Of a stretch of 43,154 nucleotides of DNA, positions 1 to 43,154 are shown in pieces. The notes beneath the pieces were generated by a model. It searched no databases. It was not told the DNA's origin and saw only the letters and a list, made by a program, of their open reading frames with translations. Within the stretch, counting starts at the first letter, position 1. The number at the start of each line of letters is the position of its first letter. Where the stretch lies: NCBI GenBank assembly GCA_016868915.1, contig VGFL01000013.1, positions 1 to 43,154 on the forward strand, given 5' to 3'. This DNA is from Bacteroidota bacterium (GTDB lineage: Bacteria > Bacteroidota > Bacteroidia > Flavobacteriales_D > Crocinitomicaceae). A program made the translations under genes and the position numbers.

Positions 1-635
1 GGTTGATGATCAAAACTTACATCATCCACATAGAACTGGCTATTTTGAATTGGAAATAAATCGAGTGAAGCAAGTGCATTAATTCCATTAATCCATGTGC
101 CTACCAAGTTTCCATCAATGTATGCTTTCCACACTTTCAAGGTAAGATTTGCCTCGATTTTAAGTGTAAACCACGTTGCCTGCGGGTAGGAACTTACCAC
201 CAAATTCGAGGTTATCCCATCGTCGATGTACATATTGCCATTATTAAAATTTACGTTTAGGGCCCAGACTTGACCAATGGTTTGTGTGCCCTGGAAATTA
301 AAGTATCCCGTTTTTTCAGAATTAACAAAAAAATCAGACTGAAATGTAAAAACACCACTGTTGTACAAGGGGCCAAAATCTAAAACCACATCTTGTGGAC
401 CTCCATTTGCCGACGTGGATGAGAAATATGTAGAATTTGTACCGCTACTCGCTTGATTTGTAGTAATGGTTACATCTTCAGCACCACCTTCAGCGCCTGA
501 CCACGTTGTCCATGATGTTGACTGAGGTCCAATGTAAGAACCGGGAGCATAACTCTCGAAATCATCCGAGAAAAGTTGTCCGAAAGAAAGCGATGTAACA
601 AGCGTTGTCAATAAAAAGAGTAAAATTTTATTCAT
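1..635 (-). CDS. Secreted LamG/concanavalin-like protein, N-terminal part
   Basis: This reading frame runs off the left edge, so only about 211 N-terminal residues are present. Reading from an ATG at 635, it begins with a Sec signal peptide (MNKILLFLLTTLVTSLSFGQ) followed by mature sequence starting LFSDDFESYAPGSY. The 'DDFES' opening, aromatic/Gly/Asn-rich strands and a closing 'YVDDVSFDHQ' are typical of the concanavalin A-like (LamG) jelly-roll domain of exported Bacteroidota proteins. Such proteins often end in a T9SS sorting domain, which would lie outside the window. PorT at 3975-4691 is compatible with that route. Substrate and function cannot be told. It is transcribed away from the 983-6238 operon. 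Confidence 0.75.
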   Translation of the reverse strand, partial: MNKILLFLLTTLVTSLSFGQLFSDDFESYAPGSYIGPQSTSWTTWSGAEGGAEDVTITTNQASSGTNSTYFSSTSANGGPQDVVLDFGPLYNSGVFTFQSDFFVNSEKTGYFNFQGTQTIGQVWALNVNFNNGNMYIDDGITSNLVVSSYPQATWFTLKIEANLTLKVWKAYIDGNLVGTWINGINALASLDLFPIQNSQFYVDDVSFDHQ

Positions 636-982
636 TATTTTTAAATTAAGTTTGAACTAAATTACACATATTTAAAATTAAAATTACATTAAGCATTTTT
701 TTTCTTGCAAACTTTGATCTGAAGAGCCATTATTTAATCTACGAATTCGGAAGAGTATTTTACCTGATATGCAAGAAAGACATTAGTTTTTCTACAAAAT
801 TTATATTTTTAACTACCTTCAGCTAAGAAATTTAAATTAGCCTTTTATGATCAATTGATTATTTAATTTTTTTTGATTTTTAGCAATCTATCTTATTCTT
901 TATGACCGAATCTTTTATGAAACTTTATAAACATTTTTCAGATATCAAAAATTGAATAATTAGATTTGTTGAAAATTAGTAT
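636..982. other. Intergenic region between divergent genes
   Basis: This 347-nt AT-rich gap is the only gene-free stretch over 300 nt. It must hold promoters for the leftward secreted protein and the rightward aminotransferase operon. The only clear element I see is TAGATTTG at 961-968. No tRNA, ORF with coding character, terminator-like GC hairpin or long repeat is visible. Confidence 0.6.
961..968 (+). promoter_or_regulatory. Bacteroidota -7 box TAGATTTG
   Basis: The box matches TAnnTTTG exactly and ends 14 nt before the ATG at 983. I see no TTTG at a normal -33 distance. It would drive the 983-6238 operon with a very short leader. Confidence 0.45.
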
Positions 983-2176
983 ATGATTACGTTATCAGAT
1001 AGAATTAATTCCATGGAAGAGTCTGCCACGATCGGTATGGCAAAAAAAAGTCGGGAATTAAAAGCTCAAGGAAAAGATATAATTTCATTGTCTTTAGGCG
1101 AACCAGATTTTTTCACTCCCCAATTTATAAAGGACGCTGCTGTAGAAGCTTTAAACAACAATTTTACGATGTATACGCCTGTTTCTGGTTATGACGACCT
1201 ACGAGAGAGTATATCACTGAAATTTAAGCGCGATAATGGATTAGACTATACGAAGGACCAAATTGTTGTTTCCACAGGGGCAAAACAGTCAATTGCAAAC
1301 GTCGTTCTGAGTATTATTAATCCAGGAGATGAGGTAATTATTCCGGCTCCGTATTGGGTCTCATATTTGGAAATTGTTAAAGTTGCTGAAGGAAAATCGG
1401 TAGTTGTTAACGCTGGAATTGAAAGTGATTTTAAAATAACTCCCGAGCAACTGGAAAAGGCGATTACTCCAAAATCAAGGATGATGATTTTTTCAACACC
1501 ATGTAATCCTACTGGAACCGTTTACAGTAAGAACGAACTCCATGCACTCGCTCAAGTAATTAAAAAATATCCTCAGTTGGTTGTAATCAGCGATGAAATT
1601 TATGAACACATTAATTTTATTGGAAAACATGAAAGTTTAGCTCAGTTTTCAGAGGTATACAATCAAGTAGTCACAATTAATGGCGTTTCCAAAGCATGGG
1701 CAATGACCGGTTGGCGTCTAGGATATATTGGTGCTCCAAAAGAAATCGCCGTTGCATGTGACAAAATGCAAGGGCAATTTACATCTGCTACATCTTCTAT
1801 TACTCAAAAAGCTACAATTGCGGCTATGCATGCCCAAACAACAGTTCTCAAAGATATGATCGAAGCTTTTCACAGAAGAAGAGATTTAGTATTGTCAAAA
1901 TTAAATGAAATATCGGGGGTAAAAACAAATGTTCCCGGAGGTGCTTTTTATGTTTTTCCTGATGTATCAACCTTTTTTGGTAAGTCGTATAATCAATACA
2001 CAATTAAAGATTCTAATGATTTGTGTATGTATTTGTTAGATGAAGGCCTAGTTGCCTTTGTTTCTGGTGAAGCCTTTGGTGCGCCCGAATGCTTACGAAT
2101 TTCCTATGCAGCCTCAGAGGAAACATTAACAGAGGCGATGCGTAGAATGAAAAACGCACTTGATAAATTGTTGTAA
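983..2176 (+). CDS. Pyridoxal-phosphate class I aminotransferase (aspartate aminotransferase type)
   Basis: This is a full-length fold-type I aminotransferase of 397 residues, the usual size for the bacterial AspB/AAT subgroup. Visible motifs are SLGEPDF near residue 37, the Asn-Pro motif CNPTGT at 174-179, the YEH loop after SDE (203-205) that holds the cofactor Asp, and the Schiff-base lysine K237 in NGVSKAWAMTGWRLGY. A C-terminal Arg for the substrate carboxylate lies in CLRISYA. It most likely interconverts aspartate and 2-oxoglutarate in the cytoplasm, but aromatic amino acids or prephenate are possible substrates for this subgroup. It is the first gene of a tight rightward run, 15 nt before the sugar kinase. 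Confidence 0.93.
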   Translation: MITLSDRINSMEESATIGMAKKSRELKAQGKDIISLSLGEPDFFTPQFIKDAAVEALNNNFTMYTPVSGYDDLRESISLKFKRDNGLDYTKDQIVVSTGAKQSIANVVLSIINPGDEVIIPAPYWVSYLEIVKVAEGKSVVVNAGIESDFKITPEQLEKAITPKSRMMIFSTPCNPTGTVYSKNELHALAQVIKKYPQLVVISDEIYEHINFIGKHESLAQFSEVYNQVVTINGVSKAWAMTGWRLGYIGAPKEIAVACDKMQGQFTSATSSITQKATIAAMHAQTTVLKDMIEAFHRRRDLVLSKLNEISGVKTNVPGGAFYVFPDVSTFFGKSYNQYTIKDSNDLCMYLLDEGLVAFVSGEAFGAPECLRISYAASEETLTEAMRRMKNALDKLL

Positions 2177-2191
2177 TTCATTTCTATATCC

Positions 2192-3190
2192 ATGAACGTT
2201 AGGCAGCTATTCGATTCATTCAAAGGCAAAAAAATTTTAGTAATCGGAGATGTAATGCTCGATCGCTACATGATTGGCAATGTACAGCGTATTTCACCTG
2301 AAGCCCCCGTTCCAGTCTTAGAAATGAAGAACGAAGAGGAAAGGTTAGGGGGTGCAGCCAATGTTGCCCTTAATTTGATTTCACTTGGAGCTCAGGTTGT
2401 CTTAGCATCTGTCGTTGGAAATGATTTACACGGAAAACGTATTCTTGAGCTTTGCGATGTAAATAATATAGGGTGTAATACAATTCTTCAATTGAATTCA
2501 CGTCCGACAACCGTTAAAACAAGAATTATTGGGAATAAACAACATTTACTGCGAGTTGATTCAGAAGTCAATGAGTATTTAAATGAATTTGATGAGAAAA
2601 ATTTTTTGGACCATATTCTTCCATCTGTTACGAGTCAGTTTGATGCAGTAATATTTCAGGATTACAACAAAGGACTATTGACCACAAAAATAATTGAAGA
2701 ATTAATACTACGCTGCAAGCAAGAGAATATTTATACGACAGTTGACCCAAAATTAAAGAACTTTTATTGCTACAGGGGAGTAACATTATTTAAACCAAAC
2801 TTAAAAGAATTAAAGGAAGGGACAGGATTAGTATTCAATTACCCTTCGGAAAGGCAAATTTTTGAGAAGGCCATTTTACAAGTAAACAAAAAAATAAATA
2901 ATTCATTGACATTTGTTACATTATCCGAATATGGGGTTGCCATTACAGATCATTCATCTGTTGAATACATTGATGCCCACTTGAGAACAATTGCGGATGT
3001 TAGTGGGGCAGGAGATACTGTAATTGCTGTAGCAACACTCTGTCTGTGTTCTGGTTGTTCGACAAAAGAAATTGCCCAAATTTCGAATGTAGCCGGCGGA
3101 ATAGTTTGTGAAAAATCTGGAGTAGTAAGTATTACTTGCGCTGAACTTATAGAAGAAATTGAAAAACTTTTCAATCCAAATCTTGTTTAG
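2192..3190 (+). CDS. PfkB-family heptose-7-phosphate kinase (RfaE/HldE domain I type)
   Basis: This ribokinase-like protein has 332 residues. The N-terminus ILVIGDVMLDRYMIG and RISPEAPVPVLE, the GGAANVALNL motif (53-62) and the anion hole/catalytic DVSGAGDT (269-276, base D275) closely fit the kinase half of HldE, which phosphorylates D-glycero-D-manno-heptose 7-phosphate for ADP-heptose synthesis. The usual C-terminal nucleotidyltransferase domain is absent, so a separate HldC-like protein would be needed elsewhere. The gene sits 15 nt after the aminotransferase and 11 nt before ubiE/menG. The substrate is inferred from family resemblance; another sugar phosphate is possible. Confidence 0.85.
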   Translation: MNVRQLFDSFKGKKILVIGDVMLDRYMIGNVQRISPEAPVPVLEMKNEEERLGGAANVALNLISLGAQVVLASVVGNDLHGKRILELCDVNNIGCNTILQLNSRPTTVKTRIIGNKQHLLRVDSEVNEYLNEFDEKNFLDHILPSVTSQFDAVIFQDYNKGLLTTKIIEELILRCKQENIYTTVDPKLKNFYCYRGVTLFKPNLKELKEGTGLVFNYPSERQIFEKAILQVNKKINNSLTFVTLSEYGVAITDHSSVEYIDAHLRTIADVSGAGDTVIAVATLCLCSGCSTKEIAQISNVAGGIVCEKSGVVSITCAELIEEIEKLFNPNLV

Positions 3191-3201
3191 CAGTAGAAAT
3201 T

Positions 3202-3945
3202 ATGTCCGAACGAGTTGTAAAACCATACGGTGATGATAGTACATCCAAAAAACAGGAAGTGGCAACTATGTTCAATAATATTTCAGCAAAATATGATTTT
3301 CTAAACCATTTTCTCTCTCTTGGTATTGACAAATTATGGAGAAAACGTGCTATCCGAGAATTAAGGGTATTTAAACCAAAACGCATTTTGGATATAGCCA
3401 CAGGAACGGGTGACTTTGCTTTAGAATCTTTGTCAATCAATCCTCAAAGTGTTATAGGTATTGATATTTCAGAGGGGATGCTAAAAGTTGGAATTCAAAA
3501 AATGAAAGCGAAAGAAGTAGACCACATTATCTCTCTTCGACTTGGCGATTCAGAAAATTTGGCCTTTTCAGAAAATTCTTTTGATGCTGTGACGGTCGGT
3601 TTTGGTGTCCGAAACTTTGAAAATCTCAACAAGGGTTTGACTGAAATATTACGGGTGCTCAAACCGGAAGGAAGAATACTAATATTGGAATTTTCAAAAC
3701 CTAAATTTTTCCCTATTAAACAACTTTTTGCTTTTTACTCCCGTTTTTTTATCCCATTTTTTGGAAAGATGTTTTCCAAGGATAAACGAGCATACATGTA
3801 TCTTCCTGAGTCCGTTCAGGCTTTCCCGGAAGGAAATAAGTTTCTTGATATTTTGACTGAAGTTGGATATTCAAATGTTTCATCAATTAGACTTTCGGGT
3901 GGAATTGCCACCATTTATATTGGTGTTAAAACTGAATCTATGTAA
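3202..3945 (+). CDS. menG: Demethylmenaquinone methyltransferase
   Basis: This SAM-dependent class I methyltransferase (UbiE/MenG, 247 residues) does the last C-methylation of menaquinone synthesis. The N-terminal signature VATMFNNISAKYDFLNHFLS, SAM motif I in ILDIATGTGDFALE, and the family block VTVGFGVRNFENL are all present, and the C-terminus IRLSGGIATIYIG is canonical. Respiratory Bacteroidota use menaquinone, so MenG is a better name than UbiE. It lies in the aminotransferase operon directly before porT, a gene order commonly seen in this phylum. Confidence 0.95.
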   Translation: MSERVVKPYGDDSTSKKQEVATMFNNISAKYDFLNHFLSLGIDKLWRKRAIRELRVFKPKRILDIATGTGDFALESLSINPQSVIGIDISEGMLKVGIQKMKAKEVDHIISLRLGDSENLAFSENSFDAVTVGFGVRNFENLNKGLTEILRVLKPEGRILILEFSKPKFFPIKQLFAFYSRFFIPFFGKMFSKDKRAYMYLPESVQAFPEGNKFLDILTEVGYSNVSSIRLSGGIATIYIGVKTESM

Positions 3946-3974
3946 TTTGTAAATGATTTTTTCGTTATTCTGTC

Positions 3975-4691
3975 GTGAGGTTAACCATACTATCAATTGC
4001 TTTATTTCTCTCATTCTTCGGATTAACCCAATCCGAAAGCACATGGAATTACCGTAAATTTGATGATCGACTTTTTCATTTTGGATTTATGTTAGGGGCA
4101 AACCAAGCAGATTTTACGTCATATCCTGTCCTCAATGCCTACGAACTATACGGGGTTAAAACTTTAACAACAAAGGCACAACCTGGTGGTCAAGTTGGTA
4201 TTCTAACCACCATGAAATTGTGGAAACCAACTTTTCGATTAAGATTTATGCCCTCTCTCTCTTTTCAAGAAAAAGCAATTGTCTACACCTATGACAATCC
4301 TGATACGACAAAACAATTTGATTTGGTAAGTGAAGAAAGGGTAAATTCTACAAGCTTAGATTTTCCCCTAATGTTCCAATACAGAACCTTACGATACAAT
4401 AATTTTACAGCCTATTTTATGGGTGGGTTTCAGTATTCAATGGACTTACAATCACAGGAAAAAGCGGCACAAAATTTTACTGATCCATATGTTAAAATAA
4501 AAAGAAATGATTTTCAATACCAAATTGGTGGTGGAATAGAGTTTTTCTTGGTTTACTTTAAATTGGCATTTGAGTTAAAGTATTCACATGGTATTCGCAA
4601 CACATTTATTCAAGATTACACTCCTGTTTCAAATCCGATCCATAGTTTATACAATAAATTGTGGTTTTTTTCTGTTATTTTTGAAGGATAG
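3975..4691 (+). CDS. porT: Type IX secretion system outer-membrane protein PorT
   Basis: This 238-residue protein has a signal peptide (MRLTILSIALFLSFFGLTQS) and beta-barrel strands. The early block WNYRKFDDRLFHFGFMLGAN followed by PGGQVGI, LRFMPSLSFQEK, the mid block VNSTSLDFPLMFQYRTLRYNN and the late FKLAFELKYSHGIRN match PorT, which is needed for T9SS secretion and gliding. Location directly after menG is the expected neighbourhood. The start is GTG at 3975; the ATG at 3953 is out of frame. The flavoprotein follows after only 2 nt. Confidence 0.9.
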   Translation: MRLTILSIALFLSFFGLTQSESTWNYRKFDDRLFHFGFMLGANQADFTSYPVLNAYELYGVKTLTTKAQPGGQVGILTTMKLWKPTFRLRFMPSLSFQEKAIVYTYDNPDTTKQFDLVSEERVNSTSLDFPLMFQYRTLRYNNFTAYFMGGFQYSMDLQSQEKAAQNFTDPYVKIKRNDFQYQIGGGIEFFLVYFKLAFELKYSHGIRNTFIQDYTPVSNPIHSLYNKLWFFSVIFEG

Positions 4692-4693
4692 AA

Positions 4694-6238
4694 ATGAAAG
4701 AAATTTCAGTTATTTTTTCCCCTGAACAAGCAAAAAATGACGCAATAATAAGAATGTTTTTGGCTAAAAAAGCCGGACTAAAATCAAGTGATTTTTTTTA
4801 TAAATGGAGAAAAAGAAGTATTGATGCTCGACAAAAAGAAATAAAAATACAAGCTACTTTTCTGGTTTCTAATCAACCATTTCCGAAAGAAATAGATCAA
4901 TTCAAGCTGCGAAAAATTTCTAAAAATTCTCCTACAGCGACAATAATTGGTTTTGGTCCAGCCGGAATTTTTGCCGCTTTAGAACTACTCGACAAAGGAA
5001 TAAAGCCCATCATTTATGAACGCGGAAAGGACATTAGATCGAGACGAAGGGATTTAGCCAAACTCAATCGTGAAATGATTGTGAATCCCGAATCAAATTA
5101 TTGTTTTGGTGAAGGCGGTGCTGGAACCTATTCGGATGGAAAATTATACACTCGCTCAAAAAAAAGAGGAGATGTAGAACGAATCTTGAAAGCTTTTGTG
5201 CAATTTGGTGCATCAGAAGATATTCTTGTAGATTCGCATCCCCACATTGGTACGAATAAACTTCCTCAAATCATTACCGCAATGCGAGAGGCAATTATTG
5301 TATGTGGAGGAGAGGTTCATTTTAATTCTAAGTTGACAAATATAATATGTGAGAATGATGAGTTAAAAGCAATTGAAATAAATAATTCAACCAGAATTTT
5401 ATGCTCAAAAATGATTTTAGCAACAGGGCATTCAGCGCGTGATATTTTTTATTTACTGGATAAAAAAGGGATTAAAATTCAAGCAAAGCCTTTTGCTGTC
5501 GGTGTGCGTGTTGAACATAGTCAGGCATCGATTGATCAAATTCAATATCATGGTCGATTAAATGATGCATTTCTTCCTCCTGCCTCCTATAACCTTGTAA
5601 CTCAGATTGAAGAAAAAGGCGTTTTCTCATTTTGTATGTGTCCCGGTGGAATAATAGCTCCTTGCGCTACCCAAGAAGAAGAAGTAGTCACGAATGGTTG
5701 GTCTCCATCAAAAAGAAATAATCCATATGCAAATTCGGGAATTGTTGTGAGTGTTGATCCTAAGGATTTATCTATCGATTCGAATGATTATTTAATTTGT
5801 CTCAATTTTCAAAAACAAATTGAAAAAAAAGCATGGGAGTTGGCAGGGAAAACTCAACAGGTGCCCGCCCAACGATTAGTAGACTTTCTCTCTAATACAA
5901 AATCTGAGTCTTTACCGAATAGTTCCTACCAACCAGGATTAGTAAGTGTAAATCTCCATGAGTTATTTCCAAAATTTGTTGCTCAACGATTAAAAAAAGC
6001 ATTTATTGATTTTGATAAAAAAATGCCAGGCTTTATCTCAGAGGAAGTAGTTTTACATGCTCCCGAATCGCGAACTTCCTCTCCAATATGCATTCCAAGG
6101 AATAATGAGACCCTGCAACACATTACAATTTCTGGTATTTATCCCTGTGGCGAAGGCGCTGGGTATGCCGGGGGTATTATTTCTGCCGCGGTTGATGGCG
6201 TAAATTGTGCAAAAAAGATTATTGAATTATTTGATTAG
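4694..6238 (+). CDS. FAD-dependent oxidoreductase, COG2509 family
   Basis: This 514-residue flavoprotein has an N-terminal domain of about 80 residues before the Rossmann fold. The dinucleotide motif IIGFGPAGIFAALELLD (84-100) is followed by an acidic-ended strand IIYERG. The family block CFGEGGAGTYSDGKLYTR and the C-terminal GIYPCGEGAGYAGGIISAA (FAD-contacting) are diagnostic of COG2509, whose substrate is unknown. The protein is probably cytoplasmic, since no signal peptide is visible. It starts 2 nt after porT, so it is likely co-transcribed, but no functional tie to secretion is evident. Confidence 0.88.
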   Translation: MKEISVIFSPEQAKNDAIIRMFLAKKAGLKSSDFFYKWRKRSIDARQKEIKIQATFLVSNQPFPKEIDQFKLRKISKNSPTATIIGFGPAGIFAALELLDKGIKPIIYERGKDIRSRRRDLAKLNREMIVNPESNYCFGEGGAGTYSDGKLYTRSKKRGDVERILKAFVQFGASEDILVDSHPHIGTNKLPQIITAMREAIIVCGGEVHFNSKLTNIICENDELKAIEINNSTRILCSKMILATGHSARDIFYLLDKKGIKIQAKPFAVGVRVEHSQASIDQIQYHGRLNDAFLPPASYNLVTQIEEKGVFSFCMCPGGIIAPCATQEEEVVTNGWSPSKRNNPYANSGIVVSVDPKDLSIDSNDYLICLNFQKQIEKKAWELAGKTQQVPAQRLVDFLSNTKSESLPNSSYQPGLVSVNLHELFPKFVAQRLKKAFIDFDKKMPGFISEEVVLHAPESRTSSPICIPRNNETLQHITISGIYPCGEGAGYAGGIISAAVDGVNCAKKIIELFD

Positions 6239-6272
6239 GAAGAATAAATTTTAATTTCTGCTAAAAGAAAAG

Positions 6273-6280
6273 TATTTTTG
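6273..6280 (+). promoter_or_regulatory. -7 box TATTTTTG
   Basis: An exact TAnnTTTG match ends 16 nt before the ATG at 6297, in a 58-nt gap after the flavoprotein gene. No convincing -33 element is visible. It suggests the outer-membrane protein has its own promoter. Confidence 0.4.
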
Positions 6281-6296
6281 TTTAATAAATAAGACT

Positions 6297-6959
6297 ATGA
6301 ATTTTAAATATTTGATTTTTTTCATTTTATTTACTTTTTTAATAACTCAAAAAAGCAAGGCTCAATTGAGTATCTCAGGAGGTACCAATTTATTAAACTC
6401 ATTTGGCGTTAGCAAAACATTCTATGGATTGCACATAGGAGCTGAGTTGCCACAGAATAGCTTGGTTACGTTTTACGGGCGATTGAATTATTTCTTTCCA
6501 CGAGCAGAAATGGATTCTTCTAGTGCAGTCGCTGTCGGTAAAAATACTACTTTACCTCCGATTAATGTAAAGTATTTGAATACTACCAGTTTTATATCCG
6601 TTGAGGGCGGAACGAGATCATACGTTGGAAACGGATACGATAATGGTTTTTCAGGGTATGGAGGTGGAAAAACCTCACTCCTAATAAGTAGAATTGGTGC
6701 TAAAGTCAATGATTACAACACCGGATTGTATACAATTGATGACGAAACACTCGGTAAGGGCTCTATTTTAGGAATATGTTTGGGATTACAAGGAGGTATA
6801 AAATATACATTTCCAGGATTTGGATCTCTCTATTTAGATGGTTCTATCGATTATTTACTTTTTGCTCAACCAAGCAATCAATCTATTTATACTTCCTATT
6901 ATCCGGTACAACGAATAATTTTTATTACTACAGTTGGTCTTAGAAAAGAATTTTATTAA
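6297..6959 (+). CDS. Predicted outer-membrane beta-barrel protein
   Basis: This is a 220-residue protein of unknown function. A signal peptide (hydrophobic YLIFFILFTFLI, cleavage likely after SKA) precedes a mature chain of alternating amphipathic strands rich in Gly/Tyr (for example LHIGAEL, VTFYGRLNYFF, GSLYLDGSIDYLLF), and the chain ends in VGLRKEFY with a terminal aromatic residue, as expected for an outer-membrane barrel. The size suggests 8-10 strands. It overlaps the convergent kinase gene by 4 nt. I do not recognise a named family. Confidence 0.6.
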   Translation: MNFKYLIFFILFTFLITQKSKAQLSISGGTNLLNSFGVSKTFYGLHIGAELPQNSLVTFYGRLNYFFPRAEMDSSSAVAVGKNTTLPPINVKYLNTTSFISVEGGTRSYVGNGYDNGFSGYGGGKTSLLISRIGAKVNDYNTGLYTIDDETLGKGSILGICLGLQGGIKYTFPGFGSLYLDGSIDYLLFAQPSNQSIYTSYYPVQRIIFITTVGLRKEFY

Positions 6960-7831
6960 ATCAACTTCCAGAATTTTTCTTTTAAAGCAATTAGTTTCTC
7001 ATTAATTTCATCAATAGATTGAATTCGAACTTGTTGGGCAAACTTTAATGCCTCTAATACCTCGTCAGTAGGAAGTTGGTTTGGTGGTAAACGGAAAGAA
7101 TGCTTGATACAGATTTTGGTAATTAAGTCAAATAGCTTTTTTGGCATTCCATCAAAATTCATCAAGGGATGAGTGATTTGTAGATTTGTAAAAATGGATG
7201 GATTTGGGTGGCTTAAGGGAAGTTTGCCACTGTATAAATAATACATGCAAATTCCTAATGAAAAAAGGTCACTACTGTGATTAACCAAAGATTTTTTTGA
7301 AAGTATAACTTCAGGTGCTGAAAAACCGAGGGAAAATAAAACTTCTCCGTCATTTTCGGCAGGAAAAGAGTGAGCTAACCCAAAATCAATGAGCGACAAC
7401 TGAAATCGTGTATGTTTCTGAGTAACGATAAAGTTGGATGGCTTAATATCGTTATGAACAATTTTTTGATTTTTTAACGCATTAAAAATTGGAACACATT
7501 GAGATACAAATAACTTTAATTTATCCAGTTTCTTTATTTTTTTTTCATTTTTCCACCATGATTCTAAAGTTTCTCCAGGAATGAATTCTTTCAGTAAAAA
7601 CATATTTTCTTCATCTTCCCAAAAATCAATGTTTTTCTGAAAAAAAGGAGTATCGAAATTGAATTTTGATTCTTGGATCAATTTTTTCTGTTGCAAATTG
7701 GTAGTTTCATTTTTTTCTACAATTTTTAAAACAAATTTCTCGTTATTATTCTGACGACGAACGAGAAAAACTTTTGAGAATTTGCGTATTTTTTGACTTC
7801 CTAATTCAGTTATTATTGAAAAGTCTCTCAT
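6956..7831 (-). CDS. Minimal serine/threonine protein kinase
   Basis: This is a Hanks-type kinase with almost nothing outside the catalytic domain. I prefer the ATG at 7831 (MRDFSIITELG), giving 291 residues; an upstream ATG at 7867 would add 12 poor residues. Numbering from that upstream start, the ATP lysine is K48 (FVLKIV), the alpha-C glutamate is near E66, the catalytic loop is HNDIKPSN (139-145), the metal motif is DFG (161-163), the APE motif is at 184-186, and DLFSLG corresponds to DVWSLG. The glycine-rich loop is poor in glycine. There is no membrane segment or sensor domain. The esterase gene lies just upstream on the same strand. Targets are unknown. Confidence 0.85.
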   Translation of the reverse strand: MRDFSIITELGSQKIRKFSKVFLVRRQNNNEKFVLKIVEKNETTNLQQKKLIQESKFNFDTPFFQKNIDFWEDEENMFLLKEFIPGETLESWWKNEKKIKKLDKLKLFVSQCVPIFNALKNQKIVHNDIKPSNFIVTQKHTRFQLSLIDFGLAHSFPAENDGEVLFSLGFSAPEVILSKKSLVNHSSDLFSLGICMYYLYSGKLPLSHPNPSIFTNLQITHPLMNFDGMPKKLFDLITKICIKHSFRLPPNQLPTDEVLEALKFAQQVRIQSIDEINEKLIALKEKFWKLI

Positions 7832-7868
7832 AATTATAGTGTAATTGATGATAATTGAATAAAGCAAT

Positions 7869-8498
7869 TCATGTTAAATCAATCAAAAGATTTTTTAATA
7901 CAGCTGAATCAATCGAGTGATTTCCTGAATATTCAATGGTTTTAAATCCAAGATTTGAATAAAAATTTATCGTTTCTGAAAATTGACTTTTCGTAAAATA
8001 AGGGTCTTGATTCCCCAAAACAAAAACGTTCGATTTATTTTCATTTTTCATTTCATTTTCAATTTTCAAATCAGGTGGAAAAACACTTGCCCAAAGTATC
8101 AAATGATTGATTTTTGAATTAGAATAGAAATATCTTGCCGCAGTTGCTCCACCTTGTGAAAAACCGAGTAGAATTATCTTTTCGAAAGACTTTTGACTTA
8201 TTATTGAATGTATCAATTGATTCAGATAATTTAAATTGTCGTTTATATCATCTTCACGCGCTTCCTTTGTCATCCATGAGGCACCTACACGTCCTGATGT
8301 GCCTTCTAAATAAAAGCGATGCATTCCTTCAGGAATAACAACTAAGAAGTCATCGGGTAAGGCCCTAAATTTATGTCCAAAATAGGAGGGGAGCTGCCCG
8401 TATCCGTGAAGGGCAATTAATAGATATTTGGTTCTATTTATTTCACCAATCGAAAAATATCTACATGTTTTTTGTATCGTTAGCTGTTTTTCAATCAT
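7869..8498 (-). CDS. Alpha/beta hydrolase, phospholipase/carboxylesterase-like
   Basis: This 209-residue serine hydrolase resembles the YpfH/carboxylesterase group. The oxyanion region LLIALHGYGQ (26-35), nucleophile elbow GFSQGG with S114, acid D165 in LGNQDPYF and histidine H194 in SGNHSID form a complete triad. The lack of a signal peptide points to the cytoplasm, acting on small esters or lysophospholipids; the substrate is unknown. It is the first gene of a two-gene leftward unit with the kinase and is read from a palindromic promoter shared with the rightward gene at 8538. Confidence 0.85.
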   Translation of the reverse strand: MIEKQLTIQKTCRYFSIGEINRTKYLLIALHGYGQLPSYFGHKFRALPDDFLVVIPEGMHRFYLEGTSGRVGASWMTKEAREDDINDNLNYLNQLIHSIISQKSFEKIILLGFSQGGATAARYFYSNSKINHLILWASVFPPDLKIENEMKNENKSNVFVLGNQDPYFTKSQFSETINFYSNLGFKTIEYSGNHSIDSAVLKNLLIDLT

Positions 8499-8502
8499 TG
8501 AT

Positions 8503-8534
8503 TTTGGTTCTTTTAAGGCAAAATTATAATTTTG
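8503..8534 (+). promoter_or_regulatory. Promoter TTTG-N20-TAATTTTG
   Basis: TTTG at 8503-8506 and TAATTTTG at 8527-8534 are separated by 20 nt, the best full Bacteroidota promoter in the window. The -7 box ends 3 nt before GTG at 8538 and covers the alternative TTG at 8532, so it decides the start codon. Its -7 box is half of a perfect palindrome. Confidence 0.65.
8519..8526 (-). promoter_or_regulatory. -7 box TAATTTTG for the esterase/kinase unit
   Basis: Read on the minus strand, 8526-8519 is TAATTTTG, ending 20 nt before the esterase ATG. It abuts the rightward -7 box exactly, so 8519-8534 reads CAAAATTATAATTTTG, a perfect 16-bp palindrome. No clear leftward -33 element is visible. Confidence 0.5.
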
Positions 8535-8537
8535 GGT

Positions 8538-9080
8538 GTGCGAAAGCTAATTTCATTTGGATTACTTTTTTTATTTCTCTGGCAAATAGGAGGGTATCTT
8601 CTTGAATTTCAGATAGAATCAACTCGAATTCGAAAGGAGATTAAGAAATTGACAAAAGAGGCAGTTCCTCTAAATCAGTTAATTTATTTTCAATTTTCAG
8701 AAAAAGAAAACAATCAGTTAGTTTGGATAAAAAAAAATGAGTTTAAAAAAAATGGCCATTTTTATGATGTTGTTTGGAAAAAAGACCTTGGAAATGGAAA
8801 AATTGAATTTCAATGTGTTTCCGATGATCAAGAAACGCAATTATTTGAAAAATTGGATCAATACGTATCAGCTAATTTGGTGAACTCAAATCCCAATAAA
8901 CCTTTGAAAAATTGGACAAAGTTGGTATTTGGAGTGTATTTAGTTTCTCATTTTGACATTCAACCAATTTTTGAACCTTCCGTTTCTGCTTATTCTGAAA
9001 ATGGACATTATTATAATAGAAAATTATCATTTCCTTTTTTATTTATTGAAACTCCTCCGCCGAACGGAAATTTTGTTTAG
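8538..9080 (+). CDS. Membrane-anchored hypothetical protein upstream of TonB receptor
   Basis: I do not recognise a named function. The chain has one N-terminal hydrophobic segment (LISFGLLFLFLWQIGGYLL), then a basic helix, then a soluble domain with the blocks YFQFSEKENNQLVWIKKNEF and GHFYDVV, and a C-terminus ending ETPPPNGNFV. It looks like a single-pass periplasmic or lipid-facing protein of about 180 residues. The start is either TTG 8532 or GTG 8538; I choose GTG because the -7 box TAATTTTG covers 8527-8534. It lies 38 nt before a haem-type TonB-dependent receptor, suggesting a shared role in uptake, which is inference. Confidence 0.65.
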   Translation: MRKLISFGLLFLFLWQIGGYLLEFQIESTRIRKEIKKLTKEAVPLNQLIYFQFSEKENNQLVWIKKNEFKKNGHFYDVVWKKDLGNGKIEFQCVSDDQETQLFEKLDQYVSANLVNSNPNKPLKNWTKLVFGVYLVSHFDIQPIFEPSVSAYSENGHYYNRKLSFPFLFIETPPPNGNFV

Positions 9081-9118
9081 CCTACGAACAAATTATGTTT
9101 TAATGAAATAAATAAAAA

Positions 9119-11545
9119 ATGAAAAAGTCAATTTTGACCTTTCTCGGTCTTATGATGGGTTTTTTGTATACCCTAAATGCACAGCAAACAATTCAGTTTT
9201 ACGATCAAAATACTTGGCAGCCGATTGAAGGGGTCATAGTAAAAGTTGAACAATTTGAAAATTTAAAAATTCAAGTATTGATATCAGATGTTAAAGGAAA
9301 AGTAATGATTGCAGATGTAAGTTCTTCTACTCCAGTTTCAATTTCACATTTAGATTACTTGAAATTAAATGTACCGTATTCCTTTTTACAAGAAAAAAAA
9401 TTCAAAATTGCTATGAAATCTAATGCCAACACCTTCGAAGAAACGGTTATCTCCGCCTCGAAGGCTGAAGAAAAAAAGAAAGATGTAGCTCAAAAAATTC
9501 AAGTCCTGAAGAGTTCAGAATTACAATTTCAAAATCAAACCTCAATGGCAGATGCAATGGCCGGTTCAGGAAATGTATTCGTCCAGAAAAGTCAGCTGGG
9601 AGGAGGAAGTCCGATCATTCGTGGATTTGAAACGAATAGAGTATTGATGGTTGTTGATGGAATTCGCATGAATAATGCAATATATCGTGGCGGACATTTG
9701 CAAAATATAATAACACTTGATAATTCGATGATGGATAGAGTGGAATTGGTTTTTGGTCCGGGCTCAGTGGTATATGGATCGGATGCGATTGGAGGTGTCA
9801 TGTCATTTAGCACGAAAAATCCAAGTTTTAGTTCTACAGAAAAAACACTTATCAAAGCAGGCGCCTTTTCTCGTTATTTTTCAGCAGCAAATGGATATGC
9901 AGCAAATGCAAGTGTTTCAGTAGGTTCAAAGCGTTTTGCATCATTAACTTCGTTCACTTATTCCAGTTATGGAGACCTCAGACAAGGCGCTGTTAGAAGT
10001 CCGTTAGTTGGTAATTTCGGATCTCGACCTTGGTATGTAGAGCGGATAAATGGAACTGATTCAATGATTGTCAATGCAGACACCAACTTGCAAGTTGGTT
10101 CTGGGTATACGCAATATGATATCACACAAAAATTTCTTTTGAGGCAAAATAGTTGGCTGAAACATAAACTAAATTTTCAATTGTCAAATTCTAGCAATAT
10201 AGACCGCTATGATCGCCTAACACTTTTGAGCAGTGGAAAACCACGATTTGCCGAATGGTATTATGGTCCGCAATTCAGAATGCTTGTTTCTTATTCGTTA
10301 GAATTGACGAATAAAAATAAATTCTATGATAATGCACGAGTAATTTTAGGTTATCAATCCATTGAAGAAAGTCGCATGGATCGTAGATTCAAAAAAGATT
10401 TCTTAAATCATCGTATTGAAAAGTTAGATATCATAACATTCAATGCAGATTTTGCAAAGAAATTGGATAAACATGAATTGAGATATGGACTTGATGCCTA
10501 CATTAATTCGGTTACATCAACAGCGTTTGTTAAAGATATCGTTCAGGATACAAGTGGTAAATTAGATACTCGTTATCCGGATGGTGGATCAATTATGAAT
10601 ACACTCGCGGCTTATTTAACTCATACATGGGAACTTTCAGATAAGTTAATCATCAATGATGGTATTCGGTTTTCTCAAGTCGGTTTATCAGCCAAATTTG
10701 ATGATAAAACGTTCTTTCCCTTTCCATTTAATACAATTAATCAGAATCATTCTGCACTTAATGGAAATGTTGGATTAATTTATCTACCGACAAAAGATCT
10801 AAGAATTACAGCAACCGGTTCAACGGGTTTTAGAGCGCCAAATGTGGACGATTTAACAAAAGTTTTTGAATCAGTTCCGGGGAAGATTATTGTTCCGAAT
10901 CCAAATTTAAATTACGAATATTCGTACAGTGCAGAAGTAGGTGGTAATTATCGCTTTGCCAAATCAGTTAATGTTGGTGCAAATGCATATTATACTATGT
11001 TAACCAACGCATTAACGGTTCAAAATTCTACGTACAATGGTCTAGATTCAATTGTTTACGATGGTTCGTTAAGTCAGGTTATGACAACTACAAATGCTGG
11101 TCGTGCATACGTTTATGGTTTTGAAGGCTTCATAACCGGTGAATTAGGAGATTTTATCTCAATAATTGCAACTGTGAATTATACTTACGGAAGAATTAAA
11201 ACAGATTCTATTCCTTATCCTTTGGATCATATTCCTCCTGTTTTTGGTAAAATCGGCTTGACGTATCATATAGATAAATTTAAAGCAGAGCTTTTTTCAA
11301 ATTATTCCGGTTGGAAAAGATTGAAAGACTACAATTTAATTGGTGAGGATAATTACACTTATGCTTTACCAGAAGGAATGCCTGGCTGGTTTACTTTGAA
11401 TGTAAGGACAGGCTATAATTTTAATAAGAATGTTTCAATTCAGGTGGCTTGTGAGAATATTTTAGATCAGAATTATCGAAATTTTGCATCAAATATTTCA
11501 GCTCCAGGAAGGAATTTTATTCTTACATTGAGAGGTAGTTTCTAA
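9119..11545 (+). CDS. TonB-dependent outer-membrane receptor, haem/haemoglobin type
   Basis: This 808-residue receptor has a signal peptide (cleavage after TLNAQ), a CarboxypepD-regulatory-like beta-sandwich (about 22-105), a plug domain starting ETVISASKAEEKKKDVAQ and containing GGGSPIIRGFETNRVLMVVDG and VELVFGPGSVVYGSDAIGG, and a long barrel ending LTLRGSF. The plug wording resembles the HmuR/HutA haem-haemoglobin receptors, though siderophore or cobalamin cannot be excluded from sequence alone. The barrel includes the box GSTGFRAPNVDDL typical of TonB receptors. It uses energy from a TonB-ExbBD complex; a TonB-family protein is encoded at 37634. A strong terminator follows. Confidence 0.92.
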   Translation: MKKSILTFLGLMMGFLYTLNAQQTIQFYDQNTWQPIEGVIVKVEQFENLKIQVLISDVKGKVMIADVSSSTPVSISHLDYLKLNVPYSFLQEKKFKIAMKSNANTFEETVISASKAEEKKKDVAQKIQVLKSSELQFQNQTSMADAMAGSGNVFVQKSQLGGGSPIIRGFETNRVLMVVDGIRMNNAIYRGGHLQNIITLDNSMMDRVELVFGPGSVVYGSDAIGGVMSFSTKNPSFSSTEKTLIKAGAFSRYFSAANGYAANASVSVGSKRFASLTSFTYSSYGDLRQGAVRSPLVGNFGSRPWYVERINGTDSMIVNADTNLQVGSGYTQYDITQKFLLRQNSWLKHKLNFQLSNSSNIDRYDRLTLLSSGKPRFAEWYYGPQFRMLVSYSLELTNKNKFYDNARVILGYQSIEESRMDRRFKKDFLNHRIEKLDIITFNADFAKKLDKHELRYGLDAYINSVTSTAFVKDIVQDTSGKLDTRYPDGGSIMNTLAAYLTHTWELSDKLIINDGIRFSQVGLSAKFDDKTFFPFPFNTINQNHSALNGNVGLIYLPTKDLRITATGSTGFRAPNVDDLTKVFESVPGKIIVPNPNLNYEYSYSAEVGGNYRFAKSVNVGANAYYTMLTNALTVQNSTYNGLDSIVYDGSLSQVMTTTNAGRAYVYGFEGFITGELGDFISIIATVNYTYGRIKTDSIPYPLDHIPPVFGKIGLTYHIDKFKAELFSNYSGWKRLKDYNLIGEDNYTYALPEGMPGWFTLNVRTGYNFNKNVSIQVACENILDQNYRNFASNISAPGRNFILTLRGSF

Positions 11546-11555
11546 TAATTGATTC

Positions 11556-11587
11556 TGAGGGGCGCTTGGATACAAGCGCTCTTTTTT
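11556..11587 (+). terminator. Rho-independent terminator after the TonB receptor
   Basis: A 7-bp stem GCGCTTG (11562-11568) / CAAGCGC (11573-11579), GATA loop and T6 run form a classic terminator, extended by G-T pairs. Its T-run touches the stop of the convergent BNR gene. Confidence 0.88.
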
Positions 11588-12572
11588 AGTTAAAGAACGT
11601 CAAATTAAATAATTCAATCGAGCTATTTGGCGTTGTGGCCACGAGATAGTTTTTATAAATAGAAAGTGCAAAATAGGATTTTTTATTAAATGATTTCCAA
11701 TTTGTTGCATCATCTAAAGAGTAATCCAATCCATTTGTTCCGCATGAAAAATAGACTCCATTATGGTATATTATACAGGATCGGTATCCATTTGGAGAGG
11801 TTTTAGGACTAATCCAATCCTTTCCTCCATTTTTTGAAATAAAACAAGTTGAAGTCGAGTCATTTGGTTTCTTGTAATCACCACCAATTACCACGATTTC
11901 ATTTTCAGTTGTACATATCATTGAGAAAGGCCCGGAACTTTCCGAATGAATAAAGGGAATGGGAGATTTAATCCAAGTTTTTCCTTTATCAGTTGATTTA
12001 TAGAAATTTGACGCTCCGCCACCTGATACAAACATGAAAGTAGAATCATTCATGCAATGAACGGTTGTACCACTAGCAGCAAATCCATTTTCATTTTCCG
12101 AAGCTTTAATTTTTCCTTCACAAGGCAACCAATTTCTACCTGAATCTGTTGTGTAATAAATTGATAAACAATTGTTTACTTGATCTCCCATCAAAAATCC
12201 AGTGTTTTTATGAAAAGACATTCCATCTAGAAATACTTTTGGGAAAGGAATAGCTTTGTTGTTCAAATAAATGAAACCTTCATCGCCGGATTCCATAACA
12301 AGCATATTGCCATTTGAAAATTCGATATCCCGAAATTCACCAGGTTTTTCCTCCCTGTAAAGAACGATTTCTTTAGATTTCCCATTTGAAGGATTGATTT
12401 TAAAAACTTTTGATGTATTTGTTGAAACATAAATGAATTTTCCTCTCGTAACTATTCCCCTCGCATGACAAGTTTTATTTGAATAGACAATTTCTTGGGA
12501 CAAAACCTCTATACATGCCATGAAAAGACTAAAAATAAATAGAATGTTTGATCTTGTATTTGCTTTTAACAT
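11586..12572 (-). CDS. Secreted BNR/YCF48-like beta-propeller protein
   Basis: This 328-residue exported protein (signal segment LFIFSLFMACIEVLSQ) carries repeated propeller blades with Asp-box-like motifs: TTDSGRNWLP, STDKGKTWIK, SKNGGKDWIS and SLDDATNWKS. These resemble the BNR/sialidase and Ycf48-type photosystem-assembly folds that are common in secreted Bacteroidota proteins. No sialidase FRIP motif or catalytic Asp/Tyr/Arg set is evident, so I would not call it an enzyme. It has no T9SS C-terminal domain; it ends at VATTPNSSIELFNLTFFN. It is a single-gene unit convergent with the receptor. Confidence 0.7.
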   Translation of the reverse strand: MLKANTRSNILFIFSLFMACIEVLSQEIVYSNKTCHARGIVTRGKFIYVSTNTSKVFKINPSNGKSKEIVLYREEKPGEFRDIEFSNGNMLVMESGDEGFIYLNNKAIPFPKVFLDGMSFHKNTGFLMGDQVNNCLSIYYTTDSGRNWLPCEGKIKASENENGFAASGTTVHCMNDSTFMFVSGGGASNFYKSTDKGKTWIKSPIPFIHSESSGPFSMICTTENEIVVIGGDYKKPNDSTSTCFISKNGGKDWISPKTSPNGYRSCIIYHNGVYFSCGTNGLDYSLDDATNWKSFNKKSYFALSIYKNYLVATTPNSSIELFNLTFFN

Positions 12573-12674
12573 GTTAAATATTGTAGTGTCTCGAAAAAAA
12601 GGCTAAATAAAGCTAAAAACTAAAAATTTTGGAAAATATACGATTAATTTTTACCTAAAGTTTGAAAAAAAAAC

Positions 12675-12682
12675 TATTTTTG
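12675..12682 (+). promoter_or_regulatory. -7 box TATTTTTG
   Basis: An exact TAnnTTTG match lies 35 nt before the ATG at 12718. The nearest TTTG (12661) is too close to serve as a -33 element. It probably drives the DUF2795 gene. Confidence 0.45.
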
Positions 12683-12717
12683 TCGTCCTAAAAATTAAAA
12701 CTTTTATATTTAACTAT

Positions 12718-12939
12718 ATGTATTGGACATTAGAACTTGCATCATATTTAGAAGACGCCCCCTGGCCAGCCACAAAGGAGGAATTAATTGATTTTGCAAT
12801 TAGAACAGGTGCCCCTTTGGAGGTAGTAGAAAATCTTCAAGATTTGGAGGACGAAGGTGACATGTACGAGAGTATTGAAGAAATTTGGCCCGATTATCCA
12901 TCAAGAGAGGATTTTCTTTTCAATGAAGATGAGTATTGA
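12718..12939 (+). CDS. DUF2795 family protein
   Basis: This 73-residue, strongly acidic cytoplasmic protein begins MYWTLELASYLEDAPWPATK and continues KEELIDFAIRTGAPLEVVENLQDLEDEGD, the wording of the DUF2795 helical domain that is highly conserved across Bacteroidota. A tail rich in Glu/Asp/Tyr follows (YESIEEIWPDYPSREDF). The function is unknown. It has its own -7 box and precedes prfB by 97 nt. The high conservation and small acidic nature suggest a partner-binding or regulatory role, which is inference. Confidence 0.85.
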   Translation: MYWTLELASYLEDAPWPATKEELIDFAIRTGAPLEVVENLQDLEDEGDMYESIEEIWPDYPSREDFLFNEDEY

Positions 12940-12940
12940 G

Positions 12941-12967
12941 AAATCCCCGCTAAAAAGAGGGAATTTT
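12941..12967 (+). terminator. Weak hairpin with T-run after DUF2795 gene
   Basis: ATCCCC and GGGA arms around a short A-rich loop are followed by TTTTT directly after the stop codon. The stem is only about 4 bp with a mismatch above it, so this is tentative. Confidence 0.3.
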
Positions 12968-13024
12968 TCTATCGAATAAGATTCTTCTGTATTTTATCTT
13001 TCGAAATATTTTAACATTCTTGGT

Positions 13025-13032
13025 TAACTTTG
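13025..13032 (+). promoter_or_regulatory. -7 box TAACTTTG abutting prfB
   Basis: An exact TAnnTTTG match ends only 4 nt before the prfB ATG (13037), which would place the transcription start at or beside the start codon. No good -33 TTTG is visible. Confidence 0.5.
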
Positions 13033-13036
13033 CCTA

Positions 13037-14128
13037 ATGATTACAACCGATCAATTTAAAGACATCGTTTCACGTATTCAGGCCATCTACGTCTATTTAA
13101 AAATTGGTGAAAAAGAAATTGAATTAAGAGAAAAAGAATTAAATACCCAAGATCCGGGGTTTTGGGACGATGCTAAAAGAGCAGAAATTCAGATGAAAGA
13201 AATTCGTTCACTCAAATTTTGGATTGATACTTACCTAAATTTAAAACAATCTCAGGAGGATATTGAGGTTCTTATTGAATTTTTTAAAGAAGATTCTTCC
13301 TTGGAACAAGAAATTGACGAACAATTTAAAGTTTTATTAGATCAAGTAGAATCAACTGAATTAAAAAATATGTTATCCGGAGAGGAAGATCGATTGAGTG
13401 CAGTTCTTCAAATTACTTCTGGTGCTGGCGGAACTGAAAGTTGTGATTGGGCCTCTATGCTAATGCGAATGTATTTGATGTGGGGTCAAAAAAATGGATG
13501 CAAAGTAACAGAATTAAATTACCAAGAAGGAGATGTGGCGGGAATTAAAACAGTAACACTTGAGTTTGAAGGTGATTTTGCATTCGGATATCTTAAAGGA
13601 GAGAATGGTGTACATCGATTGGTAAGAATATCCCCTTTTGATTCTAACGCCAAACGGCATACTTCGTTTGCCTCTGTTTACGTTTACCCTCTCGTCGATG
13701 ATCAAATCGATATAAATATTAATCCAGCTGATATTTCATGGGAAACATTTAGATCTGGCGGAGCTGGAGGCCAAAATGTAAATAAAGTAGAAACAGCAGT
13801 TAGATTAAGACATGCCCCATCTGGAATCATTATTGAAAATTCAGAGTCAAGATCACAGCTTGCAAATAAAGAGAAAGCGATGCAACTTCTTCGTTCTCAG
13901 CTATATGAGCTTGAATTGCGTGCGAGAATGGAAAAAAGAAACGAAATTGAAGCAAATAAAAAGAAGATCGAATGGGGATCTCAAATAAGAAACTATGTTA
14001 TGCATCCATACAAATTAGTCAAAGACGTCCGGACAAGTTTTGAATCTACAAATGTAGATTCTGTTATGGATGGTGAAATAAATGATTTTCTTAAATCTTA
14101 TTTGATGTCATACGGAGGTTCATATTAG
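13037..14128 (+). CDS. prfB: Peptide chain release factor 2
   Basis: RF2 (363 residues) releases peptides at UGA and UAA. The SPF tripeptide that reads the stop codon lies at 199-201 ([15 protein letters not shown]) and the catalytic GGQ at 244-246 ([14 protein letters not shown]). The N-terminal helical domain is complete. The gene is one uninterrupted frame: at the place where many prfB genes have CTT-TGA-C (after VYL, residues 19-21; bases 13091-13108) the sequence is GTC TAT TTA AAA ATT GGT, so the usual +1 autoregulatory frameshift is absent. It is followed after 30 nt by the cysteine desulfurase gene. Confidence 0.97.
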
Positions 14129-14158
14129 TTTATTATCTTCGTTTTTTAATATTTTTTA

Positions 14159-15295
14159 ATGCGAGTTTATCTGGATAATGCAGCAACAACGCAAATAGCG
14201 CCTGAAGTAGTTGATGCTATGGTCGAGGTTTTAAAAGACGATTTTGGAAACCCTTCATCTACACATTTTTATGGCCGGCAAGTTAAAGCTTTAATTGAGA
14301 TATCAAGAAGGAAAGTTGCACGCCATATTAATTGTTCCCCGTCAGAAGTCGTTTTTACCTCTGGTGGTACTGAAGCCGATAATATGGCTTTGTTTTGTGC
14401 CGTTAATGATTTGGGTGTGAAAAGAATTATTACTTCTCCAATTGAGCACCACGCAGTAGGTCATTGTGTAGATGCTTTGGCATCAAATAATTCTATTTTA
14501 AATCAGCCAGTGAATGTGGACTCAAGAGGAAATATTGATCTTATTCATCTAGAATCATTGTTGAAGGAGGGAATTCCAACCCTGGTCTCTCTGATGCATG
14601 CAAATAATGAAATAGCTACTTTACTCTCCTTAAAAGAAGTATCTGTCTTATGTAGAAAATACAACGCTTTTTTTCATTCCGATACAGTTCAAACAATGGG
14701 ACATTACCAATTTGATCTGATGGATACTGATGTGGATTTTGTTACATGTGCCGCTCATAAGTTTCACGGCCCGAAGGGTATCGGGTTTTTGTACATCAAT
14801 AAGAAAAATAAAGTTGAATCGTTGATATATGGTGGTTCACAAGAAAGGGGATTGAGAGGCGGAACTGAAAATGTTTATGGTATTGTTGGTTTAGCTAAAG
14901 CAATGGATTTAGCCTATGAGGATTTACAGAAGCACCAGAAACACATTCAGTCATTAAAATCTTTTATGATTGAAGAATTAAAAAAGTTATTCCCAACAAT
15001 TTCATTTCACGGTGAGATTGAGCCCTCGAAATCTCTCTATACCGTCTTAAATGTTTGTTTTCCAAAGACAAAAAAAGGGGGAATGTTATTATTTACCCTC
15101 GACCTTAAAGGTGTAGCCGTAAGTGGAGGAAGCGCATGTTCATCGGGATCGAATAAAGGTTCTCATGTTTTAGAGGGGATAGGCGCAGATTTAACACGGC
15201 CTAATGCCCGATTCTCCTTTTCGAGATACACTACAAAAGAAGAAATTGTATTTACGCTCGAACAGCTCAAGTCCAGTTTCGAACAAACACTGTGA
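14159..15295 (+). CDS. Cysteine desulfurase (NifS/IscS family)
   Basis: This PLP enzyme of 378 residues strips sulfur from cysteine for Fe-S clusters or thio-modified tRNA. Motifs are the N-terminal YLDNAATT, FTSGGTEADN (66-75), the HHAV histidine pair near 97-98, the PLP lysine K201 in AAHKFHGPKG, and the persulfide cysteine C327 in SGGSACSSGS. The active-site loop spacing is that of the class I NifS/IscS group rather than SufS. No scaffold gene (IscU) is adjacent, so it may serve tRNA thiolation. It starts 30 nt after prfB and 12 nt before a glycosyltransferase. Confidence 0.93.
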   Translation: MRVYLDNAATTQIAPEVVDAMVEVLKDDFGNPSSTHFYGRQVKALIEISRRKVARHINCSPSEVVFTSGGTEADNMALFCAVNDLGVKRIITSPIEHHAVGHCVDALASNNSILNQPVNVDSRGNIDLIHLESLLKEGIPTLVSLMHANNEIATLLSLKEVSVLCRKYNAFFHSDTVQTMGHYQFDLMDTDVDFVTCAAHKFHGPKGIGFLYINKKNKVESLIYGGSQERGLRGGTENVYGIVGLAKAMDLAYEDLQKHQKHIQSLKSFMIEELKKLFPTISFHGEIEPSKSLYTVLNVCFPKTKKGGMLLFTLDLKGVAVSGGSACSSGSNKGSHVLEGIGADLTRPNARFSFSRYTTKEEIVFTLEQLKSSFEQTL

Positions 15296-15307
15296 TCTCA
15301 CCATTTT

Positions 15308-16408
15308 ATGAAAATCATTTTTCTGACCTCTGCCCATTTTTCAAATGATGATCGGATTTACTTTTTACAAGCAAAATCCCTGTCAATATTACATCGAGTA
15401 AAAGTATTTTCAACTTTTGGGGGCGAATGCAGAAGCGAAGAAAATTTGATAATTGAGTACCAAGCTAAATCGTTTAAATCGAGAAATGAAAAAATAGAGG
15501 CTTTCCGCAATCAGTGTATTGAATTCAATCCAGATGTTATAATTTGTTCAGAACCCCTTCCAATTATTGGCGCGTATCGTTATAAAAATCAGAAATCACA
15601 ATGTAAAATAATATACGATGTAACTGAATTTTATCCTTCAAAAAAGAATGTTGTTCAATTTTCATTTATTAAAAAAATTTTTGCATTGGCTGGAATGATT
15701 TTACTTAATCGAAAGGCATCAGGATTGGTTGATGCATTCATTTTTGGCGAACATTATAAATCACTCTATTATAGGTCGAATTTCAAGAATAAACCTTTCA
15801 TTTATTTGCCCTATTTTCAAGATTTATCTTACTACCCTGATTTTACCTTACCCAAAAATATACATACCTTTAGTTATACGGGAAAGTTTTCTGAGGAAAA
15901 GGGAATCATCCGATTTGCCTCATTTTTAAAAGTATTCAAAGAGAAAAATCCAAATACCTATTTTAACGTAAAACTTGTAGGCTGGTTTGAAAGCAATATC
16001 GTTTCAGAACAATTTTATAAATTAACTGAAGGTATTGAAATTCACCATCAGGAGAATCTACCATTCGAACGTTATTGTCATTCACTTTCAGAAACCACCA
16101 TTTTTTTTGATTTAAGGGACATAGACGCTGAAAATAATCTTTGTCTACCGATTAAAATTTTCACCTATGCATCTGTTGGACGGCCAATGATTTATTCATC
16201 AATCCATGCAATCCAACACCAATACCCCAATGAAGAATTTATCAAATTTTGTAAAAATGACGATTATGAAACGATCTGCGGAAGTGTTCTTGATTTGATT
16301 TCTTCGCGAGATAAGTATATCGCGTTATGTGAACAATCTCGAAAATTCTCTGAGAATCATCAATGGGAAACAATAAAAGATGAATTTATTCGCTTTGTAA
16401 CTAAATAA
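15308..16408 (+). CDS. GT-B fold glycosyltransferase (family 4-like)
   Basis: This 366-residue protein begins MKIIFLTSAHFSNDDRI, like the N-terminal Rossmann domain of family 4 transferases. It continues to the C-terminal donor domain with YTGKFSEEKGI (near 195) and a region ENNLCLPIKIFTYASVGRPMIYS that binds the sugar nucleotide. It probably adds a sugar during surface polysaccharide or lipid-linked glycan assembly at the cytoplasmic membrane; donor and acceptor are unknown. It is directly adjacent (0 nt) to a flippase gene, so the two likely act together. Confidence 0.82.
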   Translation: MKIIFLTSAHFSNDDRIYFLQAKSLSILHRVKVFSTFGGECRSEENLIIEYQAKSFKSRNEKIEAFRNQCIEFNPDVIICSEPLPIIGAYRYKNQKSQCKIIYDVTEFYPSKKNVVQFSFIKKIFALAGMILLNRKASGLVDAFIFGEHYKSLYYRSNFKNKPFIYLPYFQDLSYYPDFTLPKNIHTFSYTGKFSEEKGIIRFASFLKVFKEKNPNTYFNVKLVGWFESNIVSEQFYKLTEGIEIHHQENLPFERYCHSLSETTIFFDLRDIDAENNLCLPIKIFTYASVGRPMIYSSIHAIQHQYPNEEFIKFCKNDDYETICGSVLDLISSRDKYIALCEQSRKFSENHQWETIKDEFIRFVTK

Positions 16409-17608
16409 ATGAGTGATAATAAAGACATAAAAATAACCATAACTTCAAAGGTTATAGGTCTTTTATCCTCTTTTGGTTTAGTTATATTTTCAACTAAAAT
16501 ATGGGGATCTGAAGGACGTGGGTATATTTCAATTTTGTTGACTGATGCGGCTTTGATTGCTATTTTATCAAATATTTTAGCAGGGAGTTCTGCTATGTAC
16601 CATATGAAAAAATTTGGGCAAAGTAAAGTGCTTTTAACAAGTATAGTATGGATTATTTTAACTTCATTAATTGGTTCAGCTACCTTGACTGCCTTTCACA
16701 CCATAAGTTTTGTTTTATTGTTCGTATTATCATTTGCAATTTCTTTCCATACCCTGATTGTTAATCAATTATTTGCTGTTCAAAATTTCAGCAAGGCAAA
16801 TATGCTGTCAGTTTTAGTCCAGTTATTATTTGTCGCATGTATTTTTATTTTCTGGCAATTGGAGAGTCAACTTTCTTGGAAAATATATTTTTTCATTCAA
16901 ATTGTTAGTTCAATTTTTATAACTGTATTTTTTGTAAAGCTAAATTTTAATGGTTTTCCTAGGAAGGAAGAACTATTAGCTATGTTAAATTACGGTTGGC
17001 GGAATGAATTGAGTTATCTTTTCCAATTTTTGAGTTATCGTCTTTCTTATTTTTTTATTTACAACGAATTAGGGGTTTCTGAATTAGGAGTTTTTGGTGT
17101 TGTAATAATTATTGCTGAATCAATTTGGATAATAAGCCGAAGTATTTCAACAGTCTTATTTGCAAAACAGATCAATGAGCAAGTTGAATTACTCGGATTT
17201 AAACGTACCCAGAAATTTGCTAGATATAGCTTATGGATAAGCTTGATGTTAATTCTCGCCATTCTATGCATTCCCGATTCTTTCATAATTAGTCTTTTTA
17301 CAAAAGATTTTATCTCAACAAAAAAGATATTTGGTATTCTTGCCCCTGGGATTTTAGCAATTGCTGTTTCAAATATATATGGACACTTTTTTGCTGCTGA
17401 AGACAATCAATCAATTTTAATTAAGAAATCCATCGCTGGATTTTTGGTCTCCTTAGTTTTAACCCCCTTACTCTTATCAAGATTTGGAGTTTATGGAGCT
17501 ACAATTGCAATGTCACTTTCCTATTTAGTAAGCTCATGTTTTTTGTTTATTGGCTTCAACAATCGGAAAAAAGAAATTTTACAAAATGAGGCTAGTTCAG
17601 TGAATTAA
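16409..17608 (+). CDS. Polysaccharide/lipid flippase of the Wzx/MATE-like (MOP) superfamily
   Basis: This 399-residue polytopic membrane protein has about 11-12 hydrophobic segments, beginning with VIGLLSSFGLVIFSTKIWG and including the family feature ...GVYGATIAMSLSYLVSS near the C-terminus. MOP flippases move undecaprenyl-linked glycans to the periplasm. Its ATG follows the transferase stop with no gap, suggesting translational coupling. With only a transferase beside it, this looks like a small orphan glycan module rather than a full capsule locus. It overlaps the convergent DUF4442 gene by 4 nt. Confidence 0.8.
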   Translation: MSDNKDIKITITSKVIGLLSSFGLVIFSTKIWGSEGRGYISILLTDAALIAILSNILAGSSAMYHMKKFGQSKVLLTSIVWIILTSLIGSATLTAFHTISFVLLFVLSFAISFHTLIVNQLFAVQNFSKANMLSVLVQLLFVACIFIFWQLESQLSWKIYFFIQIVSSIFITVFFVKLNFNGFPRKEELLAMLNYGWRNELSYLFQFLSYRLSYFFIYNELGVSELGVFGVVIIIAESIWIISRSISTVLFAKQINEQVELLGFKRTQKFARYSLWISLMLILAILCIPDSFIISLFTKDFISTKKIFGILAPGILAIAVSNIYGHFFAAEDNQSILIKKSIAGFLVSLVLTPLLLSRFGVYGATIAMSLSYLVSSCFLFIGFNNRKKEILQNEASSVN

Positions 17609-18090
17609 ATAACTTTAAGTGATAATTCCATTGCAAACTTTGCAACAACTTCGTTTGATAAATTAAACGCTAAAACCTCAACTGTTTCATTCATTCGTTT
17701 ACCTTCAGTTTTGCTATTTTCGAGAGTATTAAAAATCTTTTTACCATCGTGACAGATAAATAAAATATCAGTTTCAGCTCTTTTGAAAAATTCGGTACTA
17801 AATGATTTGAATGCCAATGAAATCTTACAATTCGTAATTTCAGATAAGTAAAATGCATGAATGCCAGCAGCTACATCAGCACCAACAGCCATCGATCCAA
17901 AGTACATTGAATTCAAGTGATTTTTTGTTCTTCTTTTTAATTTTACTTTAACAATACACCTTTCAGAATCGATAGAAATTATTTTTGGATTAACAAACAA
18001 AATTTGAGGAATCTTAAAAAGACCAAGAAGAAATAATTTCCATCGAATTTTTTTTAAAGAAACTTTTTTAGATGAAATAGATTCTTTCAT
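17605..18090 (-). CDS. DUF4442 hot-dog fold (PaaI-like) thioesterase-type protein
   Basis: This 161-residue protein is probably cytoplasmic. The block KNHLNSMYFGSMAVGADVAAG (near residues 56-76) resembles the DUF4442/PaaI hot-dog motif NHxGxxxxGA, where the central helix faces an acyl-CoA or acyl-ACP site; here the usual acidic catalytic residue is an Asp in AVGADVA. It could hydrolyse an acyl thioester, but activity is unproven for DUF4442. It is last in the leftward envelope operon, 2 nt after the GIN lipoprotein. Confidence 0.8.
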   Translation of the reverse strand: MKESISSKKVSLKKIRWKLFLLGLFKIPQILFVNPKIISIDSERCIVKVKLKRRTKNHLNSMYFGSMAVGADVAAGIHAFYLSEITNCKISLAFKSFSTEFFKRAETDILFICHDGKKIFNTLENSKTEGKRMNETVEVLAFNLSNEVVAKFAMELSLKVI

Positions 18091-18092
18091 TC

Positions 18093-18836
18093 TTAAAGTT
18101 TAATTAGTTTTCCATTATTTGTTAATTGCTCATAAATTGATGTTGGATTTCCCAAATAGTAAACATTTCCTTGACCTGTTATTTCGGCTTTGAGACTTAC
18201 GTTTTCTGCATTGATAAAACAGGGAGAATTGGCATTGGAGACAATTGAAATCACATCTTTAATTATTAGGTTACGAGTGTCACAACTTCCCTGTGTCATA
18301 ATATTGAAAGTTGCTTTTTTAGCAGAACCATAAAGTTGGAAATCACCGGCACCATGAGTAATATATCCGTTTAACGTATTTGATATGTTTAGCTTCAATT
18401 TAATACTTCCCGCACCATCAGTCATAAAAAATTGTAAATTGGGGAAGCGCAGTGTATCCTGCGATACCAATGTTTCAGTTCCGCGATAGGCTACGTAACT
18501 CAAATTTTTAACATGTATTTTTACTGTAATGTTACCCGTTCGGTAACGTAAAAAATTACATTTATTCAAGTTTTTTATATCAACTGATCCATCTGATGAC
18601 TGTTCAACACGTATTTGAGTGATTAAATTTTTTCCACCTGAAATCTCAATTTTATTTAATGAGTCCTGGACTAATTCAAAAGTCATATTTTCGTTTAATG
18701 TAAGTTTTGTAAAATCATTTAGATAAATAACTGTATCTGATTTTTCCCCTGCTGATTTCCAACACAATCGATCTTCGGGTTTTTTACAAGAATAGAAGAA
18801 AAAAGAAATTAGAAGAATGGGAACTAAATTTTTCAT
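18093..18836 (-). CDS. Lipoprotein with head GIN domain (DUF2807)
   Basis: This 247-residue lipoprotein has the signal LVPILLISFFFYSC with lipidated C17, followed by Lys-Lys. The mature part is a right-handed beta-helix typical of DUF2807: repeated short strands with Gly/Asn turns, for example VAYRGTETLVSQDTLRF, TDGAGSIKLKL, THGAGDFQLYGSAKK, and the GQGNVYYLGNP motif near the end. Such proteins are surface or periplasmic with unknown ligands. The gene lies 5 nt after the deacylase gene and 2 nt before the hot-dog gene, so the three are probably one transcript. Confidence 0.85.
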   Translation of the reverse strand: MKNLVPILLISFFFYSCKKPEDRLCWKSAGEKSDTVIYLNDFTKLTLNENMTFELVQDSLNKIEISGGKNLITQIRVEQSSDGSVDIKNLNKCNFLRYRTGNITVKIHVKNLSYVAYRGTETLVSQDTLRFPNLQFFMTDGAGSIKLKLNISNTLNGYITHGAGDFQLYGSAKKATFNIMTQGSCDTRNLIIKDVISIVSNANSPCFINAENVSLKAEITGQGNVYYLGNPTSIYEQLTNNGKLIKL

Positions 18837-18841
18837 GTCTC

Positions 18842-19939
18842 TTACTTATGTTTTCGAATTGGAAAAGAATATCCGATACCTGCCTCCAAATAATCTGCTC
18901 TACCAAAATGCGTTTTTAATATCCATTGCGCATTAAATCCATTATTAAATTGGTATCTTACTCCAATTTTATGGTAAAGCGGGTCTTCGGGCTGAAATTT
19001 ATCTTTGATGTATGCCCCCATTCCAAAAACAAAATGTAAGTGATCAATAGGGAGCAAGTAGGCAGCAAAAATTCCCATTTGAAAAATATCCCACTGACTT
19101 TTAGGAATTTCCGGAAAGTAAGCCTTGACTGCCTGTTTAGATATTAAATCCAATGAAAGTTCAATACCCGCCTTTGGGTTAAAAATTTTTCTTGCTAATA
19201 TATTCAATCCATAAACTGGATATTTTTTTGGGTTGTCATTATAGGTTTCTTTTACCGTAAAAATCGTCGTTGCTCCAATATTCCACCTTTTGAACTTATC
19301 ATCCAAGGATGTAAAATTTTTGTTTGAGTTAAAACTACCTATATTTCTTGAATAGCTTAATGAGGCACAAAATACATTTAATCCTAAGTTTGGAACACGA
19401 AATGCACCATTACTAAAATGAGTAATATCTATCGCCAATGATAGTTTGTTCATTCCAAAATAATACTTTGAATAAATACCCAAACACATTAAACCGTTTA
19501 TGTGAGACCCGATTGCAATATTTTTTGGATTTTCTATTGGATCATAAATTTTTGGAGTATAGCCAAGTCCTGTTCCAAATTGCCAATCCAAACGAAAGGA
19601 ATTTGTTGGCCTTATTATCGGTATTTGAATAAATCCGTAAATACCTGTAAATCTTCCAAGGATTTTATCGTTCCCAACAGGACCATGGAATAAAGAAATC
19701 CCGTGTTCTGGTAGTTTATATGTTTGATGCCATTTTTTCGTTCCCGGTGGTTTTATGATCCAACTGAATTCAACAGGAAATGCCAATCTTTCGGGTAAGT
19801 GAGCCATTGTAACTCGATGCGCGGCAAGGAAACCTACTTTTTGTCGAAACTCTACAGACCAATTTGAAACCTGAGAATATAAATTTAAAGGAATTACAAG
19901 AAGAAATAGAATACCCCAATAAACTGAATTTAATTTCAT
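18842..19939 (-). CDS. Acyloxyacyl hydrolase (PagL-like lipid A 3-O-deacylase)
   Basis: This 365-residue outer-membrane barrel has a signal peptide (LFLLVIPLNLYSQ). The catalytic block DITHFSNGAFRVPNLGLN (171-188) carries His174 and Ser176 of the PagL H-x-S arrangement, embedded in the family wording shared with Bacteroidota acyloxyacyl hydrolases. It is about twice the size of classical PagL, which is usual for this clade. It likely removes an ester-linked acyl chain from lipid A at the outer membrane. It is the first gene of the operon with the GIN lipoprotein and hot-dog protein; a -7 box lies 48 nt upstream. Confidence 0.82.
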   Translation of the reverse strand: MKLNSVYWGILFLLVIPLNLYSQVSNWSVEFRQKVGFLAAHRVTMAHLPERLAFPVEFSWIIKPPGTKKWHQTYKLPEHGISLFHGPVGNDKILGRFTGIYGFIQIPIIRPTNSFRLDWQFGTGLGYTPKIYDPIENPKNIAIGSHINGLMCLGIYSKYYFGMNKLSLAIDITHFSNGAFRVPNLGLNVFCASLSYSRNIGSFNSNKNFTSLDDKFKRWNIGATTIFTVKETYNDNPKKYPVYGLNILARKIFNPKAGIELSLDLISKQAVKAYFPEIPKSQWDIFQMGIFAAYLLPIDHLHFVFGMGAYIKDKFQPEDPLYHKIGVRYQFNNGFNAQWILKTHFGRADYLEAGIGYSFPIRKHK

Positions 19940-19987
19940 TATATTCCTAAAACTATAAATAAAAAGCAGAAGGTGTTAAAAATTAAA

Positions 19988-19995
19988 CAAATTTA
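19988..19995 (-). promoter_or_regulatory. -7 box TAAATTTG for the deacylase operon
   Basis: On the minus strand 19995-19988 reads TAAATTTG, an exact TAnnTTTG match, 48 nt before the ATG at 19939. No -33 TTTG at normal distance. Confidence 0.4.
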
Positions 19996-20019
19996 AACAA
20001 TCAATTAGAAGAAAGAGAG

Positions 20020-20027
20020 TAATTTTG
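20020..20027 (+). promoter_or_regulatory. -7 box TAATTTTG abutting mazG
   Basis: An exact TAnnTTTG match ends 5 nt before the mazG ATG (20033), the leaderless geometry seen also at prfB, pyrE and holA. Confidence 0.5.
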
Positions 20028-20032
20028 AATCG

Positions 20033-20809
20033 ATGGACGCAAGTTTAAAAGCATTTAGCCGACTTATTACAATAATGGATGAACTTCGGGAAAAATGTCC
20101 TTGGGATAAAATCCAAACTTTTGAAACTCTCAGGCCTTTAAGTATTGAAGAAATGTATGAAATGACTGATGCGATTATCCAAAAGGACTTTAAAGAATTG
20201 GAGGGTGAATTAGGCGATTTATTCTTACACCTGGTTTTTTATTGTAAAATAGGGTCCGAAACAGGAATATTTACGATTGAAAGTGTTTTAAATCGTATTT
20301 GTAATAAATTGATTGATCGCCACCCCCACATATATTCTGATCTTGAAATAGACAACGAGGAAGATGTAAAAAGTAACTGGGAAAAATTGAAATTGAAAGA
20401 AGGAAAAGAATCCATTTTAGAGGGGGTTCCAATATCACTACCAGCATTAGTGAAGGCAACAAGAATTCAAGAAAAAGTAAAAGGCATCGGTTTTGAATGG
20501 AATAATATTGAGGACGTTTGGGCAAAGGTAGCTGAGGAATTAAATGAACTCAAAGTAGAGATTGATAATAATTCTGAAAATATTGAGGAGGAATTTGGAG
20601 ATCTACTATTTTCTCTTGTAAATTTATCAAGATATATTCATGTTCAACCGGAAAATGCCTTAGCCAAAACAAATTCCAAATTTATCAAGCGTTTTCAAAA
20701 AATGGAGAGTTTAATTAAGGCTGAAAAAATGGAGATAGAAAACATGACCCTATCTGAAATGGATGTTTATTGGGAAAAATCAAAGATTAGCTTAAAAAAA
20801 AATATATGA
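20033..20809 (+). CDS. mazG: Nucleoside triphosphate pyrophosphohydrolase MazG
   Basis: This 258-residue protein has two tandem all-alpha MazG domains, as in E. coli. The first carries LREKCPWDKIQT, the acidic helix IEEMYEMTDAI (38-48) and GELGDLF (58-64); the second carries EELNELKVEI and EEFGDLLFSLVNLSR. These acidic residues bind Mg2+ for hydrolysis of NTPs to NMP and pyrophosphate, clearing non-canonical nucleotides or lowering (p)ppGpp precursors. Its stop overlaps the mini-MscS start by 4 nt (ATGA), indicating translational coupling. Confidence 0.95.
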   Translation: MDASLKAFSRLITIMDELREKCPWDKIQTFETLRPLSIEEMYEMTDAIIQKDFKELEGELGDLFLHLVFYCKIGSETGIFTIESVLNRICNKLIDRHPHIYSDLEIDNEEDVKSNWEKLKLKEGKESILEGVPISLPALVKATRIQEKVKGIGFEWNNIEDVWAKVAEELNELKVEIDNNSENIEEEFGDLLFSLVNLSRYIHVQPENALAKTNSKFIKRFQKMESLIKAEKMEIENMTLSEMDVYWEKSKISLKKNI

Positions 20810-21309
20810 ATTTTATAGAGTATAAAACACAGTTTCTTGAGACAACTATTTTAGTTACTTTTTTGATTCTTCTTAAGATTCTTGCCAGAAATTCAATAAA
20901 TAAAATTTTATTAAAATTCCAATTTGGCTTGCAGAGAAAACGAATAAGCCATAAAATAGTTAATCTTTTCTTATCTCTTATTGGTTTGATATTTTTAGCT
21001 GGGATTTGGAACATTGATCGTTCTCAATTATTGGTTTTCTTAACCTCAACATTAACAATTGCTGGTGTAGGCTTTATCGCGCAATGGTCAATTTTATCGA
21101 ATGTAACATCAAGCTTGATTTTATTTTTTAATCACCCCATGAAAATAGGTCAAGAAATTCAAATCTTAGACAAGGAGTACGATATAACAGGAACACTAAT
21201 TGATATATCGTTCTTTTTCATGTATATAAAAAATGCTGAAGGAGAAACGATTACCATACCAACATCTGTTGTGTTAAATAAAGTAATACAAATTAAAAAA
21301 AAGAAGTAG
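20806..21309 (+). CDS. Short MscS-type mechanosensitive channel protein
   Basis: This 167-residue inner-membrane protein has three hydrophobic helices (about 10-30, 47-68 and 74-105). The third is the pore-type helix LTIAGVGFIAQWSILSNVTS with small residues, followed by the beta-domain motif FFNHPMKIGQEIQI...GTLIDISFFFMYIKNAEGETITIPTSVVLNKVI, diagnostic of MscS. The usual C-terminal alpha/beta vestibule domain is missing; the protein ends in a lysine cluster right after the beta domain. It is translationally coupled to mazG. It probably relieves osmotic pressure, but a minimal channel may behave differently. Confidence 0.85.
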   Translation: MNFIEYKTQFLETTILVTFLILLKILARNSINKILLKFQFGLQRKRISHKIVNLFLSLIGLIFLAGIWNIDRSQLLVFLTSTLTIAGVGFIAQWSILSNVTSSLILFFNHPMKIGQEIQILDKEYDITGTLIDISFFFMYIKNAEGETITIPTSVVLNKVIQIKKKK

Positions 21310-21349
21310 CGAGTAATTAATTCATCGAAATAATTAGAAATAATCACAG

Positions 21350-22393
21350 ATGGTTGACTTTAATCCCGATGGTATTGGAATCTCAAACGGAAATTTATTT
21401 GGGTTTCCAATTACAGAGAAAAGCGCAGATATTATTGTTATTCCTGTTCCTTGGGATGTAACCGCATCCTATCGCAAGGGAGCTAGCCAAGGGCCGAAAG
21501 CGATTCTCGAGGCTTCAATTCAGTTGGATTTTTATCATCCAAAATTAGAAAATGCGCATAAAACGAAGGTTTTTATGACCCCCATTTCCGATGAATGGCT
21601 GCAAGTAAATGAAAAGTTATCCATCGAGTCGACAGAATATATGCAACATTTAGAGTCTGGTTCAGGTGACTACTCAGAATTTTCAAATTTTCTTGCGGAG
21701 GTGGATCACGCCCACAAAGCATTAACCTCAAATTTGAAAGAACGTTGTGAAAAACTGCTCCAAGAAAATAAAATTATTGCCGTACTTGGAGGTGAACATT
21801 CAACCCCATTAGGATTAATCCAAGCACTCAATAATCAACATAAAAATTTTGGAATATTGCAAATTGATGCACATGCTGATTTAAGAAATTCGTATGAAAA
21901 TTTCAATCAGTCCCATGCAAGTATCATGTTTAATGTTTTAAAAACTTGTCCAAATGTATCAAAATTGGTTCAAGTTGGAATAAGAGATATTTCACAAGGG
22001 GAGATTGACTTTATACAGTCATCAAAAAATCGCATTAAAACTTTTTTTGATTGGGATTTGAAAAATGAACAATTTCATGGTCAAAATTGGGCCATACAGG
22101 TTAATAAAATAATTAGTGAACTCCCTGAAAAAGTTTACGTTAGTTTTGATATTGATGGTTTGATACCATCTCTTTGTCCAAATACAGGGACACCCGTGCC
22201 GGGAGGTTTTACACTTGAAGAAGTTAACTTTCTCCTTTTTAACATAGTTGAAGCAGGAAAAAAAATTATTGGTTTTGATTTAAATGAGGTTTCACCCGGG
22301 GCGTCAACTGATATTGATGCAAATATTGGTGCACGAGCATTGTGGAATTTAATCTGTTTAACAGAAAAGTCTCGAAGAATGTATGAAGTATAG
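21350..22393 (+). CDS. Agmatinase/arginase-family ureohydrolase
   Basis: This 347-residue enzyme has the full di-manganese ligand set of the ureohydrolases: H150 in GGEHSTPLG, D173/H175/D177 in DAHADLR, and D267/D269 in SFDIDG. The N-terminus ADIIVIPVPWDVTASYRKGASQGPKAILEAS matches the Bacteroidota agmatinase-family group. It should hydrolyse a guanidino compound or formimidoyl-glutamate; the exact substrate is not readable. An insertion with LESGSGDYSEFSNFLAEVDH lies before the first ligand. The following membrane-protein gene overlaps its end by 11 nt. Confidence 0.9.
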   Translation: MVDFNPDGIGISNGNLFGFPITEKSADIIVIPVPWDVTASYRKGASQGPKAILEASIQLDFYHPKLENAHKTKVFMTPISDEWLQVNEKLSIESTEYMQHLESGSGDYSEFSNFLAEVDHAHKALTSNLKERCEKLLQENKIIAVLGGEHSTPLGLIQALNNQHKNFGILQIDAHADLRNSYENFNQSHASIMFNVLKTCPNVSKLVQVGIRDISQGEIDFIQSSKNRIKTFFDWDLKNEQFHGQNWAIQVNKIISELPEKVYVSFDIDGLIPSLCPNTGTPVPGGFTLEEVNFLLFNIVEAGKKIIGFDLNEVSPGASTDIDANIGARALWNLICLTEKSRRMYEV

Positions 22394-22922
22394 TAGCCAA
22401 AATCTATTTAAGATTTTATTTGTAAAGTCTATCTTACTTTTTTTGGTATGTGGCATTTATAGTTACACAAAACCTTCTTATAATGTTTTCGTTTTTTTTA
22501 CTGCATCTTTTGGTATTTTTATTATCCAACTAATGCTGATTTTTTCTGAGTTGAAAAAACGATTATTGAAAATCCTCTGGATTTTCAGTTACATTATTGG
22601 TATTTCTTTATTATTTAATTTAAACAAGCAATTTTTTTCTATAACCTGGAAATACCAACTTATTTTATTTTTATTCTTTGTCTTTTGTTCATTTAGTATA
22701 CGATTTTTTTCAAACGTTTCAAAAAGAGTTATCATTCTCTCTTTCTTAAACAATGTCCTTTTTTGTGGGTATTTATTTTTTATTGTTTGGAATAATTTTG
22801 AAAATGAAATATACAGTAATATCGCCAAGGGGCTCATAATTTATATGATTGTGTATGGCGTTTTTATCTCTGTAGTAAGCAAGAGTGAAAAAAAGAAGGC
22901 TAATACTACGAAAGAAAAATAA
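22383..22922 (+). CDS. Six-TM integral membrane protein, unknown function
   Basis: This 179-residue protein is almost wholly hydrophobic, with about six segments: ILFVKSILLFLVCGIYS, VFVFFTASFGIFIIQLMLIF, ILWIFSYIIGISLLFN, YQLILFLFFVFCSFSI, VIILSFLNNVLFCGYLFFIVW and GLIIYMIVYGVFISVVS. It ends in a lysine-rich cytoplasmic tail (SKSEKKKANTTKEK), consistent with the positive-inside rule. I recognise no family. The 11-nt overlap with the agmatinase-family gene implies co-translation. An AT-rich composition could also produce a spurious hydrophobic ORF, but the overlap and length make it likely real. Confidence 0.6.
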   Translation: MKYSSQNLFKILFVKSILLFLVCGIYSYTKPSYNVFVFFTASFGIFIIQLMLIFSELKKRLLKILWIFSYIIGISLLFNLNKQFFSITWKYQLILFLFFVFCSFSIRFFSNVSKRVIILSFLNNVLFCGYLFFIVWNNFENEIYSNIAKGLIIYMIVYGVFISVVSKSEKKKANTTKEK

Positions 22923-22934
22923 AATAGTTGTTAA

Positions 22935-23330
22935 CTATGAGAATTGGTCTTTCAGTTTATTCGTCATAAAGTTGAAAAGCGCATTCAATGGTTTTTCCAT
23001 CATCATCTTTAAAAAAGGATTAACATCACCATTAAATTCAAGGAAACCGGTGCTACCATTTTTTGTAGGTTGAGCGTAAATTATCAAATCAAATGGGAAT
23101 GGAGTCTTTTCTCCAGATTTTAATAGTAACTTTTCATTATTTCTATCAACCTGAACAAGGGAAATAATTATTCCTCCTTGTACTTTAAATGAACAGGCAT
23201 TCTCTGTAGAGGTAAACTCAGAGATTTTATCGTGAGGAAGGAGTTGGTAGATGTTTGATGAATTGGAAAGAAAATCGAAAATTTCAGCAGGACCAGCATT
23301 AATTTCAACTTTTTGACTTATTATTTGCAT
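22935..23330 (-). CDS. SRPBCC (START-like) superfamily protein
   Basis: This 131-residue protein is probably cytoplasmic. The opening VEINAGPAEIFDFLSNSSNIYQLLP is the classic START/SRPBCC beginning (beta strand, then the helix-loop that caps the cavity), followed by alternating strands and a long C-terminal helix (FLKMMMEKPLNALFNFMTNKLKDQF). These proteins bind hydrophobic ligands; no catalytic residues are assignable. It follows pyrE by 7 nt on the same strand, a pairing I associate with Bacteroidota, so it is likely co-transcribed. Confidence 0.82.
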   Translation of the reverse strand: MQIISQKVEINAGPAEIFDFLSNSSNIYQLLPHDKISEFTSTENACSFKVQGGIIISLVQVDRNNEKLLLKSGEKTPFPFDLIIYAQPTKNGSTGFLEFNGDVNPFLKMMMEKPLNALFNFMTNKLKDQFS

Positions 23331-23337
23331 CGGTCAA

Positions 23338-23979
23338 TTAAGGTAACCAAGAATCAGGTTTTTCTCTCCACTTGTGCAGAGAAACTATATCATCTTCAGT
23401 TATATATTTGGTTTTTAATGCTGAATCAACTAATGTGTCGTAATCAGATAATGTAAGAATTGGGCATTCAGCATTTTCAAAGTTCTTTAGGGCAATTTCA
23501 AAACCGTATGTAAAAATAGCCACAAGCCCTTTTATATCTAAACCCGCTTCACGAAGAGATTGAATAGCTTTGATACTGCTTCCCCCAGTTGAGATTAAAT
23601 CTTCAACAACTACAACTCTTTGTCCCTTTTCATAATATCCCTCTATTATGTTTCCCATTCCGTGATCTTTTGGTGAACTTCTTACATAAATAAATGGAAC
23701 GCCTAACTCTTGTGCTACTAAAACACCCTGAGGAACTCCACCAGTGGCAATTCCCGCGATTACATCTGGTTTTCCAAAATAGTCAATAATTGATTGAGCA
23801 TAGGCTTGACGAATGAAAGTTCTGATATTTGGGAAAGATAAGGTTATTCTATTATCACAATAGATTGGGGATTTCCATCCTGAAGCCCATGTGAATGGTA
23901 CTTTTGGTTGTAATTTTACCGCTTTAATTTGTAAAAGAAACTCAGCAATTTTTAAAGCTTTATCTTTGTGATAGATCAT
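23338..23979 (-). CDS. pyrE: Orotate phosphoribosyltransferase
   Basis: This type I PRTase of 213 residues converts orotate and PRPP to OMP in pyrimidine synthesis. The PRPP-binding motif VVVVEDLISTGGSS (near 121-134), the flexible-loop region YVRSSPKDHGMGNIIEG and the N-terminal FTWASGWKSPIYCDNR are all canonical. The start is ATG at 23979. A minus-strand -7 box TACATTTG ends 5 nt before it, implying a leaderless mRNA. The NUDIX-Sua5 gene is divergent with only 8 nt between. Confidence 0.95.
   Translation of the reverse strand: MIYHKDKALKIAEFLLQIKAVKLQPKVPFTWASGWKSPIYCDNRITLSFPNIRTFIRQAYAQSIIDYFGKPDVIAGIATGGVPQGVLVAQELGVPFIYVRSSPKDHGMGNIIEGYYEKGQRVVVVEDLISTGGSSIKAIQSLREAGLDIKGLVAIFTYGFEIALKNFENAECPILTLSDYDTLVDSALKTKYITEDDIVSLHKWREKPDSWLP
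23961..23968 (+). promoter_or_regulatory. -7 box TATCTTTG for NUDIX-Sua5
   Basis: An exact TAnnTTTG match lies inside the first codons of pyrE (antisense) and ends 19 nt before the ATG at 23988. Confidence 0.45.
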
Positions 23980-23984
23980 ATTCG

Positions 23985-23992
23985 CAAATGTA
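23985..23992 (-). promoter_or_regulatory. -7 box TACATTTG for pyrE
   Basis: On the minus strand 23992-23985 reads TACATTTG, ending 5 nt before the pyrE ATG. It overlaps the first codons of the divergent NUDIX-Sua5 gene, so the two 5' ends overlap by a few bases. Confidence 0.45.
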
Positions 23993-25544
23993 CAAAGTTT
24001 TTATCGATAATAGAGAAGTTAATTTTACAAACAATTTAAATTCAATTGATGGAAGATCCTACATTAAATTTAATTCAAATCAATCAGTTGTTCATGAGTT
24101 AATTCCCCTTTTAAGTACTCAGCCTAAAAATGAATCGGTATATGTTTATATCGATCAGTATAATTTTGATTTGAAAATATTTTTTAAAGAGTTTATTTTC
24201 GTCGATGCCGCGGGAGGTATTGTTCAAGAAAATGATGAGTTTTTATTTATTAAGCGCAATGGATATTGGGATATACCGAAAGGAAAACTTAACAATCGGG
24301 AATCTTTTGAAAAGGCCGCACAGAGAGAAATTGAAGAGGAATGTGGCATAAATAATTTAATTTTAAAAAATCAAATTTGCTCGACTTTTCATACCTATTT
24401 TTTTAAAAATGAATGGTATCTTAAAAAAACTATTTGGTATCATTTTGAATTAAAAAGCCATCAAGAAACAAGATGTCAAGAGGAAGAGGGAATTACAGAA
24501 ATTGTGTGGCTTCCAAGGTCTAAATTTCAAAAAATTTATAAAAATACATTTTCATCGATTCATTTTGTTATATCTGAATTTATAAATCAACTTGAAGCAG
24601 ATCAAATTAAGAGAGCCATAATTCTATTGAAAAAAGACGAGGTTATTGCAATTCCGACTGAAACGGTCTATGGTTTGGCTGCAAATGGGTTTTCAGTTAA
24701 CGCAATTCAAAAGATATATTCCCTGAAAAATAGACCCCATAACAATCCTCTAATTTTACATTGTGCCTCCCTGAAATCAGTTTTGGATCTTGTTACATCA
24801 ATTCCAGAGAAAGGAATAAAGCTGGCTAATAGATTCTGGCCTGGTCCTTTGACACTACTTCTTCCCAAAAATGATTTGGTTCCTGATAGTATTACTGCTG
24901 GTGGAAGCAGGGTAGGTGTAAGGGTTCCAAATCATCCATTAACACTGAACTTACTCAAACAATTGGATTTTCCTTTAGCTGCTCCAAGTGCGAATAAATA
25001 TGGTTCCATAAGTCCAACTTGTAAAAGCCATGTTGAATTTCAATTTGGGAATGAAATTCCCTTAATTTTGGATGGGGGACCATGCAATGTGGGAATTGAA
25101 TCAACCATAATTGGTTTTGAAGAAGAAAAAACAATTATTTATCGATTGGGGCAAATAACCATTGACGATGTAATTGATATTTGTGGTGATGAGGTGTACG
25201 TTCAAAACGAAGAGGGAGAAATAATTATTGCACCTGGAATGGTTAAACATCATTACGCTCCGAAAACCAAACTTATTATAGTATCAGAATATTCTGAGAT
25301 TAAATATTCACAAAAAATGGGGGTAATTCTTTTTAATAAGGAAAAGATTGAGGGTATTCCCTATGAGAATCAGGTGATTCTCTCCAGTGATGAAAATTTT
25401 ATCGAAGCATCAAAAAATTTATACAAAGCATTTTACACCTTAGACGAATTAGGGTTGGAGAAGATATTTATTCGTCTTCTTCCTGAGGTGGGTTTAGGAA
25501 TAAGCATCAATGACCGAATAAGAAGAGCAGGGTTGAAAGAATAA
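23988..25544 (+). CDS. NUDIX hydrolase fused to threonylcarbamoyl-AMP synthase (Sua5)
   Basis: One uninterrupted frame of 518 residues joins two enzymes. Residues 1-200 are a Bacteroidota-type NUDIX protein with a perfect box (GKLNNRESFEKAAQREIEEE plus CGI, residues 99-121) after the strand AAGGIVQEN. Residues 203-518 are a full Sua5: the YrdC domain starts VIAIPTETVYGLAANG (219-234), with the K247-N-R249 and S334-A-N336 active-site motifs, a linker PGMVKHHYAPKTKL and the C-terminal Sua5 domain. Sua5 makes threonylcarbamoyl-AMP for tRNA t6A37; TsaD, which uses it, is encoded at 30175. There is no in-frame ATG near the junction. NUDIX genes beside pyrE are usual; the fusion is not. Confidence 0.92.
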   Translation: MYKVFIDNREVNFTNNLNSIDGRSYIKFNSNQSVVHELIPLLSTQPKNESVYVYIDQYNFDLKIFFKEFIFVDAAGGIVQENDEFLFIKRNGYWDIPKGKLNNRESFEKAAQREIEEECGINNLILKNQICSTFHTYFFKNEWYLKKTIWYHFELKSHQETRCQEEEGITEIVWLPRSKFQKIYKNTFSSIHFVISEFINQLEADQIKRAIILLKKDEVIAIPTETVYGLAANGFSVNAIQKIYSLKNRPHNNPLILHCASLKSVLDLVTSIPEKGIKLANRFWPGPLTLLLPKNDLVPDSITAGGSRVGVRVPNHPLTLNLLKQLDFPLAAPSANKYGSISPTCKSHVEFQFGNEIPLILDGGPCNVGIESTIIGFEEEKTIIYRLGQITIDDVIDICGDEVYVQNEEGEIIIAPGMVKHHYAPKTKLIIVSEYSEIKYSQKMGVILFNKEKIEGIPYENQVILSSDENFIEASKNLYKAFYTLDELGLEKIFIRLLPEVGLGISINDRIRRAGLKE

Positions 25545-25588
25545 ATAAATAGTCATAGTTTTTATCAAAAATATTTTTTTGAATTATT

Positions 25589-28500
25589 CTACCTATCTTG
25601 GTCTTTGTTCAATTTTACTTGTCGTTTTTTACGTTTTACTTTTATCCTCTTATTTCTCTTCGCCCGGAATATGTCTAAGAAAGATTGAATTAACCCAAAA
25701 TCCTTCCAGCCATTAAATTCTTCTTGATAATTTAATCCGGCACCTTGAGTAAATAATCCTGCCGATTCATTAACGGTATTTCTATTCGACTCATTGAAGG
25801 CATTGACTCTGAAGGTTCCTTTTTCATTAATTAAATACTCAATACGCACGTCCCCAATAATTGAATTTTTATTTGTTGTTGTTGAAATAGAACTGGATTC
25901 AATTTCACTATTTAAGTCATTTGTTCCTGTTTCAACTCCGAGCGAGGTAGAAATTATCAGTCTATCCTCTAAAAATGTTTTCTGTATATTTAATTCAATT
26001 TGATTATCAATATTCATCTTCATTTTAAATTCTTCAGATGCTTTGGATAACAAATCATTGATTTGTGCCTCAGCTATATCAAGAGCTGCTGAACCGCTTG
26101 CAGAAATGTCTCCCTTCAAGGGTTGAAAGCGATTGAAAACGAGTAAGGAAAAAAATTGGCGATTGATTTCAGTATTATCGTCAAGCACTCTATCCAATAA
26201 AGCTTTTCCGGTTTCTGGAAGAGCTGGATCAGATTTCAGATTAAATGTAATTTCAGGTTTTAAAAGTTGGCCGTTAAGCATTAATTCACATTTTACAAGT
26301 TGATTTGCAAGTGTTGTTTCCTCTAATTCAGGAGCTAATTCGCCATAGTCTATTTTGGTATTAAATGAGGTAATAATATTTACAGTTGCATTTTCTATGT
26401 TATCTGACCATTCGATAAAACTACCTGCTTCAATATTAAATTCTTTTTTAATTTGACCCATGGCAAAATTATATTTACTTCCATTTTCAATATCGTATTT
26501 ACCTGTCATTTTAATATCGTTGTCACTGTTGTCTATTTTCATATTTATCTTTCCATTGCCATAACTGACAATTTTATCTTGTGTTTGATCATCAAAAACA
26601 ACATTAAGTTCGGTTTCGGGTGTGATCTCAAAATTCATATCCAAAGTAACACCGCTAAGATTGATTTTTTTTACGGTATCTATGTTTATGTTTGATTTCG
26701 CGAAAATGATAAAATCATCATCTTTTTCAATCTCACTTGCACCGTAAAGTGGAAGAATTAACTTACTTCCCTTGCATGTTTTTATGTCAGCAAATACATC
26801 TAAATTATTTGAGCTACCCGAAATACTGCAATTTCCAGTTCCATAAACCTTTCCAAAGTAATAATCACCATCCTTATAGTTTGTGTTAAGCACTAAGAAT
26901 CTTCCAGAAGGATTTAGATTCTCGAGAATATTAATTGATATCTGATAGTTCCACTTTCCAAGGAAATCATTCAGCCCGAAATTCAGTAATGCGCGATTAT
27001 TTTCCTCATCAATGACTTCTAGTTTTTCGCCGAAAATTTTATTGTCCTTGATATTAATTTTTCCGTTTATGGCTAAATTAGTTCCTAAAATTTCGATTTT
27101 GGCATTTGCTCGTTTAATCGATAAATCATCACTTGTAAAAATAGGTTTATTTGGTGTTCCATTTAATTTTAAAGACCCTGAAATAACCCCTTTTATATCG
27201 TTAATTACATCTTTATCAACATAAGCGTTGGCAAACGAAATATCAAATTCTTTAAAATTTAATAAAAAATCGAGGTTATCTCTTGTTTTTGAAAAATAAT
27301 ATTTTCCGGTGTAGTCAAAGTTAGTTTTTTCTCCATTTTTTATATTTCCCGTTAGGTCAAGATAGTCTTTAGATGGATCCCAATCAAGAACTATACGAAC
27401 ATTTCCAACATTTTGCTTTTGTAATTTGAACTGTAGAACGTCAATTTTACTTGTCAATATAGTGCGATTTAAAGGATCTGATATTTTACCAATACCATTT
27501 AATTTTCCACTTAATCCTTGTTTTAATCCAAGCAGGTTATCAAGCTCTGCTAAATCAATATTTTCTAAGAAGAAAGAAAGGGAATCGCTATTTGTATTGG
27601 ATAAACTGCCGTTAAGACCTATTTTTTGCGATGTATTAGAGAGTAAAAAATTATCAAATGTAAAAGATTTTGAATCGTAGGAGATGTATGCTGTTTCATT
27701 GATGTGCCATAATTGGCCATTTATTGAAAAATCAGATTCATTTAGATTTATTTCAAAATTATTTACATCTTTGACAGTTGTTAACCAGGATAAATTGGAA
27801 TTAATATTATCAGTGGTTTTCCATGTGATTGTTGATGTAAGTAAATCTTTTCGTTTTCCTTCATTGGTAGTAGTGAAATTAATACTTTTGAATTTCACCT
27901 TTTTATCGTAAGAAGAATTTAACATGTCTAAATTAAAATCCAGCTTATCCATATCGATTCTCTGATTCAATGAAATTGTTCCAAAAGAGAAATCATTAAA
28001 CGAGAGTCCGCCTAATGAAAAGAGATTGAGATCAAAATAATTATTATCAGAGTCGTATTTTCCACTGATGTTTGTGCCATTGGAAATTACAAAATTTCGA
28101 ATATTCGGAAAAAACCGAGGCAATAAATCTTTTGTATTCTCAAGTGTTAAATTATACGAGAAATTATTTCTTTTTACTATTTTCTTCTTAGGAATTGATG
28201 TGATCAGAAAAGGGAAAGCATCCGTTAATTTATTGAGTAATTCATCTTTGATGCTTCTTAGATCAAATCTCCCTTTTACCTCTAGATCAAGAACACCTGA
28301 ACTAATTATTCGGAAAATATCTTCGTATTTGCCGCGTGAAATTCCTAATTCAATACTCGGAATTTCAATTTCGTCCTCACCCTCACGATAAATAAAACCT
28401 GTAAGCAGAATATTTCCACTCATTGTCATGGGGTCTAATCCTCTGATGTCAACCTCAATATTTGATTTAAGTTTCGAAACCTTTTTACTTCTTGCTAAAT

Positions 28501-30139
28501 TTAAACTGTTTAAAATGGCCTCAGTTAAATTAATCGAAAACTTTAATTCTTTATTTCCTTTGAGATCAATGTATCCAGAATAAGTGAGTTTCAAAATATC
28601 GTCATCAAGCTGAATGTCAGATTTGAAAATATTATTGATTAAAGATCCATTTGTTATAGTTGCCCTATTCAGCGAGTAATTATTGATATCAAATTGGTTT
28701 AATTTTCCATCCAATTGAGAGATCTCAAAATTACCATTGTCGAAATAGGTTGAGTTTATACTTATAGCTCCATCAATTTTATTGAGTGAATTGTCTGCTA
28801 ATAATTCACCTAACCTAAAATCAATAAATACAATGTCATTTCCATTTTTTGTGGATGTATTAATTTCTGTTTTTTGATCAGAAAATTTTAGTTGTATAGG
28901 ATTATTCAATCTTACTTCACCTAATTTGGTTTTTGTAGATTCAAAAAGTAATGATAGATCGTTTTCCGTTCCGTCAATTTGCATGTTTTGCATTTCAAAA
29001 AAAGCCAATCGTTCAACCTCTTTGCCGAGATTCAATTTTGAAATTCCTGCACTTTTGGGTAGTTTAAAGTTGGTAAGATCTTCAATTGATATGTAGGCAT
29101 AATTAATTTTTTGATTTAGTTTAAGCGCGCTTTTATTTTCAAAATTTGGCAAAATAAAATCTCCTTGAATTTTTGATACTTTACCAAAGCCAAGTGAAAA
29201 ATTGGTTAAAGAAAGCTGGTTGACTACATTTGAAACATCGCCCTTTAATGTGACGAAATCTTGCATTCCTTCTGTTTCCGAGGTGAAATAGGCCAACTCA
29301 CCAAGAGAGATTGAGGATTGAATTATGGAGGCATCAAATTTAACCTTGTTCGTAAAATCCTGAAAATCTTTTCCCCGAGCATAAAGAAGATTAAATTTAC
29401 TCGCTTGTAATTCCGATTCATTCGTACATAAATCAAAATTTTGAATTTGAATACCCTTATTGTCAATGGTCAGTTTTCCCGATAGTTGATTGATCGTAAA
29501 TCCAGAATCATCCCGAAGTTTTAATTCCAATAGATTAACATTAAAAGTATGAAGACTGACAAATAAATCTCTTGCCGAGAGATTTATATCTTTTATTACT
29601 AGATGATTCCAATCTATCCCTTTCGAAATTTGCTGTTGTCTAAAATCATCATAGTAAAAATTGATTTTAGAAAGTTGAATTTGATTTATTTTAAGAGAAA
29701 AAGGACTTGGTTCTTTTGTTTTTTTATTGGAACTGAAATAATCTTCTAAAAACGCATAGTTGTATTTACCGTCCTTTGCTGAGCGATTGATTTTAATCAA
29801 CCCTTGATTCAATTGTACGTTTTCAAGAACAAAATCTTGCTTCGAAATATCTATTAAACGAATTGTTACTACAATTGAATTTAATGACGCAAGCGTCCGA
29901 TTTTGTTGATCTCCAATATAAAAATTTACTAACTCTAAACGATCAAAAAAAAGTATGTCAACTTTATCTATTGAAACTTTGGCATTGAGTTCATTCGACA
30001 AGTAGGCTGTCGTAATTTTGGCCAAATAGGTTTGAAAACTTGATGTTCGAATTAGAAAAGCGACTAAAAAAAAAGCAATCAACAGCCATTCGAGAAAGAT
30101 TCCCGTTGTTCTACTGATGATTTTAAATACTTTTGTCAT
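25589..30139 (-). CDS. tamB: TamB-type inter-membrane transport/assembly protein
   Basis: This is the largest gene, 1516 residues. A single N-terminal hydrophobic anchor (IFLEWLLIAFFLVAFLI, about 14-30) is followed by AsmA-like sequence (TAYLSNELNAKVSIDKVDILFFDRLEL) and a very long run of short beta strands that should form a hydrophobic-groove beta-taco. The C-terminal TamB domain is recognisable in VNIITSFNTKIDYGEL, NQLVKCELMLNGQLLKPEITFNL and SASGSAALDIAEAQINDLLSKASEEF. The protein spans the periplasm and supports outer-membrane protein or phospholipid delivery. A Lys/Arg-rich tail ends it. It is divergent from tsaD with 35 nt between. Confidence 0.92.
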   Translation of the reverse strand: MTKVFKIISRTTGIFLEWLLIAFFLVAFLIRTSSFQTYLAKITTAYLSNELNAKVSIDKVDILFFDRLELVNFYIGDQQNRTLASLNSIVVTIRLIDISKQDFVLENVQLNQGLIKINRSAKDGKYNYAFLEDYFSSNKKTKEPSPFSLKINQIQLSKINFYYDDFRQQQISKGIDWNHLVIKDINLSARDLFVSLHTFNVNLLELKLRDDSGFTINQLSGKLTIDNKGIQIQNFDLCTNESELQASKFNLLYARGKDFQDFTNKVKFDASIIQSSISLGELAYFTSETEGMQDFVTLKGDVSNVVNQLSLTNFSLGFGKVSKIQGDFILPNFENKSALKLNQKINYAYISIEDLTNFKLPKSAGISKLNLGKEVERLAFFEMQNMQIDGTENDLSLLFESTKTKLGEVRLNNPIQLKFSDQKTEINTSTKNGNDIVFIDFRLGELLADNSLNKIDGAISINSTYFDNGNFEISQLDGKLNQFDINNYSLNRATITNGSLINNIFKSDIQLDDDILKLTYSGYIDLKGNKELKFSINLTEAILNSLNLARSKKVSKLKSNIEVDIRGLDPMTMSGNILLTGFIYREGEDEIEIPSIELGISRGKYEDIFRIISSGVLDLEVKGRFDLRSIKDELLNKLTDAFPFLITSIPKKKIVKRNNFSYNLTLENTKDLLPRFFPNIRNFVISNGTNISGKYDSDNNYFDLNLFSLGGLSFNDFSFGTISLNQRIDMDKLDFNLDMLNSSYDKKVKFKSINFTTTNEGKRKDLLTSTITWKTTDNINSNLSWLTTVKDVNNFEINLNESDFSINGQLWHINETAYISYDSKSFTFDNFLLSNTSQKIGLNGSLSNTNSDSLSFFLENIDLAELDNLLGLKQGLSGKLNGIGKISDPLNRTILTSKIDVLQFKLQKQNVGNVRIVLDWDPSKDYLDLTGNIKNGEKTNFDYTGKYYFSKTRDNLDFLLNFKEFDISFANAYVDKDVINDIKGVISGSLKLNGTPNKPIFTSDDLSIKRANAKIEILGTNLAINGKINIKDNKIFGEKLEVIDEENNRALLNFGLNDFLGKWNYQISINILENLNPSGRFLVLNTNYKDGDYYFGKVYGTGNCSISGSSNNLDVFADIKTCKGSKLILPLYGASEIEKDDDFIIFAKSNINIDTVKKINLSGVTLDMNFEITPETELNVVFDDQTQDKIVSYGNGKINMKIDNSDNDIKMTGKYDIENGSKYNFAMGQIKKEFNIEAGSFIEWSDNIENATVNIITSFNTKIDYGELAPELEETTLANQLVKCELMLNGQLLKPEITFNLKSDPALPETGKALLDRVLDDNTEINRQFFSLLVFNRFQPLKGDISASGSAALDIAEAQINDLLSKASEEFKMKMNIDNQIELNIQKTFLEDRLIISTSLGVETGTNDLNSEIESSSISTTTNKNSIIGDVRIEYLINEKGTFRVNAFNESNRNTVNESAGLFTQGAGLNYQEEFNGWKDFGLIQSFLDIFRAKRNKRIKVKRKKRQVKLNKDQDR

Positions 30140-30156
30140 TTATTTGCTCTAGTATA

Positions 30157-30185
30157 CAAAGTTAAATAATTCCGGTGCAACCAAA
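30157..30185 (-). promoter_or_regulatory. tamB promoter TTTG-N17-TAACTTTG
   Basis: On the minus strand TTTG (30185-30182) and TAACTTTG (30164-30157) are 17 nt apart; the -7 box ends 17 nt before the tamB ATG. The -33 element lies inside the first codons of the divergent tsaD gene. Confidence 0.55.
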
Positions 30186-31197
30186 AATTTATATCCTAGG
30201 AATTGAATCATCATGCGATGATACATGTGCATCCATTTCTGTTGATACTCAAATTCTTTCTAACGTAATTTCTTCGCAAAAGATACATGAAAAATACGGT
30301 GGTGTTGTACCCGAATTGGCAAGTAGATCACATATGCAAAATATTGTTCCTGTTGTTCAAGAAGCAATAAACCAAGCTGGTATTTCTTTAGAACAAATAA
30401 ATGCAATAGCTTTTACGAGGGGTCCTGGATTACTAGGTTCATTGATAGTTGGAACTTCCTTTGCCAAATCATTATGTTTGGCTCTCGAAAAACCATTAAT
30501 TGAGGTACATCACATGAAAGCTCATATTCTGGCTCATTTTATTGATAATGAAGAGAATAAAAAACCTGAATTTCCTTTTTTGTGCTTAACAGTTTCAGGT
30601 GGACACACACAAATAGTTAGAGTTAATTCTTATTATGATTTTGAAATTTTGGGATCGACAATAGATGATGCAGCTGGCGAAGCTTTTGATAAATGCGCCA
30701 AAATAATGGGCTTACCCTATCCAGGTGGACCACTGATTGATAAGTATGCGCAACAGGGCAATGCAAATCGATTTCACTTTAACAAACCAAAAGTTGAAGG
30801 TTTAGATTTTAGTTTCAGTGGACTTAAAACATCCTTTTTATACTTTATTGAAAAGGAAAAAAAACAAAATGAAAGTTTCATTAAGGAAAATCTTACTGAT
30901 CTTTGTGCGAGTTTACAAAAAACAATTTTAGATATTTTATTTCATAACCTTGAGTTAGCCTCTTTTAAAAGTGGAATTACTTCGGTCGCAATAGCAGGAG
31001 GAGTTTCTGCAAATAGCGGTTTAAGAAATAGGTTAAAATCGTATGAAAAACAAAAAAAATGGAAAATCTTTATTCCTGATTTTCAATTTTGTACTGATAA
31101 TGCTGGTATGATTGCTGTCTCTGGATATTTTAATTATTTGCAAAATAATTTTGTAGATCAATCCGTCCAAGCTTCAGCACGAATACGCGACTTTTGA
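30175..31197 (+). CDS. tsaD: tRNA N6-adenosine threonylcarbamoyltransferase
   Basis: This ASKHA-fold protein of 340 residues transfers threonylcarbamoyl from TC-AMP to A37 of ANN-decoding tRNAs, with TsaB and TsaE. The N-terminal GIESSCDDTCASI, the metal-binding HHMKAHILAH motif (HxxxH), LTVSGGHTQIV, STIDDAAGEAFDKCAK, and the C-terminal AIAGGVSANSGLR and FCTDNAGMIA blocks are all intact. The start is GTG at 30175; no ATG precedes it in a suitable place. Its substrate maker (Sua5) is encoded 4.6 kb upstream, beyond tamB. Confidence 0.97.
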   Translation: MQPKIYILGIESSCDDTCASISVDTQILSNVISSQKIHEKYGGVVPELASRSHMQNIVPVVQEAINQAGISLEQINAIAFTRGPGLLGSLIVGTSFAKSLCLALEKPLIEVHHMKAHILAHFIDNEENKKPEFPFLCLTVSGGHTQIVRVNSYYDFEILGSTIDDAAGEAFDKCAKIMGLPYPGGPLIDKYAQQGNANRFHFNKPKVEGLDFSFSGLKTSFLYFIEKEKKQNESFIKENLTDLCASLQKTILDILFHNLELASFKSGITSVAIAGGVSANSGLRNRLKSYEKQKKWKIFIPDFQFCTDNAGMIAVSGYFNYLQNNFVDQSVQASARIRDF

Positions 31198-31205
31198 AAA
31201 AAAAT

Positions 31206-31268
31206 ATGAAATCAAACATAATTTTATCAAGTTTAATCGTTATTTTAGGATGCAAGATATACAAATGA
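31206..31268 (+). CDS. Possible 20-codon leader peptide with lipoprotein-like signal
   Basis: A short frame from ATG 31206 encodes MKSNIILSSLIVILGCKIYK and stops at TGA 31266-31268. The peptide looks like a lipoprotein signal with lipobox ILGC. Its stop overlaps the second in-frame ATG (31265) of the next ORF in the classic ATGA arrangement. It may be a coupled leader, a decayed lipoprotein, or chance. Confidence 0.3.
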   Translation: MKSNIILSSLIVILGCKIYK

Positions 31269-31534
31269 AAGCCGAGTTAATCCAAAAAGAAGATATTCCG
31301 TCACTTACTTTTAAAGAAAATATCAAGGTTTCCCAGCATCCGGAATTATTGAAGCAAATTGAAAAGGCAACCATTTTGGGAAATACCCATCATTCTAAAG
31401 TGGCTATTTATTTTTTGGATGATATTAGTATGAAAAAGGTTGAAACAACAATTTGGTCTGCTGGAACAAAATTTATTTGTCTCAAAGGTGGTGTTTGGAT
31501 CCCGATTAGTCGCCTTATAGAAATTGAAATATAA
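31250..31534 (+). CDS. Small conserved-looking hypothetical protein
   Basis: This 94-residue frame may start at ATG 31250 or at ATG 31265 (89 residues, MKAELIQKED), the latter being coupled by ATGA to the short upstream frame. The C-terminal part VETTIWSAGTKFICLKGGVWIPISRLIEIEI reads like a small beta-barrel or SH3-like tail that ends at a membrane or RNA partner, but I cannot name a family. It lies 52 nt after tsaD and overlaps the following DsbD-alpha-like gene by 11 nt. Confidence 0.55.
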   Translation: MQDIQMKAELIQKEDIPSLTFKENIKVSQHPELLKQIEKATILGNTHHSKVAIYFLDDISMKKVETTIWSAGTKFICLKGGVWIPISRLIEIEI

Positions 31535-31970
31535 AATTTTAATGAGGTTTTTTCTTATTTTTTTCTTATTCGCAACAAATTTGTTCTTCGCACAAAATGT
31601 TGTGAAATGGAGTGCATCTTACTCAAAAGAAACATCTGAGATTCTTATTATCGCCAAAATTGATGAAAATTGGCATTTATATAGTCAGTATATCTCATCG
31701 AATGCAGGACCAATTCCAACAACGATAAAATTCACGAAAAATAAAAATCTAAAACTGAAAGGTAAGCCCAAGGAAGAAAACGGACACGCAATGTACGATG
31801 AAAATTTTATGGCTAACATTGCAGTTTTTGACAATAATGCGATTTTTAGACAAAAAATTAAATTGAAAAAAAGTACCGAAATAGAAATTTCCGTTACTTA
31901 TATGGTATGTGATAAAACGAGGTGTCTGCCCCCGAAAGAGGAAAAATTTACAATTAAATTAGAAAAATGA
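31524..31970 (+). CDS. Stand-alone DsbD N-terminal (DsbD-alpha) domain protein
   Basis: This exported protein has 148 residues, or 142 if it starts at the second ATG (31542, MRFFLIFFLFATNLFFAQ), which gives a cleaner signal peptide. The mature immunoglobulin-like fold has IDENWHLYSQYI and ends with YMVCDKTRCLPPKEEKF, with the two redox cysteines C129 and C134 matching the nDsbD pair. It lacks the transmembrane and thioredoxin parts. It overlaps the dsbD gene by 4 nt, so it is likely an extra periplasmic electron carrier or acceptor of DsbD. Confidence 0.85.
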   Translation: MKYKILMRFFLIFFLFATNLFFAQNVVKWSASYSKETSEILIIAKIDENWHLYSQYISSNAGPIPTTIKFTKNKNLKLKGKPKEENGHAMYDENFMANIAVFDNNAIFRQKIKLKKSTEIEISVTYMVCDKTRCLPPKEEKFTIKLEK

Positions 31971-33997
31971 TGAAGTTGCTAAAAGTTTGTTTGGTTTTAT
32001 TGAGTTTATTGATGTTTGGTCAATACTTTGCTCAGATGGAAAGTCCTGAAGAAAAGGTCAGAGCAGTCTTTTCACTCGAACAAAATGGATGTGATGCATT
32101 TGTAGTAGCCAAAGTAACTGTTGTTCCGAGTTGGCATATTAATTCAAACAAACTACCTCCAGGATCTTTTTCGATTCCAACAAATTTGAATATTAATGCA
32201 TCAACTGGGGTATCAATAGTATCTGGTGTTATTGAACCAAAGCCCATCATAGAAAACAATGCAGATATTGACGAAATTTTAAGTTATCACAAAGGGAGTT
32301 TTATATTAAAAAGAAAAATTCTCATTTCTTCTGATAAAGATTTGACAATTTCAGGTTCATTCTCTTTTCAAACATGTAATGAAGTAAAATGCCTACCTGA
32401 ATTTATCATGAAATTCTCTCTACCTGCAAAAGCATGTGCAATGAGCAAGGAGAAAATCGATAGCATTCTTACAGGTGCACATACCACCTCTGCCAATGAA
32501 AATACACAGGGTTCAACTAATTCAGATGAAAAGCCTTTTATAACGAAACCTATTGAAAATAAGAACGCAAACAAATCTATTTGGGTTATTTTTATCCTTT
32601 CATTTTTAAGTGGTTTCGCTGCTTTATTAACTCCCTGCGTTTTTCCCATGATTCCAATGACAGTTAGTTTTTTTACTCATAGAAGTAAAAACAGAGCGAT
32701 TGGTATTCGAAATGCACTCTTTTATGGTTTTTCAATAATTGCAATATACGTGATTTTAGGAACAATTGTAACTGCCATTTTTGGTCCTGCAGCGCTAAAT
32801 GCCTTATCAACAAATGTTTGGTTCAATATAGTTTTCTTCATATTACTCGTGGTTTTTGCTATTTCATTCATGGGAGCATTTGAAATTACGCTACCTAATT
32901 CATGGTTGAACAAGGCAGATAAGGCTTCGGATAAAGGAGGTTTTATCGGTATTTTCTTCATGGCGTTGGCATTGGCGCTTGTTTCTTTTTCATGTACTGG
33001 TCCGATAGTAGGAACTTTATTAGTTGAGTCGGCATCCATCGGTGGAATCGCTCCTTTTGTCGGAATGTTCGGTTTTTCATTAGCATTAGCCTTGCCTTTT
33101 ACCTTATTTGCTGCCTTTCCGGGTTGGATGAATTCATTGCCAAAATCAGGTGGTTGGTTGAATACCGTGAAAGTATTCCTTGGATTCTTAGAACTTGCAT
33201 TGGCATTTAAATTTTTATCGACAGCAGATCTTGTTTCTCAAGCACATTTGTTGGAAAGAGAATTATTTATCGCTATTTGGATTGGAATATTTACAGCTCT
33301 AGCAGTTTACCTATTCGGTGGGTTTAAACTCCCTCATGATAGTCCAATTGAAAGGTTATCAGTCGGTCGTGTTTTATTAGGAATAACTACTCTAGTTTTT
33401 GTTGCCTATTTAATTCCTGGAATGTGGGGAGCTCCATTGAAGTTGATTAGTGGGTTTCCGCCGCCACCAACCTACAGTGAATGGAAACAAAGTGCCTCAT
33501 CAGCATTAACTACCTCCCAAGAACACGTTGAAGGAATGCATGAAGGAGTTCACGGAATAATGATGTTTGACGATTACGATAAGGCGTTAGCTTATGCTAG
33601 AAAGGTGAATAAACCCTTAATGCTAGATTTTACGGGGTGGGGTTGCCAAAATTGTCGAAAAATGGAAGAAACTGTTTGGAATGTAGAGGGAGTTTTATCT
33701 ATTTTGAAAGACCAAGTGGTTGTCGCTTCTTTATATGTTGATGAGAAAAAAGAATTGCCGGCATCTGAGCACAAAGAATTAGAATATGCTCCTGGAAAGA
33801 AAATGTCAATTACACAGGTTGGACATAAATGGGGCTTTATGCAAATGAGTCGCTACAAAAGCAATTCACAACCTCATTACAGAATGCTTTCTCCGGATGG
33901 AAAGGATTTAGATAACGGTCCGGCCGATTTTGAACACCACGGAAATGCTGCCGCATTCAAGAAATGGTTGGAAGAAGGATTGAAATTGGCAAAATAA
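31967..33997 (+). CDS. dsbD: Thiol:disulfide interchange protein DsbD
   Basis: This 676-residue protein carries electrons from cytoplasmic thioredoxin to the periplasm. It has a signal peptide, an alpha domain with C137/C142 (FQTCNEVKCLPEF), an eight-helix transmembrane domain with redox cysteines C224 (TPCVFPMIP) and C343 (SFSCTGP), and a C-terminal thioredoxin-like gamma domain with C560-QN-C563 (FTGWGCQNCRKMEE). All three cysteine pairs are intact. Translation is coupled to the DsbD-alpha-like protein by an ATGA overlap. It converges on rsmE with 9 nt between. Confidence 0.95.
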   Translation: MMKLLKVCLVLLSLLMFGQYFAQMESPEEKVRAVFSLEQNGCDAFVVAKVTVVPSWHINSNKLPPGSFSIPTNLNINASTGVSIVSGVIEPKPIIENNADIDEILSYHKGSFILKRKILISSDKDLTISGSFSFQTCNEVKCLPEFIMKFSLPAKACAMSKEKIDSILTGAHTTSANENTQGSTNSDEKPFITKPIENKNANKSIWVIFILSFLSGFAALLTPCVFPMIPMTVSFFTHRSKNRAIGIRNALFYGFSIIAIYVILGTIVTAIFGPAALNALSTNVWFNIVFFILLVVFAISFMGAFEITLPNSWLNKADKASDKGGFIGIFFMALALALVSFSCTGPIVGTLLVESASIGGIAPFVGMFGFSLALALPFTLFAAFPGWMNSLPKSGGWLNTVKVFLGFLELALAFKFLSTADLVSQAHLLERELFIAIWIGIFTALAVYLFGGFKLPHDSPIERLSVGRVLLGITTLVFVAYLIPGMWGAPLKLISGFPPPPTYSEWKQSASSALTTSQEHVEGMHEGVHGIMMFDDYDKALAYARKVNKPLMLDFTGWGCQNCRKMEETVWNVEGVLSILKDQVVVASLYVDEKKELPASEHKELEYAPGKKMSITQVGHKWGFMQMSRYKSNSQPHYRMLSPDGKDLDNGPADFEHHGNAAAFKKWLEEGLKLAK

Positions 33998-34006
33998 GTT
34001 AGAGAG

Positions 34007-34690
34007 TTACGAGCTGAATTTTGCTTGTATACAAGCCACTAAGGCTGCGGTTTCTGTGCGTAACCGATTTTCACCTAGTGTAATTGACACATATCCTGTG
34101 GTCAGCGCTAATTCAATTTCTTCGACCGTAAAATCACCCTCTGGTCCTATTACTATGACCTTATTTTGAAATGAAGTTTCAATCTTCATTTTTTCGCCTT
34201 CTCGACAATGAGCGATTAAACCAGTTGGATATTGTTTTAAAAAATCTTTCCATTTAATGGGACCAATAACTATAGGTAGAAAATAACGACCAGATTGCTT
34301 AACAGCGGAAATAAGTATTTTTTCTAGTCGTTCCGTTTTAACCTCTCGACGCTCACTATTTTGACAAATTATAAAACTAATTTTTGTGATGCCGATCTCA
34401 GTGGCTTTTTCAATAAACCATTCCAAACGCTCCATGTTTTTTGTAGGAGCAATGGCAATATGTATTGGTTTTTCTTCGGGATGTTCACTTTTTTGATCAA
34501 TTCGTACAGAACATCTTTTGGGATGATTATCAATTACAGTAGCAATTGCAGACAACCCTTTCCCATTAAAAAGTTCGATTTGTTGATCATTTTGCAAGCG
34601 CATTACCTGAACCGCATGTTTTGATTCTTGCTCAGACAAAGTGAGATTAGAAAAATCAATGGTCAATTCGGGGGTATAAAAACGGTGCAT
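34007..34690 (-). CDS. rsmE: 16S rRNA m3U1498 methyltransferase
   Basis: This SPOUT methyltransferase of 227 residues has an N-terminal PUA-like domain starting MHRFYTPELTIDFSNLTLSEQESKHAVQVMRL. The C-terminal trefoil knot carries VIGPEGDFTVEEIELA and TLGENRLRTETAALVACI, the SAM-binding and active-site blocks. It methylates N3 of U1498 in 16S rRNA. Its start overlaps the holA stop by 1 nt, so it is the second gene of a two-gene leftward unit. Confidence 0.95.
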   Translation of the reverse strand: MHRFYTPELTIDFSNLTLSEQESKHAVQVMRLQNDQQIELFNGKGLSAIATVIDNHPKRCSVRIDQKSEHPEEKPIHIAIAPTKNMERLEWFIEKATEIGITKISFIICQNSERREVKTERLEKILISAVKQSGRYFLPIVIGPIKWKDFLKQYPTGLIAHCREGEKMKIETSFQNKVIVIGPEGDFTVEEIELALTTGYVSITLGENRLRTETAALVACIQAKFSS

Positions 34691-35688
34691 TAATTTAATA
34701 GTCTAAAAATCAATTCTTTAAGTAATTCTGCTTGCTCTACATTATTACTATTTACGCCTTTTGAACGCAAATCAAATTCATACAAAATCTCGATATTAGC
34801 TGCAATTTTTTTTGGTGGAAATTTTCCAGATGCTTGACTTAACTCCCCTGCAACAAAAGGATGAACTTTTAAAGCGTTTGCAACAAAATCACGCGATTTA
34901 TTGGGGTAAAAGTGAATTCGCATAATTTGAGTAAAAAACTTAAATAAATTGCTAACAACAACGGTCAAATCCGTTGCTTTAGGATTGTGCTCAAAATAAT
35001 TTACGATTTTATTCGCTTTAGAAATATCAAGTTTAGAGATGGCATTTGTCAGTTCAAATACATTGTAATCCTTCGAAATCCCTATGTTTTCTTCAATATG
35101 TTGATCCGTAATTAAGCTGCCTTTAGGAAGAATAATACTTAATTTTTCAATCTCATTTACCAATCTTGACAAATCGTTACCGACATTTTCAGCCAAAAGC
35201 ATAGTCGCTTTCGAATTTATTGTAAATCCTTTTTCTTTTAAATAGCTTACGATCCAATCAGGTAATTGATATTCTTTGACCTTATCTGATTTGTAAACAA
35301 TACCGCTTTTTGTCGTTTCTTTTATTAGTTTTTTACGAGAATCAAGGGTTTTGTATTTACAACAGATAACAAAAATCGTAGAATTCATTGGTGTTTCTGC
35401 GTATGATTCGAGTAATTCAATTTGTTTAAAATCCTGGGCTTCGCGCAGGATAACTAGTCGTCTTTCAGACATCATTGGATATCCTTTCAATTCGCTGATT
35501 AGATTCACTAAATCGGCATCTCTGCCATAAATTATGGTTTGATTAAAATCTCTTTCGTGTTCCTCCAAAACATATTCTTCGATTGTGTTACTAATTTTAT
35601 CTATAAAATAAGGCTCATCCCCATGCAGAATATAGATTGGTTTAAATTCCTTGTTCCTGATTGAATGAATTATTTGTTTGAAGTCCAT
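34690..35688 (-). CDS. holA: DNA polymerase III subunit delta
   Basis: The clamp-loader delta subunit is about 332 residues. The N-terminus FKPIYILHGDEPYFIDKISNTIEEYVL, the block LVILREAQDFKQIELLESYA and the C-terminal collar YNVFELTNAISKLDISKANKI are typical. I choose the ATG at 35688; the GTG at 35691 would add one residue and leave only 2 nt to the -7 box TAACTTTG (35701-35694), whereas the ATG gives the 5-nt gap seen at other leaderless-type genes here. Confidence 0.92.
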   Translation of the reverse strand: MDFKQIIHSIRNKEFKPIYILHGDEPYFIDKISNTIEEYVLEEHERDFNQTIIYGRDADLVNLISELKGYPMMSERRLVILREAQDFKQIELLESYAETPMNSTIFVICCKYKTLDSRKKLIKETTKSGIVYKSDKVKEYQLPDWIVSYLKEKGFTINSKATMLLAENVGNDLSRLVNEIEKLSIILPKGSLITDQHIEENIGISKDYNVFELTNAISKLDISKANKIVNYFEHNPKATDLTVVVSNLFKFFTQIMRIHFYPNKSRDFVANALKVHPFVAGELSQASGKFPPKKIAANIEILYEFDLRSKGVNSNNVEQAELLKELIFRLLN

Positions 35689-35693
35689 CACTT

Positions 35694-35701
35694 CAAAGTT
35701 A
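35694..35701 (-). promoter_or_regulatory. -7 box TAACTTTG abutting holA
   Basis: On the minus strand 35701-35694 reads TAACTTTG, ending 5 nt before ATG 35688. It would start transcription at about the start codon of holA-rsmE. Confidence 0.5.
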
Positions 35702-35775
35702 CAAAACAGATAATTAAAAAATCTTGATTAATTAAAAATAATAGTTGTATTCGAATTTCAATAAAGACATATTTT

Positions 35776-35783
35776 TACCTTTG
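35776..35783 (+). promoter_or_regulatory. -7 box TACCTTTG for ispH
   Basis: An exact TAnnTTTG match ends 49 nt before ATG 35833. A TTG at 35745-35747 is 28 nt upstream, too far for a normal -33. Confidence 0.4.
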
Positions 35784-35832
35784 TATAATTAAAACAATAA
35801 TTCAATTCGGCGGTTAAAACGTAAATAGTTTC

Positions 35833-37044
35833 ATGAAACAATTTCAAATTCCTGAATTTTATCGTTCTCCTATTATTTCGAAGGTAAAAACAATGAGAAA
35901 ATTGGATGACCCACGAAAAAAGGATTTTTCACCCACGATTTTAGATTTTGGGAAAGTAAGTTTTATTATTTCGCGTCATTTTGGATTTTGTTTCGGTGTT
36001 GAAAATGCCATAGAAAGAGCCTATAAAGCAATTAATGAAAATCCTGGGAAACGTATTTTCTTATTGAGTCAGATGATTCATAATCCGGATGTTAATGAAG
36101 ATTTGGAAGCTAACGGAATTCGTTTTCTTCAAGACACATCAGGAAAGCAAAATATTGATTTTGAAACATTGACAAAAGACGATGTTGTTTTAATACCTGC
36201 CTTTGGATCAACTTTAGCTATTGAAAAAATTTTGACGCTTAAGGGAATAGACATTCAAAAATACAATACCACATGTCCGTTTGTTGAAAAAGTATGGAAT
36301 AGATCTGAGAAATTAGGGGAGTCGAATCATACAATCATTATTCATGGAAAATATAATCATGAAGAAACTAGAGCTACTTTTTCAAGAAGTTCCATACACG
36401 GACCCTCCTTAATTTTAAAAGATATTAACGAGGCGCGTATCCTTGCACGATATATTAACGGGAAAAAGGATTGTCAAACATTTTACAAGGATTTTGAAGG
36501 TCGTTTTTCTCAAAACTTTGACCCGAAAGTTCATCTTGATAGAATTGGTGTTGTTAACCAAACTACAATGCTTGCAAGCGAAACGCAGGAAATCACGGAT
36601 TATTTACGAAGCGTGATGATTGATAAGTTCGGTGAGTTGAATATTAAAAATCACATGGCCGACACCCGCGATACCTTGTGTTATGCGACCAATGACAATC
36701 AGAGTGCTACGATTGGCTTGATGGAATTAGAGGCCGATGTTGGTATTGTTGTTGGTGGATACAATAGTTCGAACACAACACACTTGGTCGAGTTAATGGA
36801 GTCAAAATATCCTGTTTATTTCATTAAAGGGGAATCAGAAATAATTTCAAATAAAGAAATTAGGCATTTTGATATTCATAGTAAGAAATTAAAAAGTACG
36901 CATAACTTTTTACCTCAAAAAGAAAAAATTAGTATTGCAATTACCTCGGGAGCGTCTTGTCCAGATTCTATTATGGATAGGGTAATTCATCGTATTTTGG
37001 AAGTTCAAGAGATTCAAATAACCATGAACGATATTTTTGATTGA
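35833..37044 (+). CDS. ispH: 4-hydroxy-3-methylbut-2-enyl diphosphate reductase
   Basis: IspH does the last step of the MEP isoprenoid pathway, reducing HMBPP to IPP and DMAPP. The three [4Fe-4S] cysteines are C53 (HFGFCFGVENAI), C148 (NTTCPFVEKVW) and C283 (DTLCYATNDNQ), and the substrate motif VVGGYNSSNT (307-315) is intact. At 403 residues it is the long form common in Bacteroidota; E. coli has about 316. The extra length includes about 45 N-terminal residues and an insertion after HGKYNHEETRATF. It is a single-gene unit. Confidence 0.95.
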   Translation: MKQFQIPEFYRSPIISKVKTMRKLDDPRKKDFSPTILDFGKVSFIISRHFGFCFGVENAIERAYKAINENPGKRIFLLSQMIHNPDVNEDLEANGIRFLQDTSGKQNIDFETLTKDDVVLIPAFGSTLAIEKILTLKGIDIQKYNTTCPFVEKVWNRSEKLGESNHTIIIHGKYNHEETRATFSRSSIHGPSLILKDINEARILARYINGKKDCQTFYKDFEGRFSQNFDPKVHLDRIGVVNQTTMLASETQEITDYLRSVMIDKFGELNIKNHMADTRDTLCYATNDNQSATIGLMELEADVGIVVGGYNSSNTTHLVELMESKYPVYFIKGESEIISNKEIRHFDIHSKKLKSTHNFLPQKEKISIAITSGASCPDSIMDRVIHRILEVQEIQITMNDIFD

Positions 37045-37142
37045 GTGAGCGATCAGTTAAAATCTTTTTGAAGATGTATATGGTGAATGAATAGCAAGTT
37101 TAAAACTTTTTATTAAGTACAAATTTTAAATAATAATCTTAT

Positions 37143-37150
37143 TAACTTTG
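37143..37150 (+). promoter_or_regulatory. -7 box TAACTTTG for gcvH
   Basis: An exact TAnnTTTG match ends 20 nt before ATG 37171. No -33 TTTG at the usual distance. Confidence 0.45.
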
Positions 37151-37170
37151 TACTTTAAAAGTAAACAAAT

Positions 37171-37548
37171 ATGAATGTTCCTAAAGAATTAAAGTATACG
37201 AAAGATCACGAATGGGTGAGAGTAGAAGGAGATATTGCCGTTATAGGTATCACAGACTATGCTCAACATGAATTAGGGGATATCGTATATGTAGAAATTG
37301 AAACTGTCGGAGAGACCTTAGGGAAAGAAGAGGTTTTTGGTTCTGTTGAGGCAGTTAAAACAGTTTCAGATTTATTTATGCCCCTTTCAGGCGAAGTATT
37401 GGAATTCAATGAAGGTTTGGATGGTAGTCCAGAATTAGTTAATACAAATCCTTATAATGATGGTTGGATGGTGAAAGTTAAAATTAGTGATATCAGCGAA
37501 TTGGATGGATTATTGGATTCTGAGGCATACATATCATTGATTAGTTAA
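37171..37548 (+). CDS. gcvH: Glycine cleavage system H protein
   Basis: The 125-residue lipoyl carrier of glycine decarboxylase shuttles the aminomethyl group between P, T and L proteins. The lipoylated lysine is K63 in [19 protein letters not shown]. The N-terminal [15 protein letters not shown] and the C-terminal [13 protein letters not shown] are canonical. The P and T genes are not nearby, so the system is scattered, as is common in this phylum. Confidence 0.96.
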
Positions 37549-37633
37549 TCCAATACCTTGATATAGAAAACGGTTGTGTTTATTTAGACTAGTTTGGAAT
37601 AATATTTGAATTGAATTTTAAAAACTAAAAATT

Positions 37634-38455
37634 ATGGAAAGTAAGAAAAGTCCCGACGCTGACCTTGAAAAATTGAGGTTGCCGTTGATTTTTACAGGGT
37701 TTTTATTTATAGTAACTATTGTATTGGCATCCTTTTCATATCAATCAGTTTCTGAAGGTGATAAAGCCTCTGAACTTGCAAAATCTGAAAAGAAAGATTC
37801 GAAAGAAGAAGAAGCAAATACTCCACCACCACCACCACCACCACCACCAACTCCTGTTGTTGCACCAACTCCTGCAGTGGGACCAACCGATTCAGAAATT
37901 AAAACAACTGATGAAACCAAAGAACCTGTAAGTGCAGGTAACGGTTGTCAGTCAGATTACGACTTGGATGGTGTTTGTGATATAGATGATAAGTGCCCAG
38001 ATCAATTTGGTCCTTCAGAAAATGGAGGCTGTCCTATTGATAATGATTTGGATGATGATGGGGTACTAAATGAAGTAGATTTATGTCCTGAGGAGTATGG
38101 TCCAGCATCAAACAATGGTTGTCCTGAGCAAGAGGAGGCAATAGAATTTCCTGATGTTGAAGCCGCATTTCCAGGTGGTGAAGTAGCACTTCAAAAATTC
38201 TTAGGCGAGAATGTTAAATTTCCTGAAATATGTATGGACATGGATGCTCAAGGGCGTGTTTTTATGAAGTTTACCGTTGAGAAAGATGGAAGTATTACAA
38301 ATATCTCAGTTGAGACAAATAGGACTGGCTGCGATGAGTTTGTGAAAGAAGCTACCAGAGTTTTAAATAAAATGCCCAAATGGTTTGCCGGTGAAGTAGG
38401 TGGTGACAAGAAACGAACCGTTTGTAGACTGCCATTTAATTTTAAAATAAATTAA
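37634..38455 (+). CDS. TonB-family energy transducer with thrombospondin type-3 repeats
   Basis: This 273-residue protein has an N-terminal cytoplasmic tail, one membrane helix ([20 protein letters not shown], 16-35), an acidic-lysine linker with nine consecutive prolines (64-72), then two calcium-type TSP3 repeats (108-134, [15 protein letters not shown]...GCP; 136-164, [17 protein letters not shown]...GCP), and a TonB C-terminal domain (about 172-273, [15 protein letters not shown] to FNFKIN). It should link inner-membrane ExbBD energy to outer-membrane receptors. TSP3 repeats normally stiffen OmpA-like proteins; here they may span the periplasm. Extra cysteines C200, C233 and C264 in the TonB domain are unusual. 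A terminator follows; no exbB/exbD is adjacent. Confidence 0.88.
37823..37849 (+). repeat. Coding CCA microsatellite (nine units)
   Basis: Nine perfect CCA triplets encode the nine-proline run of the TonB-family protein. Such tracts can change length by slippage, which here would lengthen or shorten the linker without shifting frame. Confidence 0.95.
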
Positions 38456-38470
38456 TTAGTTCTTGGTATC

Positions 38471-38499
38471 AAAGGGCCTCGAAATCTCCGAGGCTTTTT
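38471..38499 (+). terminator. Rho-independent terminator after the TonB-family gene
   Basis: Stem GCCTCG (38476-38481) / CGAGGC (38489-38494) with a 7-nt loop and T5 tail; A and G before the stem extend pairing into the T-run. Confidence 0.88.
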
Positions 38500-38551
38500 G
38501 TTATGTTACAATTTGAACCTTTATTCTTTAAAGGGTTTGATAATTAATCCT

Positions 38552-38559
38552 TATTTTTG
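38552..38559 (+). promoter_or_regulatory. -7 box TATTTTTG for serS
   Basis: An exact TAnnTTTG match ends 17 nt before ATG 38577, downstream of the terminator. The TTTG at 38536 is only 12 nt away, too near for -33. Confidence 0.45.
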
Positions 38560-38576
38560 TGATATAATCATAAACC

Positions 38577-39848
38577 ATGTTGGAAATAAATACTCTTCGT
38601 CAAAGTAAAGAAATCGTAATTAAAGGGTTAGCGAAGCGAAATTTGCACGCTGAAAAAATTTTGGATGAAATTCTAAAAAAAGATTCAGAGTGGAGAGGGG
38701 CAAAAACAGAAATGGAAGTTATTTCCGCTAAATTAAATCAACTTTCAAAAATAATTGGAGAATATTTTCAACAAGGAAAGCAAAAAGAAGCCGATGAGCT
38801 GAAAAACGAAACAGGAGAGCTAAAAATGCGAGAATCCGAGTTAAAATTGCATGTCGAAGAGTTGGATATTCAAATATCTAATTTGATGTATTCTTTACCA
38901 AATATTCCAAATGAATTAGTTAAACAGGGAAAAAGTGCAGAGGATAACGAGATAATTTTTGAAAAAGGCGAGGCACCTTTGTATAATTTTGATCCTCTTC
39001 CACATTGGGACCTTGTTAAAAAATATAATTTAATTGATTTTGAATTAGGAGTCAAGGTGACAGGAGCTGGATTTCCATTCTATATTGGCAAAGGTGCTAA
39101 ATTGCAACGGGCATTGATACAGTTTTTTCTCGATGAAGCCGAAAAAGAAGGATACACCGAATACATAGCTCCATTTATGGTAAATGAGGCTAGTGCAACT
39201 GGGACCGGCCAACTTCCCGATAAAGAAGGTCAAATGTATCACTCACCAACTGATGACTTTTATCTTATTCCGACTGCAGAAGTGCCATTAACAAATATTT
39301 ATAGAGACGTAGTCTTTCCCTCGGAGGATTTCTCAATTAAATTGACAGGATATACACCTTGTTTTCGACGCGAAGCCGGTTCATATGGAAAGGATGTACG
39401 TGGTTTAAACCGTCTTCATCAGTTCGATAAGGTTGAAATCGTTCGAATCGAACATCCCTCCAACACCGCGAGAGCGCTCGATGAAATGGTTGAATACGTC
39501 AAAAAATTATTGGAAAAACTAGGTCTTCAATTTAGAATTTTGCGATTATGTGGAGGTGATATGGGGTTCGCCTCTGCGCTAACATATGATTTTGAGGTTT
39601 ATTCTGCTGCGCAACAAAAATGGCTAGAGGTTAGTTCCGTTTCTCGTTTTGATACATTTCAATCTAATCGTTTAAAATTAAGATTCAAGACGGCGGATAA
39701 AAAAACACAATTATGTCATACCTTAAATGGTTCTGCTCTTGCTCTTCCCCGAATTTTGGCCTCAATTCTTGAAAATTTTCAGGATCAAAATGGAATTCAA
39801 ATACCAGAGGTCTTACATAAATATTTAACTTTTAGTAGAATTGATTAA
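38577..39848 (+). CDS. serS: Serine--tRNA ligase
   Basis: This class II synthetase of 423 residues charges tRNA-Ser. The N-terminal coiled-coil arm (about 25-105) that grips the tRNA long arm is present, followed by motif 2 (CFRREAGSYGKDVRGLNRLHQF) and motif 3 (LNGSALALPRILASILE). TAEVPLTNIY is the family serine-binding stretch. It is first in a run with the lipoprotein, TPR and rsmI genes (2-nt gap, ATGA overlap, 5-nt gap). Confidence 0.97.
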   Translation: MLEINTLRQSKEIVIKGLAKRNLHAEKILDEILKKDSEWRGAKTEMEVISAKLNQLSKIIGEYFQQGKQKEADELKNETGELKMRESELKLHVEELDIQISNLMYSLPNIPNELVKQGKSAEDNEIIFEKGEAPLYNFDPLPHWDLVKKYNLIDFELGVKVTGAGFPFYIGKGAKLQRALIQFFLDEAEKEGYTEYIAPFMVNEASATGTGQLPDKEGQMYHSPTDDFYLIPTAEVPLTNIYRDVVFPSEDFSIKLTGYTPCFRREAGSYGKDVRGLNRLHQFDKVEIVRIEHPSNTARALDEMVEYVKKLLEKLGLQFRILRLCGGDMGFASALTYDFEVYSAAQQKWLEVSSVSRFDTFQSNRLKLRFKTADKKTQLCHTLNGSALALPRILASILENFQDQNGIQIPEVLHKYLTFSRID

Positions 39849-39850
39849 AT

Positions 39851-40402
39851 ATGAAATATTTTCCCTTAATCACAATACTTTTTTCATACTTAATTTCGTG
39901 TACAGATCTTAAAAAAAATGAACGCATTGACAGAATTTTAGCTCTAGAAAAAACGTTGGATAGTATTGAAAAAGTAATGACTTCATCTAAGATTGATTCT
40001 CTTTCAAATATGCAATTAGCTGCCCAAGGTGTTGAATTAAGAATTAAAAATAATTACAAATTAGACACGATAAATCTGGAATTTGGAAAAAAAATGGACG
40101 AGTACAAGAGAATGAGAAGAGCAATTCCAAAGTTAAAAGGTAATTGGGAAAAAGTAAAGAAAGGAATTTTTGAAATGCGTAAAACTTTAAGTAATCTTAA
40201 AACTGATATTGAGAATAATAGTGGAAAACGAGAAAAATATGATGAGTACATAAAATTTGAAAAAAATAAATTAAATCAATTAGGGTTGTTGAATGATGAT
40301 AGTAAACGAGGACAAAAAAAAATAGTAGAAACTTACAGTAAATTACACCCGGAGTTATATAATTTTTCGATGAGTTTAATTATTGTACAAAGTTATTTTT
40401 GA
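39851..40402 (+). CDS. Predicted coiled-coil lipoprotein
   Basis: This 183-residue protein has signal MKYFPLITILFSYLISC with lipobox LISC (C17) and Asp-free +2 (Thr), so outer-membrane or surface placement is possible. The rest is strongly charged and helical (RIDRILALEKTLDSIEKVM, KMDEYKRMRRAIPKLKGNW, KTLSNLKTDIENNSGKREKY), with heptad character. I know no family. Its stop overlaps the next start (ATGA), so it is coupled to the TPR protein and may act with it as an envelope pair. Confidence 0.72.
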   Translation: MKYFPLITILFSYLISCTDLKKNERIDRILALEKTLDSIEKVMTSSKIDSLSNMQLAAQGVELRIKNNYKLDTINLEFGKKMDEYKRMRRAIPKLKGNWEKVKKGIFEMRKTLSNLKTDIENNSGKREKYDEYIKFEKNKLNQLGLLNDDSKRGQKKIVETYSKLHPELYNFSMSLIIVQSYF

Positions 40403-42246
40403 AAATGCGAACTTGGCTATTATGTTTATCTATCATTTGGTTCAATTTCGGGTATTCTCAGTCTGAAACAGATATCCAATTGGCTCAATATTATTATTCA
40501 AATGGTGAGTTTGATAAAGCCTTGGGATATTATCAAAACTTGTATTCCAAAAGCCCAACAAAAGTTTATTTTTTGAGATATTTTGATTGTTTGAATAAGA
40601 CTAAAAATAGAAAAGAAGCCGAAAAATTACTGAAAAAACAAATTAATTCGAATCGAAAAGATGTTGAGTTGAAAATTATGCTTGGATTATTCTACGAAGA
40701 GGATAAAAATACGAAGTCAGCTGAAAAGATATATAACGAACTTGTTGACGACATATCGCCAGTACCAAATCAAATTATTGAATTATCGAATTTATTTATA
40801 ACGAAAAAGAAATTCGATTGGGCCTTAAATGTTTTGCAAAAAGGCAGGAAACTACTTAGATATTCTTATCCGTTAAATGTACAATTTGCGGAGGTTTATG
40901 CGGCAAATGGAGATTTTGAAAATATGTTTAAAGAACTCATTGATTTTCTAGAAATTAGCGTAACAAATCAATCTGCGGTGCAAAATACATTGGTTCGCTT
41001 TGTAGATTTTTCTGATAAAGAAAGTAAAGAATATCAATCTTTGAAGTCAATTTTATTTGATAAGAGTAAAAAAAATTCAGATAATTTTATTTTTACTGAA
41101 ATGCTAATTTGGTTTTTTATTCAATCAGATGATTTTGGAGCAGCTATAACGCAATCAATAGCAATTGATAAAAGGTTGAATACATTTGGAGAACAAACTT
41201 TAGATGTTGGAAAAATAGCACTTGAGAACCGCTACTATGAGTTTGCTCGAAAAGCGTTTAAAAGTGTCATGAGTTATGGGTTTGACTCTCCATATTTTGT
41301 TGATGCGGAGCGTTTAAATCTCAAAGTACGTTTCTTGGAATTAACCACAAATAGAAATTATTCGCAAGATGAAATTACTGCTTCAATCGATGAGTACAGA
41401 AAAACCATAAGTCGTATTGATAATAATAGAATTTCATTTGAATTAGGATTAGAGCTCACATATATTCAGGCCTTTTATGGAAATCAAGTTAAACAGGCAA
41501 TTACCTTTCTTAATGAATTAATGTTAGTTTCAGGAATAACAGATATTCAAAAGGCAACGTGTAAGATGCAATTAGCCGATATCCAGGTTTTGACAGGTGA
41601 AATTTGGGAAGCAAGTCTCTTGTATATGCAAATTGACAATGATTACAAGTACGAGGTTATTGGTCAAGAAGCAAAATTCAAAAACGCACGAATATTTTAT
41701 TACGACGGAGAATTTGATTTTGCGCAAGCTCAATTGAGTATATTGAAAGAATCTACTTCAAAACTTATTGCAAATGATGCTATTCAATTATCCAATTTAA
41801 TTACTGATAATTTTGGTTTGGATTCAAATTTCCAGATAATGGGGTGGTTTTCTCAGGGAGATTTGCAGTTGGAGCAACATCAATACGAAATTGCATTCAA
41901 CTATTACGATAGCGTCTTGAGGGCAGAACCTGGACATTCTTTAGAGGATGAAATACTTTTTCGAAAAGCAAAGGCAATGCAACTGCAAGGTAAATGGGAT
42001 GATGCTATTCCTTATTTAGAAAGAGTTATTTCTGACTTTGGTAGAGATATCTTAGCTGATGATGCAGCATTCAATTTAGCAGAAATTTACGAGATTCAGA
42101 AAGGGGACAAGGAGAAGGCATTTGACTATTATAAGTCAATTATTACTAACTTTAAAGGAAGCTTATTTTCTGCAGAAGCTCGAAAAAGAATGAGATTAAT
42201 TAGGGGTGAAAAACTACCTGAGGACGACGAAAAACAGAATAATTAA
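40399..42246 (+). CDS. Exported tetratricopeptide-repeat protein
   Basis: This 615-residue protein has a signal peptide (TWLLCLSIIWFNFGYSQ) and many TPR helices: AQYYYSNGEFDKALGYYQNLY, AEKIYNELVDDI, and near the C-terminus YEIAFNYYDSVLRAEPG, ILFRKAKAMQLQGKWDDAIPYL, DDAAFNLAEIYEIQKGDKEKAFDYY. TPR arrays of this kind scaffold protein complexes in the Bacteroidota envelope. It begins inside the lipoprotein stop (ATGA) and precedes rsmI by 5 nt. No enzyme motif is visible. Confidence 0.85.
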   Translation: MKMRTWLLCLSIIWFNFGYSQSETDIQLAQYYYSNGEFDKALGYYQNLYSKSPTKVYFLRYFDCLNKTKNRKEAEKLLKKQINSNRKDVELKIMLGLFYEEDKNTKSAEKIYNELVDDISPVPNQIIELSNLFITKKKFDWALNVLQKGRKLLRYSYPLNVQFAEVYAANGDFENMFKELIDFLEISVTNQSAVQNTLVRFVDFSDKESKEYQSLKSILFDKSKKNSDNFIFTEMLIWFFIQSDDFGAAITQSIAIDKRLNTFGEQTLDVGKIALENRYYEFARKAFKSVMSYGFDSPYFVDAERLNLKVRFLELTTNRNYSQDEITASIDEYRKTISRIDNNRISFELGLELTYIQAFYGNQVKQAITFLNELMLVSGITDIQKATCKMQLADIQVLTGEIWEASLLYMQIDNDYKYEVIGQEAKFKNARIFYYDGEFDFAQAQLSILKESTSKLIANDAIQLSNLITDNFGLDSNFQIMGWFSQGDLQLEQHQYEIAFNYYDSVLRAEPGHSLEDEILFRKAKAMQLQGKWDDAIPYLERVISDFGRDILADDAAFNLAEIYEIQKGDKEKAFDYYKSIITNFKGSLFSAEARKRMRLIRGEKLPEDDEKQNN

Positions 42247-42251
42247 GTCCA

Positions 42252-42920
42252 ATGGCTAAACTTATTTTAATTCCTACTCCAATTGGCAACTTAGAGGATA
42301 TAACTTTGCGATCAATTCGGATGTTGCGCGAATGTGATTTTCTCCTCGCTGAAGATACTCGTGTCACTAAAAAATTATTGAGTCATCTAAATATTACAAA
42401 ACAAGTTTTTTCTTTTCACACTCACAATGAACACAAGATATTAGATCAGGTAATTGCTAAAATTACAGAAGTAAACCAGGTAGGCCTCGTCAGTGATGCG
42501 GGAACCCCTGGTATTTCAGATCCGGGTTTTTTATTGATACGTTCTTGTATATTAAAAGGAATTCAAATTGAGTGTTTACCAGGTCCTACCTCAGTTATTC
42601 CTGCATTAGTTGTAAGTGGCTTTCCAACCGACCGATTTGTTTTTGAAGGATTTCTTCCGCACAAAAAAGGAAGAAAATCTCGAATTCAAGAAATTTGCTT
42701 AGAAAAAAGGACAAGTGTTATTTTCGAGTCTCCTCATAGAGTTCAAAAATTATTGCAGCAGTTAAAAGAAAATATAAATCCATTTCGACAAATTGCAATT
42801 ATTCGTGAAATTTCAAAATTGTATGAGGAAGTATGGAGAGGAAACATTGAAGATCTCATTAAAATGTCTGAGAAAAAAGAACTAAAAGGAGAAATAGTTG
42901 TTGTAATTTCAGCTGAATAA
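42252..42920 (+). CDS. rsmI: 16S rRNA 2'-O-ribose C1402 methyltransferase
   Basis: This tetrapyrrole-methylase-fold enzyme of 222 residues has IPTPIGNLEDITLRSIRML, LAEDTRVTKKLLSHL, SDAGTPGISDPGFLL and LPGPTSVIPALVVSGFP, the complete RsmI signature. It methylates the ribose of C1402 in the decoding centre. It lacks the C-terminal helical extension of the E. coli protein (about 286 residues), a short form usual in this phylum. Confidence 0.96.
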   Translation: MAKLILIPTPIGNLEDITLRSIRMLRECDFLLAEDTRVTKKLLSHLNITKQVFSFHTHNEHKILDQVIAKITEVNQVGLVSDAGTPGISDPGFLLIRSCILKGIQIECLPGPTSVIPALVVSGFPTDRFVFEGFLPHKKGRKSRIQEICLEKRTSVIFESPHRVQKLLQQLKENINPFRQIAIIREISKLYEEVWRGNIEDLIKMSEKKELKGEIVVVISAE

Positions 42921-42955
42921 TATTACATTTAATAATCCTTTTGTATCTTTAAAAT

Positions 42956-43154
42956 ATGAAACTTAGAATTACCTTTTATTTTTTTGTGATAAGCTCTTTC
43001 ATTTCTTTTAATTCGTTCTCTCAAGAATGGGTCGAAATGATGAAGAATCCGAATGTTAATTTTTATGAAACCCAAACGGCCTTTGAGGCATACTGGGAAG
43101 GTAAAATTATTGAAAAAGGAAAGGGACACAAAGTTTTTAAGCGTTGGGAAAATT
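42956..43154 (+). CDS. Secreted T9SS-cargo-like protein, N-terminal part
   Basis: The frame begins at ATG 42956 and runs off the right edge (66 residues seen). A signal peptide (ITFYFFVISSFISFNSFSQ) is followed by EWVEMMKNPNVNFYETQTAF and EAYWEGKIIEKGKGHKVFKRW. This W..MM..PN.NFY..Q.AF..YW....GKG.K.FKRWE opening is typical of large secreted Bacteroidota proteins with BNR/PKD domains and a T9SS sorting tail. The tail is beyond the window, so the type is inferred from the start only. Confidence 0.75.
   Translation, partial: MKLRITFYFFVISSFISFNSFSQEWVEMMKNPNVNFYETQTAFEAYWEGKIIEKGKGHKVFKRWEN

Follow-up and report, generated by a model that had tools for sequence, protein, structure and literature searches.

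A rare single-frame fusion of a NUDIX domain with Sua5 beside pyrE in a Bacteroidota genus

We identified a continuous reading frame within a 43,154-nucleotide stretch of DNA (the window) that encodes a protein of 518 amino acids in which a NUDIX domain is followed by a complete Sua5. The gene occupies positions 23988 to 25544 of the + strand, stop codon included, and has full-length relatives in two other genomes of the same genus (G014 and G030, the window genome being G000), which is placed in Bacteroidota by the titles under which related loci are recorded. These genes probably represent a lineage-specific fusion that yields a bifunctional protein, two tethered enzymes that would each retain an independent ancestral job.

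Several domains can be delimited along the + strand of the gene. Residues 1–68 (23988–24191), which start with MYKVFIDN, form a poorly conserved N-terminal part that is 35–37% identical between the window protein and the other two fusions. The NUDIX domain (residues 69–190; 24192–24557) matches PF00293 (E 2.3e-14; 54 bits against a cut-off of 21.1) and has a fold match in 3i7u. NUDIX boxes follow the rule G-x5-E-x7-REUxEExGU, and the sequence beginning at residue 99, GKLNNRESFEKAAQREIEEECGI (residues 99–121; 24282–24350), is a complete box that is also found in G014 and G030. A junction of residues 191–206 (24558–24605), which alignment and codons suggest contains the old sua5 start, leads into the catalytic (YrdC-like) domain of Sua5 (residues 207–395; 24606–25172; PF01300 E 9.5e-56; 188.5 bits against a cut-off of 25.1) and the SUA5 C-terminal domain (residues 396–518; 25173–25541; PF03481 E 1.5e-19; 71.3 bits against a cut-off of 22.9). 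The Pfam matches themselves span residues 74–182 (NUDIX), 213–388 (Sua5_yciO_yrdC) and 394–514 (Sua5_C), all above gathering cut-offs, and the protein scores 174.5 bits with the NCBIfam model for L-threonylcarbamoyladenylate synthase (TIGR00057; cut-off 123.2). The initial annotation of this DNA had described a stop-free frame of 518 codons, a perfect NUDIX box at residues 99–121 and a complete Sua5 half. All three descriptions are borne out, the last by both Pfam domains, by TIGR00057 and by the catalytic residues considered below.

The fusion is genuine and single-frame. The relatives in G014 and G030 are 57% and 56% identical to the window protein over residues 1–517, each directly beside pyrE, and a stop or frameshift at residues 190–205, which the initial annotation had named as a reason for doubt, occurs in none of the three fusion genomes. 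Because two congeners carry the same fusion beside pyrE, we see no assembly error here; an assembly artefact is ruled out by the frame common to three genomes and by the position of the window gene deep inside its contig.

The fusion is also rare, with 3 instances in 86 genus genomes (matches at E 1e-60 or better) and the same number in 240 genomes of the family (E ≤ 1e-85). No further fusion was found among 399 order, 395 class and 395 phylum genomes sampled at strict cut-offs (E 1e-75, 1e-78 and 1e-75, respectively, with at most three candidates scored per genome), searches that weaker-scoring fusions or fusions outside the phylum would escape; the genus, family, order, class and phylum sets overlap. 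At 1e-60, nine of the 86 gave no match, and a PF01300 search of these nine, some of them incomplete assemblies, returned no frame of fusion length. Those incomplete assemblies in which the Sua5 gene is absent or truncated may still harbour a fusion, and the NUDIX match of one genome (G006) reaches a contig end. Viral contigs scanned for Sua5 gave three loci, one of which, aligned to the fusion, fell on the NUDIX part. PADLOC gave one match in the NUDIX range, to a candidate model, and PHROGs gave seven families, most in the NUDIX or Sua5 range.

We compared the fusion locus with the neighbourhoods of unfused homologs, using 20 NUDIX and 19 unfused Sua5 stretches selected from the genus matches and recognising the names of neighbouring genes by eye. 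The unfused NUDIX gene lies beside pyrE in all 20 of these genus loci, as it does in 22 named loci (L036–L057), and the earlier statement that this arrangement is common is supported by every unfused locus examined. Unfused sua5 lies away from the NUDIX/pyrE site in 19 of 19 genus loci, where its neighbours include a response regulator (17 of 19) and ribosomal protein L31 (15 of 19). Since the unfused NUDIX gene is found by pyrE and unfused sua5 elsewhere, sua5 apparently relocated and joined the NUDIX gene head-to-tail. The NUDIX–pyrE adjacency in unfused loci thus lends support to the initial proposal that the fusion arose through gene joining.

The three fusions cluster in quick trees of Sua5 (22 rows), NUDIX (23 rows) and PyrE (23 rows), with SH-aLRT values of 100, 94 and 100, and the fusion apparently had a single origin. 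Horizontal acquisition from elsewhere is not favoured by these trees, because the fused species also cluster in that of PyrE. Within the group, divergence between the G014 and G030 genes (L004 and L005, positions 1501–3060) varies along their length, with pS values of 0.67 for residues 1–68, 0.43 for the NUDIX domain, 0.09 for the YrdC core and 0.30 for the SUA5 domain, and the PyrE proteins of the two genomes are identical. This unevenness suggests that recombination with a diverged allele took place.

The fusion gene and pyrE (23338–23979, − strand) are divergent, and their start codons are 8 bp apart in the window (region 23960–24010) as in G014 and G030. The corresponding distance, from the MYKVF start to the pyrE start, is 7–9 bp in the 22 named loci, and, as judged by eye, the two start codons may overlap as CATG at 19 of the 20 genus loci without a fusion. 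A small SRPBCC-like protein (22935–23330, − strand; named by eye) adjoins pyrE and is also encoded in the three fusion loci and in L036–L057. A TAnnTTTG box, which we take to be the Bacteroidota −7 consensus, spans or adjoins the NUDIX start on the pyrE strand in 43 of 45 loci (absent in L055 and L061). On the NUDIX strand, 20 of 45 loci have one at a constant offset within pyrE; these are raw counts from related loci, and the NUDIX-strand box may reflect nothing more than pyrE codons. Each gene's promoter may thus lie inside the coding sequence of the other. A search of open-licence PubMed Central found no literature that combines NUDIX, pyrE, orotate phosphoribosyltransferase and Bacteroidetes.

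Alignments of the Sua5 half with the solved Sua5 structures 2eqa (E 2.1e-65) and 6f87 cover almost all of it. Inspection of the alignment with solved structures by eye places K247xR249, S334xN336, T224, S372, R386, P416-G417-M418 and H422-Y423 in the fusion, so that the KxR/SxN tetrad, the threonine-site residues and the PGM and HY motifs of the gating loop are all present, with reference to the ATP, threonine and gating-loop residues of Pa-Sua5 listed in passages of PMC10321239. At residue 416 (25233–25235), the motif reads PGM in the three fusions but SGM in all 19 unfused Sua5 proteins compared from the genus.

A PF01300 search of the window genome identified one other gene besides the fusion (L002, positions 1444–2058), which matches YciO (1k7j) with E 2.3e-48, compared with E 2e-24 for the best Sua5-type chain (9d3h). 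The initial annotation had raised the prospect of a second tsaC/sua5 gene elsewhere; in the window genome a second Sua5 copy is ruled out, as the extra PF01300 gene is YciO-like. According to excerpts of PMC12506659, the in vitro activity of E. coli YciO lies more than four orders of magnitude below that of TsaC, whose role it does not fill in vivo. From its gene content, the fused Sua5 is the window genome's sole candidate TC-AMP synthase. G014 and G030 likewise have one other PF01300 gene each (open frames of 213 and 210 amino acids), and the absence of a second Sua5 is weak in G014, where the assembly is 85% complete. Synthesis of t6A is near universal, yet one of the nine genus genomes without a match at 1e-60 (G005, listed as 99% complete) has no PF01300 match, neither Sua5 nor YciO.

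Genes for TsaE, TsaD and a second, TsaB-like PF00814 protein were found in all three fusion genomes. The gene for the t6A transferase TsaD (30175–31197, + strand; PF00814 E 8.2e-95) lies 4.6 kb from the fusion in the window and on other contigs in G014 and G030. Its nearness is thus not conserved, and a t6A gene cluster around the fusion is ruled out as a conserved feature.

An AlphaFold2 model of residues 1–202 has a mean pLDDT of 93.1, with block values of 84–91 for residues 1–68. Its top fold match is the Ap4A hydrolase 3i7u (Z 16.7, rmsd 1.5, 128 aligned), followed by the Ap6A hydrolase Ndx1 (1vc8; Z 16.1) and Mycobacterium smegmatis MutT1 chains (Z 15.2–15.9); Z scores within 1 count as tied and MutT1-type chains come that close to the Ap4A hydrolase, which makes the substrate class no more than a lead. 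A sequence search of the NUDIX half likewise ranked 3i7u first, and identity to 3i7u and 1vc8 is 23–25%. The NUDIX half is perhaps of the Ap4A/MutT1-like kind. The window genome has four further PF00293 matches, five in all, and this half is thus not the only NUDIX protein of the cell.

Between G014 and G030, dN/dS is 0.17 for the N-terminal part, 0.15 for the NUDIX domain, 0.12 for the YrdC domain and 0.20 for the SUA5 domain. Comparisons with the window gene, in which several synonymous distances are saturated and values are given where computable, yield 0.11 for NUDIX (one of two pairs), 0.13 and 0.17 for YrdC and 0.17 for SUA5 (one of two pairs). Values of 0.61 and 0.67 for residues 1–68 of the window gene against the other two fusions indicate that the N-terminal part is weakly constrained. 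Purifying selection thus prevails over most of the fusion. The fusions (G000 and its two relatives) retain 28, 27 and 27 of the 28 columns that are invariant among 20 unfused NUDIX proteins and 76, 74 and 74 of the 80 that are invariant among 19 unfused Sua5 proteins, but only 10, 11 and 11 of 16 nearly invariant NUDIX columns and, in each fusion, 8 of 11 nearly invariant Sua5 columns. Both halves look functional on these measures. In the NUDIX proteins of three named loci (L041, L049 and L051), the stretch that separates MYKVFIDN from the NUDIX domain is about 40 residues shorter, and most of the N-terminal part therefore seems dispensable; conservation of MYKVFIDN itself among L036–L057 is biased, as the motif was among the patterns used to retrieve these loci.

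We propose that sua5 left its old site in a common ancestor of the three species, within one Bacteroidota genus, and landed downstream of the pyrE-divergent NUDIX gene, with head-to-tail joining of the two and loss of the NUDIX stop codon. The C-terminal half would be the cell's only L-threonylcarbamoyladenylate synthase, supplying TsaD–TsaB–TsaE, and the N-terminal half a working NUDIX pyrophosphohydrolase that retains the job of its unfused relatives. The active sites would be tethered, perhaps via a helix, without chemical coupling, and the chief effect of fusion would be that both halves are expressed together from the divergent NUDIX/pyrE promoter region. Two independent activities are favoured because the unfused NUDIX gene is not tied to sua5 in the loci examined and because the fusion is rare. 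Fusions often join functionally linked enzymes, however, which would argue for coupling, and the survival of this one through approximately 43% amino-acid divergence means that it may be useful.

Coupling could be chemical. As with other adenylate-forming enzymes, ATP might attack TC-AMP bound to Sua5 to generate Ap4A or related dinucleotides, which the fused NUDIX domain would cleave on exit, a scheme that we consider unlikely though not far-fetched. Sua5 converts ATP to AMP and PPi (passages of PMC9654439), Ap4A is often synthesised via acyl- or enzyme-adenylates and NUDIX Ap4A hydrolases release AMP and ATP (passages of PMC7705103), and the top-ranked matches of the NUDIX half are Ap4A/Ap6A hydrolases. 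Yet an unfused NUDIX gene lies beside sua5 in 0 of 19 loci examined, a context that also offers nothing for the functional tie between NUDIX and t6A suggested in the initial annotation. No literature that brings together Sua5, threonylcarbamoyl and Ap4A was found in open-licence PubMed Central, and such housekeeping, if generally important, would be expected to make the fusion commoner than 3 in 240 family genomes. That the protein is a self-cleaning t6A enzyme, in which an adenylate side reaction makes dinucleoside polyphosphates and the fused NUDIX domain destroys them on site, strikes us as rather improbable; if true, bacteria at large would have in Sua5 a source of Ap4A-type alarmones. The compounds that NUDIX enzymes cleave are diphosphate-linked. 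As an acyl-monophosphate anhydride, TC-AMP has no diphosphate bond, so its direct cleavage is unlikely, and no NUDIX enzyme is known to be an inorganic pyrophosphatase, which counts against hydrolysis of PPi. The initial suggestion that the NUDIX half disposes of leaked TC-AMP or a PPi by-product consequently appears highly implausible. Of the two proposals, the one based on Ap4A is on firmer chemical ground.

Coupling could instead be regulatory, with the NUDIX half sensing a nucleotide (for example Ap4A or an NTP) and tuning Sua5, as in NrtR-type regulators. The fold matches include an NrtR NUDIX domain with bound ADP-ribose (3gz8), and a full-length model (mean pLDDT 62.2) predicts a single continuous helix, residues 189–215, over the junction. 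Confidence falls along this helix, however, from a block pLDDT of 93 to 67, and the model of the Sua5 half is unreliable because it had no alignment rows. With the catalytic NUDIX box intact in all three fusions, we regard a regulatory role as quite doubtful. The fusion would be partly nominal if internal initiation also yielded Sua5 alone, for which G014 and G030 offer an ATG in frame at residue 202, the position of the first residue of stand-alone Sua5 proteins. No start codon is present at this point in the window gene: within residues 161–259 its only in-frame ATG, GTG or TTG codons are GTG 173 (in the NUDIX domain), TTG 214 (past the start of the Sua5 core) and TTG 230. We therefore think partly separate production very unlikely. 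The initial annotation was right that the window gene lacks an in-frame ATG near the junction; its corollary, that Sua5 cannot be made separately, stands for the window genome and does not extend to the two relatives with an ATG at the junction.

If the halves are independent, as we judge most likely, the fusion is a curiosity of genome rearrangement. In it an unrelated neighbour has apparently captured an essential gene, and two of three descendants retain a start codon at that gene's old start. Any benefit of the fusion is a matter of proposal, and its interest is modest unless coupling is shown. It also provides a natural test of whether the adenylate-forming Sua5 has side products that need NUDIX clearance.

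The component enzymes are known, and their combination was not met among the open-licence PubMed Central papers listed in the searches, including passages of PMC8469502. The NUDIX half shares its fold and NUDIX box with NUDIX Ap4A/Ap6A hydrolases (Aquifex aeolicus 3i7u and Ndx1, 1vc8) and MutT1-type enzymes but has 68 extra N-terminal residues. The other half resembles Sua5/TsaC2 (TIGR00057 plus PF03481; 2eqa and 6f87) in both domains, catalytic residues and gating loop, whereas an N-terminal NUDIX half stands in place of its own start. TobZ and HypF provide a precedent for a YrdC-like domain joined to another enzyme domain (passages of PMC9654439), though theirs is paired with a Kae1-like domain rather than with NUDIX. 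A further parallel is 2qjt, by its entry title an NMN adenylyltransferase/ADP-ribose pyrophosphatase, which similarly unites a NUDIX-fold enzyme and an adenylyltransferase in one chain but differs from the fusion in pathway and partner enzyme.
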